43,196 bases of DNA from positions 1-43,196 of the IMG/VR virus record IMGVR_UViG_3300044998_001089; one strand, written 5' to 3'. The notes beneath the pieces are model-generated. The model did not search any database. It had not been told where the DNA came from and saw nothing but the letters and a program-made list of their open reading frames with translations. The DNA is from a virus. Shown piece by piece: positions 1 to 43,196 of the stretch (position 1 is its first letter; each line of letters opens with the position of its first letter). The position numbers and the translations under genes were made by a program.

Positions 1-35
1 TGGGGCGCAACGGGAATTGCGGCCCGGCGAAGGCT

Positions 36-318
36 GCGAAACGTTGATCCTGGCAGGAACGGGTGGAAAAAACTTTTTTCGAGCCTGATCCTGGCGTTTT
101 GGGGGCAAAGTTTCGCAGTTGGGGGGCACAAGTTGACCATAACGGGGCGCGATGGGGTCTAGGTTGACAATAAGTGCGAAACGTCGAAGGCAAAACAGCC
201 GACCCTATAGAGTTTTCTCTAAAGGTAATTAAAGGGCCTCCAGTGTGGGCTGGATGGGTGCGAAACTTCTGCGAAACTTTGCGAAACTTTCAGATCAAAG
301 TTTCGGGAAAGTTTCGCA
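36..318. repeat. Iteron-like cluster of TGCGAAACTTT motifs in a 454-bp non-coding lead region
   Basis: The first 454 bases hold no convincing gene. They contain at least eight copies of a 9-11 bp motif, TGCGAAACTTT or its complement AAAGTTTCGCA. Copies lie near 35-43, 107-117, 175-183, 259-268, 270-280, 280-290, 298-305 and 308-318. The copies at 270 and 280 are in tandem with a 10-bp period, and the last two are inverted relative to them. A-rich patches (67-80, 220-232) lie in the same stretch. Clustered short repeats in both orientations next to A/T-rich DNA are typical of initiator or repressor binding regions such as phage origins. Origin function is inference. Confidence 0.6.
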
Positions 319-454
319 GGTCGGGACGGGGGTTACCGGGGATTGGGTGTAATAAATGTTGCGATGGCAAGGGCGGTGAGGCGGCGGCGGGGGACGGTGG
401 TGACGGTGATGTGGCTGGGCGGCGCGCGGTGCGCATAGAGAGCCGGGAGGGGCG

Positions 455-856
455 ATGTGGGGACCAGGCGGGGAGAGCGAGGTGGCGATCAAGGGGAGGG
501 CGCGGCGGGAACTTCCGCCACGGGCGCGACAGGCACGGGTGCGGTTGCGCTGTCCGTGGTGTGGGGCGGTGTTGATGCGCGAGGGGATGGGGGAGGCGAT
601 GGTGCTGTGGTGCAGCCGGCAGGGGTCGCCGGAGCGACCAGGGTGCAGTTATGGGGTGTGGTCTACGGTGACGCTGAGCGATTGGGAGGCAGAGATGCGG
701 CAGCTGGCGGCGCGGGGGCGGGGGAAGCGGATCGTGAAGCGGATTTGCCCGGTGTGTTGGGGCAGCGGATATGTGGTGGGGCAGGCGGGGCGGGAGCGGT
801 GTGCACGGTGTGGGGGGCGCGGGGAGGTGGAGGAGGAGATTGATGTGCTTGAGTAG
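455..856 (+). CDS. Zinc-ribbon protein, unknown function
   Basis: A 133-residue protein with an excellent ribosome-binding site (GGGAGGGG a few bases before the ATG). The N-terminal half has a CPWC knuckle followed by two later cysteines (WCSRQG, GCSYG), suggesting a four-cysteine zinc site. The C-terminal half has CPVCWGSG followed by CARCGGRGE, the CxxCxGxG pattern of DnaJ-type zinc ribbons. It probably binds zinc and may contact nucleic acid or a partner protein. No enzymatic domain is visible. It is the first gene after the repeat-rich lead region. The specific function is unknown. Confidence 0.75.
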   Translation: MWGPGGESEVAIKGRARRELPPRARQARVRLRCPWCGAVLMREGMGEAMVLWCSRQGSPERPGCSYGVWSTVTLSDWEAEMRQLAARGRGKRIVKRICPVCWGSGYVVGQAGRERCARCGGRGEVEEEIDVLE

Positions 857-922
857 GTGGACGGGGTGAGGCGGGGGACGCGGCGAGCGGGGGACGAGGC
901 GAGGCGTGTGGGTTGAGAAAGG

Positions 923-2482
923 ATGGCGGAAATGGACGGGTCGGCGTTGAGGCTGTTGGGGTTGGATGGGGCGGGGATGGATGTGCCGGTGGAGGAGCTG
1001 CGCGGGATTGCGGCGCGGGCGACGCGGCGGTTGACACAGGAGTATGCGCTGTATGAGATTCAGCAGGAGCCGCTGATCAACGCGGCGATGGTGCGGGCGG
1101 TGCTGTTGGCGGCGCGGGAGCGGGGTGCGCCTGCGCCGGCGGCTGGGGCTGAGCCGGTGGTGGGCGAGTTGCCGGTTGCGGAGAAGGCGCAACCGGCGCG
1201 GCGGATGGGGCGGCCGCCCCGGTCGCCGGAGGAGCGTGCGGCGCGGCGGGAGGAGCAGGCGGCGCGGCGGGAGGGGCTGCGGGAGCAGGTCGCGGAGTTG
1301 ATGCGGGGGATGGCGGTGGGCGGGGTGATGCCGTCGCTGCGCCAGTGGGATGAACTGCGCCCGGCGGGGATGATGTCGGCGAAAATGGTGTGCCACTGGC
1401 TGGGGATGACGTGGGCACAGGTGGGGGAGGGGGCGGGGCTGTGGCCGGCGAAGGCGGGGAAGCCGCTGGCTGCGGACGGGCCGCCCTCGCCGCAGGAAGC
1501 GGCGCTGCGGGCGGAGGTGTTGACGACGCTGCGGGGGATGGCGGTGGGCGGGGTGATGCCGACGCAGCGGGAGTGGGATGATCGGCGGCCGCCGCATTTG
1601 CCGACGAATACGTCGCTGCGGCGGATGCTGCGGGCGCGGTGGAGCGAGTTGGCGGTGGAGGCGGGGCTGGCGCCGGGGAAACGGTTTCGCGAGGAACGGG
1701 AGGAGATGGGCGCGCGCCGGGCGGAGAGGGTGCGGCAGGAGGCGGTGGCGGCGCTGCGGGGGATGGCGGTGGACGGGAGGATGCCGGCGCAGGGGGTATG
1801 GAACAGGGGGCGTCCGGCGGGGCTGCCGACGGCGGAGACGTTGATTAAGCAGACGCGGCTGACGTGGCGGGAGTTGGGAGAGGCGGCGGGGCTGCTGCCG
1901 CTGGTGAATCCGCAGCGGTCGGCGGAGGCGTTGGCGGCGATGCGGGCGCGGCGACAGAGGGCTGTGCAGGGGGAGACGCGGCCTGGGCCGGTGGAGTCTG
2001 GGCCGCCGGGGGTGGATGTGCCTGCGCCGCCACCTGCGCCACCGGTGGTGGAGAAGCCGGTGGTGGAGAAGCCGGTGGTGGCGGCGCGGCCTGCCCCGCG
2101 ACCGGCGCCGGTGGTGGTGACGGTGGAGGCGGCGGTGATGCCGGGGCGCAATGGGAATGCGGCGGTGGCGGCGGTGTTGGGGCCGGAGCATGTGGTGGTG
2201 TCGCCGCTGCGCGAGCCGGGGCGGGCGGCGTTGCCGCCATCGGCGGAGGCACGGCAGCGACTGTGGGAGGAGGTGGCGGCGGCGCTGCGGGCGATGGCGG
2301 TAGATGGGCGGATACCGTCGATTTTGACGTGGCGGGATCAGCGGCCGAAGCATTTGCCCAGGGCGCGGGATGTGATGGCGCGCTTTGGGTATGACAATTG
2401 GGCGGAGGTGGCGCGGGCGGCGGGTCTGCGTTTTGGGGATGAAGGCAAGGGGCGCAAGGGAAAGGATGGGGATGATGAGTGA
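923..2482 (+). CDS. Protein with four homing-endonuclease-associated (HNH) repeats
   Basis: A 519-residue protein with four copies of a roughly 55-residue module at about 119-173, 195-249, 271-324 and 447-502. Each reads approximately RGMAVGGxMPs...W...RP.xLP....L......W.el...AGL. This matches the pattern of the homing-endonuclease-associated repeat family, which is thought to bind DNA. Basic, Pro-rich linkers separate the modules, and the 350-445 linker contains a short PVVEK repeat. No HNH, GIY-YIG or PD-(D/E)XK nuclease motif is visible, so it appears to be a stand-alone DNA-binding protein. An AGAAAGG Shine-Dalgarno precedes the ATG. The 3' end overlaps the next gene, suggesting translational coupling. 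Confidence 0.7.
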   Translation: MAEMDGSALRLLGLDGAGMDVPVEELRGIAARATRRLTQEYALYEIQQEPLINAAMVRAVLLAARERGAPAPAAGAEPVVGELPVAEKAQPARRMGRPPRSPEERAARREEQAARREGLREQVAELMRGMAVGGVMPSLRQWDELRPAGMMSAKMVCHWLGMTWAQVGEGAGLWPAKAGKPLAADGPPSPQEAALRAEVLTTLRGMAVGGVMPTQREWDDRRPPHLPTNTSLRRMLRARWSELAVEAGLAPGKRFREEREEMGARRAERVRQEAVAALRGMAVDGRMPAQGVWNRGRPAGLPTAETLIKQTRLTWRELGEAAGLLPLVNPQRSAEALAAMRARRQRAVQGETRPGPVESGPPGVDVPAPPPAPPVVEKPVVEKPVVAARPAPRPAPVVVTVEAAVMPGRNGNAAVAAVLGPEHVVVSPLREPGRAALPPSAEARQRLWEEVAAALRAMAVDGRIPSILTWRDQRPKHLPRARDVMARFGYDNWAEVARAAGLRFGDEGKGRKGKDGDDE

Positions 2483-2996
2483 GGCGCGGTATTGGCACGT
2501 TGTGTTGGCGGAGTGCCATGGGCTGGTGTGGGCGTATCGGCGCGAGTTGGAGGCGGTGTGGCCCACGCCGGGCAGGGGCGACGCGCTGCGCTTTGCGGTG
2601 ACGGAGGCCGCCGAGGCGTTGGACGCGGAGTTGCGCGCGAATCCTCTGTACGCGCGCAACCGGGCGCGCGAGATGGATGAGCTGGATGAGCTGGCGGACT
2701 GTGCGCTGATGCTGCTGACGGCGTTGGGGCCGGAGCCGGAGTTGATGCGCCACAAGCAGCGCAAGCACTGGTTGGGGCTGGAGAGGATGGTGTTTGGGTG
2801 TGCGGATGCGTTGTTAGACCACACCGGCAATGGGGTGGCGGACAAGTGGCTATGGGATTTGGTGGCGATGATTGAGGACCGGCAGGGGATGGATTTGCCG
2901 GCGCGGCTGCGGGGGCGGCTGGAGCGGATCAAGGCAAAGCGGCTGGGGAACGCGGCGGCGGTCAAGGCTGGGGAGGCAGGGGAGGTGGGGGGATGA
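2475..2996 (+). CDS. MazG-like all-alpha NTP pyrophosphohydrolase
   Basis: About 173 residues. The central part has the helical metal-binding pattern of the all-alpha NTP-PPase superfamily (MazG / dimeric dUTPase): an ExxE pair in TEAAEALDAE, then ExxD in the helix DELDELADCALML. In the family these acidic residues bind Mg2+ and hydrolyse nucleoside triphosphates to monophosphate and pyrophosphate. In phages they are usually assigned to nucleotide-pool sanitation or to lowering (p)ppGpp. The start is chosen at the ATG overlapping the upstream stop; the adjacent ATG at 2472 is equally possible. AAAGG at 2461-2465 is the ribosome-binding site. The C-terminal helical region is not assigned. Confidence 0.65.
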   Translation: MSEARYWHVVLAECHGLVWAYRRELEAVWPTPGRGDALRFAVTEAAEALDAELRANPLYARNRAREMDELDELADCALMLLTALGPEPELMRHKQRKHWLGLERMVFGCADALLDHTGNGVADKWLWDLVAMIEDRQGMDLPARLRGRLERIKAKRLGNAAAVKAGEAGEVGG

Positions 2997-3388
2997 GCAT
3001 CAACCGCACCTGGCAGCGCAAAGTGCTGACCGCGGCCGCCGCCGACGGCACGCTGGGCGAACTTTACTGGTATCCGGTGGAGGTGTCGGGCCGCCACGAC
3101 CGCGCGGTGACGGTCGGCGACGCGGCCCCGGCCATTCCCGTTATCCCTGTCGCGCCCGACCCGGAGATCAGCCGCCACCACGCGCACCTGATGATTGCGT
3201 TGATGGAGCTGCGCGGAGCGGCCTTTGCCCTGGACTTGACGACCGCGGCCTTGCTGGATCAGGTGGGTGTGCCGTGGTTTGTGTTTGGGGAGCATGACCA
3301 CATCTGCCCCAGCTGCGCCGCGGTCAACGGGGACTGCGTGTGCGTGCCTATGCGCGAGGTGGCGGCGGTGGGGACGGCGTGGGGATAA
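2993..3388 (+). CDS. Hypothetical protein with C-terminal cysteine cluster
   Basis: A 131-residue protein beginning in an ATGA overlap with the upstream gene. The C-terminal region reads HDHICPSCAAVNGDCVC, with four cysteines and nearby histidines that could hold a metal. The rest (a PEISRHHAHLMIALMELRGAA helix and a VPWFVFGEHD strand) matches nothing I recognise. Its codons use more C than the preceding genes. The TAA stop lies inside the first GATAA/TTATC dyad. It is a real gene by coupling and composition, with unknown function. Confidence 0.65.
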   Translation: MSINRTWQRKVLTAAAADGTLGELYWYPVEVSGRHDRAVTVGDAAPAIPVIPVAPDPEISRHHAHLMIALMELRGAAFALDLTTAALLDQVGVPWFVFGEHDHICPSCAAVNGDCVCVPMREVAAVGTAWG

Positions 3389-3400
3389 GAAAGACTTATC
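3384..3400 (+). promoter_or_regulatory. GATAA-N7-TTATC dyad, copy 1
   Basis: GATAAGAAAGACTTATC is a 17-bp dyad with 6-bp arms (GATAAG/CTTATC). It is followed by AGTTGGGG, the oriented right flank shared with other copies. It supplies the stop codon of the upstream gene and ends 17 bases before the next ATG, overlapping its Shine-Dalgarno region. Confidence 0.7.
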
Positions 3401-3416
3401 AGTTGGGGGAGAGACT

Positions 3417-3626
3417 ATGACCACGCAGATTCGACAGGGGCAGGACGGGATGTGGCGGATCGAGGAAACAGAAGGCAAGAACTTGGTATCCGCGCGAGGG
3501 CCGTTTGTGATTCGCGAAGAGGCGGAGGACATTGTGAACGGGGTGAAGCCCGGCGAGGTGGCGAAGCTGGCGTTTGACGATGACGAACCAGAATGGATGG
3601 TTTTGTCTGACCCTGACGACGACTAG
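3417..3626 (+). CDS. Small hypothetical acidic protein
   Basis: A 69-residue acidic protein starting MTTQIRQGQDGMW and ending in an Asp-rich tail (DDDEPEWMVLSDPDDD). A GGGGGAGAG Shine-Dalgarno lies directly after dyad copy 1. There are no recognisable catalytic motifs. Its small size, acidity and early position resemble phage host-takeover or DNA-mimic proteins, but that is only a resemblance. The start was chosen at the ribosome-binding site; the frame stays open further upstream. Confidence 0.6.
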   Translation: MTTQIRQGQDGMWRIEETEGKNLVSARGPFVIREEAEDIVNGVKPGEVAKLAFDDDEPEWMVLSDPDDD

Positions 3627-3695
3627 CACTCCCCGCCCTGGGCATGGCGACATATGCCCCACTCGACAGTTTCTCGCACACATGGAGACAAGATC

Positions 3696-3983
3696 ATGAA
3701 AAGCCAGTGGCTGAGTTTTGACGACGCGAAAGAAGCGCACGCCGCGGGGTGGCGCACGGAACGGGAGATGCGGGCGGCTGGGTGGCAGATTTTCCCCAGC
3801 CCCACTGACGAGGAGTGGGGCCGCCTGGGGGCGATTAAAATTGACGGCGGGCTGCAAACGCTCTACAGCCAGGAGGTGATTCTGGCTGCGCCGGATGCGA
3901 TTTTTGACCTCTTCCTGTTGGACGAGGAGGCCTATGGCATGTGGCAGGAAGGCTGCCGCCTGTGGCTGGCAGAACTGGCGTAG
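3696..3983 (+). CDS. Hypothetical protein
   Basis: A 95-residue protein (MKSQWLSFDDAKEAHAAGWR...) with GGAG upstream of the ATG. Aromatic-rich helices (LLDEEAYGMWQEGCRLWLAELA) are visible but no known family. The 69-bp gap before it contains an inverted repeat GGGCAT...ATGCCC (around 3638-3658). It ends 3 bp before the PAPS-reductase-like gene, so it probably shares its transcript. Confidence 0.6.
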   Translation: MKSQWLSFDDAKEAHAAGWRTEREMRAAGWQIFPSPTDEEWGRLGAIKIDGGLQTLYSQEVILAAPDAIFDLFLLDEEAYGMWQEGCRLWLAELA

Positions 3984-3986
3984 GCG

Positions 3987-5207
3987 ATGAAGACCTATTT
4001 GGCGGTGGATGTGCGCACGGCGGCGGAGGGGCGGGTGAGCAAGCTGCTCGCCCGCTTTGCCCACGTCTGCGTCTCGTTTTCCGGCGGCAAGGACAGCACG
4101 GCGCTGCTGCATCTGGCGGCCACGGCGGCCGCGGCCCAGGGGCGCACGGTGGATGTGCTGTTTGTGGACTGGGAGGCGCAGTACACGGCGACGATTGAGC
4201 ACTGTGCGGAGATGTTGACCACAGGCCGTCCCGGCATCGGGCGGGTGTTCTGGGTGGCGCTGCCCATCTCCACCAGCAATGAGACCTCGTTCCATGAACC
4301 CATGTGGACGGCGTGGGACGAGGCCAAGCGCGAGGTGTGGGTGCGCCCCCGGCCGGAGTTCGACTGTGTGATCGGCGACCCGGCGGCGTTCCCCTTCTAT
4401 CGCTACGGGATGCTGTTCGAGGAGTTTGTGCCAGCGTTCAACGAGTGGTATGCGGCGGCCCACGGCCCCACGGCGTACTTGATCGGGATCCGCGCCGACG
4501 AGTCGCTAAATCGATTTCGCGCGGTGAAGAAGCAGGGGCACAAGGGCGTGCGCAAACGCTATGCCGACGCCGACGGCGAGATTACCTGGTCCACCCAGGT
4601 GACGGCGGACTCGTTCAATTTTTACCCGCTGTATGATTGGCGGGTGGAGGATGTGTGGACGTACCTCGGCGACGAGGGCGCGCCCTACAATCACATCTAT
4701 GACGCCATGCACCTGGCCGGGATGAGCGTCCACGAGATGCGCATCTGCGAGCCGTACAGTCTGGAGGCGCGGCGGCATCTGGACAAGTTTCACTATCTGG
4801 AGCCGGAGACGTGGGCGCGCGTGGTGGAGCGAGTGGCCGGGGCGAATTTTGGGGCGAAGGCCGGGCGCAGCGAGTTGTTCGCCTTTGGGCGCATTGAGAA
4901 GCCCGCCGGGATGACGTGGAAAGAGTATGCGGCGCTGCTGCTGGATTCGTTGCCGCCCGACCTCCAGGCGCACTATCGGCGGCGCATTGACGTGTTTGTG
5001 GGGTGGTTCCAGAAGCATTTGGGCTGGGACGACCTGAAGGAGGAGAGCGATCCCAAGCTGGAGGCGAAAAAGCTGGGTGGCTCGTGGCGAATGGTCTGTC
5101 GCACACTGCTGCGCAACGACTATTTCTGCAGCCACCTGTCGTTTTCCGTGAACAAGCAGGAGTATGAGAAGGCGCAAGCCCTCCGGGAGAAATATCGAGA
5201 CCTATGA
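3987..5207 (+). CDS. PAPS-reductase-family protein (IbrA/DUF3440-like)
   Basis: A 406-residue protein with the ATP-pyrophosphatase P-loop SFSGGKDST at about residues 30-38, typical of the PAPS reductase / adenine nucleotide alpha-hydrolase superfamily. Downstream elements (FVDWEAQY, YLIGIRADESLNRFRAV, YPLYDWRVEDVWTYL) match the IbrA/DUF3440 branch rather than sulfate-assimilating CysH. In E. coli prophages IbrA works with the ParB-like IbrB as an expression co-activator pair; the chemistry is not settled. Here an IbrB/ParB-like gene follows after one intervening acetyltransferase gene. The 3' end overlaps that gene by ATGA. A role in modifying a nucleic acid or small molecule is inference. 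Confidence 0.8.
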   Translation: MKTYLAVDVRTAAEGRVSKLLARFAHVCVSFSGGKDSTALLHLAATAAAAQGRTVDVLFVDWEAQYTATIEHCAEMLTTGRPGIGRVFWVALPISTSNETSFHEPMWTAWDEAKREVWVRPRPEFDCVIGDPAAFPFYRYGMLFEEFVPAFNEWYAAAHGPTAYLIGIRADESLNRFRAVKKQGHKGVRKRYADADGEITWSTQVTADSFNFYPLYDWRVEDVWTYLGDEGAPYNHIYDAMHLAGMSVHEMRICEPYSLEARRHLDKFHYLEPETWARVVERVAGANFGAKAGRSELFAFGRIEKPAGMTWKEYAALLLDSLPPDLQAHYRRRIDVFVGWFQKHLGWDDLKEESDPKLEAKKLGGSWRMVCRTLLRNDYFCSHLSFSVNKQEYEKAQALREKYRDL

Positions 5208-5728
5208 AACCGATGCAGGTTTATGAGACACACAAGGCCGCGACAGGCGAGGCGGGGGAGAAAATCTACCGCATCTATCTCGACTCGTCGGCGGCCAGCG
5301 GCGACCGCTTCTACTGCCGCATGGGGCGGTTCTTCGCCGACCGCCAGATCAGCCGGGAGTTGGAGGAGCCGATGTTTGACGGGCCGGATTGCCATTGGCT
5401 GATTGCGTTCGACGATGACAGGGTGGCGGCGTTTGGCTGTCTGGATGCGTCGCGTTTGGCGCGGCATGGGGAGGCGCTGCTGACCTATGGGTATGTGCTG
5501 CCGGAGCATCGCGGGCGCCGCTTGCACACGGCGCTTTTTGCGGCGCGGCTGCGCTTGGCGGGCGAGCTGGGCGCAACGGTGGTGCGCGGCGTGGCCAATG
5601 ACAGCAGCCGGCGCACGTTCGCCGGCAACGGATTCGATGTGGTGCGCCAGGCCGGGCGATTCACCCATTTCCGCAAACGGCTGGACCGCCAGGAGTTGGG
5701 CCAGGAGCCACGCCATGCCGGGGCATGA
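5204..5728 (+). CDS. GNAT-family N-acetyltransferase
   Basis: A 174-residue protein with the GNAT acetyl-CoA-binding signature: beta strand YGYVLPEHRGRR followed by a helix (LHTALFAARLRLAGELGA). A later NDSSRRTFAGNGFDVV segment is typical of motif B. GNATs transfer acyl groups from acyl-CoA to amines; the substrate here is not predictable. It is translationally coupled to the upstream PAPS-reductase-like gene (ATGA) and overlaps the downstream ParB-like gene by 14 bp, so the three form a tight module. A Mom-like DNA-modifying GNAT cannot be excluded, but I see no Mom-specific motif. Confidence 0.75.
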   Translation: MKPMQVYETHKAATGEAGEKIYRIYLDSSAASGDRFYCRMGRFFADRQISRELEEPMFDGPDCHWLIAFDDDRVAAFGCLDASRLARHGEALLTYGYVLPEHRGRRLHTALFAARLRLAGELGATVVRGVANDSSRRTFAGNGFDVVRQAGRFTHFRKRLDRQELGQEPRHAGA

Positions 5729-6410
5729 ATCGGGGAGCGATCCCTTGTTGCGGGCGATTGTCGAGCATCTGGTGGCGCGAGTGGAGCCGGTGGCGGCGGA
5801 GATCGCTACGCTACCGGTGGCGTGGCAGGTGGAGGCGCTCAACCGCATCCGCCGGCTGTTGCATGAGGCGGGGCCGTTTGCGGGAGAGCCGGTGGACTGT
5901 GTGCTGTGGGTGGTGGGCGAGGCCGTCGCCCCCAACGATTACAACCCCAACCGCGTAGCGCCACCGGAGATGCGCCTGCTGCGCCATTCCATCGAGGCGG
6001 ACGGTTATACCCAGCCGGTGGTCGGTTTCGTCGCCGAAGAGGCGGGCGCGACGCAGGACAACGGCGCGGCAGTCGAGGTCGTAGACGGTTTCCACCGCAC
6101 GCGCGTGGGCAAGGAGACGCGCGCGATCCGGGAGCGGCTTCACGGCTATCTGCCCGTGGCGCTGATCAACCCGGCGCGCGGCGAGCGCAAGGACCGGGTG
6201 GCGGCCACCATCCGCCACAACCGGGCGCGGGGCGTGCATGGCGTGTCGCCCATGGCGGAGATCGTGGCGGATTTGCTGCGCCGGGGGTGGAGCGACGAGG
6301 ATGTCGCGAAGGAGTTGGGGATGGAAGCGGACGAGGTGCTGCGCTTTAAGCACCACGCCGGGCTGCCGGAGTTGTTCAAGGGCCAGGCGTATAGTCGGGC
6401 ATGGGAGTAA
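5715..6410 (+). CDS. ParB/sulfiredoxin-like protein (IbrB-like)
   Basis: A 231-residue protein. The region NDYNPNRVAPPEMRLLRHSIEADGYTQPVVG is the classic ParB N-terminal pattern. It is followed by VVDGFHRTRVG, the GxHR/DGxHR-like box of the ParB/Srx superfamily, and a helical C-terminus (GVSPMAEIVADLLRRGWSDEDVAKELGM) resembling the ParB helix-turn-helix. The start at 5715 has AGGAG upstream and overlaps the GNAT gene. Together with the IbrA-like gene at 3987 it forms an IbrA/IbrB-type pair split by an acetyltransferase. It is not obviously a plasmid-partition ParB because no ParA is visible. Confidence 0.75.
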   Translation: MPGHESGSDPLLRAIVEHLVARVEPVAAEIATLPVAWQVEALNRIRRLLHEAGPFAGEPVDCVLWVVGEAVAPNDYNPNRVAPPEMRLLRHSIEADGYTQPVVGFVAEEAGATQDNGAAVEVVDGFHRTRVGKETRAIRERLHGYLPVALINPARGERKDRVAATIRHNRARGVHGVSPMAEIVADLLRRGWSDEDVAKELGMEADEVLRFKHHAGLPELFKGQAYSRAWE

Positions 6411-6412
6411 CG

Positions 6413-7036
6413 ATGAACATTCGCGAGCATGTGTTGGGGTCGATTCGCGGCGGCATGGCGGCGAGTTTTGCCGTGCGCGAAAGCGTGGCGGGGGTGCTGT
6501 TTGAGGACGAGGGGGAGTTCATTTCGCTGGATGATCTGGGGTATAGCCGGGAGACAGGCTATTTCCGGCGGTCGTTGTTCCCGGATGCGCCGTCGGAGAC
6601 AGATAACGCGACGCCCTACACCGTCCACCCGGCAATGACGCCGGACGGACGGCAGGCGTGGGTATTGGCCGACGAGTCGGGCCATTTGACCATGCTGGGC
6701 GAGACGTGGCAGGTGGCCGATCTGGTGGCCGCGCTCCAGTGTTTCTTGGCAACGGGCAGCCATGACCCGGAGCCGATCAGTGAGTTTGACCCGGCGTGGG
6801 GCGCGCCGTTAACGATGGGCGAGGCCGTGGCCTATATCACCCATCACGGCTGGCCGTCGCGCAGCGCCGACGCCACGCTGCGCCGGGCTGCTGCGGAGGG
6901 ACGCGTGCCGGGGGCGCGCAAGGACACCACGGGGACGCGCTGGGTCTTCAGTCGCAAGGGGCTGAACGCGTGGCTTGCCAGGGCCGGACAGGGCGGTTAT
7001 GCGCGGCTTGGGCGCGCCGCTGAGGCGAGGCGATAA
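6413..7036 (+). CDS. Protein with C-terminal excisionase/MerR-like HTH
   Basis: About 207 residues. The C-terminal 65 residues (PLTMGEAVAYITHHGW..SADATLRRAAAEGRVPGARK...RWVFSRKGLNAWLA) have the layout of the helix-turn-helix_17 / excisionase DNA-binding domain. The N-terminal 130 residues (SLDDLGYSRETGYF..., WVLADESGHLTML) are not recognised. GGGAG five bases before the ATG at 6413 decides the start. It probably binds DNA as a regulator or recombination directionality factor. It is the last gene of the early block, and its stop codon lies inside dyad copy 2. Confidence 0.6.
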   Translation: MNIREHVLGSIRGGMAASFAVRESVAGVLFEDEGEFISLDDLGYSRETGYFRRSLFPDAPSETDNATPYTVHPAMTPDGRQAWVLADESGHLTMLGETWQVADLVAALQCFLATGSHDPEPISEFDPAWGAPLTMGEAVAYITHHGWPSRSADATLRRAAAEGRVPGARKDTTGTRWVFSRKGLNAWLARAGQGGYARLGRAAEARR

Positions 7037-7048
7037 CAGGGGATTATC
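7032..7048 (+). promoter_or_regulatory. GATAA-N7-TTATC dyad, copy 2
   Basis: GATAA-CAGGGGA-TTATC, followed by GGCTGGGG. It provides the TAA of the upstream gene. A TTGACA hexamer (7061-7066) lies 12 bp downstream, so a factor bound here could influence a promoter reading towards 7232, although I cannot find a well-spaced -10 for that hexamer. The 195-bp gap to 7232 has no gene. Confidence 0.65.
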
Positions 7049-7231
7049 GGCTGGGGTATCTTGACAGCCGCGGTATTATGTTAATGCTTGGTCCTTTGAT
7101 GTGCGTCCCGTTACCGGCTGCCGACCCCGGTGCCGGGGCGCACGTCCGTTTTTGGGGCGATTTTGGGGGACCAGCGCAGGGCGGCGCGACCGGGGCGACA
7201 CCAGGATCACAGCCGCATAGGGGGGACGCTG

Positions 7232-7441
7232 ATGGGACAGGGCGCAGGCGGGCAAGGCGTAACGCGCGGGGGCGCGCCAGATGGACGCGCGCAGGAGGCG
7301 GAGATGCGCGAGTTTATGTTGGTGGTGCGGCGCGCGCTGCTGTTGGTGGTGCGCTGGATCGAAAAGCGGTATGGGTGGCATGAGCGCGCGGAGCGGGAGT
7401 GGGCGCCGTCGCCCGTACGCGATGGAACCCGGCGGGGGTAG
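7232..7441 (+). CDS. Small hypothetical protein
   Basis: A 69-residue protein. A central hydrophobic/basic helix (EMREFMLVVRRALLLVVRWIEKRYG) is flanked by charged tails. A G-rich GGGGGG Shine-Dalgarno precedes the ATG. The helix is amphipathic and interrupted by Arg pairs, so I do not call a true membrane span. It stands alone between dyad copy 2 and the late-type promoter at 7472. Function is unknown. Confidence 0.5.
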   Translation: MGQGAGGQGVTRGGAPDGRAQEAEMREFMLVVRRALLLVVRWIEKRYGWHERAEREWAPSPVRDGTRRG

Positions 7442-7471
7442 GCTAGGCGCGCCCGGTTGACGTGGCTGTGA

Positions 7472-7500
7472 TTGAATTGACCGGGGCGCTATGTTAGACT
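7472..7500 (+). promoter_or_regulatory. Sigma70-type promoter before the lysis block
   Basis: TTGAAT (7472-7477), a 17-bp spacer and TAGACT (7495-7500). It reads toward the holin gene, but an intrinsic terminator follows within about 100 nt, so most transcripts would stop before the lysis genes unless they read through. Confidence 0.6.
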
Positions 7501-7506
7501 GGAGGC

Positions 7507-7608
7507 ACAACGAGATATGCCCACTCCGGCCCACTACTAACCTTCGCTGACGAGGCGCTGCCGGACCCGGCCCAGCCCTGGCTTAACCCCCAGGCGCTGG
7601 GTTTTTTT
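7507..7608 (+). ncRNA. Putative ~100-nt leader RNA between promoter and terminator
   Basis: The segment between the promoter at 7472-7500 and the T-tract at 7602-7608 would give a transcript of about 100 nt. It includes GGAGG (7501-7505, at the predicted start) and a seven-codon ORF at 7517-7540 (M-P-T-P-A-H-Y-stop), which could be a leader peptide or chance. The layout resembles the lambda late leader (pR'-tR'), where an antiterminator lets polymerase through to lysis and head genes. Leader function is inference. Confidence 0.4.
7571..7608 (+). terminator. Strong intrinsic terminator upstream of the holin gene
   Basis: An eleven-pair stem made of CCCAGC plus CCTGG pairing with CCAGG plus GCTGGG, with one bulged C and an 8-nt loop. 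Seven consecutive T residues follow at 7602-7608. It lies after the predicted 7472 promoter and before the lysis genes. Confidence 0.85.
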
Positions 7609-7653
7609 GTGGGCTGCGGGTGGGGCGAGTGGGCGGCAGAAGATGGTGGGACG

Positions 7654-8148
7654 ATGAGGGAGTATGAACAGATGGAGCGGGTGTGGGTCTGGGTGACGTT
7701 TTCGACGACGTTGTTGGTGGCGTGGTGGGCAGGGCTGCACAGCGCGTTCCGGGTGCTGTTGGTTTTGCAGGCGCTGGATGTCATTACGGGGGTGATGGTG
7801 GCCGGGAAGTACCGACGGCTGCGCTCGCGGATCGGCGCGGCGGGCATTAAGCGCAAGACGGCGGCGTGGCTGCTGCTGGCGGCGTTGGCGTATATGCAGG
7901 GTGAGGTGTCGTTAATCATTGAATGGGCAGAGATGGATGGCGGCTATGGGGTGGCGCAGTGGAGCGCGGGCGGCCTGGCGTTGATGGAGTTCATCAGTAT
8001 CGCCGAGAATGTGGCGAAACTGGGGGTGCCGCTGCCGCGCTGGCTGCGGCAGACGTTGGCGGACGCGGCGGAGAAGTTTGGCTATGGGGATGAGACTGGG
8101 GACCAGACTCAGGACCATCGTCAGAGCGGGAAGCAGGAGAACGCATGA
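7654..8148 (+). CDS. Phage holin (toxin-secretion/phage lysis holin-like)
   Basis: About 164 residues. Hydrophobic segments include TFSTTLLVAWWAGLHSAFRV and an AWLLLAALAYM stretch. The motif LDVITGVMVAGKYRRLRS is characteristic of the holin family of Clostridium/Bacillus phages (phage_holin_4). Holins form membrane pores that release or activate the endolysin. The C-terminus is charged and cytoplasmic-looking. It overlaps the endolysin start by ATGA. The ATG at 7672 is an alternative start. Confidence 0.8.
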   Translation: MREYEQMERVWVWVTFSTTLLVAWWAGLHSAFRVLLVLQALDVITGVMVAGKYRRLRSRIGAAGIKRKTAAWLLLAALAYMQGEVSLIIEWAEMDGGYGVAQWSAGGLALMEFISIAENVAKLGVPLPRWLRQTLADAAEKFGYGDETGDQTQDHRQSGKQENA

Positions 8149-10460
8149 CGACGACGCTCTTGGCGGGGCTGCATGACCGGGAGGGGGCGCACCTGGTGCC
8201 GGCGGGCGGCTGGTGTGTGGACACGGTGGCGATTGCCGAGTCGCCGACCGCGCCGGACTATGACCGGCTGGGGCCGGGGGTGAACTGGATTGCGCGGCTG
8301 AATTTTGGCTATGGCGCGCAGGGGACGCTGCCGCCGCCGTCGCGCACGGAGGAGTTCGCGGCGCGCTGTGCGCAGTATGTGGCGGGCAGCCGGGGCTGCC
8401 ACCGCTGGGTGATCGGCAATGAGCCGAATTTGCCGCGGGAGTGGCCGGACGAGCAGCCGATTTCGCCCACGGCGTATGCGGCCTGCCTGCGCCGGGTGCG
8501 GGCGGCGATCCGAGGGCTGCCCGGCCACGCGCAGGACGAGGTGTTGGTGGCGGGGCCGGGGCCGTGGAATGCGGAGTTCCGCTGGGACACGAATCCCACG
8601 GGCGATTGGGTGGTCTATCTGCGGCAGACGTTGGCCGCGCTGGGGGATGCGTATGAGGGCGTCGCCTTGCACGGCTATACCCACGGGTATGACCCGGCGC
8701 TGGTGACCAGCGAGGCGCGCATGGCGCCCCCCTTTGCCGACCGCCGTTTTGAGTTCCGCGGCCTGCTGGATTTGTTGGCGGTGATCCCGGCGGGGAAGGC
8801 GCGCTATGTGACGGAGGCCAACGGGGACGGGCCGTGGCAGGCGCGGGGGTTGATGCCGGCCATGCTGGCGGAGGTGGCGGCGTGGAACCGGGCGGGGGCG
8901 GGGGTGCGCTGTGTGGTGTTCTATCGCTACCCGGATTATGACGAGTATGGGATGGCCGCGAAGCCGGCGGTGTTGGCGGAGTTTGCGGCGGCGGCGCGGG
9001 AGTATGGCGCGCCCGGTGATAGTTCCTCTCCCGCCGTGCAGCCCGACGGCGGTTTTTCCTCTTTTCTCCCCGTTGTTGTGGCTGGGGTCGGCGGGCAACC
9101 GGCGGCCCCGGCCATCCCCTCGCCTGGGCTGCCTGCGCGCAGCTGGGATGAGCGGCTGACCCGGCGCGGGGTGACGCTGAATGAGAATCCGCCCAAGCCG
9201 GGGGACCGCTATTGGCGGTTGGTGCGGGCGGAGTTTCGCGACGAGGGGCAGGCCCAGGGCAAGCATCACATCTACGTGGATGTGTTGGATGAGCAGGGCG
9301 CGCGCCTGACGGGGGTGGGGGTGCGCGTGGCGTGGGCGGGCGGCGCGACGATCGTCGCCACGGAGGCCAAGCCGGGGGAGGACGCGGCGGCCAACGTGCC
9401 GCTGTATGCGGCGGGGCATGGTTATCTGTGCCATGTGGCGGACGGGCAAAGCGACGTGGTGAGTGGCATGGGGCTGGGCAGCATTGAGCAGCCGGATTAT
9501 CGCATCCATGTGGCCTATCGGCTGGTGTTTCAGCGGGTGGTGGTGCCCGCGGCGCAACCGGCCCCGGCGACCCCGCCCCCCGCGCCCGCGCCGACGCCCG
9601 CGCCGACGTTGGTGCATCCGCTGCCGGAGGCGCGCTGGCGGTTGGTGACGCAGCCCTTCGGGGTGAACGCGGAACGCTATGCGCGCTTCGGGCTGGACGG
9701 CCACAACGGGGTGGATTTTGGCGCGCCGGAGGGGACGGCGGTGGTGGCGGTGGACGCGGGCCGGGTGGCGGAGGTGTGGAACGACGCGGCGGGCTATGGC
9801 CTTTATGTCAAACTGGTGCACGCGTGGGGGGAGTCGCTGTACGCGCATTTGAGCCTGGCGGAGGTGGCCGTGGGCCAGACGGTGGCCGCCGGACAGCCGG
9901 TGGGGCAGTCGGGGAATACGGGGTTTAGCACGGGGCCGCATCTGCATTTCGGGCTGCGGGTGAATCCGTATACGCGCGGGCGGCCCTTCGATGGCTATGT
10001 GGACCCGCTCCCCCTGTTGGGCGCGCCGCACATGCCCACGGGGCCGCACACGCCGGCGCGCGTGGAGGTGAGCGAGGCGATCCGCGCGGCGGCGACGGCG
10101 TTCCGGGTGCGGCCCGCGCTGTTGGCGGCGTTGGCGTGGGAGGAGAGCCGGTTTGACCCGGCGGCGCAGAGCAAGGCGGGGGCGCAGGGGCTGTGTCAGG
10201 TGATGCCGGCGACGTGGGCGGAATGGGCGGAATGGGTCGGGGCGACGGACCCGTTGGCGGCGGCGGACAGCGCGCGGGTGGGCGCGGCGTATCTGGCGTG
10301 GCTGATCGTGCAGCTGGGCACGGAAGAACGGGCGCTGGTGGCGTATAACTGGGGGATTGGGCGGGTGTTGGCAGGCAAGCAGCCGCCGCGGGAGACGGTG
10401 TTGTATGCGCAGCGGGTGCTGAACGGCGCGGCGCTGCTGGAGGCGTGGGGGGCCGGGTGA
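8145..10460 (+). CDS. Three-domain endolysin: glycoside hydrolase, M23 peptidase, lytic transglycosylase
   Basis: 771 residues. Residues 1 to about 290 form a TIM-barrel-type glycoside hydrolase (GNEPNLP and a later YVTEANGDGP, with acid/base-like Glu residues). About 325-465 is a beta-rich domain. A Pro/Ala linker (APAPTPAPT) follows. About 490-625 is an M23 metallopeptidase (zinc ligands in HNGVDFG and HLHFG, plus YAHL). About 640-771 is an SLT-type lytic transglycosylase (WEESRFDP, AGAQGLCQVMPATW, LVAYNWG). The enzyme could cut both the glycan strands and the peptide crosslinks of the cell wall. It follows the holin directly. Combining three hydrolases in one phage protein is uncommon. No signal peptide is visible. 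Confidence 0.85.
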   Translation: MTTTLLAGLHDREGAHLVPAGGWCVDTVAIAESPTAPDYDRLGPGVNWIARLNFGYGAQGTLPPPSRTEEFAARCAQYVAGSRGCHRWVIGNEPNLPREWPDEQPISPTAYAACLRRVRAAIRGLPGHAQDEVLVAGPGPWNAEFRWDTNPTGDWVVYLRQTLAALGDAYEGVALHGYTHGYDPALVTSEARMAPPFADRRFEFRGLLDLLAVIPAGKARYVTEANGDGPWQARGLMPAMLAEVAAWNRAGAGVRCVVFYRYPDYDEYGMAAKPAVLAEFAAAAREYGAPGDSSSPAVQPDGGFSSFLPVVVAGVGGQPAAPAIPSPGLPARSWDERLTRRGVTLNENPPKPGDRYWRLVRAEFRDEGQAQGKHHIYVDVLDEQGARLTGVGVRVAWAGGATIVATEAKPGEDAAANVPLYAAGHGYLCHVADGQSDVVSGMGLGSIEQPDYRIHVAYRLVFQRVVVPAAQPAPATPPPAPAPTPAPTLVHPLPEARWRLVTQPFGVNAERYARFGLDGHNGVDFGAPEGTAVVAVDAGRVAEVWNDAAGYGLYVKLVHAWGESLYAHLSLAEVAVGQTVAAGQPVGQSGNTGFSTGPHLHFGLRVNPYTRGRPFDGYVDPLPLLGAPHMPTGPHTPARVEVSEAIRAAATAFRVRPALLAALAWEESRFDPAAQSKAGAQGLCQVMPATWAEWAEWVGATDPLAAADSARVGAAYLAWLIVQLGTEERALVAYNWGIGRVLAGKQPPRETVLYAQRVLNGAALLEAWGAG

Positions 10461-10636
10461 TGCTGAGGAACAAGGACGGCACGCGGTTGACGGTGGATGA
10501 TGTCATGCTGCTGGTGGGGGTGGCGGCGATCGTTACCGGGGTGGGGATGCTGTGGGGTCCGGGGGGTGCGTTGATCGTGGGCGGGCTGATGATGATGGCG
10601 TTGGGGGCGGCGGGGATCAAAGAACGGCAGGGATGA
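10460..10636 (+). CDS. Small two-span membrane protein of the lysis block
   Basis: 58 residues starting in a TGATG overlap with the endolysin stop. Two hydrophobic segments (VMLLVGVAAIVTGVGMLW and GALIVGGLMMMALGAAG) are joined by a Gly-Pro turn, with charged ends. Its position between the endolysin and another holin suggests an accessory holin, antiholin or spanin-like partner. No family is recognised. Confidence 0.6.
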   Translation: MLRNKDGTRLTVDDVMLLVGVAAIVTGVGMLWGPGGALIVGGLMMMALGAAGIKERQG

Positions 10637-10728
10637 TGCGCGGATTGGGGCGGGCGCAGTTGGCGGGTTGGTTGTTGTTGGCGGCGGCGGCGCTATGTTG
10701 GTTGGCGGCCATGCCGCATGGGTTTTGA
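10633..10728 (+). CDS. Tiny 31-residue membrane peptide
   Basis: ATGA overlap with the upstream gene. The product MMRGLGRAQLAG... continues into one transmembrane-like segment (WLLLAAAALCWLAAM) and ends PHGF. Coupling to its neighbour and its hydrophobic composition support translation. It could modulate the adjacent holins. Very short, so confidence is limited. Confidence 0.45.
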   Translation: MMRGLGRAQLAGWLLLAAAALCWLAAMPHGF

Positions 10729-10756
10729 GGGCGGGCAACAGGAAAGGATACGGGTG

Positions 10757-11107
10757 ATGGACAGTACGCTGGTGTATGTGGCGCTGGGGTTGGTGGCGTT
10801 GATGGTGGGGGTCTGGGCTGTGAAGCGGCAGGCGGGCGGCCCGACGTCGCTGCGCGAGGCGAGCGATCTGGTCTATGAGGCGATGAGCACGGCGCGCACG
10901 CTGGTCGAGGGGGCGGAGCAGCTGTGGCAGTCGGGGCAGCTGCCGAAGGACGAGCGGTTTTATGCGGTGTTTGAGCCGATGGAGCGCATGTACCCCAACT
11001 TGGACCGGGATGCGCTGCGCCTGACGATTGAGGCGGCGGTGCGCTGGCTGCGTTATGTCCAGCAGGAGCGGGGCGGGCAGGCGGCGGGGCCACAGGCGGA
11101 CGGGTAA
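10757..11107 (+). CDS. LL-H-type phage holin
   Basis: 116 residues. An N-terminal membrane span (STLVYVALGLVALMVGVWAVK) is followed by a soluble helical domain with AEQLWQSGQLPKDERFYAV and LTIEAAVRWL, the pattern of the LL-H-type holin family. AGGAAAGGA precedes the ATG at 10757. It is the last gene before a terminator and the second holin-like protein of the block; one of the two may act as an antiholin. Confidence 0.65.
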   Translation: MDSTLVYVALGLVALMVGVWAVKRQAGGPTSLREASDLVYEAMSTARTLVEGAEQLWQSGQLPKDERFYAVFEPMERMYPNLDRDALRLTIEAAVRWLRYVQQERGGQAAGPQADG

Positions 11108-11132
11108 TTTCGCATATTGATGAGTTTGGCAA

Positions 11133-11166
11133 GGGGCGGTCGCAACCGGGTGCGCCGCCCCTTTTT
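11133..11166 (+). terminator. Intrinsic terminator after the lysis block
   Basis: GGGGCGG (11133-11139) pairs with CCGCCCC (11155-11161) around a 15-nt loop, followed by TTTTT (11162-11166). It ends the lysis transcript. The next gene starts about 95 bp downstream after an A/T-richer stretch (11165-11200) in which I see no clear promoter. Confidence 0.85.
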
Positions 11167-11261
11167 GCAATTTTCTATGACCTGTTCAATTCCGATTTTA
11201 CCGTTTGGGCCGTTTGGGCGGCGTGGGGCCGGGTAGCGTGAATGGGACGGGGTGGGGGAGC

Positions 11262-11873
11262 ATGGGGCAGCCAGACGAGGGGACGATTTTTCCGGCGAGC
11301 GAGCGTGTGCAGGGGCAGGCGCAGAGTCGCCGGGCATATCTGGAGCTGCTGGACCGGCAGCGAAATTTCCTGTGGTGGCAGGATTTCCAGGAGCTGCTGG
11401 CGCTGGGCTGGGACTGGCGCAAGGCGGTCTATTTGGCGTGGGCGGCCTCGCCGGCGCGCGACCGGGACCCGGCGACGCAGCATGAGTTGGCGACGGGGGT
11501 GCTGGGGCTGGCGAGCGACCGGGTGATCCGCATTTGGCGGCAGCAGCACCCGGAGATGGAGGAGATGATTGCGACGTTGCAGGCGGCGCCGCTGCTGCGC
11601 CACCGGCGCGATGTGTTTGAAGCGTTGGCGGCCAGCGCGGCGACGCCGGATCCGCGCCACCACGCAGACCGCAAGCTGGCGCTGGAGATGCTGGGCGATT
11701 ATCGGCCGCGGGGGGATTTGGATGTGCACACCACGGGGGGCGGGCTGACGCTGGCGGAATGGCAGGCGGCGGCGGCGACGCGGCGGGCCGAGGTGGAGCA
11801 GACGCTGGCGGATTTTGCGGAGGAGGAGGGCGGCGGTGGGGAAGACGGCGGGGACGAGGAAGGGCAAGGGTGA
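11262..11873 (+). CDS. Probable terminase small subunit
   Basis: About 203 residues. The central helical part (FQELLALGWDWRKAVYLAWAAS, then LASDRVIRIWRQQHPEMEEMIATL) fits the helix-turn-helix plus oligomerisation layout of small terminases. RHHADRKLALEMLGDYRPR is typical of the region before the C-terminal tail. The C-terminus is acidic and Gly-rich. Small terminase recognises packaging sites on the phage DNA and hands them to the large subunit at 12475. One glycosyltransferase-like gene lies between the two. Assignment rests mainly on position and fold pattern. Confidence 0.6.
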   Translation: MGQPDEGTIFPASERVQGQAQSRRAYLELLDRQRNFLWWQDFQELLALGWDWRKAVYLAWAASPARDRDPATQHELATGVLGLASDRVIRIWRQQHPEMEEMIATLQAAPLLRHRRDVFEALAASAATPDPRHHADRKLALEMLGDYRPRGDLDVHTTGGGLTLAEWQAAAATRRAEVEQTLADFAEEEGGGGEDGGDEEGQG

Positions 11874-12453
11874 GGCGGACGCGCCGCTGCTGGAGGTGTT
11901 GACGCGCACGTTGGTGGGGCGGGAGCGGCTGCTGGGGGAGAACCAGGCGAGTCTGACCGCGTTGGAGACGGGGCCGGGGGCGACGTGGGTGCAGTCGCTG
12001 CTGCCGGACCCGGTGGGCCGGGGGGTGCCGTGGGCAAATGTACGGATGCGCCGGGAGGGTGGGCGGCTGGCGGGGCGGTATGTGTGGGTGCTGGATGATG
12101 ATGATGTGTGTGTGTACCCGCGGCTGGTGATGGATTTGGCGACGATTGTGGGGGACTATGCGCCGGATGTGGTGATGGTGCAGATGGACCACGGGGAGGG
12201 TATGGGGGTGCTGCCGCCGGCGGCGCTGTGGGGGCGGCGGGCGCTGGGGCTGGGGTTGGTGGGGGTGAGCGCGCCGATTGTGCGGCGGGAGGTGTGGGCG
12301 GAGCACGCGTGGGCGTGGGGGGATCGGTATGAGGGAGATTTCGATTTTGTGACGGCGCTGTTGGGCAATCTGCGGCTGCGGGTCTACTGGCATCCGGTGG
12401 TGGCGAGCCGGGTGCAGCGGGTGAGCCGGGGGAGCGCAAAGGGCGGGGAGTGA
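11836..12453 (+). CDS. Glycosyltransferase-like protein (GT-A/GT2 type)
   Basis: About 205 residues from a GTG start with a strong GGAGGAGGG site inside the upstream gene's tail. GRYVWVLDDDDVCVYPRLVMDL contains the hydrophobic strand and Asp-rich (DxD) motif that binds the metal and nucleotide-sugar in GT-A enzymes. VSAPIVRREVWAEHAWAWGDRYEGDFDFV resembles the GT2 acceptor-side segment containing the base. Its position between small and large terminase is unusual. Together with the second glycosyltransferase at 24082 it suggests glycosylation of a virion protein or of DNA; the target is unknown. Confidence 0.65.
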   Translation: MGKTAGTRKGKGEADAPLLEVLTRTLVGRERLLGENQASLTALETGPGATWVQSLLPDPVGRGVPWANVRMRREGGRLAGRYVWVLDDDDVCVYPRLVMDLATIVGDYAPDVVMVQMDHGEGMGVLPPAALWGRRALGLGLVGVSAPIVRREVWAEHAWAWGDRYEGDFDFVTALLGNLRLRVYWHPVVASRVQRVSRGSAKGGE

Positions 12454-12474
12454 GGAGCGGGGAGTGAGGGACTG

Positions 12475-13926
12475 ATGGGGCAGGGGGCGGGGTCGCTGCG
12501 GCGGTTATTTTTGGTGGATAATCTGGATTTGCCCGCGGCGAGCGGGGTGCCGGGGGCGCGCTGGGAGGCGTTCCAGCTGGCGTTCCTCGACGACGAGGGG
12601 ACGTTTCGGGTGGACAACAAGAGCCGGCAGATCGCCTTCAGTTTTGTCTGTGCGGCGGATGGCCTCGCCGGTGCGCTGCTGGAGCGGCGGGATGGAATTT
12701 TTGTGTCCATCAATCAGGAGGAGGCGGCGGAGAAGATTCGCTATGCGCGCCAGATTTATGAGACGCTGCTGCTGGCGGTGTCGGGGCTGCCGCGGGTGGC
12801 GCGGGACAATATGTTTGGGCTGGAGTTTGAGAACGGGGCGCGCTTGACGAGTCTGCCGGCACGGCCGCCGCGCGGGCGGGCGCGGGCGAATGTGTATCTG
12901 GACGAGTTTGCGCATGTGAAGGGGGACCGGGCGATCTATTCGGCGGCGCTGCCGATCATCTCGAAGGGGGGGCGGCTGCGCATGGGGTCGTCGCCGTTTG
13001 GGGCCAGCGGGACGTTTTGGGAGGTCTTTACGCAGAAGCTGCGCGCCTACCCGGGCTATGTGCGGCGCGAGACGCCGTGGTGGGAGACGTATGCGTTTTG
13101 CACGGATGTGCGGGCGGCGCGACGGGCGGCGCCGGGGTTGACCACGCGGGAGCGGGTGGAGCGCTTTGGCAATCGGCGCGTGCAGGAAATTTTTGAGAAT
13201 GTGCCGGAGGAGGATTTTGCCCAGGAGTATGAGTGCGCGTTTGTGGATGAGACGACGGCCTGGATTACCTGGGAGGAGATCCGCGAGGCGCAGGATGAGG
13301 AGTTGGTGTGTGTGGCGGCGACGGGCCAGGGCAAAACGTTGGATGGGGTGTATGCGGCGGTGGATGCGCTGCGCCGGGCGGTGAACGCGGGGGAGGTGGA
13401 GGGCGCGCTGGCGTTGGGGGTGGACATTGGGCGGACGCGCAACACGACGGAGATTTATGGGGTGGGGTTGGCGACGACGAAGACGTTCCCCCTGCGGTTG
13501 ATGCTATCGTTGGACGGGGTGGAGTTCGATGAGCAGCTGGCGGCGCTCCAGTATGTGATGCGCTTTTTGCCGGTGGCGGGGATGTGGATTGACCGCACGG
13601 GGTTGGGGATGCCGCTGGCGGAGCGCATGGAGCGGCTCTACCCGGGCAAGGCGCAGGGGCAGACCTTCACGGCGGGGAGCAAGATGTTGTGGGCCACGGA
13701 TGCGAAGCTGTTGATTCAGCAGAGGCGGACGCCGCTGCCGGTGAGCCGAGAGCTGGCGTATCAGATTCATTCGATCAAACGCATGCGCACGGCGGGGAAC
13801 AATTTGGTGTTTGACACGGAGACGAATGAGAAGCACCACGCGGACCGGTTTTGGGCGTGGGCGTTGGCGTTGGGGGTGGCGTATGGGCCACAGAGCGACC
13901 GGGCGAAGGTGGCGCGGGCGCGGTGA
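12475..13926 (+). CDS. terL: Terminase large subunit
   Basis: 483 residues. The N-terminal ATPase has DNKSRQIAFSF (the adenine/Walker-A-like K-SRQ motif found in Mu gp28-like terminases), VSINQEEAAEKI, and the Walker B strand ANVYLDEFAHV with catalytic Glu. The C-terminal RNase-H-like nuclease shows GVDIGRTRNTT, MWIDRTGLG and KHHADRFWAWALAL, giving the three acidic metal-binding sites. It is the packaging motor that cuts and translocates DNA into proheads. The protein lacks a canonical GxxxxGKT P-loop, as expected for this branch. Confidence 0.88.
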   Translation: MGQGAGSLRRLFLVDNLDLPAASGVPGARWEAFQLAFLDDEGTFRVDNKSRQIAFSFVCAADGLAGALLERRDGIFVSINQEEAAEKIRYARQIYETLLLAVSGLPRVARDNMFGLEFENGARLTSLPARPPRGRARANVYLDEFAHVKGDRAIYSAALPIISKGGRLRMGSSPFGASGTFWEVFTQKLRAYPGYVRRETPWWETYAFCTDVRAARRAAPGLTTRERVERFGNRRVQEIFENVPEEDFAQEYECAFVDETTAWITWEEIREAQDEELVCVAATGQGKTLDGVYAAVDALRRAVNAGEVEGALALGVDIGRTRNTTEIYGVGLATTKTFPLRLMLSLDGVEFDEQLAALQYVMRFLPVAGMWIDRTGLGMPLAERMERLYPGKAQGQTFTAGSKMLWATDAKLLIQQRRTPLPVSRELAYQIHSIKRMRTAGNNLVFDTETNEKHHADRFWAWALALGVAYGPQSDRAKVARAR

Positions 13927-13959
13927 TGGCGGGCGCGGTGATGGCGTGGGGTGTGTGGG

Positions 13960-13976
13960 GATAATTCGTTGTTATC
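13960..13976 (+). promoter_or_regulatory. GATAA-N7-TTATC dyad, copy 3
   Basis: GATAA-TTCGTTG-TTATC followed by GGTTGGGG. It lies 33 bp after the terminase stop and 30 bp before the portal start. The same gap carries a short duplication (GGGCGCGGTGATGGC twice across the terminase stop). Confidence 0.65.
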
Positions 13977-14005
13977 GGTTGGGGCGAGGCGGCGGGACGG
14001 CGATG

Positions 14006-15541
14006 ATGGAACATGAGAGAGGATGGGGCGCGATGGGCGAGTTGACGGTGAATGGGGCGCTGGAGCAGCGGCGGCGGCTGGCCGCAGGGCTGGGCCTCCA
14101 GTTCGACGGGGCGCGCGATGTGTTTGCGGCGGCGGGCTATGATGGGGATATTGCGTTCGAGCGCTATCGGGCGCGCTATGAGCGGCAGGATATCGCGGCG
14201 CGCGTGGTGGATGCGCCGGCGGCGGAGACGTGGCGGCGGGCGCCGGTGATCGTGGACGGGGTGACGGAGGGGGATGGCCGCGACGATACGGAGTTTGCGC
14301 AGGCGTGGGCGGAGTTTGCGTCCATTGAGGAGGTGGGCGACGAGCTGGAGGACCGGCGCACGGTGTGGCATTATCTGCGCCGGGTGGATGAGTTGGCGGG
14401 GATTGGCCGCTATGGGGTGCTGTTGGTGGGCATCAACGATGGGCTGCCGCTGGGCGAGCCGCTGGCGCCGGGGCGCGTGGCGGGGCCGGATGGCTATTTG
14501 TATCTGAGCGCGTTCGACGAGGGGGATGCGCAGCTGATGGAGTTGGAGAATGCGCCGGCGTCGCGCCGCTATGGGCTGCCGCTGCGCTATCGGTTGGGGC
14601 TGGGCACGAATTTGCAGGGGGACGCGATGCAGCCGCTGCCGGTGCACTGGTCGCGGGTGGTGCATGTGGCGGAGGGGTTGAAGGGGGATGAGATTTTTGG
14701 GACGCCGCGGCTGCGCCCGGTGTGGAATCGGCTGCTCGACCTGGAGAAGATCATGGCGGGGGCGGGCGAGGCGGCGTGGAAGCTGCTGTATAAGGGGCTG
14801 ATCCTGTCGACGCGGGACGGCTATCGGCTGGACACGACGGACGGGGAGACGGAGGAGAAGGTCGAGGAGTATATCCACGGGCTGCGGCGGTTTTTGCAGC
14901 TGGAGGGGATGGATGTGACGGTGGCCGGGGGCGAGGTGGTGGACCCCACGGGGCTGGTGAATCTGAATGTGGCGTTGATTGCGGCGGCGACGAACATCCC
15001 CCAGCGGCTGCTGTTGGGCAGCGAGCGGGGGGAGCTGGCGAGCAGCCAGGACGAGCAGGCGTGGGCGCGCTATGTGGCGGGGCGGCAGCGCAATTTTGCG
15101 GAGCCGATGATTCTGCGGCCGCTGATCAACCGGCTGGTGTACGCAGGGGTGCTGCCCAAGCCGGCGAGCGGGCGCTATGTGGTGGTGTGGCCGGAGGTGC
15201 GCGAGGCGGACGCGGCGACGGATGCGGCGGTGGCGCAGGCGTATGCGCAGGCGTTGGCGAGCGTGCTGCCGGGCAGCGGGCAGGCGATTGATGTGCGGGA
15301 GTTTGTGGCGGCGTTGGTGCGGCCGCTGGACAACCGCACGGCGGTGGTGGCGGCGGTGACGCCGGAGCCTGCGCTGCTGCCCGCGGGTGTGGGCGGGGAT
15401 GAGCCGGACGGGGACGCGCCAGACGATGCGCCGGATGATGAGCCGGGCGAAGAGGGAGAGGAGGGGATGGCGACGAATGTCGCCCCCTTTTGGGGCGGGG
15501 TCGAGCATGGGCGCTGGGACGGGGCGCGCTGGTATCCGTAG
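14006..15541 (+). CDS. Portal protein (DUF1073-like)
   Basis: 511 residues from the ATG at 14006; ATG 14033 has the better Shine-Dalgarno and is an alternative. The sequence shows the phage portal layout of the DUF1073 family: AARVVDAPAAETWRRAPVIV near the start, a GRYGVLLVGI strand, HWSRVVHVAEGL, the long stem helix LLDLEKIMAGAGEAAWKLLY, and IPQRLLLGSERGELASSQDEQAWARYV, the very typical crown/wing segment. The C-terminus is acidic. Portal forms the dodecameric ring at the capsid vertex for DNA entry and exit. It follows the large terminase and precedes the minor head protein, as in most siphoviruses. Confidence 0.85.
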   Translation: MEHERGWGAMGELTVNGALEQRRRLAAGLGLQFDGARDVFAAAGYDGDIAFERYRARYERQDIAARVVDAPAAETWRRAPVIVDGVTEGDGRDDTEFAQAWAEFASIEEVGDELEDRRTVWHYLRRVDELAGIGRYGVLLVGINDGLPLGEPLAPGRVAGPDGYLYLSAFDEGDAQLMELENAPASRRYGLPLRYRLGLGTNLQGDAMQPLPVHWSRVVHVAEGLKGDEIFGTPRLRPVWNRLLDLEKIMAGAGEAAWKLLYKGLILSTRDGYRLDTTDGETEEKVEEYIHGLRRFLQLEGMDVTVAGGEVVDPTGLVNLNVALIAAATNIPQRLLLGSERGELASSQDEQAWARYVAGRQRNFAEPMILRPLINRLVYAGVLPKPASGRYVVVWPEVREADAATDAAVAQAYAQALASVLPGSGQAIDVREFVAALVRPLDNRTAVVAAVTPEPALLPAGVGGDEPDGDAPDDAPDDEPGEEGEEGMATNVAPFWGGVEHGRWDGARWYP

Positions 15542-17453
15542 GCCGGCGGGGCGGGCGAACGCGGGCGCGCTGCCGGGGGTGCGGGATGGCGGGCTGGCCC
15601 GGCGCGAGTCGTTGGAGCGGACGTGGGCGGGGCGCGTGGCGGGGGCGTTGGCGAGGATGTTGGGGCGGATGCTGCCGCGAGCGGAGGCGGCGACGCTGAC
15701 GCGGGAGGCGTTGACGCCTGCGATGGTGATGGCGCGCTATCGGGCGGAGAGCGGGCCGCTGCACGCGGCGCTGGGGGGGATGTTGGAGGCGGCGGGGCTG
15801 TTGGGCGCGGCGGTGGGCCGGGCACAGATGGAGGCGGCGGGGGTGGTGATGTCGTCTGCGGGGTCGTCTGCGGGGTCGTCTGCGGGGTCGTCTGCGGGGT
15901 CGTCTGCGGGGTCGTCTGCGGGGTCGTCTGCGGGGTCGTCTGCGGGGTCGTCTGCGGGGCCGCGGGGGAATGTGGCGCGGGTGGTGGCGGTGGATTGGGA
16001 GATGGTGAACCAGGCGGTGCTGGATTGGGTGCGCGGGGGGAGCGGGGCGTTTGGCACGGGCTATGGGGATGTGTTGGCGCAGGCGTTGGCGCAGACGAGT
16101 GAGGCGGTGATCCGGGAGCAGCTGGCGTTGTGGATGGAGAGCGGGCTGCCGCTGGATGCGTTGGTGGATGCGCTGATGGGGACGGTCTTCAGCCGGGAGC
16201 GGGCGAATTTGATCGCGGTGACGGAGGTGACGCGGGCGTATGCGGAGGGGAACACGGCGGCCTGGCGGGCGACCGGGGTGATTGAACGGCGGGAGTGGCA
16301 GACGGCGAATGATGAGCTGGTGTGCCCGGTGTGCGGGCCGCTGCAGGGGCAGGTGCGCGGGCTGGAGGAGATGTTTGATGGGGGGCTGGGCGGCCCCCCG
16401 GCGCACCCGCGCTGCATTCTACCTGGTAATCATGTGGTGGTGCCCGGCTGGGTCGAAGCGGCAGCCAAGAGCGTCTACCGTGGACGGGCCGTTGAGATAC
16501 GTCTCGGTTCGGGGCGCAAGTTGACCGTCACCCCGAATCACCCGGTATTGACGGGGCGCGGTTGGGTGGCTGCGGGCGAGCTGGGCAAAGGCGACGATGT
16601 GCTTGGCTGCGTCGAGGCTGAGCGGGTAGCGGGTTTTGTGAACCCAGACGATGACCACATGCCAACCAAGATCGAGCAGGTATTTGTAGCGCTGCGGATG
16701 GCGGGCGCGGTGTCTGCCGGCGCGGTGCCAGTTGCCGCCGAAGATTTCCACGGCGATGGGCGGGGCATGGAGGGCGATGTCGAGGTTATAGGGACCGACC
16801 GCCTTTTGATGGCTCAACGGCAGACCGGCGTAGAAGAGCCAGTTGCCCAGTCGGCGCTCGGTGGGGTTGATGGCGGCGGGTTGGTCGGCGGCGGCGCGCT
16901 CGACGCCCGCGGCCTGGGCGCAGAGTTCGTCGAAGGGTACGGGGCGACCGCGCATTGTGGTGTGTGCGGCCGTGGTCTGGTGGGTGCGTTGGGCGTTGGT
17001 CATGCGCTGCCACTTGACGCGCTCGGCGTCGGACTGGCTGCGGGGGGGGATGCCGTGGCGCATGAGATTGCTGCGGAAGGCGTAGCGACCGATGCCCAGT
17101 TCGCGGGCGAGGGCGTTCTCGGATTCACCGGCGAGGTAGCGCGGGATGATGGCGGCGAAGCCGGGGATGTCCACGCGCTGGTGGCTGGCGCGGTTGACGT
17201 AGACGCCGGCACGTTGCAGGCGGCGGGTGACGGTCTGGGGGCTGACGCCCAAGTCATGCGCGAGTTTCTTGATCGGTTCGCCAGCCTGGTAACGGCGGAT
17301 GAGGTCGTCGAGGTTCGGGATTTCGAGTTTGCGGGTCATGTGTATGATCTCCAGGTGGGGCCATATCCCCTCTACTTTACGGAGGGGGTGATTACGCACA
17401 ACTGTCGGTGTTGGGTTGCGCCCGTGGTGGATGACCTGCCCACGGGCGCATAG
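15507..17453 (+). CDS. Minor head protein (Mu F/SPP1 gp7-like) interrupted by an intein
   Basis: The frame encodes a Mu gpF-like minor head protein: ANLIAVTEVTRAYAEGNTAA, a REWQTANDELVCPVCGPL segment and PPAHPRC. The conserved HPxCRC motif is split: HPR, then a 330-residue intein (16413-17402), then CRCWVAPV. After splicing the product would be about 318 residues and regain HPRCRCW. The family connects portal and capsid and takes part in head assembly. Residues 116-151 are nine SSAG repeats. The start is uncertain: ATG 15507 overlaps the portal gene by 35 bp, and GTG 15579 would avoid overlap. The intein carries an antisense gene. Confidence 0.82.
   Translation: MGAGTGRAGIRRPAGRANAGALPGVRDGGLARRESLERTWAGRVAGALARMLGRMLPRAEAATLTREALTPAMVMARYRAESGPLHAALGGMLEAAGLLGAAVGRAQMEAAGVVMSSAGSSAGSSAGSSAGSSAGSSAGSSAGSSAGSSAGPRGNVARVVAVDWEMVNQAVLDWVRGGSGAFGTGYGDVLAQALAQTSEAVIREQLALWMESGLPLDALVDALMGTVFSRERANLIAVTEVTRAYAEGNTAAWRATGVIERREWQTANDELVCPVCGPLQGQVRGLEEMFDGGLGGPPAHPRCILPGNHVVVPGWVEAAAKSVYRGRAVEIRLGSGRKLTVTPNHPVLTGRGWVAAGELGKGDDVLGCVEAERVAGFVNPDDDHMPTKIEQVFVALRMAGAVSAGAVPVAAEDFHGDGRGMEGDVEVIGTDRLLMAQRQTGVEEPVAQSALGGVDGGGLVGGGALDARGLGAEFVEGYGATAHCGVCGRGLVGALGVGHALPLDALGVGLAAGGDAVAHEIAAEGVATDAQFAGEGVLGFTGEVARDDGGEAGDVHALVAGAVDVDAGTLQAAGDGLGADAQVMREFLDRFASLVTADEVVEVRDFEFAGHVYDLQVGPYPLYFTEGVITHNCRCWVAPVVDDLPTGA
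15852..15959 (+). repeat. Nine tandem copies of a 12-bp coding repeat (Ser-Ser-Ala-Gly)
   Basis: TCGTCTGCGGGG is repeated nine times without a mismatch, encoding nine SSAG units in the minor head protein. A multiple of three keeps the frame when copy number changes. Perfect identity suggests recent slippage. It probably forms a flexible linker. Confidence 0.95.
16413..17402 (+). other. Intein in the minor head protein
   Basis: 330 codons beginning with Cys1 (CILPGN HVVVPGW) and ending with HN before the Cys+1 of the C-extein. Block A is the first segment. Block B is LTVTPNHPVLT with the TxxH residues, followed by GWVAAGELGKGDDV. At the C-terminal end, block F is GHVYDLQVGPYPLYFTEGV and block G is ITHN|C. 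These are the residues needed for Hint-type protein splicing. Roughly the middle 190 residues are an Ala/Gly/Val-rich filler with no in-frame LAGLIDADG or other nuclease motif. That DNA is the complement of the endonuclease gene on the minus strand. Confidence 0.9.
16419..17339 (-). CDS. Putative homing endonuclease encoded antisense within the intein
   Basis: 306 residues. GGAG lies nine bases before the ATG on the minus strand. Two helix-turn-helix-like segments (DDLIRRYQAGEPIKKLAHDL, then IPRYLAGESENALARELGI) are followed by a Vsr/EDxHD-like PD-(D/E)XK core. The visible core residues are E161 in NPTERRLG, D187 in GPYNLDIAL, E198 and H205 in IAVEIFGGNWH, then RYKYLLDLGWHVVIVWVH. This core is shared by very-short-patch repair nucleases and the EDxHD homing endonucleases. 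The composition is that of a normal protein, unlike antisense shadow frames here, which are Arg/Pro/His-rich. It would cut intein-less alleles and drive intein spread; activity is inferred. The last 50 residues overlap splicing blocks A and B and may be dispensable. Confidence 0.8.
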   Translation of the reverse strand: MTRKLEIPNLDDLIRRYQAGEPIKKLAHDLGVSPQTVTRRLQRAGVYVNRASHQRVDIPGFAAIIPRYLAGESENALARELGIGRYAFRSNLMRHGIPPRSQSDAERVKWQRMTNAQRTHQTTAAHTTMRGRPVPFDELCAQAAGVERAAADQPAAINPTERRLGNWLFYAGLPLSHQKAVGPYNLDIALHAPPIAVEIFGGNWHRAGRHRARHPQRYKYLLDLGWHVVIVWVHKTRYPLSLDAAKHIVAFAQLARSHPTAPRQYRVIRGDGQLAPRTETYLNGPSTVDALGCRFDPAGHHHMITR

Positions 17454-17470
17454 GCGCGGCGGGCGACAAG

Positions 17471-17668
17471 CTAGAGGCTTGGCAAGATGTCGGCAAGTAG
17501 CTCGCGGCAGGTGGCGTCGATGGCGGCTTGGTCGGGCGGGGCCGGTTCGGGCGCAGGCGCGGGGGCGCGCTGGGCATGGAGGGCGAGGAAGAGGCCGCGC
17601 AGGATGTCGAATTGGGTGGATGGGTCGAGACGGGCGAAGTTGTTGGCGGTGCGCTTGGGTTTAGGCAT
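17471..17668 (-). CDS. Small minus-strand hypothetical protein
   Basis: 65 residues: MPKPKRTANNFARLDPSTQF, then DILRGLFLALHAQ, a Pro/Ala stretch and a helix (AAIDATCRELLADILPSL). AGGGAGGG lies five bases before the ATG on the minus strand, a strong site, so translation is likely. It lies 131 bp upstream of the antisense endonuclease in the same direction, so the two may be co-transcribed. No family is recognised. I found no clear minus-strand promoter. Confidence 0.55.
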   Translation of the reverse strand: MPKPKRTANNFARLDPSTQFDILRGLFLALHAQRAPAPAPEPAPPDQAAIDATCRELLADILPSL

Positions 17669-17699
17669 GATGCCCTCCCTGTGCGCAGTTGGGAACGGT

Positions 17700-17729
17700 T
17701 TGGCGGTCGGCGGGGAATGGTGGTATGGT
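17700..17729 (+). promoter_or_regulatory. Possible promoter upstream of a terminator
   Basis: TTGGCG (17700-17705), an 18-bp spacer and TATGGT (17724-17729), with an upstream TGG resembling an extended -10. It reads into a hairpin-terminated segment ending at 17806, so it would give a roughly 70-nt RNA. Confidence 0.35.
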
Positions 17730-17767
17730 AGACATGTTCTGGCCCCCTCCGGTGGGGCTTGGACTGT

Positions 17768-17806
17768 GCCCGATGGAAGTTGCTACCTTCCATCGGGCCG
17801 CTTTTT
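17768..17806 (+). terminator. Intrinsic terminator after the portal/minor head block
   Basis: A perfect 12-bp stem, GCCCGATGGAAG (17768-17779) with CTTCCATCGGGC (17787-17798), and a 7-nt loop. TTTTT follows at 17802-17806, three bases after the stem. It separates the packaging block from the XRE gene. Confidence 0.8.
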
Positions 17807-17839
17807 GCGAACTTATCAAGCCACTGCTTGTAGTCGGAT

Positions 17840-17856
17840 GATAACACTTTGTTATC
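17840..17856 (+). promoter_or_regulatory. GATAA-N7-TTATC dyad, copy 4, upstream of the XRE gene
   Basis: GATAACACTTTGTTATC has perfect 7-bp arms (GATAACA/TGTTATC) around CTT. It lies 18 bp upstream of the -35 box of the XRE gene promoter, consistent with control of, or by, that regulator. Confidence 0.7.
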
Positions 17857-17862
17857 GCCACG

Positions 17863-17902
17863 TCAAGACGGGGCTTGAAGGCTATCCCCGATGGCGTATA
17901 AT
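17863..17902 (+). promoter_or_regulatory. Promoter of the XRE gene with an inverted repeat at the -35
   Basis: TTGAAG (17875-17880), a 16-bp spacer and a consensus TATAAT (17897-17902). An inverted repeat TCAAG-N6-CTTGA (17863-17878) overlaps the -35 and could be an autoregulatory operator. Transcription would start near 17909, just before the AGGAGG of the XRE gene. Confidence 0.7.
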
Positions 17903-17922
17903 AGCAAGCAGGAGGACCAAGC

Positions 17923-18156
17923 ATGGGGAACGTTGTGAATCGGACGAGGCTGGGAGAGTTGATTGCGGCGCGCTACCCGTCGCAGTCGGCGTTTGCGCGA
18001 GGCTGCGGGGTAAGTCCGCAATATGTAAACCAGGTGTTGCAGGGTGAGGTCGTGCCGTCGCTGGCGCGGATGGTGCAGTTTGCGGTGTTGTTGGGGGTGA
18101 GTATGGACGAGTTGGTGATCCGCGATGCGGGTGGGCAGGAGGGGGGTAGGCGATGA
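17923..18156 (+). CDS. XRE/Cro-CI-type helix-turn-helix regulator
   Basis: 77 residues, essentially one HTH domain: RLGELIAARYPSQSAFARGCGVSPQYVNQVLQGEVVPSLARMVQFAVLLG, where SQSAFARGCGVSPQYVNQVL is the helix-turn-helix. CAGGAGGACC provides the ribosome-binding site. It has its own consensus promoter and lies beside a GATAA/TTATC dyad, so it is the best candidate binder of that repeated dyad. It overlaps the gp10-like gene by ATGA, coupling a regulator to a structural gene, which is odd. Repressor versus activator cannot be told from sequence. Confidence 0.8.
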   Translation: MGNVVNRTRLGELIAARYPSQSAFARGCGVSPQYVNQVLQGEVVPSLARMVQFAVLLGVSMDELVIRDAGGQEGGRR

Positions 18157-18551
18157 CGATTGTGATTGAGGTGGAGTTGGCGGGGTTGGAGGAGGTGATG
18201 GGGCGGCTGGGCGCGCTGGGGACGTTTGAGCGGCTGCGCCCGGCGGCGGTGCGGGCGACGGCGCGGCTGCGGCGGCCGTTGATGACCTATCCACCGGCCC
18301 CGGTGGACAGCAGCTATACGCGCACGGGGACGTTGGGGCGCAGCTGGACGGATGCGGTGGAGGTGTCGCCGGCGGAGATTCGGGCGACGATCGGCACCAA
18401 CGTGGGCTATGCGCCGTATGTGCAGGCGGAGGAGTATCAGGCGGAGGTGCATCGGGGCCGGTGGTTGACGGATGTGCAGGTGATGGAGTCGGTACAGGAT
18501 GCGATTGTGGAGGATTTTGAGCAGGAGGTGCGGCGGTTGGCGGGGGAGTGA
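18153..18551 (+). CDS. HK97 gp10-like tail-completion protein
   Basis: 132 residues. TRTGTLGRSWTDAVEV followed by GTNVGYAPYVQAEEYQAEVHRGRW is the hallmark segment of the HK97 gp10/tail-component family. The N-terminus (VELAGLEEVMGRLGAL) is a helix as expected. These proteins join the head-tail connector to the tail. The location ahead of the protease and capsid genes is unusual, since this gene normally follows the connector genes. Confidence 0.75.
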   Translation: MTIVIEVELAGLEEVMGRLGALGTFERLRPAAVRATARLRRPLMTYPPAPVDSSYTRTGTLGRSWTDAVEVSPAEIRATIGTNVGYAPYVQAEEYQAEVHRGRWLTDVQVMESVQDAIVEDFEQEVRRLAGE

Positions 18552-18557
18552 TATAAT
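18549..18557 (+). promoter_or_regulatory. Extended -10 promoter before the 75-residue gene
   Basis: TGATATAAT is an ideal extended -10 (TGN-TATAAT) at 18549-18557 overlapping the end of the gp10-like gene. No good -35 is present, which extended -10 promoters can tolerate. A small hairpin CCCC-AGA-GGGG followed by TTTT (about 18602-18615) lies between it and the next gene. Confidence 0.45.
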
Positions 18558-18637
18558 GGGAGGCGGGCGGCAGGCCCTCAAGTTTTCCGTTATTCCATTT
18601 CCCCCAGAGGGGTTTTCCCAGGAAGGGCCAAGCAACC

Positions 18638-18865
18638 ATGAAGAGGACGCAGGCGATGGTGCGGGAGTTTCGCGACGTGCGGCAGATGGACCGGGAGGTG
18701 CGCAAGCTGGTGCGCCAGGGTTGGACGGTGGCGGACACGCAGAGCGTGCCGGTGAAGACGGAGAACCGCGGCTGCGGGTGTCTGTTGGGGATGTTTGGCG
18801 GGGGGCGGGGGCGGAGCACGCACACGAACAAGTATGTGGTGCGGTTTGAGAAGCGCCCCGGTTGA
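18638..18865 (+). CDS. Small hypothetical protein (DUF4177-like pattern)
   Basis: 75 residues. VRKLVRQGWTVADTQSVPVKTENRGC is followed by a Gly/Cys-rich loop (CGCLLGMFGGGRGR) and a final strand KYVVRFEKRP. The helix-Gly-Trp-x-V pattern and closing beta strand resemble small DUF4177-type proteins, but the match is weak. AGGAAGGG precedes the ATG. It may have its own extended -10 promoter. Function is unknown. Confidence 0.55.
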   Translation: MKRTQAMVREFRDVRQMDREVRKLVRQGWTVADTQSVPVKTENRGCGCLLGMFGGGRGRSTHTNKYVVRFEKRPG

Positions 18866-18913
18866 GTTTGCCCGGTTGAGTTTGCCCGGTTGAGTTTGCC
18901 CGGTTGATTTGCC
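18859..18913 (+). repeat. Four tandem 14-bp repeats overlapping a promoter
   Basis: CGGTTGAGTTTGCC occurs at 18859, 18873 and 18887, and a 13-bp variant (CGGTTGATTTGCC) at 18901-18913. The fourth copy contains the -35 hexamer of the capsid-operon promoter. Helically unphased 14-bp spacing and position suggest regulator binding sites or a slippage product. Confidence 0.85.
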
Positions 18914-18932
18914 CGGGTAATCGTTGTATGAT
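18904..18932 (+). promoter_or_regulatory. Promoter upstream of the protease/capsid operon
   Basis: TTGATT (18904-18909), a 17-bp spacer and TATGAT (18927-18932). A strong terminator follows at 18973-19023, so read-through or antitermination is needed to reach the capsid genes. Confidence 0.65.
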
Positions 18933-18972
18933 TTGAGCAATTGATGTTGTGCCTGCCCGGCTCGTCCGGCTC

Positions 18973-19023
18973 GGCCCTATCCTGGCCCAGGGAATTTTCC
19001 CGGCCCCAGGATGGGGCCTTTTT
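18973..19023 (+). terminator. Intrinsic terminator between the promoter and capsid operon
   Basis: A 13-bp stem, GGCCCTATCCTGG (18973-18985) with CCAGGATGGGGCC (19006-19018), allowing one T-G pair. The loop holds a second small hairpin (GGGAA/TTTTCCC). TTTTT follows at 19019-19023. The predicted transcript from the upstream promoter is about 85 nt. Confidence 0.85.
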
Positions 19024-19060
19024 GATTGGCGCGCTTTTGTGGGCGCGGGGGTGGGATGGG

Positions 19061-20293
19061 ATGCTGCGGTTGACGATGCCTGTGTCGGGGTTGGGAGATT
19101 TGGGGATGCCGGAGTTGTGGTCGCGCCCGGCCCGCGCGCCGGGAAGCCGCGCGGCGCGCACGCGGCTGGCGCGCCAGGCGTATGACGGGATGCCGGCCGC
19201 GCCGGGGGCGGCGGTGGCGGCGGTACGCCGGGAGGCGTGGAACGGCGTGGAGGTGTTGGTGGCGCCGGTGGTGGCGTTGGTGGCCGGGGTGGTGAATGGG
19301 GAGTTGGTGACGGCGGCGGAGATATGGCGCAGCGTGCTGGGGTGGAATGGGCGGCCGGTGACGGTGGGCCATCCGCAGCGGGCGGGGCGGCCGGTTTCGG
19401 CCAACGGGCCGGAGGTGATGGCGCGCGAGGTGGTGGGCTGGTTTTTCAATGCCGCCTTCGATGGCAGTCGGCTGTTGGGCGAGGTATGGCTGGATGTGGC
19501 GAAGGCGCAGCGGCTGGACGGCGAGGCCGGGGAGTTGGCGCGGGCGGCGGTGGCCCGGGTGGAGGCGGGGACGCCGGTGGAGGTGAGCACGGCGTACTGG
19601 TGCGGGATGGAGGCGGGGGCGGGGGAGTTTGCGGGGCGGGAGTATGTGGGCGTGCAGCGGGATTTGATGCCGGACCATCTGGCGCTGCTGCCGGACGAGG
19701 TGGGGGCGTGCAGTTGGGAGGATGGGTGTGGTGTGCCGCGGGTGAATGGTCAGGCTGGGTGTGGCTGTCACGGGGCGGTCCGAAACGAACGTGAGGAGGA
19801 GATGATGGCGGAGGTTGTGGAGATGGGGATGGTGGAGGAAGAGGAGGCCGCGGCGACCCTAGAGGCGGCCGCGACGGTGGCGATGCCGGGGACGCAGGAA
19901 GCGGCAGGCCCAGAGACGACCCAGGGGACGACCCAGGGGACGACCCAGGGGACGACCCAGGGGACGATCGCGCCGGTGGCGAACGCGGGTGTGCCGCCCG
20001 AGGTGGCGGAGGTGGCGCGGCTGATCGCCGATTTGGGCGGGGTGGCTGCGGTGCGCGAGTCGCTGGAGTTGATGCGGGCGAACCGGGACGAGCAGCGCAA
20101 GACGCTGATCGAGGAGCTGACGGCGAACCGCTGGTGCGCGTTCAGCGCGGAGGAGCTGCGGCAGATGCGCAATGATCAGCTGACCAAGCTGGCGCAGTCG
20201 CTGCGGCTGCCCAGTTTCGAGGGGCGCGGGGGGGTGCGCACGCAGGCAGAGGCGGGCGACTGGGTGCTGTATCAGGCGCCGGCGGGGAAGTAG
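19061..20293 (+). CDS. DUF2213-like prohead protease/scaffold
   Basis: 410 residues from ATG 19061. The N-terminal domain has NGVEVLVAPVVALVAGVVNGELV, GRPVTVGHP, then GTPVEVSTAYWCG and the segment REYVGVQRDLMPDHLALLP-E-GACSWEDGCG. This is the DUF2213 protease pattern, in which these phages fuse a self-processing serine-type protease to a scaffold. The C-terminal half is acidic and helical, contains four TTQG repeats and ends in GDWVLYQAPAGK, fitting a scaffold. It lies directly before the decoration and capsid genes. The catalytic residues are not confidently assignable by eye. Confidence 0.75.
   Translation: MLRLTMPVSGLGDLGMPELWSRPARAPGSRAARTRLARQAYDGMPAAPGAAVAAVRREAWNGVEVLVAPVVALVAGVVNGELVTAAEIWRSVLGWNGRPVTVGHPQRAGRPVSANGPEVMAREVVGWFFNAAFDGSRLLGEVWLDVAKAQRLDGEAGELARAAVARVEAGTPVEVSTAYWCGMEAGAGEFAGREYVGVQRDLMPDHLALLPDEVGACSWEDGCGVPRVNGQAGCGCHGAVRNEREEEMMAEVVEMGMVEEEEAAATLEAAATVAMPGTQEAAGPETTQGTTQGTTQGTTQGTIAPVANAGVPPEVAEVARLIADLGGVAAVRESLELMRANRDEQRKTLIEELTANRWCAFSAEELRQMRNDQLTKLAQSLRLPSFEGRGGVRTQAEAGDWVLYQAPAGK
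19916..19963 (+). repeat. Four tandem 12-bp coding repeats (Thr-Thr-Gln-Gly)
   Basis: ACGACCCAGGGG is repeated four times exactly, encoding TTQG units in the linker between the protease and scaffold regions. As with the SSAG array, the period keeps the reading frame. Confidence 0.92.
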
Positions 20294-20361
20294 GCGCGCG
20301 GGAGTAGGCGCGCGCAGGCAGTTGGGTCATGTGAGACGCATTGCACGACGAGGGGGAGACG

Positions 20362-20829
20362 ATGGCGAGTTCGACTTACAACACGATTTTGATTACGGCG
20401 AACGGTGGGCACCGGCCCATCTTCGAGTATGAGGCGGATGAGGCGCTGACGCCGGGGGAACTGGTGCGCTTCGACGCGGATGATGAGCTGGAGCCGCATG
20501 GGACGGCCAACGGCGTGGCGCAGAAGGTGTTCGTGGTGGAGAACCCGTATGCGACGGGGAACACCAGCAAGGCGATTGACCAGGACTATGCCCTGGGCGA
20601 CAGCGCGCGCGTGATCTTCGGCCAGCCGGGAGATGTGGTCTATGCCTGGCTGAAGGCGGGGGTGAACGCGGCCAAGGGCGATGCGCTGACCTCGGACGGG
20701 GCGGGCGCGTTGCAGAAGCCGACGGTGGATGCGAGTCTGCTGTCCGGGGCGATTGTGGCCTTTGCCGACGAGGACAAGGACAACAGTGGCGGCGGAACGC
20801 GCGTGCGCATCAAGGCGCGCGTGGCGTAG
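20362..20829 (+). CDS. Probable head decoration/cement protein
   Basis: 155 residues with a GGGGGAGACG ribosome-binding site. The sequence (EYEADEALTPGELVRFDADDELEPHG, FVVENPYATGNTSKAIDQDY..GDSARVIFGQPGDVVYAWL, KGDALTSDGAGALQKPT, IVAFADEDKDNSGG..RVRIKARV) is the all-beta pattern of capsid decoration proteins encoded between protease and major capsid. These bind the capsid surface and stabilise it. Family identity is inferred from pattern and position. Confidence 0.7.
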   Translation: MASSTYNTILITANGGHRPIFEYEADEALTPGELVRFDADDELEPHGTANGVAQKVFVVENPYATGNTSKAIDQDYALGDSARVIFGQPGDVVYAWLKAGVNAAKGDALTSDGAGALQKPTVDASLLSGAIVAFADEDKDNSGGGTRVRIKARVA

Positions 20830-20902
20830 TCGGCAGATTGGCGACGCAGGAAAAATGACCGGCGGGGCGCCGGCAGAGTTTGGACAGGGGGATGGAGGAA
20901 CA

Positions 20903-21931
20903 ATGAATGTGACGGGGCAGATGGCGGCGGCGGATTCGGCCACGGGGCTGGAGGTGCTGGCCGGGGGGGTGCGCCCGTATCGCGTGAATGCGCGGACGGG
21001 GTTGGTGCAGGTGCGGACGCCGCGCGGGCTGACGGTGAACAGCCTGCTGCGCAAGGACGAGTGGGAGGAGCTGGACCGCGCGGTGATGGAGGCGGCGAAG
21101 TTCCCGCTGCGCGCGGTGGCGGATTTGCGCAGCCGGGGGCTGGTGCGGCCGCTGGGGAGCATTGGCACGCTGATCAGCCAGTGGAATACGTCCAGCGAGA
21201 TGACGCCGGCGCAGGTGAGCATGACGGGCCAGGGCGCGGGCGAGCGGGACCGGGTGGAGTTTAACCTGGCGGGTGTGCCGGTGCCGGTGATCTGGAAGGA
21301 ATTCCAGATTGGGGCGCGCCAGTTGGAGGCCAGCCGCCGGTTGGGCGAGCCGCTGGACACGACGCACGTCTATGAGGCGACGCGGGTGGTGGCGGAGATG
21401 CAGGAGTACATGCTGTTCAACGGGGCGGCGGTGGTGCTGAATGCGTCATCGATCTACGGCTATCGCACGCACCCCAACCGCAACACCGACACGGCGACCA
21501 ACTATGGCGGCGGTGACTGGAGCACGATTGCGAACATTGTGCCCACGGTGGCGGGGATGATCAGCGCGGCCAACGCGGACAAGCACTATGGGCCGTTCGT
21601 GCTGTACTGCTCCACGGTGCAGTTCAACGAGGCTGCGCTTGGGTACTATACCGACGGCAGCGGGGAGACACCGCTGCAGCGCATCCTGAAGCTGCCGATG
21701 ATTGACGCGGTGCAGCAGATTGATCCGACGAATCTGCCGGCGGGCGAGCTGCTGTTGGTGCAGATGTCGCCCAACGTGGTGGACTGGGCGGAGGCGCTGG
21801 GCATCACGGTGGTGGAGTGGATGAACGGCGACGGGATGAGCACCGAGTTCAAGATCATGTCGGTGGCCGCGCCGCGCGTGAAGGCGGACTATACCACGCG
21901 CAGCGGGATTGTCCACGCCACCGGCGCATAG
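20903..21931 (+). CDS. Major capsid protein, encapsulin-like HK97 fold
   Basis: 342 residues with GGAGG before the ATG. VNSLLRKDEWEELDRAVMEAAKFPLRAVADLRSRGL is the N-arm/E-loop start. LGSIGTLISQWNTSS, PVPVIWKEFQIGARQLEASR and EATRVVAEMQEYMLFNGA correspond to the encapsulin (linocin M18)-like capsid branch. The end (MSVAAPRVKADYTTRSGIVHATGA) is a typical P-domain closing strand. It builds the icosahedral shell. The neighbouring protease, decoration and connector genes support the call. Confidence 0.85.
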   Translation: MNVTGQMAAADSATGLEVLAGGVRPYRVNARTGLVQVRTPRGLTVNSLLRKDEWEELDRAVMEAAKFPLRAVADLRSRGLVRPLGSIGTLISQWNTSSEMTPAQVSMTGQGAGERDRVEFNLAGVPVPVIWKEFQIGARQLEASRRLGEPLDTTHVYEATRVVAEMQEYMLFNGAAVVLNASSIYGYRTHPNRNTDTATNYGGGDWSTIANIVPTVAGMISAANADKHYGPFVLYCSTVQFNEAALGYYTDGSGETPLQRILKLPMIDAVQQIDPTNLPAGELLLVQMSPNVVDWAEALGITVVEWMNGDGMSTEFKIMSVAAPRVKADYTTRSGIVHATGA

Positions 21932-21947
21932 GCTGGGGTGGTGTACG

Positions 21948-21964
21948 GATAAGCGGGAGTTATC
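21948..21964 (+). promoter_or_regulatory. GATAA-N7-TTATC dyad, copy 5
   Basis: GATAA-GCGGGAG-TTATC preceded by GTGTACG (shared with copy 8) and followed by GCCAGGGG. It lies 16 bp after the capsid stop and 56 bp before the next gene. Confidence 0.65.
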
Positions 21965-21973
21965 GCCAGGGGT

Positions 21974-22003
21974 GCGGGGCCGGGGAGTTGTCTCCGGCCC
22001 CGC
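21974..22003 (+). terminator. GC-rich hairpin after the capsid gene, no T-tract
   Basis: GCGGGGCCGGGGA (21974-21986) pairs with TCTCCGGCCCCGC (21991-22003) with one G-T pair and a 4-nt loop. No T-run follows, so it may attenuate, stabilise the capsid mRNA end, or act with the dyad just upstream rather than terminate alone. Confidence 0.5.
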
Positions 22004-22020
22004 TGCAGAAAGGGGGCGGG

Positions 22021-22323
22021 ATGCCTGAGTATATCGTGCGGCCGGGGATGCGCTTTGGGGCGATGAAACAGTATGGGCCGGGGGATGTGGTGAGGCTGGC
22101 GGCGGCGGAGGCGGCGGGGTTTGCGGACAAGCTGGCCCTCGCGCCGGAGCGGCAGCCCTTCGCCGACGGTGGCGGGAGCGCAGAGGAGGAGGCGGACCCG
22201 GTGGGGGTGCAGGTGGCCGGGGGCGCAGAGCCGGACGAGGAGCCGGAATTGGACCTGGCGGAGCCGGAGCCGGACGAGGAACCCGACGCGAAGCCGGCGC
22301 GCCGCCGCGGGCGCAAGGGGTAG
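22021..22323 (+). CDS. Head protein with acidic tail, unknown
   Basis: 100 residues. A short folded start (MPEYIVRPGMRFGAMKQYGPGDVVRLAAAEAAGFADKLAL) resembles the small proteins following capsid genes that carry a 'GDVV.L...EA..' motif. A long Glu/Asp/Pro-rich tail ends in the basic ARRRGRKG. AAAGGGGG precedes the ATG. It is probably a minor head or connector-associated protein; no biochemical role can be stated. Confidence 0.6.
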   Translation: MPEYIVRPGMRFGAMKQYGPGDVVRLAAAEAAGFADKLALAPERQPFADGGGSAEEEADPVGVQVAGGAEPDEEPELDLAEPEPDEEPDAKPARRRGRKG

Positions 22324-22326
22324 GCG

Positions 22327-22743
22327 ATGGCGACACGCGCGCAGGTGGAGGCGCTGCTGATCCGGCGGACGGGGAAGCTGCTGCTGAAGGTGGGGCTGGA
22401 CGGGACGACGGTCAACGGGAGCAACGGCGACCTGAATGACCCCATCGGCTGGGGGCTGCGCAAGCTGGGCGTGACGCCGGCGAACCCGGTGGCGGTGGCC
22501 GACGGGGATGTGGCGCAGGTGACGCGGTTGGATGCGCTGTTGGACCTGGCGGAGCTGCGCACGCTGGAGAACATCCTGGGCAATCTGGATTTGGTGACGG
22601 CAGAGGTGGGGCCGCGCAAGGAGGAGTTCAACGATTTGGCGCGGCGGTTGGCGCAGATGATCCCGCGCAAGCGGGAGCAGGTGGAGGCGGAGCACGATCT
22701 GGCGTTGGGCGAGTTGAAGCCGGCGCAGTTCAAGGTTTTTTAA
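22327..22743 (+). CDS. Head-tail connector-like protein
   Basis: 138 residues, starting 3 bp after the upstream stop. Mostly helical: TRAQVEALLIRRTGKLLLKVGLD, then VTRLDALLDLAELRTLENILGNLDLVTAEV and a long C-terminal helix rich in Arg/Glu. Size, helical content and position between capsid and closure genes fit a gp6/gp15-type head-completion adaptor. The family match is not certain. Confidence 0.55.
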   Translation: MATRAQVEALLIRRTGKLLLKVGLDGTTVNGSNGDLNDPIGWGLRKLGVTPANPVAVADGDVAQVTRLDALLDLAELRTLENILGNLDLVTAEVGPRKEEFNDLARRLAQMIPRKREQVEAEHDLALGELKPAQFKVF

Positions 22744-22778
22744 CTGGGGCGGCGCAGAGCAAGGCGGGGAGCAAAAAT

Positions 22779-23315
22779 ATGAAGTGGGTAAGGGTGTTGG
22801 CGGCGGTGGGGGTGGCTTGGGCGCTGGCTGGGGCGCTGGCCGTGGCGATGTTCATGGGGTTGGGGGCGCAGCCGGCGCATGGGCTGGGCGAACCGCTGCC
22901 TGGTGGGCGGCCGGTGGTGGCGACGTACACGTTGGTGGATGCGCGGGCGTTGGTGACCGAGACGGTTTACAGCGCGTCGCCGCAGACGGTGGGCGCGGGG
23001 CTGGATGTGTCGCGGGTGGCGGACTGGCACGCGGCGGATATTTTTGTGACGGCGGATGTGTCGGGGACGGCGACGTTGACGGCGACGGTGCAGTTTAGCC
23101 CGGATCAGGTGGTGTGGGCGGACGCTGAGACGCTGTATGTGACGTGGAATCAGACGGGGACGGCGACGCTCAACACGATGACCTATCGCACGGTGCAGAC
23201 GGCGGACGGCACGACGCTGCTGCGGGTGCCGGTGGCGGGGGAGTTTATGCGGGTGATGATGGTGGCCGGGGGCGCGGTGACGGCCACGGTGCAGGCGACG
23301 CTGCGCAACAACTGA
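22779..23315 (+). CDS. Secreted or surface beta-rich protein with signal peptide
   Basis: 178 residues. The N-terminus MKWVRVLAAVGVAWALAGAL followed by AVAMFMGLGAQPAHG is a clear Sec signal peptide or signal anchor with a plausible cleavage site after PAHG. The rest is Thr/Val-rich beta strands (VTADVSGTATLTATVQFSPD, ETLYVTWNQTGTATL), like an Ig- or jelly-roll-type fold. A secreted protein inside the head-tail connector genes is out of place. Superinfection exclusion or host surface modification are possible roles, but unproven. It overlaps the following gene by TGATG. Confidence 0.65.
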   Translation: MKWVRVLAAVGVAWALAGALAVAMFMGLGAQPAHGLGEPLPGGRPVVATYTLVDARALVTETVYSASPQTVGAGLDVSRVADWHAADIFVTADVSGTATLTATVQFSPDQVVWADAETLYVTWNQTGTATLNTMTYRTVQTADGTTLLRVPVAGEFMRVMMVAGGAVTATVQATLRNN

Positions 23316-23644
23316 TGGCGATGCCCTTTGCCGCGACGGCGGCCGGCACGAAACGGGCGACGCTGACGGCGGGGAAGCGGGGCGCGCCGGTGACGTATTT
23401 GACCGGGTTGGTCTGCACGCCGCCGGACGCCGCGGATCGCAAGGCGGAGCTGATGCTGCGCGCGGGGGAGACGCCCCACCGGCTGCTGGAGACGTACATC
23501 GAGGGGCTGCCGGACATTCAAGAGGGCGACCGGCTGGTGGTGGGGAGCGCGGAGTATGCGGTGCGCGCGGTGGCGCGCTGGGCGAAGGCGGGGTCGCTGC
23601 CGGCGTTTACGCAGCTGCTGTTGGAGGATGAGGCGAGCAAATGA
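23315..23644 (+). CDS. Probable head-closure (stopper) protein
   Basis: 109 residues starting in a TGATG overlap. LTAGKRGAPVTYLTGLVCTPPDAADRKAELMLRAGETPHRLLETYI is followed by IQEGDRLVVGSAEYAVRAVARWA, the beta-barrel 'GD.l.v.g..Y.V..v' signature of SPP1 gp16-like stoppers. These close the connector after DNA packaging. Confidence 0.65.
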   Translation: MAMPFAATAAGTKRATLTAGKRGAPVTYLTGLVCTPPDAADRKAELMLRAGETPHRLLETYIEGLPDIQEGDRLVVGSAEYAVRAVARWAKAGSLPAFTQLLLEDEASK

Positions 23645-24072
23645 TTCACCCTGTGGCGCGGGCGACGGTGCGGGCGGCGGTGGCCGCGGGGCTGGCGACG
23701 GGGTTGGCCTCCGCGCAGGTGGTCTATGGCTATCAGCGGGGCGCGTTCGAGAATCAGACGCCGGTGGTGCGGGTGATGAGCATGGGCAGCGACCGGCCAC
23801 GCTTGACGCCCCAGGGGAACCGGGGGGAGTTTCACTTGCTGGTGCAGCTGTGGGTGCTGTATGCGGCGCCGGATTCGAGTTGGACGGAGGCGCAGGCGGA
23901 GGATCGGCTGGACCAGTTGGAGTTGGAGTTGGCGACGTGGATGGCGGCCAACCGGACGACGGCGAACTGGCAGGCGCTGGACCAGGCGGGGCGCTCGTTT
24001 GTGCATCTGGTGCGCTATCAGGGGCTGCCGTGGTTGGTGGAGGATGTGCCGGTGCTGGTGCGGGTGTTTTAG
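23641..24072 (+). CDS. Probable tail terminator/completion protein
   Basis: 143 residues, ATGA-coupled to the stopper gene. The alpha/beta pattern (helical start, VVYGYQRGAFENQTPVVRVMSMGSDRPRL, FHLLVQLWVLYA, a helix with EDRLDQLELELATWM, FVHLVRYQGLPWLVEDVPVLVRVF) matches tail terminator proteins in length and layout. They cap the tail tube and join it to the head. Called mainly by fold pattern and position before the tail tube. Confidence 0.6.
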   Translation: MIHPVARATVRAAVAAGLATGLASAQVVYGYQRGAFENQTPVVRVMSMGSDRPRLTPQGNRGEFHLLVQLWVLYAAPDSSWTEAQAEDRLDQLELELATWMAANRTTANWQALDQAGRSFVHLVRYQGLPWLVEDVPVLVRVF

Positions 24073-24081
24073 GGAGTGGGG

Positions 24082-25020
24082 ATGGAGGCGAGGCGGATGC
24101 GGGTATTGGTGATGATTGCGACCTATCCGACGGAACCGGCGATGCACCCGTTGACGCGCGCGAGTGTGGCCGGGCTGCTGCCGCCGTTGTCGGGGGATGG
24201 GACGCCGGGCGAGGTGGTGGTGTGGGAAGCGGGCGAAGACCTGCCCGGGCTGTCGCACTATGAGCGGTTGGTGGTGAAGCACAACGCGGGACGGGCGCGG
24301 GTGTTGGCGGAGGGGTTTGATGCGCTGCTGTCGGTGGAGGCGGATATGGTGCTGCCGCCGGATGCGCTGCGCCGGCTGGCGGGGGTGATCGAGGACGGGG
24401 CGGCGGAGGTGGCGTATGGGCTGTATTGCAGCCGGTCGTCCCAGATGTGGCTGCTGTTCGAGGCGATTTCGCCCACGGGCGGGACGTCGTTGTCGGCGGA
24501 CCCGGCGCGGGCGGCGGCGGTGTGGGGCCAGGTGGTGCCCAGCGCGGGCGTGGGGATGGGCTGCACGCTGATCGCGCGGCGGGCGCTGGAGGTGGTGGAG
24601 TTTCGCCTGGGGGCGGAGCGGGTGTTTGCGGACGATTGGCAGTTCGCGCTGGATGTGGCGGCGGCGGGCCTGCGCCAGGCGCACGACACGGGGGTGGTGT
24701 GTGGGCATGTGTTGGAGAGCGCGGGCGGCCGGGCGACGGTGGTGTGGCCGGATATGCGGCGGGAGCCGGACGGGGAACGCTGGGCGCTCCATCGCGTCGA
24801 GGTGCGGGAGGATGGGGCGGTGATGGCGGCCAGCCGCTCGGACGCGCGCTATGTGGCGGTGCAGTCGCTGTATTTGGCCGGGTCGAACCGCTATGTGAAG
24901 CCGGGTGAGGTGGTGTTGTTGGGGGAGGATGCGGCGCGGGTGTTGATGCGGGCGGAGGCGGTGGCGCCTGCGCCGCCGGTGGCGCAGCCACCGGCGGGGC
25001 GGCGACGTCGCACTGGGTAG
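24082..25020 (+). CDS. Glycosyltransferase (GT2-like)
   Basis: About 312 residues; ATG 24097 is an alternative with GGAGG. MRVLVMIATYPTE opens the Rossmann-like half and HYERLVVKHNAGRARVLAEGFDALLSVEADMVLPPDALRRLAGVI contains the metal-binding ExD motif (VEADMVL) of GT-A enzymes. GVGMGCTLIARRALEVV and FADDWQFALDVAAAGLR fit the acceptor side with a general-base Asp. The C-terminal 80 residues are a separate beta-rich segment with a Pro-rich tail. It lies between the tail terminator and tail tube genes, suggesting virion glycosylation as in some actinophages; the target is unknown. Confidence 0.75.
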   Translation: MEARRMRVLVMIATYPTEPAMHPLTRASVAGLLPPLSGDGTPGEVVVWEAGEDLPGLSHYERLVVKHNAGRARVLAEGFDALLSVEADMVLPPDALRRLAGVIEDGAAEVAYGLYCSRSSQMWLLFEAISPTGGTSLSADPARAAAVWGQVVPSAGVGMGCTLIARRALEVVEFRLGAERVFADDWQFALDVAAAGLRQAHDTGVVCGHVLESAGGRATVVWPDMRREPDGERWALHRVEVREDGAVMAASRSDARYVAVQSLYLAGSNRYVKPGEVVLLGEDAARVLMRAEAVAPAPPVAQPPAGRRRRTG

Positions 25021-25094
25021 TGGGTGGATGGTTGATTTTTGGGTGATTCGTGTGGGTGATTCGTGTGGGTGAAGGGTAAGGAGGAGGACGAACG

Positions 25095-25586
25095 ATGGCG
25101 CAGACGACTTATGGCCTGCCGCGGAGCAATTTCCAGGTGCAGGTGAGCACGAACGGATCGAGCTGGACGGACATTTCGGGCGTGGCGACGACGGTGCAGC
25201 GCTCGGATGGCGACCAGATGGTGGGGGAGCAGAACACGGCGGACGGCGCGTCGCCGGTGGTGACGGGGAGCAACAAGAAGGCGGCGGAGACGGTGACGGT
25301 GCGCGCGCTCTATACGGAGCAGACGGGCGAGGGCTGGAAGACGGTGCACGATCGCTATCGGGGCACCGACAAGACGATCTATGTGCGCTGGGCGCCCAAG
25401 GGCGGGATCGGCACGGTGGCGGGGAACGTGCTGTTCACCTGCGCCGACGAGGCGGGGACGGCGCTGAAGGTGCCGATCATCAACTGCACGCTGCCCGACT
25501 TGGACGCGGGGAGCGGTGACCCGGCGATGTTCGAGTTCAGCGTGCGGACGCCGAGCGTGCTGGCGTCGGTGACGAGCACGAGTTAG
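25095..25586 (+). CDS. Major tail (tube) protein
   Basis: 163 residues with AAGGAGGAGG before the ATG. The sequence (FQVQVSTNGSSWTDISGVATTVQRSDGDQMVGEQNTADG, KKAAETVTVRALYTEQTGEGWKTVHD, TIYVRWAPKGGIGTVAGNVLFTC, MFEFSVRTPSVLAS) is the beta-sandwich pattern of siphovirus tail tube proteins. Hexamers stack into the tail tube. It sits directly upstream of the G/GT chaperones and tape measure, the canonical order. The 74-bp gap before it contains a duplicated GGGTGATTCGTGT. Confidence 0.8.
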   Translation: MAQTTYGLPRSNFQVQVSTNGSSWTDISGVATTVQRSDGDQMVGEQNTADGASPVVTGSNKKAAETVTVRALYTEQTGEGWKTVHDRYRGTDKTIYVRWAPKGGIGTVAGNVLFTCADEAGTALKVPIINCTLPDLDAGSGDPAMFEFSVRTPSVLASVTSTS

Positions 25587-25602
25587 GCCGGGTGGCCGGT
25601 GG

Positions 25603-25625
25603 GAGGGCCTCGGTGGGAGGCCCTC
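25603..25625 (+). terminator. Hairpin after the tail tube gene
   Basis: GAGGGCCT (25603-25610) pairs perfectly with AGGCCCTC (25618-25625) around a 7-nt loop. It is followed by TGGTTTATG rather than a T-run, so it is a weak or factor-assisted terminator that could set the excess of tube over tape-measure mRNA. Dyad copy 6 follows 13 bp later. Confidence 0.45.
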
Positions 25626-25638
25626 TGGTTTATGTGGC

Positions 25639-25655
25639 GATAACGGTTTCTTATG
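25639..25655 (+). promoter_or_regulatory. GATAA-N7-TTATC dyad, copy 6 (TTATG variant)
   Basis: GATAA-CGGTTTC-TTATG, one base off the consensus right arm, preceded by GTGGC as in copy 7 and followed by GGTAGG. It ends 22 bp before the tail chaperone ATG. Confidence 0.55.
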
Positions 25656-25677
25656 GGTAGGCGAAAGAGAGAACGGC

Positions 25678-25992
25678 ATGGGTGATGTGGATGGGGTGAA
25701 TGCGGAAAACGGGGCGGTGGTGATCACGATGAAGCCGCGGCGGCCGTTGGAGGTTGAGGTTGACATTGATGCGCTGACCTGGGGGGATGTGGCGGCGTTT
25801 GAGAAATTTGCCCAAACGGGGGCGGTGGACACGAACGATGCCCGGCAGATGGAGGAGATGTTGGCGTTGGTGCAGAAGTGCATCGGCGAGCGGGATGTGA
25901 ATACGCTGCCGGTGCGGGCGATCGCGCCGCTGGTACGGGCAATCATGGACGCGCTGCAAACGGAGATGGCGGGGCCACCGGCAAAAAACTAA
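25678..25992 (+). CDS. Tail assembly chaperone, short form (gpG-like)
   Basis: 104 residues: MGDVDGVNAENGAVVITMKP, then a folded helical part (LEVEVDIDALTWGDVAAFEKF, MEEMLALVQKCIGE, LVRAIMDALQTEM) ending GPPAKN. It lies between tail tube and tape measure, where lambda-like phages encode gpG and the frameshift product gpGT. The final codons GCA AAA AAC TAA carry a canonical slippery heptamer directly before the stop. Confidence 0.8.
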   Translation: MGDVDGVNAENGAVVITMKPRRPLEVEVDIDALTWGDVAAFEKFAQTGAVDTNDARQMEEMLALVQKCIGERDVNTLPVRAIAPLVRAIMDALQTEMAGPPAKN

Positions 25993-26189
25993 GGCTGGCG
26001 CTGGCCGCGCATTTGTGGACACAGGGGCCGGCGCCGCAAGAGTGGATTGAGTATGTGCTGTGTACGCGGCTGCACAAGCTGCCGCATGAGGTGCGGGCGG
26101 CGCCGTATACGGATGTGCAGCGGCTGTTGATCTGCATGGAGATGGAGCAGCAGGTGGAGCGGGCGCGGCAGGGCAGCCAGTGGCGGTAG
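25678..26189 (+). CDS. Tail assembly chaperone, -1 frameshift fusion (gpGT-like)
   Basis: At A-AAA-AAC (25983-25989) a -1 slip moves ribosomes from the G frame into the frame running to 26189, giving a product of about 170 residues: ...PPAKN then LRLALAAHLWTQGPAPQEW and a helical T domain (YVLCTRLHKLPHEVRAAPY, VQRLLICMEMEQQVERAR). The T frame has no start of its own at the junction and continues to just before the tape measure gene. In lambda, G and GT in a fixed ratio guide tail assembly around the tape measure. The frameshift is inferred from the slippery site, order and overlap. Confidence 0.8.
25983..25989 (+). promoter_or_regulatory. Slippery heptamer A-AAA-AAC for -1 frameshifting
   Basis: In frame 0 the bases read gcA AAA AAC TAA. 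Both tRNAs can re-pair after slipping back one base, and the next -1 codon is CTA. A GC-rich segment that could fold follows (GGCTGGCGCTGGCC). A-AAA-AAC is one of the most efficient known slippery sequences. Confidence 0.85.
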
Positions 26190-26211
26190 GCGGGGGAGAC
26201 GGGGGCGCGGG

Positions 26212-29200
26212 ATGATTCTGGATTTGGTGGTGCGGGCACGCAATCAGGCGTCGGGGCCGGTGGATGAGGTTTCGGCGGCGGTGCAGCGGTTGAAGGGGGA
26301 GGCGCAGACGGCGGTGCGCCAGGGGCTGACGCCCTTCTCCAACGCGCTGTCGACGATGGCAGCCAACGTGGCGACGCAGGCGCTGGGCCGGCTGGCGGAG
26401 GCGATCCGTGGGGCGGCGATGGGCGCGATCCAGCTGGGCAGCGATGTGGAGGAGATGTCCAGCGCGTTTGAGGTGGCGTTTGGGGAGGCGGCCACGGCGA
26501 CGCGCGGCGAGCTGGAAGGGCTGGCGGATGAGATGCAGCGCAGCCGGTTTGAGTTTATGCAGTATGCGCTGGGTTTCCAGAACATTTTTGTGCCGCTGGG
26601 CTATGGGCGTCAGGAGGCGGCGAAGATGTCGACGACGCTGACGACGCTGGTGAGTGATGTGGCGAGTTTCCACAATGCGCTGGAGTCGGATGTGCAGGCG
26701 AATTTTACCAGCGGGTTGGTGGGCGAGCATGAGGCGCTGCGCAAGTATGGCATCGTGATCACGGAGACGAGCCTCAAGGAAGAGATCGCGCGCATGGGGA
26801 AGGCGGAACTGACGGGCGCGGCGCTGGAGCAGGCTAAGGTGATGGCGCGCATGAACATCATCCTGGCGTCGACGACGGACGCGCAGGGGGATGCGATTCG
26901 GACGGCGGGGTCGTATGCCAACGTGATGCGCGGGGTGCAGGCGGCGGTGATGGAGGTGCGGGCGGGGATTGGGGAGAAGCTGCTGCCGGCGGTGACGGCG
27001 TTCATGGCGGAGGTGGGGGAGTTTTTGCGCGAGCATGGTGCGCGCTTTGTGGAGTGGTTTGGGGAGGCGATGGAGGCGGTGACGGCCTGGCTGGCGACGT
27101 TTCAGTTTGGCGAGGCGTTGGCGGCGGCGGGGACGGCGATCGGCAATTTCGGGACGATCCTGGGCGGGCTGCTGGCCGTGGTGCGGGCGGCGGCGGTGGA
27201 TGGGTTTGTGATGACGGAGACGATCCGCGCGCTGCCGGAATCGCTGTGGGCGCCGGCGCGCGCGCTGGGCGATTTTGTGGTGGGGGTGCGCACGTTTGCG
27301 TTGGGGGTGTGGGGGCTGTTGGAGCCGGTGCGGACGTGGGTGCGGGAGAATGTGACGCTGAGTGACACGCTGGTGGCGTTGGGAGGGTGGCTGAGTTGGG
27401 CGCTGCGGGGGCCGCTGCTGGCGTTGATCGCGCGCTTTACGGGGGTGGGGACGGCGATCGCGATCAGCATTTTGGCGGTGACGGGGCTGCGCAAGGCGTG
27501 GGAGACGGACTTCCTGGGCATTCGGTCGGCGTTTGCGGCAGTGGCGGAATTTCTGTTTGTGATGTGGCGGGTGATTGTGGATGCGTTTGAGACGCACGGC
27601 GCGGGCGCGCTGCGGGAGATTGTGGCGTTTGTGCGCGGCGGGGAGACGAATTTTTATCACCTCTCGCAGATTTTCGAGACTTTCGGCTATGTGGTGCAGC
27701 GGACGTTTGCGCGGCTGGCGCAGTGGATTGCGCCGGGGTTGGCGGCGGGGTGGGAGTTGGTGAAGGGGTGGACGGGGGATTTGGTGAGGTGGGTGCAGGA
27801 GCGGCTGCCGGAGTGGGGGGCGGCGGTGGGGGCGTGGGCGGCGGTGGCGTGGGGCTGGCTGCGCGATGTGGTGCTGCCGAATACGCTGACGCAGTTGGGG
27901 GCGTGGTGGACGGCGCTGCGCGATTGGTTGGGGCGCAATTTGCCGCAGTGGGGGGCGGCGCTGGGCCAATGGGCGGCGGCGGCGTGGGTGTGGCTGCGCG
28001 ATGTGGTGGTGCCGAATACGCTGGCGCAGTTGGGGGCGTGGTGGACGGCGCTGCGCGATTGGCTGGGGCGGAATTCGCCGCAGTGGAGCGCGGCGCTGGG
28101 GCAGATGGCGGCGGCGGGGTGGGGCTGGCTGCGCGATGTGGTGCTGCCGAATACGCTGACGCAGCTGGGGACGTGGTGGACGGCGCTGCGCGATTGGTTT
28201 GTGCGGAATGGGCCGGAGTGGGGACGCCGGATCGGGGAGTGGGCGGCGGTGGCGTGGGTGTGGCTGCGCGAGGTGGTGATCCCGAACACGCTGGCGAGGT
28301 TGGGCGAGTGGTGGAGTGCGCTGGTGGGGTGGTTTGGGAAGAACGGGCCGGAGTGGGTGCGCCGGATTGCGGACTGGGCGGCGGTGGCGTGGGTGTGGCT
28401 GCGCGATACGGTGCTGCCGAATACGGTGGCGAAGTTGGGCGAGTGGTGGGCGACGCTCAGCGGGTGGTTTGGGAAGAACGGGGGCGACTGGCGCTCGAAG
28501 CTGGGGGAGTGGGCGGCGGCGGCGTGGACGTGGCTGCGGGATGTGGTGGTGCCGAACACGCTGACGAAGCTGGGCGATTGGTGGAATGCGCTGCGGGCGT
28601 GGTTGGAGAAGAATTTGCCGGCGTGGCGGGAGCGGTTGGCCGGGTGGGCGGCGGCGGCGTGGGAATGGATCCGCGATGCGGCGCCGATGGCGCTGAATGC
28701 GTTGGGCGGGTGGCTGCGGGCGGTGCTGGGCTTTTTGGTGGACCGGGTGCCGGACTTGGTGACGCTGCTGCTGCGCTGGGGCGCGCTGTTGGTGAGTTGG
28801 ATTGGGGATGCGGTGCCGAAGGTGCTGTTTGCGCTGGCGGATTTTGTGAGGAGCATCCTGAGCTGGGAGCGGGCAGACGGCAGCCCGGCGTTGGGACAGA
28901 TGGTGGTGCGCTGGGGGCGCGCGCTGTGGGAGTGGGTGCGCACGGAGGCGGCGCCGAAGATCGGCCCGGCGCTGGGTGACTTTTCGCGCGAGATGTTGTT
29001 GGCGATGGGCAGGATTGCGGCGAGCGTGATTATTGCGGCGATTGAGATTGGCTGGGCGCTGCTGGAGGGGGTGTGGAGGGGCCTCCAGAATGCGCAGACC
29101 TGGCTGTGGACGAAAATCGGCGGTTTCTTTGGGGACCTGGTGCGCTGGGTGCGCTCGACGTTGGGGATTGCGTCGCCGTCGACGGTGTTTGCGGAGATCG

Positions 29201-29970
29201 GGCAGTATGCGGTGTTGGGGTTGGTGGAGGGGCTGGACAGCGAGACGGGGCGGTTGATGCGCGCGGCGACGCGCGTGGGGGATGTGGTGACGACGGGGGT
29301 GGTGGAGGGGGTGTCGGCGGCGAATGATGAGCTGCAGGCGCTGTTGGCGATGATGACGCGCTCGGTGCAGTCGACGATGAATGCGGTGTCGGATCGGGTG
29401 TCGGGGACGATGGCGACGTTGGTGCCGTCGGTGCAGCAGCAGTTGAATGCGGCGTCGCGGATTGCGCCGGGGGCGACGCCGGCGTCGCAGGCGGTGGTGG
29501 ATGCGCTGGAGTCGGGGAACTTGAGCTTTTTTGCCGCGCCGTCGGGGAATGGGGTGTCGTTCAGCGGGGGGCCGGACTGGACGGCGGGGGATGGGACGTA
29601 TGTCATCCCGAACCGCGGCGGGGCAGGCGGCGGGGGGACGTTGACGATCCGCGGGGGCGAGGGGGAACGGACGCCCTACGGTGGTTTTTTGGCGAATCAG
29701 TCCATGTCGATCTCGGGGAGCATTTTTGAGGCGGCGCGACGGTTTATGGCGGAGTGGTCGCAGAATGTGCAGCGGCCCGGTTTTATGCCCACGGAGCGGG
29801 AGAATCGGCTAGTCGTCGCGTCGGAGAATTTGCTGCGGCTGTTTGAGCAGAGGTCGTGGACGCAGCAGGGGAATTCGTACACGATTGTGTTCCCGCCGGG
29901 GTCGGCAGGAACGCAAGACAATATTCAGTTGACGTCGGCGGTGCAGATGCTGCAGGCCGTGTATGGGTAA
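26212..29970 (+). CDS. Tape measure protein with Trp-rich repeats
   Basis: 1252 residues. The N-terminal part (ARNQASGPVDEVSAAVQRLKGEAQ, FEVAFGEAATATRGELEGLADEMQRSRFEFMQYA, AAKMSTTLTTLVSDVASFHNALESDVQANFTSGLVGE) is standard tape-measure sequence. Hydrophobic segments follow at about residues 290-460. Residues 533-846 are seven 45-residue repeats (W-x-WLRDVVxPNTLxxLGxWW). The C-terminal part holds WTKIGGFFGDLVRWVRSTLGIASPSTVF, the common 'SPS..f..iG' motif, and a Gly-rich end. The length would predict a tail of roughly 190 nm at 0.15 nm per residue (established rule). It is the longest gene here. Confidence 0.9.
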   Translation: MILDLVVRARNQASGPVDEVSAAVQRLKGEAQTAVRQGLTPFSNALSTMAANVATQALGRLAEAIRGAAMGAIQLGSDVEEMSSAFEVAFGEAATATRGELEGLADEMQRSRFEFMQYALGFQNIFVPLGYGRQEAAKMSTTLTTLVSDVASFHNALESDVQANFTSGLVGEHEALRKYGIVITETSLKEEIARMGKAELTGAALEQAKVMARMNIILASTTDAQGDAIRTAGSYANVMRGVQAAVMEVRAGIGEKLLPAVTAFMAEVGEFLREHGARFVEWFGEAMEAVTAWLATFQFGEALAAAGTAIGNFGTILGGLLAVVRAAAVDGFVMTETIRALPESLWAPARALGDFVVGVRTFALGVWGLLEPVRTWVRENVTLSDTLVALGGWLSWALRGPLLALIARFTGVGTAIAISILAVTGLRKAWETDFLGIRSAFAAVAEFLFVMWRVIVDAFETHGAGALREIVAFVRGGETNFYHLSQIFETFGYVVQRTFARLAQWIAPGLAAGWELVKGWTGDLVRWVQERLPEWGAAVGAWAAVAWGWLRDVVLPNTLTQLGAWWTALRDWLGRNLPQWGAALGQWAAAAWVWLRDVVVPNTLAQLGAWWTALRDWLGRNSPQWSAALGQMAAAGWGWLRDVVLPNTLTQLGTWWTALRDWFVRNGPEWGRRIGEWAAVAWVWLREVVIPNTLARLGEWWSALVGWFGKNGPEWVRRIADWAAVAWVWLRDTVLPNTVAKLGEWWATLSGWFGKNGGDWRSKLGEWAAAAWTWLRDVVVPNTLTKLGDWWNALRAWLEKNLPAWRERLAGWAAAAWEWIRDAAPMALNALGGWLRAVLGFLVDRVPDLVTLLLRWGALLVSWIGDAVPKVLFALADFVRSILSWERADGSPALGQMVVRWGRALWEWVRTEAAPKIGPALGDFSREMLLAMGRIAASVIIAAIEIGWALLEGVWRGLQNAQTWLWTKIGGFFGDLVRWVRSTLGIASPSTVFAEIGQYAVLGLVEGLDSETGRLMRAATRVGDVVTTGVVEGVSAANDELQALLAMMTRSVQSTMNAVSDRVSGTMATLVPSVQQQLNAASRIAPGATPASQAVVDALESGNLSFFAAPSGNGVSFSGGPDWTAGDGTYVIPNRGGAGGGGTLTIRGGEGERTPYGGFLANQSMSISGSIFEAARRFMAEWSQNVQRPGFMPTERENRLVVASENLLRLFEQRSWTQQGNSYTIVFPPGSAGTQDNIQLTSAVQMLQAVYG
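27808..28749 (+). repeat. Seven 135-bp coding repeats in the tape measure gene
   Basis: Seven consecutive 45-codon units, the last being 44 codons. Each reads about PxWxxxLGxWAAxAWxWLRD, then VVxPNTLxxLGxWW and xxLRxWLxxN. Early units are nearly identical at the DNA level (around 27800-28200), later ones diverge, consistent with stepwise duplication. Copy-number change would alter tail length in fixed steps. Confidence 0.85.
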
Positions 29971-29990
29971 TTGAGGGGGAGGGGGAGACG

Positions 29991-30324
29991 ATGGCGACGG
30001 CGATGTATGACTGGGTGGAGGATGCGGGGACGTTTTCGGCCAGCGGGGACAATACGGTGTTGGCGGCGCCGGGGGCGGGGGCGGAGCGGGGGTTGAAGGA
30101 GTTTACGCTGGTGAACAATGGGTCGTCGGATGTGACGGCGACGATTAAGTGGGGGGGCGAAGTCGTTTCCGTTCATCCTCAAGGCGAACTGTGGCAACAG
30201 TTTCTATATGGGGCTGATTAAGCTGGAGGAGTGGTGGCTGGGGGAGAACAACGCGCTGGTCGTGAACCTGTCGGGGGCGATTAGCTGCGCGTGGATTGGT
30301 CGGCATCTGACGCGGAGAGCGTAG
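29991..30324 (+). pseudogene. Small tail protein gene with a frame change at a G7 run
   Basis: The ATG frame reads MATAMYDWVEDAGTFSASGD...FTLVNNGSSDVTATIKW and then, after a run of seven G (30151-30157), a nonsense-like tail to a stop at 30221. Removing one G joins it to a clearly protein-like frame, GAKSFPFILKANCGNSFYMG, LIKLEEWWLGENNALVVNLS and AISCAWIGRHLTRRA, ending at 30324. The intact product would be about 110 residues. A sequencing or assembly indel in the homopolymer, a real mutation, or programmed/phase-variable slippage are all possible. Position after the tape measure suggests a tail component. Confidence 0.7.
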
Positions 30325-30336
30325 GGGAGGCAGGGG

Positions 30337-30876
30337 ATGATTACACATGAGCAGGGGAAGGCGCTGCGCCGGGTGTTGGCGGGCGCGCCGGCGGAGGTGC
30401 AGGCGTTGATGGCGGCGCAGGCGTATGCGGAGGTGGCGGCGGCGTTGAACGCGCCGGGGGCGGCGCTGCCGAATCCGGCGGCGCAGGCAGATGTGCCGGT
30501 GCCGGTGACGTGGCAGATGGTGGTGAAGGCGTTGCGGCCGGCGGAAGTGTTGGCCGTCTATCAGGTGCCCGGTCTGCGCGAGGATTTTACGGCGGCGCTG
30601 GCGGAGGGGGACGCGGAGCTGGTCGCGCTGTATCAGGCGATCTTGGGGGAGATGGTGTCGGCGGGGAGCGCGGCGGCGGTGGCAGGGTTGTTTGGCCGGA
30701 CGCAGCCGGACCCGACGTGGACGCCGACGGTGGCGGGTCCCAGCCTGGCGGCGGCGGCAGGGCTGGGGTGGGTGACGGCGCAGGATGTGGCGTTTGTGGA
30801 CCCAGGGAACCGGCTGCTGGGCGCAGAAATCGAGGCGGAGTTGGCGGCGGAGTTGGTGGCCGGGGGCAAGGGGTAG
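30337..30876 (+). CDS. Hypothetical tail-region protein
   Basis: 179 residues, Ala-rich and helical (THEQGKALRRVLAGAPAEVQ, PAEVLAVYQVPGLREDFTAA, ELVALYQAILGEMVSAG). A C-terminal part mentions no known motif (WTPTVAGPSLAAAAGLGWVT). It lies between a small tail protein and the glycoside hydrolase and is spaced 3 bp from the latter. Unknown. Confidence 0.6.
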   Translation: MITHEQGKALRRVLAGAPAEVQALMAAQAYAEVAAALNAPGAALPNPAAQADVPVPVTWQMVVKALRPAEVLAVYQVPGLREDFTAALAEGDAELVALYQAILGEMVSAGSAAAVAGLFGRTQPDPTWTPTVAGPSLAAAAGLGWVTAQDVAFVDPGNRLLGAEIEAELAAELVAGGKG

Positions 30877-30879
30877 GCG

Positions 30880-31719
30880 ATGATGGCGTGGGCGCGGGGG
30901 AGCCAGGCGCAGCCGGTGAGCGATTTGCCGCGGGGGGTGGGGGTGGCGGTGGCGTGGCAGCGGGGGCCGGAGTGGGCGGCGCGCTCGCTGGAGGTGCTCC
31001 AGCCGGAGTTGTGGATGAACTGGGTGCATGACCACAACGAGGATCCGCGGTATGTGCCGATGGCGTTTTCGTTCGCGCCGGGCTATCACGATGGGTACAT
31101 CCGGGCGGCGCAGGCGGAGCCACGGCGGCTGTGGTTGTTGGGGAATGAGCCGGAGTTGGCGCAGAGCGCGGGGAGGCCGGAGGACGCGGCGACGCTGGGG
31201 CGGCGGTGGGTGAATGAGGTGGGCGGGCCGTGGGCGTGCTGCGGCAATATCACGCATCATTTGTACCCGCAGCTGCTGGAGTGGCCGTCGGCGTATTTGG
31301 CGGCCGGGGGGCCGGTGCCGGATGTGTGGCATGTGCATGTGTATTTTGTGCAGTCGGGGGCGGAGTGGGATGCGGCGCTGGCGGCCTGGCAGGGGTGGAT
31401 GGTGGCGAACAATGTGGTGCGGCCGGTGGTGGTGAGCGAGACGGCATTTACGGAGGGGAGCTGGTGGGGGGAGTTGGCCCCGATGCGCGCGGCGGAGCTG
31501 CTGCGGCATGTGCGGGAGGCGGTGGCGGCGGGCCGGGTGCAGGCGGTGTTTTGGTACAGCGACCGAGATTATTGGGGGGTGTGGCCGTGGTCGGATTTGT
31601 TGGCAGAGGATGGGGCGTTGACGGCGGTGGGTGGGGAGTTTGTGACGCCGCTGCGGCCGACGGCGGGGGATGTGACGGCGCAGCCGGGGCGGGTGTGGCT
31701 GCCGGTGATGTGGCGATAA
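30880..31719 (+). CDS. Glycoside hydrolase, GH128-like, in the tail operon
   Basis: 279 residues with a TIM-barrel hydrolase pattern: PELWMNWVHDHNEDPRYVPM, RRLWLLGNEPELAQ (Asn-Glu-Pro, the acid/base Glu at the end of strand 4), DVWHVHVYFVQ, and RPVVVSETAF (nucleophile Glu, strand 7), then VFWYSDRDYWGVWPW. This is the Asl1-like/GH128 layout found in beta-1,3-glucanases. Placement between tape measure and Dit suggests a tail-borne enzyme that degrades host capsular or wall glycan during adsorption. It shares the GNEP motif style with the endolysin's first domain. No signal peptide. The stop codon lies within dyad copy 7. Confidence 0.75.
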   Translation: MMAWARGSQAQPVSDLPRGVGVAVAWQRGPEWAARSLEVLQPELWMNWVHDHNEDPRYVPMAFSFAPGYHDGYIRAAQAEPRRLWLLGNEPELAQSAGRPEDAATLGRRWVNEVGGPWACCGNITHHLYPQLLEWPSAYLAAGGPVPDVWHVHVYFVQSGAEWDAALAAWQGWMVANNVVRPVVVSETAFTEGSWWGELAPMRAAELLRHVREAVAAGRVQAVFWYSDRDYWGVWPWSDLLAEDGALTAVGGEFVTPLRPTAGDVTAQPGRVWLPVMWR

Positions 31720-31735
31720 TGGTGATTATCGCCAC
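31710..31735 (+). promoter_or_regulatory. GATAA-N6-TTATC dyad, copy 7, with 11-bp perfect arms
   Basis: GTGGCGATAAT and ATTATCGCCAC are perfect complements around GGTG. The core spacer is six bases, one less than other copies. It holds the TAA of the hydrolase gene and lies 48 bp before the Dit start. As RNA it would form a stable hairpin, so it could act as DNA operator, RNA element or both. Confidence 0.7.
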
Positions 31736-31783
31736 AGGAGGGCGAGGGGCTGAGGGTTGCGCTAGGGGTGTGAGGAGCGACAG

Positions 31784-32686
31784 GTGATCCTAGAGGCGAT
31801 TGTGGCGGGGACGACGTATCAGCTGAACGGCGGTGGGCTGACGTACCGGGTGGCGACCACGGGCATCGGGATGCCGCCGATCCGGCGGCTGCGCCAGCGC
31901 GGGCCGTTTCAGCACGGGGTGAGCAATCGGGGGTTCCGGCTGGATGAGCGGATGATCAACCTGGTGCTGTTCTTCCAGGGGGCGAGCCTGGCGGATGCGG
32001 ATGCGCGGCGGGATACGCTGGCGCGCATTTTTCAGCCGATGGACGATACGCCGATCGCGCTGCGCTGGACGCGCGAGGATGGGGCGGTGCGGCAGATTGA
32101 CGGGTATGCGGAGGGGCTGGTGGATTTCCCGGACACGCCGGGGGAGGACCGGATCGGGGTCAGCCAACGGGTGGTGGTGCCGTTTCTGTGTATGGGCAGC
32201 GACCCGGTGTTTTATGACCCGGCGGTGCAGACACGGTTTTTTAGCCAGGTGGCGAACGGGGGGTGGGCGGTGCCGCTGGAAGTGCCGCTGACGGCGATCG
32301 CGGCGGCGGCCATCAATTCGGTGCAGGAGTTGGTGTATGCGGGTTCGTGGCGGGAATATCCGGTGATCACGGTGACGGGGCCGCTGGATGGGTTAACGAT
32401 CGAGAACCTGGCGACGGGTGAGGTTTTGGATTTCCCGGAGTTGGTGTTGACGACGGGGCAGAGCATGACGATCGATCTGCGCTATGAGCGTAAGACGGTG
32501 CTTCGCCACGACGGGACGAACCTGCTGCCGCAGTTGGCGGAGGATAGCGATTTGGCGACGTGGCATCTGGCGCCTGCGCCGGAGGCGGCGGGTGGGCTGA
32601 ACAATATCCGGGTGACGGTGGGGGAGGATGCGTCGTATGAAACGTCGGTCCTGGTCACGTTTTATCACCGGTATCTGAGTCTTTGA
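31784..32686 (+). CDS. Distal tail protein (Dit), siphovirus tail component
   Basis: 300 residues from a GTG with GAGGAG upstream. The N-terminal half (RRLRQRGPFQHGVSNRGFRLDERMINLVLFFQGASLADADARRDTLARIFQP, LRWTREDGAVRQIDGYAEG) is the ring-forming Dit domain, and PVITVTGPLDGLTIENLATGEVLDFP plus MTIDLRYERKTVL is the conserved C-terminal galectin-like part. Dit hexamers form the baseplate hub that links tail tube and host-binding proteins. Confidence 0.8.
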   Translation: MILEAIVAGTTYQLNGGGLTYRVATTGIGMPPIRRLRQRGPFQHGVSNRGFRLDERMINLVLFFQGASLADADARRDTLARIFQPMDDTPIALRWTREDGAVRQIDGYAEGLVDFPDTPGEDRIGVSQRVVVPFLCMGSDPVFYDPAVQTRFFSQVANGGWAVPLEVPLTAIAAAAINSVQELVYAGSWREYPVITVTGPLDGLTIENLATGEVLDFPELVLTTGQSMTIDLRYERKTVLRHDGTNLLPQLAEDSDLATWHLAPAPEAAGGLNNIRVTVGEDASYETSVLVTFYHRYLSL

Positions 32687-32702
32687 TGGGCGGGAGGGGA
32701 TT

Positions 32703-34004
32703 ATGGCAGAGCTGAGCGCGCTGTGGGGCACAAACGATGTGGGAGACGGACCGGCAGTCGGTTACTCATCTAACCAACTGGCGCAGTTCTTTCGACTGTT
32801 TACGCAGGGGGCGTATTTATCTGGGGTGGCGCCGGACCGGGACAATGAGTTGGCGGTGAGCGGGACGTCTTCGCCGGTGACGGTGGCGACGGGCATGGCG
32901 ATTGTGCATGGCACGTTTTATGTTAACACGGCTGCGGTGACGGTGGCGGTGCCCACGCCGACGGTGAACCCGCGCATTGACCGGATTGTGCTGCGCAAGA
33001 GCTGGAGCGCGCAGACGGTGCGGGTGGTGCGGGTGGCGGGCACGGAGGGGGGGGCGGCGCCGGACCCGACGATGACGGATGGGACGTCGTGGGACCTGCC
33101 GTTGGCGCGGGTCAGCATCAATACGGCGGGCGTGATCACGGTGACGGATGAGCGGACGTGGCTGTCGGTGGTGGGCGATGGCGCGGTGGTGACGGATAAG
33201 CTGGCCGCCGATGCGGTGACGGATGCCAAGCTGGCGAACATGGCGGAGGCGCGCATCAAGGGCCGGGCGGCGGGCGCAGGGACGGGGGACCCCACGGACC
33301 TGACGGCGGCGCAGGTGCGCTCCATCCTCAACGTGGCGGACGGGGCCAACGCGTATGTGCATCCCAACCACAGCGGCGAGGTGACCTCCACGGGCGACGG
33401 GGCGACGGTGATTGCGGCGGGCGCGGTGGGGACGACCAAGCTGGCCGATGATGCGGTGACGGATGCCAAGCTGGCGAACATGGCGGAGGCGCGCATCAAG
33501 GGCCGGGCAGCAGGCGCAGGGACGGGGGACCCCACGGACCTGACGGCGGCGCAGGTGCGCACGATGCTGGGGGTGGCGGAGGGGGTGCTGCGCCAGTTGG
33601 TAATTCCGATCTATCCCGCTACATTCAGACTGGCAGAGTCCGCCGGGTTCGTCCAGAATTTTGGCTATGAGGTGGTGGATTTTGCCATCTCGGGCGCTCG
33701 CGTGTTTTTCGTGTTGGACAAAACATTGTTGCCGGCGACATGCACGGTGAAGCTCGCGTGGGTGGGCTACCCAGCGCCATCTGGCGGTCGGCTCGATTTA
33801 CGCGTGCGTGATATTGCAAACGGCTCAGTGATGGGCGCATGGTACGACGTTGCGGTGTCGGCCTTTGATTATCTGTATGTGTCGGATGATTTCGCTGGTT
33901 CGTTGATTGCCGGGCGGAGAGCATATTCCATTGAGTACGGGAGGGGGGCCAGCGCAACGGCGGATCCGCGCGTGTGGTCGTTCTTCCTGCTGATTGAGTG
34001 GTGA
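32703..34004 (+). CDS. Tail fibre/receptor-binding protein with internal duplication
   Basis: 433 residues. The N-terminal 150 residues (SALWGTNDVGDGPAVGYSSNQLAQFFRLF, VNPRIDRIVLRKSWSAQTVRVVRV) are the base-attachment domain common in siphovirus baseplate fibres. Two copies of an 80-residue unit follow (DAVTDAKLANMAEARIKGR, GDPTDLTAAQVR), then a C-terminal domain from about residue 300 (IPIYPATFRLAESAGFVQNFG...SFFLLIEW). That tip is visibly less GC-rich, as expected for an exchangeable receptor-binding head. Function is inferred from position and architecture. Confidence 0.75.
   Translation: MAELSALWGTNDVGDGPAVGYSSNQLAQFFRLFTQGAYLSGVAPDRDNELAVSGTSSPVTVATGMAIVHGTFYVNTAAVTVAVPTPTVNPRIDRIVLRKSWSAQTVRVVRVAGTEGGAAPDPTMTDGTSWDLPLARVSINTAGVITVTDERTWLSVVGDGAVVTDKLAADAVTDAKLANMAEARIKGRAAGAGTGDPTDLTAAQVRSILNVADGANAYVHPNHSGEVTSTGDGATVIAAGAVGTTKLADDAVTDAKLANMAEARIKGRAAGAGTGDPTDLTAAQVRTMLGVAEGVLRQLVIPIYPATFRLAESAGFVQNFGYEVVDFAISGARVFFVLDKTLLPATCTVKLAWVGYPAPSGGRLDLRVRDIANGSVMGAWYDVAVSAFDYLYVSDDFAGSLIAGRRAYSIEYGRGASATADPRVWSFFLLIEW
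33181..33560 (+). repeat. Direct duplication, 240-bp period, in the fibre gene
   Basis: The segment 33211-33320 recurs at 33451-33560 with only a couple of differences (GCG to GCA type), and homology extends back to 33181/33421 with more mismatches. The unit encodes TDAKLANMAEARIKGRAAGA and GTGDPTDLTAAQVR. Near identity indicates recent duplication or gene conversion of a shaft segment. Confidence 0.9.
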
Positions 34005-34008
34005 GCCG

Positions 34009-35112
34009 ATGGCGATCGAGTATAAGTTCCGGGTGCGGTCGCCGGCGGGGGCGCTGACGAATGAGTTTGTGGATGTGCGCTCGTTCAGCTATACGCGAGA
34101 GGTGAATGCGCCGGGGATGATGACGCTGGATGTGGATGATGCGCATCCGGTGTTGGCGGCGGTGGATGATTCGCTGGACAACATTATCGAGGTGTGGCGG
34201 CGGGACCGGGCGGCGGGGATTGATTGGTACTGCGACTATCGGGGGCTGCTGCGCGATGAGATGCGCGAGGCGAACGCGGACGGGCAGGTGACGGTCCGGT
34301 TGTTTTGGCCGGGGCCGCTGTCGCTGTTGAAGCGGGTGGGGGTGGCGTATCGCGGCGGGGTGGCCGGGCGCAGTGAGTTTACGGCGACGCCGGTGGAGTC
34401 GATCATGCACGCGGTGGTGAAATATAACGCGACGTCGGCGGGGACGACGGGCGATGGCCGGCTGCGCAATGTGGATTTGACGCGGGTGACGGTGGAGGCG
34501 GACGGGGCGTATGGGACGGTGATCGACTACAGCTGCCAGTATCGGTATGTGCTGGATGTGCTGCAGGAGATTTGCCGGATGGCGCCGGGGGATTTTGACC
34601 TGGTGTATACGGGCGGGGGGAATTGGCAGTATCGGTTTTATGAGGGGCAGCTGGGGACGGACCGCAGCGCGACGGTGCGGTTTGCGCTGCAATATGGGAA
34701 TATGGCGTCGCCCGTCTATCAGAAGAACCGGATCAATGAGCGGACGGTGGCGATTGTGCTGGGGCCGGGGGAGGAGGCGACGCGCACGGTGGCGGTGCGC
34801 ATTCCCAGCTACAGCAATTATGATGTGGCGGACAATTCGATGGAGTTTTTTGTGGACGCGCGCGGGGCGTCGTCGAGCGATGAGGTGAATGCGATTGGGG
34901 ATGCGGCGATCTGGGAAGCGCGGGCGGAGAGTCGGCTGTCGTTCCAGGTGCTGCAAACGGTGGCGCTGCGCTATGGGCGGGATTATTTTTTGGGCGATCT
35001 GGTGCAGGGATATTTCCAGGGGATCAGCAAGACGCTGAAAATCTACGCGGTGACGGTGGCGATGGACGGCAGCGGGGAGGAGATGATCTCGGTGGAGATG
35101 CGCGATGCGTGA
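34009..35112 (+). CDS. Tail hub protein, ReqiPepy6 Gp37-like
   Basis: 367 residues. YKFRVRSPAGALTNEFVDVRSFSYTREVNAPGMMTLDVDDAHPVLAAVDDSLDNIIEVWRRD is the first hub domain. Later SCQYRYVLDVLQEICRMAPGDFDLVYTG, IVLGPGEEATRTVAVRIPSYS, ALRYGRDYFLGDLVQGYF and MISVEMRDA correspond to the Gp37-like tail-associated family. It would cap the tube below Dit and start membrane-penetration events. It overlaps the next gene by 8 bp. Confidence 0.75.
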   Translation: MAIEYKFRVRSPAGALTNEFVDVRSFSYTREVNAPGMMTLDVDDAHPVLAAVDDSLDNIIEVWRRDRAAGIDWYCDYRGLLRDEMREANADGQVTVRLFWPGPLSLLKRVGVAYRGGVAGRSEFTATPVESIMHAVVKYNATSAGTTGDGRLRNVDLTRVTVEADGAYGTVIDYSCQYRYVLDVLQEICRMAPGDFDLVYTGGGNWQYRFYEGQLGTDRSATVRFALQYGNMASPVYQKNRINERTVAIVLGPGEEATRTVAVRIPSYSNYDVADNSMEFFVDARGASSSDEVNAIGDAAIWEARAESRLSFQVLQTVALRYGRDYFLGDLVQGYFQGISKTLKIYAVTVAMDGSGEEMISVEMRDA

Positions 35113-35830
35113 TATGCAGCAGGGGGCGACGCTGGAACTGCTGCACCGGGTGCGGCGGCTGGAGCAGCAGCTGGCGAAGCTGGTGGCGCTGCCGCCTGTG
35201 CCTGGGGCGGACCATGGCGCGCTGGCGGGGCTGGGAGACGACGACCACAGTCAGTATGTGTTGCTGGCGGGACGGGTGGCGGCGCAGGTGGTGCTGGCCG
35301 GGAGCGCGAGTCTGCCGGCGCTGCGCGCGCAGGCCGCGGCGTCGCCCACGGTGGCGGCGCTGCAGGTGGCAGACAGCGCGGGGACTCTGCGGCATGAGCT
35401 GTGGGCCAACTTCGGCACGAACATTCCGGGAACGCGGCGGATGGGGGGCGTGCAGGAGTTTTGGATTGCGCCGGGCAACATTACGACGTTGACGTTGACG
35501 GTCGATGTGTTGGGCACGCAGTTTGCGCGGCAACCGGTGATTATGGAGGTGCAGGGGGCGTTTTTTAACAACAGCGACGGCACGACGGTGCGCGCGCTGT
35601 GGGTGGATGATGTGAGCTGGAGCACGCGCGCCAACAATGCCACCAATGCGACGCTGGGGTTCAACACTCGGCGGGCGGCGGACATTAACGGGGTGACGGT
35701 GACGGGGCCAACGGCGATCCCGGCGGGGGTGCGCTATACGGTGAAGGGGAGTGCGAATCTGGTGCGCGCGGGGATGCGGATTATGGTGGTGTCGGCGGCG
35801 GCTGTGACGGTGACGGCGAGTGTGGCGTAG
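35105..35830 (+). CDS. Tail fibre-like protein with coiled-coil start
   Basis: 241 residues. A coiled coil (ATLELLHRVRRLEQQLAKLV) leads to DHGALAGLGDDDHSQYVLLAG, the 'H..L.gL.DDDH.QY' motif common in phage tail fibres. A beta-rich C-terminal domain (ITTLTLTVDVLGTQFARQPVIMEVQGAFFNNSDGTTVRALWVDD, TVTASVA) could bind receptor. It probably trimerises. It is second to the fibre at 32703 and follows the hub gene by overlap. Confidence 0.75.
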   Translation: MRDMQQGATLELLHRVRRLEQQLAKLVALPPVPGADHGALAGLGDDDHSQYVLLAGRVAAQVVLAGSASLPALRAQAAASPTVAALQVADSAGTLRHELWANFGTNIPGTRRMGGVQEFWIAPGNITTLTLTVDVLGTQFARQPVIMEVQGAFFNNSDGTTVRALWVDDVSWSTRANNATNATLGFNTRRAADINGVTVTGPTAIPAGVRYTVKGSANLVRAGMRIMVVSAAAVTVTASVA

Positions 35831-35843
35831 GGAGGGCAGGCGG

Positions 35844-36113
35844 ATGGCAGAGCTGCGGATCACGGTGGGGGCGGTGACGGAGGCGGTGGAGACGAGCGAC
35901 GCCAATGCGGCGCAGCTGGTGGCGGATTATGTGGCGGCGTATGGGGGGCCGGTGTCGGGGACGTCCCGGGAGAGGTTGGGGTGGTTCATTCGGCACGTGG
36001 CGGCGCATGTGGCGGAGGTGGGGGAGGCGAGGGCGTTGACGACGGCGCTGGAGGTGGAACGGGAGCGGCTGCGGGAGGGGCGGCAGACGCTGCGGTTTGC
36101 GGTGAAGAAGTGA
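35844..36113 (+). CDS. Small hypothetical protein at the end of the tail operon
   Basis: 89 residues: AELRITVGAVTEAVETSDAN, AAQLVADYVAAYGGPVSG, RLGWFIRHVAAHVAEVGEAR, ending in a Glu/Arg-rich helix. GGGAGGGCAGG precedes the ATG. It has the size and last position of small tail-fibre-associated or chaperone proteins. No family is recognised. A terminator starts at its stop. Confidence 0.6.
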   Translation: MAELRITVGAVTEAVETSDANAAQLVADYVAAYGGPVSGTSRERLGWFIRHVAAHVAEVGEARALTTALEVERERLREGRQTLRFAVKK

Positions 36114-36144
36114 GGGGAGGGGCCGGGAGGCTCCTCCCCTTTTT
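36113..36144 (+). terminator. Terminator at the end of the tail operon
   Basis: AGGGGAGG (36113-36120) pairs with CCTCCCCT (36133-36140), followed by TTTT. It lies between convergent units (tail operon and the minus-strand integrase remnant). Confidence 0.8.
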
Positions 36145-36169
36145 GGTGGCCGGGGCGGCGCGCAGGGGG

Positions 36170-36577
36170 TCAGAGGCGCCAGTTGTCGGCGGGGCTGGCT
36201 TGGCGGTGGGCGGCGCTGAGGTCGGATTGGGCCAGGGTGACGTAGATGCGGATGGTTTCGAGTTTTTCATGGCCGAGCAGGCGTTGGAGTTCGAGGACGT
36301 TGCCGCCGTTGCGCAGGAGGTTGATGGCGAAGGTGTGGCGGAAGCGGTGGGTGGTGGCGTTTTTGACGTCGGCGGTTTGGGCTAGACGTTCGATGATGTG
36401 GTAGAGGACGTTGCGTCGGATGGGGGTGTTGTCACGGGTGGCGAAGAGGGGGGAGTCCGGTTTGATGGTGGGGCGGGTGGCGAGATAGCGCCAAAGCGCG
36501 CGCTGGGCGCTGTTGCCGATGTAGACGTGGCGGTCCTTGTTGCCCTTGCCGGAGCGGACGTGCAGGCGGCTTCCCAA
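36170..36577 (-). pseudogene. Tyrosine recombinase C-terminal fragment
   Basis: About 135 residues containing only the catalytic core end: GKGNKDRHVYI (Lys beta-hairpin), THRFRHTFAINLLRNGG (H-x-x-R), LLGHEKLETIRIYVTLAQSD (His and nucleophile Tyr). The N-terminal arm-binding and core-binding domains, and the first catalytic Arg, are missing. Upstream sequence switches to an HTH-like frame at about 36580. It is a truncated integrase, presumably non-functional. An intact tyrosine integrase lies at 40044 on the other strand. Confidence 0.75.
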
Positions 36578-36656
36578 ATCCCTCGTATTCGCCGACCTGG
36601 CCGAGCGTCAGGCCGGTTTTTTCGCGCTGTTGGCGCAGGCGGTTGTGTGTGTCCAT
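36578..36656 (-). pseudogene. N-terminal fragment of an XRE-like repressor
   Basis: From the minus-strand ATG at 36656: MDTHNRLRQQREKTGLTLGQ followed by VGEYEG, the first helices of a Cro/CI-type HTH (LRQxREKTGLTLxQV). The similarity stops where the integrase fragment begins in another frame. This looks like a deletion joining the 5' end of a repressor gene to the 3' end of an integrase gene. The open frame continues to 36432, but that part is a shadow of the integrase frame. Confidence 0.45.
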
Positions 36657-36690
36657 ATTTCCCAATATATCGCAAAAAGTCGCCATTTTG

Positions 36691-36742
36691 TTGACCATCC
36701 ATTGACAAACGGCTTGACAAGTGTCTCCATATGGGCTACTAT
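36691..36742 (+). promoter_or_regulatory. Promoter with three TTGAC repeats, divergent region
   Basis: TTGACA (36714-36719), a 17-bp spacer and TACTAT (36737-36742) drive the ribbon-helix-helix gene. TTGAC recurs at 36691, 36702 and 36714, spaced 11-12 bp, so about one helical turn apart, suggesting regulator half-sites. The region is the intergenic switch between the minus-strand HTH remnant and the plus-strand gene and is notably A/T-rich. Confidence 0.65.
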
Positions 36743-36787
36743 TAGGGGGAAGTTGTAGCTATTTTGGCGACAAAGGCGGAGGGTGAG

Positions 36788-37003
36788 ATGGAGCTAAACA
36801 AGAGCGTGCGGTTTGTGGTGAGCGAGCGGGATCGCGCGCTGCTGCAAACGTTGGCCGGGCAGGATGGCGACGCCAGTATGTCGGCGACGCTGCGCCGGCT
36901 GATCCGCGCGGAGGCGCAGCGGCGCGGGCTGCTGGGTGATGAGGCGCGGCGGCGCGGGCAGATGGTGGATGAGGCGCAGCGGGCCGGGGTGGCGCAAGGG
37001 TAG
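36788..37003 (+). CDS. Ribbon-helix-helix (CopG/Arc-like) regulator
   Basis: 71 residues: MELNKSVRFVVSERDRALLQ, then a helix pair (SMSATLRRLIRAEAQRRGLL) that fits the ribbon-helix-helix pattern (a beta strand, helix, then 'S.s.tlR.LI..e'). A duplicated DEARRRG/DEAQRAG segment ends the protein. GGAGGG lies before the ATG. It has its own strong promoter opposite the HTH/integrase remnant, so it probably regulates that region or is the surviving half of a switch. Confidence 0.65.
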   Translation: MELNKSVRFVVSERDRALLQTLAGQDGDASMSATLRRLIRAEAQRRGLLGDEARRRGQMVDEAQRAGVAQG

Positions 37004-37215
37004 GTCGGGGGAGGCGTCCACGCGGGCGCCGGACTTGCTAGCCCTGTTCGGTTACGGCTGCGGGGAGTGGTGGGTGCGGCGTCCGCGCGGCCGGTGAAAG
37101 GGACCTTCCTTCACCGGCTGCCTCCCACGGTGTTGGGCTGGGGCGGTGTCTTCCGCTGCCCCAGCCTGGGGGTGGGGTTTCTTCTGGGGTGGGTTCCTGA
37201 AAGTGAGCGTTGAAT
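37004..37215. other. Non-coding stretch with two strong hairpins
   Basis: No gene is seen. GCCGGTGAA (37090-37098) pairs with TTCACCGGC (37110-37118). GGCTGGGGC (37136-37144) pairs with GCCCCAGCC (37158-37166). The second is followed by TGGGGGTGGGGTTTCTT, which is not a clean T-tract. Could be a structured RNA, attenuator or recombination-associated sequence. Confidence 0.5.
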
Positions 37216-37347
37216 ATGGCGAGCCGGGGGCGGGTGAGTCGGGTGGTGGTGGCGGCGCTGGAGCCGGGGCACGCGCTGGCGGATGGGCTGTTGCTGGCGG
37301 TGGCGGCGGCGGGGGTGCTGTTGGCGGTGGTGTTGGGCCGGGTGTAG
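37216..37347 (+). CDS. 43-residue single-span membrane protein
   Basis: MASRGRVSRVVVAALEPGHA followed by one long hydrophobic segment (LADGLLLAVAAAGVLLAVVL) and GRV. The reading frame and codon pattern fit the neighbours, but the ribosome-binding site is weak. It may be a small regulatory or lysis-related membrane peptide. Tentative. Confidence 0.35.
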   Translation: MASRGRVSRVVVAALEPGHALADGLLLAVAAAGVLLAVVLGRV

Positions 37348-37634
37348 GGCTGGATGTTGGTGGGGGACGGGGCGCGGGGTTGACGCCCACGCCGGGGTGC
37401 AAGGCCCTGGGCGCCGAATGTGCCGCAGCCGGAAAGCGGGCGAGGGGGTCTGTAACCACCTCCAGAATGACAAGTAACGGGCTGTGCCTGGTAGGTTCGC
37501 CCCAGACAGGCACGGCGGCGGCGGACGGTTTCTCCTTTGGTGATGGGTGGGGGTGGCTGGCACTGCTCCCACCCGCCAGGGATTACGCCCAGGGATTACA
37601 CCAAGCAAAGAGTCAAGAAGATGGGGGAGCGGAG
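37348..37634. other. 287-bp non-coding stretch, partly structured
   Basis: No convincing gene. It contains GTGCCTG...CAGGCAC (around 37486-37513), a duplicated CCAGGGATTAC (around 37576-37600) and runs of GC-rich inverted sequence. No recognisable riboswitch or terminator. It leads into the methyltransferase gene. Confidence 0.4.
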
Positions 37635-39038
37635 ATGGCAGAGTTGACGCCGGGGGGGACGCCGGACTTGACGCCGGACTTGACCACCAACGAGGTGGCG
37701 GATTTGCTGCGCCTGGAGGCGGTGATCCGCCGGGGGGTGGCGGTGTTTGTGGAGGTGGGGAGCGCGTTGATGGAGATCCGCGATAAGCGGCTCTATCGGG
37801 GGCAGTTCCCGACCTTCGAGGAGTATTGCCGGGATCGGTGGCAGTTGCAGCGCGCCTATGCCTATCGGTTGATCGAGGCGGCGGGGGTGGTGGCGAATTT
37901 GTCGCCCATGGGCGACATTTTGCCGACGAATGAACGGCAGGCACGGCCGCTGACGCAGTTGGAGCCGGAGGCGCAGCGGGCGGCGTGGGCGGCGGCGGTG
38001 GAGTCGGCGCCGGAGGGCAAGGTGACGGCGGCGCACGTGGCGGCGACGGTGGCGCAAATGTCGTCAATTGGCGACAAAGCGCCGGTGGTGGCCCCTGCTG
38101 CGCCGGTGGTGGAGGAGCGGCTGCCGGGGGCGTTCATTAAGCCGGCGGCGAGCGATTTTGCGGTGACGCCGGCGTGGGTGACGGGTGCGCTGCTGCGCGA
38201 GCCGACGACATCGCGCTTGTTTTTGGATGCGCTGACCCAGGCATCGGTGGCGACGCTGCGCCAGGCGTATGACGCGACGCCGGCGGAGGAGGCGCAGCGG
38301 GGGCGGCTGTGGGCGCTACTCGCGCGGCTGCGCGAGTTGGGCTATGCGACTTCGTTTAAGCTGCCGGCGCAGCCGCCCGCGCCGGAGCCGTGGTGGGATG
38401 AGGAGGCAGAGGAGGCAGAACCTCACCCCGGGGTTCCCTCTGGGACCCTCTCCATTCGGAGAGGGGGGCCGGAGGTCGCCCCTGCACATAACTCTGCGCC
38501 GGGGGTGGCCCAGGCGGTGGGCCAGGTGGATGAGGAACTGCCGATCTCGCTGCGGCCGGGGTACGACTCGGATGAGTGGTATACGCCCCAGGAGTACATT
38601 GACGCGGCGCGGCAGGTGATGGGGGGGATTGATCTGGACCCGGCTTCGTGCGTCGATGCGAATTTTGTGGTGCGCGCGGGGCGGTGGTTTGACAAGGATG
38701 AGGATGGGTTGGCCCAGCCGTGGTTTGGGCGGGTGTGGCTGAATCCGCCCTATTCGGCGGGGCTGGTGGAGCGGTTTGTGCGCCGGGCGCATGAGATGTA
38801 TGCGGCGGGGTTGGTGTCGGCGGCGGTGGTGCTGCTGAACAATGCGACGGAGACGCAGTGGTTCCAGTTGATGTTGGGCCACTATGCGGTCTGTTTTCCG
38901 GCGGCGCGGGTGCGTTTTTGGCGGCCGGGGCACAACCCGGTGGGGGCGCGCCAGGGGCAGGCAGTTTTCTACCTGGGGGTGGAGCGGGACCGGTTTGTGG
39001 AGGTGTTCGAGCGCTTTGGGCCGGTGCTCCAGCGCTAG
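37635..39038 (+). CDS. Dam-type phage N6-adenine methyltransferase with an extra N-terminal domain
   Basis: 467 residues. The N-terminal 170 residues (EVADLLRLEAVIRRGVAVFVEVGSALMEIRDKRLYRG, FPTFEEYCRDRWQLQRAYAYRLIEAAGVV) are an HTH-like domain found in several phage and plasmid proteins. From about 315, DSDEWYTPQEYIDAARQVMGGIDLDPASC and WLNPPYSAGLVERFVRRAHEMY are the PF05869 phage Dam family: D-P-A-S for AdoMet binding and NPPY for the adenine-flipping catalytic motif. It would methylate adenine in phage DNA, possibly to resist restriction. A palindromic insert lies in the linker. The start at 37635 has GGAG. Confidence 0.82.
   Translation: MAELTPGGTPDLTPDLTTNEVADLLRLEAVIRRGVAVFVEVGSALMEIRDKRLYRGQFPTFEEYCRDRWQLQRAYAYRLIEAAGVVANLSPMGDILPTNERQARPLTQLEPEAQRAAWAAAVESAPEGKVTAAHVAATVAQMSSIGDKAPVVAPAAPVVEERLPGAFIKPAASDFAVTPAWVTGALLREPTTSRLFLDALTQASVATLRQAYDATPAEEAQRGRLWALLARLRELGYATSFKLPAQPPAPEPWWDEEAEEAEPHPGVPSGTLSIRRGGPEVAPAHNSAPGVAQAVGQVDEELPISLRPGYDSDEWYTPQEYIDAARQVMGGIDLDPASCVDANFVVRAGRWFDKDEDGLAQPWFGRVWLNPPYSAGLVERFVRRAHEMYAAGLVSAAVVLLNNATETQWFQLMLGHYAVCFPAARVRFWRPGHNPVGARQGQAVFYLGVERDRFVEVFERFGPVLQR
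38446..38465 (+). repeat. Palindrome inserted in the methyltransferase linker
   Basis: CCCTCTCC-ATTC-GGAGAGGG forms a perfect 8-bp stem inside an atypical stretch (about 38421-38500) starting CCTCACCCCGG. It resembles the CTCACCCC...CTCTCC...GGAGAGGG intergenic repeats common in bacterial chromosomes, here read in frame. Confidence 0.6.
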
Positions 39039-39064
39039 GGGGGCCAGGCCGGGAGGGGATGGTG

Positions 39065-39544
39065 ATGACGTACTCGTTTGCTGAGCAGTTGAAGGCGGGA
39101 GAGGTGGGGGAGGCGGCGCTGGATACGTTCTTCAGCCGCTGGTTCGAGGTGACGCCGGTGTCGCGGGAGGAGCAGCGGGAGGGGATTGACCGGCGGTTTC
39201 GCGAGCTGGGGCCGCGGGGGCGGGTGTTGACGGTGGAGTACAAGACGGACAAGACGGCGGCGCGCACGAACAATGCGTTTGTGGAGACGGTGAGTGTGCG
39301 GCCGCACGGGGGGCGGGGGGAGATGAAGCTCGGCTGGGCGATCCGCAGCCGGGCGGAGGTGTTGATCTACTGCATCCCGGAGCCGCAGACGATCTATGTG
39401 ATCCAGATGGCGAGGCTGCGGGGACAGTTGGAACGGTGGCAGGCGGTGTTTCCCCAGCGGGCGATCCCCAACGTGGGCTATGAGACGGTGGGGGTGTTGG
39501 TGCCGCTGGGTGAGTTCGAGCGGATTGCGTTACAGGTCTATTGA
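39065..39544 (+). CDS. Small PD-(D/E)XK-like nuclease
   Basis: 159 residues from an ATG with GGGAGGGG at good spacing. FFSRWFEVTPVSREEQREGIDRRF and RVLTVEYKTDKTAARTNN give D...E-x-K (IDRRF, VEYK), the metal-binding pattern of restriction-like nucleases; strands and helices continue with EVLIYCIPEPQTIYVI. It lies 26 bp after the methyltransferase, so it could be its restriction partner, a DNA-processing nuclease or an anti-defence protein. Specificity is unknown. Confidence 0.6.
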   Translation: MTYSFAEQLKAGEVGEAALDTFFSRWFEVTPVSREEQREGIDRRFRELGPRGRVLTVEYKTDKTAARTNNAFVETVSVRPHGGRGEMKLGWAIRSRAEVLIYCIPEPQTIYVIQMARLRGQLERWQAVFPQRAIPNVGYETVGVLVPLGEFERIALQVY

Positions 39545-39573
39545 CGGGCCAGGTTGATTGAAGGAGGTCGGCG

Positions 39574-39945
39574 ATGGGCACACAGATAGCGAGCAGACAG
39601 GCCACAGGGACGCGGGCCACAGGGACGCGCACGGAGGGCGGGAAGTTGGCGGCGATGGCGCAGGAGATGCGCGCGGCGGCGCTGCGCACGGGGGCGGTGC
39701 ATCGGCCGTTGGTAAAGGGGTTGCAGGTGGTGCTGCGCTGGGAGGATGAGCGTTGGCGGTTGGCGTTGGGCCGGGAGGGGGTTTTCCCCAGCGAGACGGA
39801 GGTGGAGGTGTGCCGGCGGGCGTTTGCGGTGCCGGAGGGGGTGGAGACGGCGAGGCGCGAGGCGTCGTGGCGGCATCCCAAGACGCTGCGGGCGGTGCGC
39901 TGGCAGGTGGTGGAGATGAGCTGGGTGGAGACGCTGGCCGGGTGA
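39574..39945 (+). CDS. Hypothetical protein
   Basis: 123 residues with an ideal AGGAGGT ribosome-binding site. N-terminal TGTRATGTRTEGGKLAA contains a duplicated ATGTR. The middle (KGLQVVLRWEDERWRLALGREGVFPS) is beta-rich and the end (RHPKTLRAVRWQVVEMSWVE) is basic-aromatic. No family is recognised. It is followed by dyad copy 8. Confidence 0.6.
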   Translation: MGTQIASRQATGTRATGTRTEGGKLAAMAQEMRAAALRTGAVHRPLVKGLQVVLRWEDERWRLALGREGVFPSETEVEVCRRAFAVPEGVETARREASWRHPKTLRAVRWQVVEMSWVETLAG

Positions 39946-39967
39946 ATCCGGCTGGGTGGGGTGTACG

Positions 39968-39984
39968 GATAACAAGGCATTATC
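39968..39984 (+). promoter_or_regulatory. GATAA-N7-TTATC dyad, copy 8, before the integrase
   Basis: GATAA-CAAGGCA-TTATC, preceded by GTGTACG as in copy 5 and followed by GGCTGATGGG. It lies 60 bp before the integrase start, with GGCTG-A-CAGCC as a further small inverted repeat between them. Confidence 0.65.
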
Positions 39985-40043
39985 GGCTGATGGGCGTGGC
40001 AGGCTGACAGCCGATAGGGTGTGTAGAGAGGGATGGGCCAAGC

Positions 40044-41249
40044 ATGACTCCTCGAAGTTTTCCTCAGTTGGTTGGGCCGCAGGTGGATGAGCCGCAGGTT
40101 GATCTGGATGGGCCGCCGGCGGGGCTGGTGGTGGCGGGGACGGCCCCGGCGGGGGTGCATCCGTTGGCGGCGATGTGGGCGGTGGACCCGCAGATCGCGG
40201 CGGAGAATTTGCGCCGGCTGTGGTATCGGCTGCGCGATGCGTGGCTGGACGCGGCGGAGATGAAGAGCCAGAGCAAGCACACGCGGCGGGCGTATATGAA
40301 GGCGTCGAATTTGTGGCTGGACTTCCTGGGCGACCGGGGGGTGCAGCCGTGGGAGGCGACGACGACGGATGTGCGCGCGTGGCAGGTGCATCTTGCTAAC
40401 TGCGGGGTTTCGGACAGCACGACGAATGCGCGGCTGTCGGCGGTGTCCAGTTGGTACAGCTTCATTATCAACGAGGTCCACATGGTGGACGGGGTGGAGC
40501 GCAGCGCGTTTTTTGATGCGCAGGGGCGGACGCGCGCCAACCCGTTCCGGGTGGGCAATCTGCGGCGGGCGAAGGTGCGGCAGTATGGGCGGGCGCGCCC
40601 GTTGTCGGCGACGGCGTTGGGGAAGCTGTTCGGCTATTTGCAGGGGCACGCGGAGACGGTGACGGGGGCGCGCAATCTGGCGCTGCTGCTGACCTATTTC
40701 CTCACCGCGTCGCGCAACCGGGAGGTGCTCCAGATGAAGTGGGGCGACATTCGCCCCAGCCGCAGCCAGCCGGGGGCGTATGTGTTTGCTTGGCGGGGCA
40801 AGGGGGGCAAGGCGGAGGATACGGCGCTGCCGGGGCGGGCGTATCACGCGATTGTGGCCTATCTGAAGCTGGCGGGGCGGTGGGTGCCGGGGCATGAGGC
40901 GCACATTGGGGATGATGAGTTCATCTTTCCGCCGCTGGTGACGCATGGGCTGGGCAATCTGTCCAGCGCGGGCCACGGGCGCAAGCCGCGGGGCTATATG
41001 AGCGAGAAGAACGCGGTGCGCATTTTGCAGACGAGCCTGAAGTTGGCGGGGGTGGCGGATTGGGACAAGTATCGCATCCACGATCTGCGGCACTCGTTTG
41101 CGCACCAGTTCCAGGGGGACCTGGAGAAGCTGCGCCGGATTCTCCATCATGAGAGCCTGGCGACGACGGGCATTTATGTGCGGTCGCTGCAGGACCCGGT
41201 GGACGATTATAGCGAGGGGGTGTGGCAGAAGCTGGGCCTCGGGCTGTGA
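40044..41249 (+). CDS. int: Tyrosine-family site-specific integrase
   Basis: 401 residues. A core-binding domain (SKHTRRAYMKASNLWLDFLGD...VSDSTTNARLSAVSSWYSFI) precedes a complete catalytic domain: Arg in SRNREVLQMKWGDI, Lys in RGKGGKAEDTALP, HDLRHSFAHQF (H-x-x-R), ILHHESLATTG (His), and Tyr in the following GIYVRSL. It recombines attP with attB for integration, so the phage is probably temperate. The N-terminal 70 residues may bind arm sites. No attP core can be identified by eye; a duplicated TAAGGTGCGCG lies just downstream (41280-41306). Confidence 0.88.
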   Translation: MTPRSFPQLVGPQVDEPQVDLDGPPAGLVVAGTAPAGVHPLAAMWAVDPQIAAENLRRLWYRLRDAWLDAAEMKSQSKHTRRAYMKASNLWLDFLGDRGVQPWEATTTDVRAWQVHLANCGVSDSTTNARLSAVSSWYSFIINEVHMVDGVERSAFFDAQGRTRANPFRVGNLRRAKVRQYGRARPLSATALGKLFGYLQGHAETVTGARNLALLLTYFLTASRNREVLQMKWGDIRPSRSQPGAYVFAWRGKGGKAEDTALPGRAYHAIVAYLKLAGRWVPGHEAHIGDDEFIFPPLVTHGLGNLSSAGHGRKPRGYMSEKNAVRILQTSLKLAGVADWDKYRIHDLRHSFAHQFQGDLEKLRRILHHESLATTGIYVRSLQDPVDDYSEGVWQKLGLGL

Positions 41250-41401
41250 TGCCGGGCCGGGAAGGCGGGGTGTGGGTTGTTAAGGTGCGCGAGTAAGGTG
41301 CGCGTCTGTTGGGAGTGTAGCAGGCGGCGCGAGGGAAGTCGAGCATGGGGAGTCAGCCGGGCGGCAGCCGGGTGAATGTGTGAGAGCAAAGGATCAAGCG
41401 C

Positions 41402-42022
41402 ATGGAACTGTTGTGGACGGTGGAGCGGGCGGCGTTGGCCGCGGGGGTGTTGGTGGCGCTGGCGGCGATGTGGTCGGCGCGCTGGCGGCCGTGGCGGGCG
41501 TGGCGGGTGCGCTATGTGCCGGTGATGGGCCGGGGCTGGGGCGGGTCGCTGGCGGAGGTGGATAACTTGGTGTGCGAGGTGGTGACGCTGACGCCGCCGG
41601 AGGATGTGTGGGAGCAGCTGCGCGGGAAGCCGGGGTTGGCGGTGGTGCGCGAGGTGGACGGCAGCGGGAAGTGTGGGGATAAGCTGATCGGCGGGGTGGT
41701 GGATGCGACGCCGCTGGTCTTTGAGCAGACGACGACGGCGGAACCGTTGGCGTTTCATCGGTACTGGCAAGCGGGTGGCTACTGGGTGAATCTGCCGCCG
41801 GAGGAGGTGTTGGCGGTGGTGGGGGCGGAGGGGGAGCCGTTGGCGCCGGAGCCGGGGCCGCGGGAGGTGGAGTCGTGGCGGGAGATGGCGATGCGGCGGC
41901 TGGGGAATGAGCCGGGGGTGCCCAACTGGCTGTTGGAGCGGGCGCGGGGGGTGGACCCGGAGGCGGTGGCGTGGTCTGGGCCGGTGTGGTTGTTGGAGGA
42001 GCAGGGGTGGGGCGCGGGGTGA
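41402..42022 (+). CDS. Membrane-anchored hypothetical protein
   Basis: 206 residues. An N-terminal span (WTVERAALAAGVLVALAAMW) with basic residues after it (SARWRPWRAWRVRY) predicts a signal anchor. The soluble part (EVVTLTPPEDVWEQLRGKPGLAVVREVDGSG, LVFEQTTTAEPLAFHRYWQ) is unrecognised. It may act at the host membrane. It overlaps the next gene by GTGA. The 152-bp gap before it holds only the duplicated TAAGGTGCGCG. Confidence 0.55.
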   Translation: MELLWTVERAALAAGVLVALAAMWSARWRPWRAWRVRYVPVMGRGWGGSLAEVDNLVCEVVTLTPPEDVWEQLRGKPGLAVVREVDGSGKCGDKLIGGVVDATPLVFEQTTTAEPLAFHRYWQAGGYWVNLPPEEVLAVVGAEGEPLAPEPGPREVESWREMAMRRLGNEPGVPNWLLERARGVDPEAVAWSGPVWLLEEQGWGAG

Positions 42023-42306
42023 CGCGGTTGGTGATGTATGAGTGTGGCGACGGGATCGTGCGGACGCGGTGCCGTCGCCACATTCCCCAGGGGGGACCCA
42101 CGGCCCCGCGGTTTGTGTTGTCGCCGCGGGCGGCGGGTGGCCGGGCAGGGCTGCTCGCCGCGTGGGAGGGGACGTGGCGGGAGTGTTATGTGTGCGCGTG
42201 CGAGCGGTGGTATGGGGATGGGCGCGCGCGGGCGGAGGATCAGCGACCAAGCGACGGGCATGAGGAGATGGGGGTGGATGATGGCGGATTTGGAGCGGGT
42301 GATTGA
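42019..42306 (+). CDS. Small hypothetical protein before the primase
   Basis: 95 residues from a GTG overlapping the upstream TGA; ATG 42034 is an alternative. It carries MYECGDGIVRTRCRRHIP and ECYVCACERWYGD, with five cysteines and a histidine that could bind zinc. It overlaps the primase start by 26 bp. A separate zinc-knuckle protein next to a primase lacking its own zinc cysteines is suggestive, but that link is inference. Confidence 0.5.
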   Translation: MTRLVMYECGDGIVRTRCRRHIPQGGPTAPRFVLSPRAAGGRAGLLAAWEGTWRECYVCACERWYGDGRARAEDQRPSDGHEEMGVDDGGFGAGD

Positions 42307-43196
42307 GGAGATCAAGCAGAGGGTGCGGATTGAGGCGCTGGTTGGGGAGTCGTTGACGGTCACGGGGAAGGGGCGGACGTTGACGACGGTGGAGCATGAC
42401 AGCCTTAAGCTGCGCACGGACTGGCAGACGTGGACGTGGTATAGCCGGGGGCTGCGGGGGGATGTGTTTGATTGGGTCCAGTTGCAGCTGGGGTGTGATT
42501 TTCGGGGGGCGTTGGAGACGCTGGCGCGGCGGGCGGGGGTGGAGCTGCCTGCGCTGGGCCGGGAGGCGGCGGGGCCGGGGATGGGGGCGGTGGCGGGGGC
42601 GCGGCTGCGCACGGCGATCTTGGAGACGGCGGCGCGCTATTATCACGGGCTGCTGTTGGGGCCGTTGGGGGAGCCGGGGCGGGTCTATTTGGCGGGCCGT
42701 GGGTGGGATGAGCGGACGTGGGCGCGGGAGTTGATTGGGTATGTGCCGGATGGGCGGGAGGCGCCGGCGGAGGTGTCTGCGGGGGACTCCTCTACCGATA
42801 ATAAGTGGTTATCGGTTGGGGAGGCGGGGGGCGAGATGGGCGAGGGGGCGGGGTCGCTGTACCGCCAGCTGCGGGGGGTGATGGCCCAGGCGGGGGAGCT
42901 GGGCGAGCAGGCGGAGGCGGCGGAGAAGACGCTGCGCGCGGTGTTGATGGTGCCGGGGGGGCATGTGGTCTATTGCCACCGGGAGCGGGGGCGGGTGGTC
43001 TATTTGTCGGCGCGCAGTGTGGTGGGGAAGCGGCATTGGAATATGCCGGGGGAGTTGGTGGGGCCGAAGCGGCTGTATGTGAATGAGGTGGACCCGGCGG
43101 CGAAGGTGTGGCCGGGGGTGCGGGTGTTGGTGGAGGGGCAGGCGGATGCGATTGCGCTGGGGCAGGCGGGGGTGGCGGCGGTGGCCCTGGGCGGGG
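42281..43196 (+). CDS. DnaG-type DNA primase, partial (window end)
   Basis: 305 codons remain open to the window end. The N-terminal part (MADLERVIEEIKQRVRIEAL, a 'DSLKLR...W...S...GDVFDWVQLQL' segment) aligns in layout with the CHC2 zinc domain, but the Cys/His ligands are absent. The end (VLVEGQADAIALGQAGVAAV) is the start of TOPRIM with its catalytic Glu, so the protein is cut inside that domain. Primases make RNA primers for replication. Dyad copy 9 lies in the linker between the two domains and is translated as TDNKWLSV. Confidence 0.75.
   Translation, partial: MADLERVIEEIKQRVRIEALVGESLTVTGKGRTLTTVEHDSLKLRTDWQTWTWYSRGLRGDVFDWVQLQLGCDFRGALETLARRAGVELPALGREAAGPGMGAVAGARLRTAILETAARYYHGLLLGPLGEPGRVYLAGRGWDERTWARELIGYVPDGREAPAEVSAGDSSTDNKWLSVGEAGGEMGEGAGSLYRQLRGVMAQAGELGEQAEAAEKTLRAVLMVPGGHVVYCHRERGRVVYLSARSVVGKRHWNMPGELVGPKRLYVNEVDPAAKVWPGVRVLVEGQADAIALGQAGVAAVALGG
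42797..42813 (+). promoter_or_regulatory. GATAA-N7-TTATC dyad, copy 9, inside the primase gene
   Basis: GATAA-TAAGTGG-TTATC followed by GGTTGGGG, the same flank as copy 3. It is the only copy inside a coding sequence, in the linker between the two primase domains, where sequence constraint is lowest. Confidence 0.6.

Follow-up and report, generated by a model that had tools for sequence, protein, structure and literature searches.

Phage inteins with a predicted homing endonuclease gene on the complementary strand, in codon-aligned register

Large inteins of the canonical type, such as PI-SceI, PI-PfuI and PI-MtuI, contain an in-frame homing endonuclease of the LAGLIDADG or HNH class. In fractured genes, split inteins occur together with a free-standing gene for an EDxHD-type endonuclease, and I-Bth0305I is known as an intron endonuclease. 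The closest described case to the locus reported here is the ShiLan domain, which, like the Pacc40 insertion, is an HNH endonuclease hidden in a phage methylase on the same strand in a shifted frame; both lack splicing domains and are not inteins, and no Shine-Dalgarno sequence was found for them (PMC11855218). A capsid intein, near-identical in both phages, has been annotated in Snoke and LSPA1, and an intein-free relative was noted (PMC6776784); an endonuclease is not mentioned in that report.

The DNA analysed in this study, termed the window, comprises 43,196 nucleotides of the viral record IMGVR_UViG_3300044998_001089. The features relevant here are given below, with z-scores from the resampling analysis described further on.

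15387..17453, plus strand: open frame of a MuF-type minor head protein with the intein (PF04233, E 6.4e-10; head PHROGs)
16413..17402, plus strand: intein of 330 aa between HPR and CRC (PF14890 above cut-off; invariant residues; AlphaFold2 model with Foldseek match to the RecA mini-intein)
16419..17339, minus strand: antisense nuclease gene, 306 aa, with ATG at 17339-17337 and stop codon TAG at 16421-16419 (family and profile matches; pLDDT 87)
16530..16544, plus strand: intein block B, TPNHP, opposite the C-terminal nuclease motif YRVIRG; both strands constrained (z 49 sense, 31 antisense)
16620..16865, minus strand: nuclease core, residues about 159-240, with E161, D187, E198 and H205 (MTES_1575; 3hrl and 3r3p; Foldseek match to Vsr)
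16740..16760, plus strand: sense motif EDFHGDG with H113, invariant in alignment A2, opposite nuclease residues AVE (z 34 sense, 38 antisense)
16803..17273, plus strand: sense filler, residues 131-287, predicted to be disordered (pLDDT <50; sense conservation at the null level over most of it)
17058..17153, minus strand: second helix-turn-helix (HTH), nuclease residues 63-94 (profile match to the tandem HTH 2lvs, E 9e-9; model)
17211..17312, minus strand: first HTH, nuclease residues 10-43 (HTH_7 and HTH_23; helices in the model)
17334..17351, plus strand: intein block F, GHVYDL, carrying the nuclease start signals in reverse
17349..17352, minus strand: Shine-Dalgarno sequence GGAG, 9 nt ahead of the nuclease ATG (sequence; conserved in most relatives)

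The plus-strand frame 15387-17453 matched Phage_Mu_F and head-protein PHROGs. The start of the head gene is undetermined within this frame, GTG at 15579 being possible. A 12-base tandem repeat (tcgtctgcgggg) at 15850-15960 lies in frame in the head gene and gives rise to SSAG repeats in the N-extein. The profile of PHROG 15127, matched by 15387-17450, covers the intein; given that a head-protein profile spans it, this profile was probably built from unspliced precursors.

The original prediction, made from the sequence alone, was that a Hint-type intein splits the minor head gene in its HPxCRC motif. In agreement with this, the Pfam intein splicing domain PF14890 matched 16413-17402 with an E-value of 2.6e-10 and 40.7 bits (cut-off 35.8), the NCBIfam model intein_Cterm scored above and intein_Nterm slightly below its cut-off, and sequence matches were obtained to the Mtu RecA and Pho RadA inteins. 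With C1, TPNH at T40-H43, the HN/C junction at N330 and a +1 Cys, the sequence criteria for a class 1 Hint domain are fulfilled, and the exteins joined across the intein read AHPRCRCW, that is, an uninterrupted MuF motif (HPRCRC). The gene forms a single continuous frame and is not fractured into two open reading frames, so that the criterion for a split intein is not met. In an alignment of 40 relatives, C1, T40, H43 and N330 showed no variation, and PF14890 was matched at E 0.01 by 38 of the 40 family members. The AlphaFold model of the sense protein is confident at residues 1 to about 130 and 290-330, with a weaker stretch near residue 75, and disordered in between (pLDDT <50 over most of residues 131-287); Foldseek assigned it to mini-inteins including the Mtu RecA intein (E 6e-4), i.e. 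to the Hint fold. Between blocks B and F, the sense frame matched no family in the profile searches, and the proposed lack of an in-frame nuclease therefore stands. The middle is not filler throughout, as had been assumed: residues from about 78 to 130, including the near-invariant EDFHGDG, are conserved, and the filler is confined to about 131-287. The sense strand thus retains the splicing domain and a conserved segment around H113, the remainder being filler; splicing itself is inferred.

A complete minus-strand frame with GGAG before its ATG had also been described, and both are present; the stop codon TAG is the reverse of the intein Leu3 codon CTA. Profile searches of both translations had been recommended as a check and, besides the PF14890 match, yielded for the minus-strand protein the resolvase-type HTH_7 above its cut-off (E 1.8e-7) and, for this protein alone, the nuclease family MTES_1575 under its cut-off (E 1.8e-6). 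A profile of the 43-sequence nuclease family matched the solved structures 3hrl (E 2e-4) and 3r3p (E 5e-4), the latter being the intron homing endonuclease I-Bth0305I. The AlphaFold model, with a mean pLDDT of 87, consists of helical HTH units followed by an alpha/beta core, and Foldseek retrieved the tandem HTH 2lvs, then 1vsr, 3hrl, 1cw0 and 3r3p. For the core, the Foldseek probability was 1.00 to 1vsr and 3hrl and 0.99 to 3r3p, with TM scores of 0.61-0.73 by target length; the E-values are weak (6e-3 to 4e-2) because the core alone aligns. The two HTH segments and the Vsr-like core anticipated from the bare letters are thereby backed by profile and model. The four core residues pointed out at that time are conserved: in 43 relatives, E161, Y184, N185, D187, V197, E198 and R217 are invariant or nearly so, D187 and E198 being invariant and E161 conserved in at least 90%, and in a 32-sequence set W204 and H205 are conserved, H205 without exception. 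In 3r3p, the closest homing endonuclease structure, Ala stands opposite D187 and H205 in the profile alignment, however, which counts against the proposed reading and leaves the assignment of these residues to an EDxHD active site tentative.

The locus is not a lone oddity and belongs to a large family. A tblastn search of the minus-strand protein against annotated phages returned 119 records; among the matches listed, those in genes of named function fell on head-morphogenesis or MuF genes. About a dozen genera of phage hosts were seen, including Gordonia, Salmonella, Escherichia, Pseudomonas, Klebsiella, Vibrio, Acinetobacter, Edwardsiella, Cronobacter and Aggregatibacter, as well as Idiomarinaceae. 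From IMG/VR, 50 loci were obtained with the nuclease query and 20 with the sense intein, and a probe of splicing blocks A-B only found at least 590 relatives, the best 80 of which were kept; a scan of a genome collection gave one locus. Several of these searches brought up contigs that others had already retrieved, and the number of distinct full inteins is 130. All 167 surveyed loci combine a sense intein with the antisense nuclease in one register, the codon boundaries of the two strands falling together. This includes 80 of the 80 loci kept from the splicing-block probe, among which there was no nuclease-free intein that could have served as a control for the role of DFHGDG. All loci appear to share one origin, and the constant register therefore counts as a single event. 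Intein lengths cluster near 272, 325 and 370 aa, classes that appear to match one, two and three HTH units in the nuclease. In low-GC sequence, long antisense open reading frames are not expected. Low-GC members of the family exist, such as Aaphi23 with 42% GC across the intein, and the family range extends down to 39%; with relatives in about twelve host genera including these, the antisense frame is far beyond chance.

Two plasmids, one of Streptomyces platensis and plasmid III of Candidatus Promineifilum breve (Chloroflexota), also carry the intein with the antisense nuclease. On the latter, capsid and terminase genes are annotated, for which reason it is probably a phage-plasmid. Nuclease homologues in other contexts were sought and not substantiated: the readable full-length matches all lay in head genes or unannotated equivalents, matches in Bacillus covered the HTH only, and the Streptomyces plasmid match has the sense intein as well.

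GC-rich genes often have long antisense open reading frames, as seen in the list of frames around the window, and the minus-strand frame might accordingly be a mere shadow of a conserved, codon-aligned sense protein, without a product of its own. This was addressed by synonymous resampling of 55 dereplicated loci, in which the protein of one strand was fixed, its codons were resampled and the conservation of the other strand was compared with the resulting null. With the sense protein fixed, antisense conservation exceeded the null with z of 16-55 over the second HTH and the core, far above the level implied by the sense protein, in contrast to z of -0.1 for the N-extein treated in the same way. 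With the antisense protein fixed, sense conservation was strongly above the null at EDFHGDG (z 34) and in the core windows of the splicing blocks F/G, A and B (z 22-49). It stayed at the null level (z about 0-2) opposite the greater part of the second HTH and of the N-terminal half of the nuclease core. The z-scores carry no phylogenetic correction, for which the flat internal stretch and the extein serve as controls and only as a partial remedy. The second line of evidence comes from 12 independent close pairs, some of which are >99% identical and contribute little. Substitutions fell on sense position 3 in 63-66% of cases in the exteins and 70-90% in the outer intein blocks; in the intein middle, sense position 3 accounted for 27% and sense position 1, which is the wobble position of the antisense codons, for 56% (the shift between regions has a chi-square p of 2e-42). 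Both frames are thus conserved and under separate selection, as had been suggested for this one sequence. Given that the antisense frame in addition matches HTH and nuclease families, is predicted to fold with high confidence and persists at 39-45% GC, we consider a shadow frame to be practically ruled out.

Conversely, the nuclease gene might have been inserted backwards, with the sense frame reduced to a tolerated linker without an active intein, for which it speaks that the sense middle is mostly filler. Only loci with an open sense frame were counted as inteins, and the absence of sense stop codons is therefore not independent evidence, this constraint being satisfied down to 39% GC. However, the invariance of C1, T40, H43 and N330, the PF14890 match in 38 of 40 members, the predicted Hint fold and splicing blocks constrained beyond what the antisense protein requires render a tolerated linker highly improbable, and we retain the reading that the segment encodes both an intein and a nuclease.

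The two genes overlap over approximately 92-93% of the intein (window; short length class), because the nuclease starts opposite intein block F and its stop codon usually lies no more than about 60 nt from the first intein codon. Read in reverse, the codons of GHVY(D/N)L(Q/E) provide a Shine-Dalgarno sequence (GGAG or GAGGT) followed by ATG. A His precedes VY in 96 of 129 distinct inteins, encoded 81 times by CAT (reverse ATG) and 15 times by CAC (reverse GTG), compared with 95 CAT and 129 CAC for the His codons in the N-exteins of the same loci (Fisher p 1e-12). Motifs resembling a Shine-Dalgarno sequence were present in 98 of the 129. No ATG, GTG or TTG occurs at the block F His position in 29 loci; in 21 of these, ATG or GTG follows 1-3 codons on, typically opposite the His of FHGxVYNL, and in eight there is none nearby. 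In this second start arrangement, found in L104, L135 and about 20 other loci, the CAT of FHGxVYNL, and hence the nuclease ATG, is shifted inwards by two codons; in L104 and L135, the very position at which the other group starts is occupied by a stop codon. As a point against the proposed arrangement, a consistent antisense promoter was not found, with one promoter-like minus-strand site in the window and none in L015 or L002. Past the head gene of the window there are two sigma-70-like promoter matches, at 17866-17838 on the minus strand and 17875-17902 on the plus strand (0.1 expected by shuffling), of which only the former points back at the intein. A strong terminator-like hairpin with a T run at 17768-17798 separates the head gene from the plus-strand gene that follows.

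Intein-free homologues of the head gene had been proposed as a check and exist, being common in Salmonella phages: SETP7 and S4lw have an uninterrupted HPNCRS. Among the 335 records with some match to the joined flanks of ZCSE7, the 60 listed records of jersey-like Salmonella phages all match over 597-600 nt in one piece. As regards mobility, the inteins of the E. coli phage Snoke and the Salmonella phage ZCSE7 are 96.4% identical, compared with 65.7% over 900 nt upstream, and those of KpTDp1 (L013) and L084 are 97.5% identical with flanks of 83.3% and 62.0%. An intein at 96% identity between E. coli and Salmonella phages with a 66% upstream flank points to movement, and these comparisons show that transfer between phage lineages has affected the intein more than the gene around it. 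Not all members show recent transfer, the loci of a Gordonia trio resembling one another more closely in their flanks than in the intein. Between Salmonella phage vB_StyS-sam (L003) and L015, the distant flank is 99.2% identical and the 300 nt adjoining the intein only 89%, a pattern that looks like separate conversion events with co-converted flanks.

It remains conceivable that intein and nuclease are both real and that the latter is a regulator or acts elsewhere, e.g. in the exclusion of rival phages, with the intein spreading by ordinary recombination. There are no cleavage data for the empty site, the HTH units could have a regulatory function, and the Gordonia trio would fit such a role. 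We nevertheless regard it as unlikely, because nuclease-like residues are retained, similarity in the Snoke/ZCSE7 and L013/L084 pairs is far higher within the element than in the flanking DNA, and full-length relatives were found solely inside an intein of the same kind. Homing thus remains the preferred explanation, for which inteins with a disrupted nuclease and a conserved plus strand had been named beforehand as a refuting case. Such a state is met in four of 130 distinct inteins (L022, L028, L121 and L146), and at least 126 of the 130 have both readings intact. An automatic count of stop codons in the nuclease had given 28 exceptions, mostly profile ends extending past the natural stop or start, and the four were retained by eye; one of them, L146, is a 188-aa intein that has lost the HTH region. 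This looks like ordinary decay of a homing endonuclease and not like absent selection, and low-frequency loss of the nuclease is the outcome that a homing cycle would give.

We therefore propose, with a probability of roughly 0.88, that the locus is a mobile intein with its own homing endonuclease encoded in codon-aligned register on the complementary strand; that the protein splices, that the nuclease cuts the empty site and that it is translated from antisense RNA are inferences. The sense reading would yield a head protein with a Hint domain, the self-excision of which would restore HPxCRC, and the antisense reading would yield an endonuclease of HTH-HTH-(Vsr/EDxHD-like) architecture. As no nuclease can be recognised in the sense frame, mobility is most readily attributed to the antisense protein, again by inference. 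The most likely target of this protein is the stretch of conserved codons for HPxCRC in head genes that lack the intein, and repair of the cut site would copy the intein in. The endonuclease may be translated from an antisense transcript by means of the Shine-Dalgarno sequence and ATG opposite block F. It is also very likely that this applies to the large family as a whole, its members being mobile inteins in which a single DNA segment encodes a codon-aligned pair of splicing domain and homing endonuclease, with block F doubling as ribosome-binding site and start and block B as the C-terminal motif of the nuclease.

A separate gene on the opposite strand could allow mobility and splicing to be expressed independently while both remain locked to the same bases. 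The low number of broken nucleases, four in 130, suggests that overlap with the intein could be a way for a selfish gene to resist decay. Codon-aligned sense/antisense coding is the mode at issue in the Rodin-Ohno hypothesis. If our reading holds true, the family provides a clear example from nature of extended bidirectional coding in register, with conservation of both products. About 130 natural variants of such a long codon-aligned gene pair are available, and both products can be tested. Elements of this kind escape gene finders in which overlapping antisense frames are suppressed, given that the full nuclease was not called as a gene in the annotated records examined.

No description of an antisense endonuclease in an intein emerged from our literature search. 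A possible overlap concerns a 2025 bioRxiv preprint (10.1101/2025.01.02.630785), cited by the authors of the ShiLan study, which reportedly surveys the inteins of actinobacteriophages in PhagesDB, has "Non-Canonical Architecture" in its title and may include Gordonia members; at a guess, the chance that the Gordonia examples are already described there is roughly one in three. The individual parts are known, and it is their arrangement that is new as far as our checks reach. Canonical large inteins share with this family a Hint domain placed in a conserved motif, a nuclease in the same DNA, empty alleles and mobility; in contrast to them, the nuclease here is a separate gene on the opposite strand, outside the spliced-out protein, and overlaps the splicing blocks. 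Split-intein fractured genes and I-Bth0305I likewise link a nuclease of the Vsr/EDxHD type, in a gene of its own, to a splicing element, whereas here the intein forms one continuous frame that encloses the nuclease gene in reverse orientation. The capsid intein of Snoke and LSPA1 (PMC6776784) represents the sense half of a member of the family described here. As in the ShiLan domain and the Pacc40 insertion, a homing-type nuclease is hidden in another frame of an open insertion in a phage gene, but in the present family it occupies the opposite strand, is codon-aligned with the sense frame and is accompanied by the splicing blocks of an intein.
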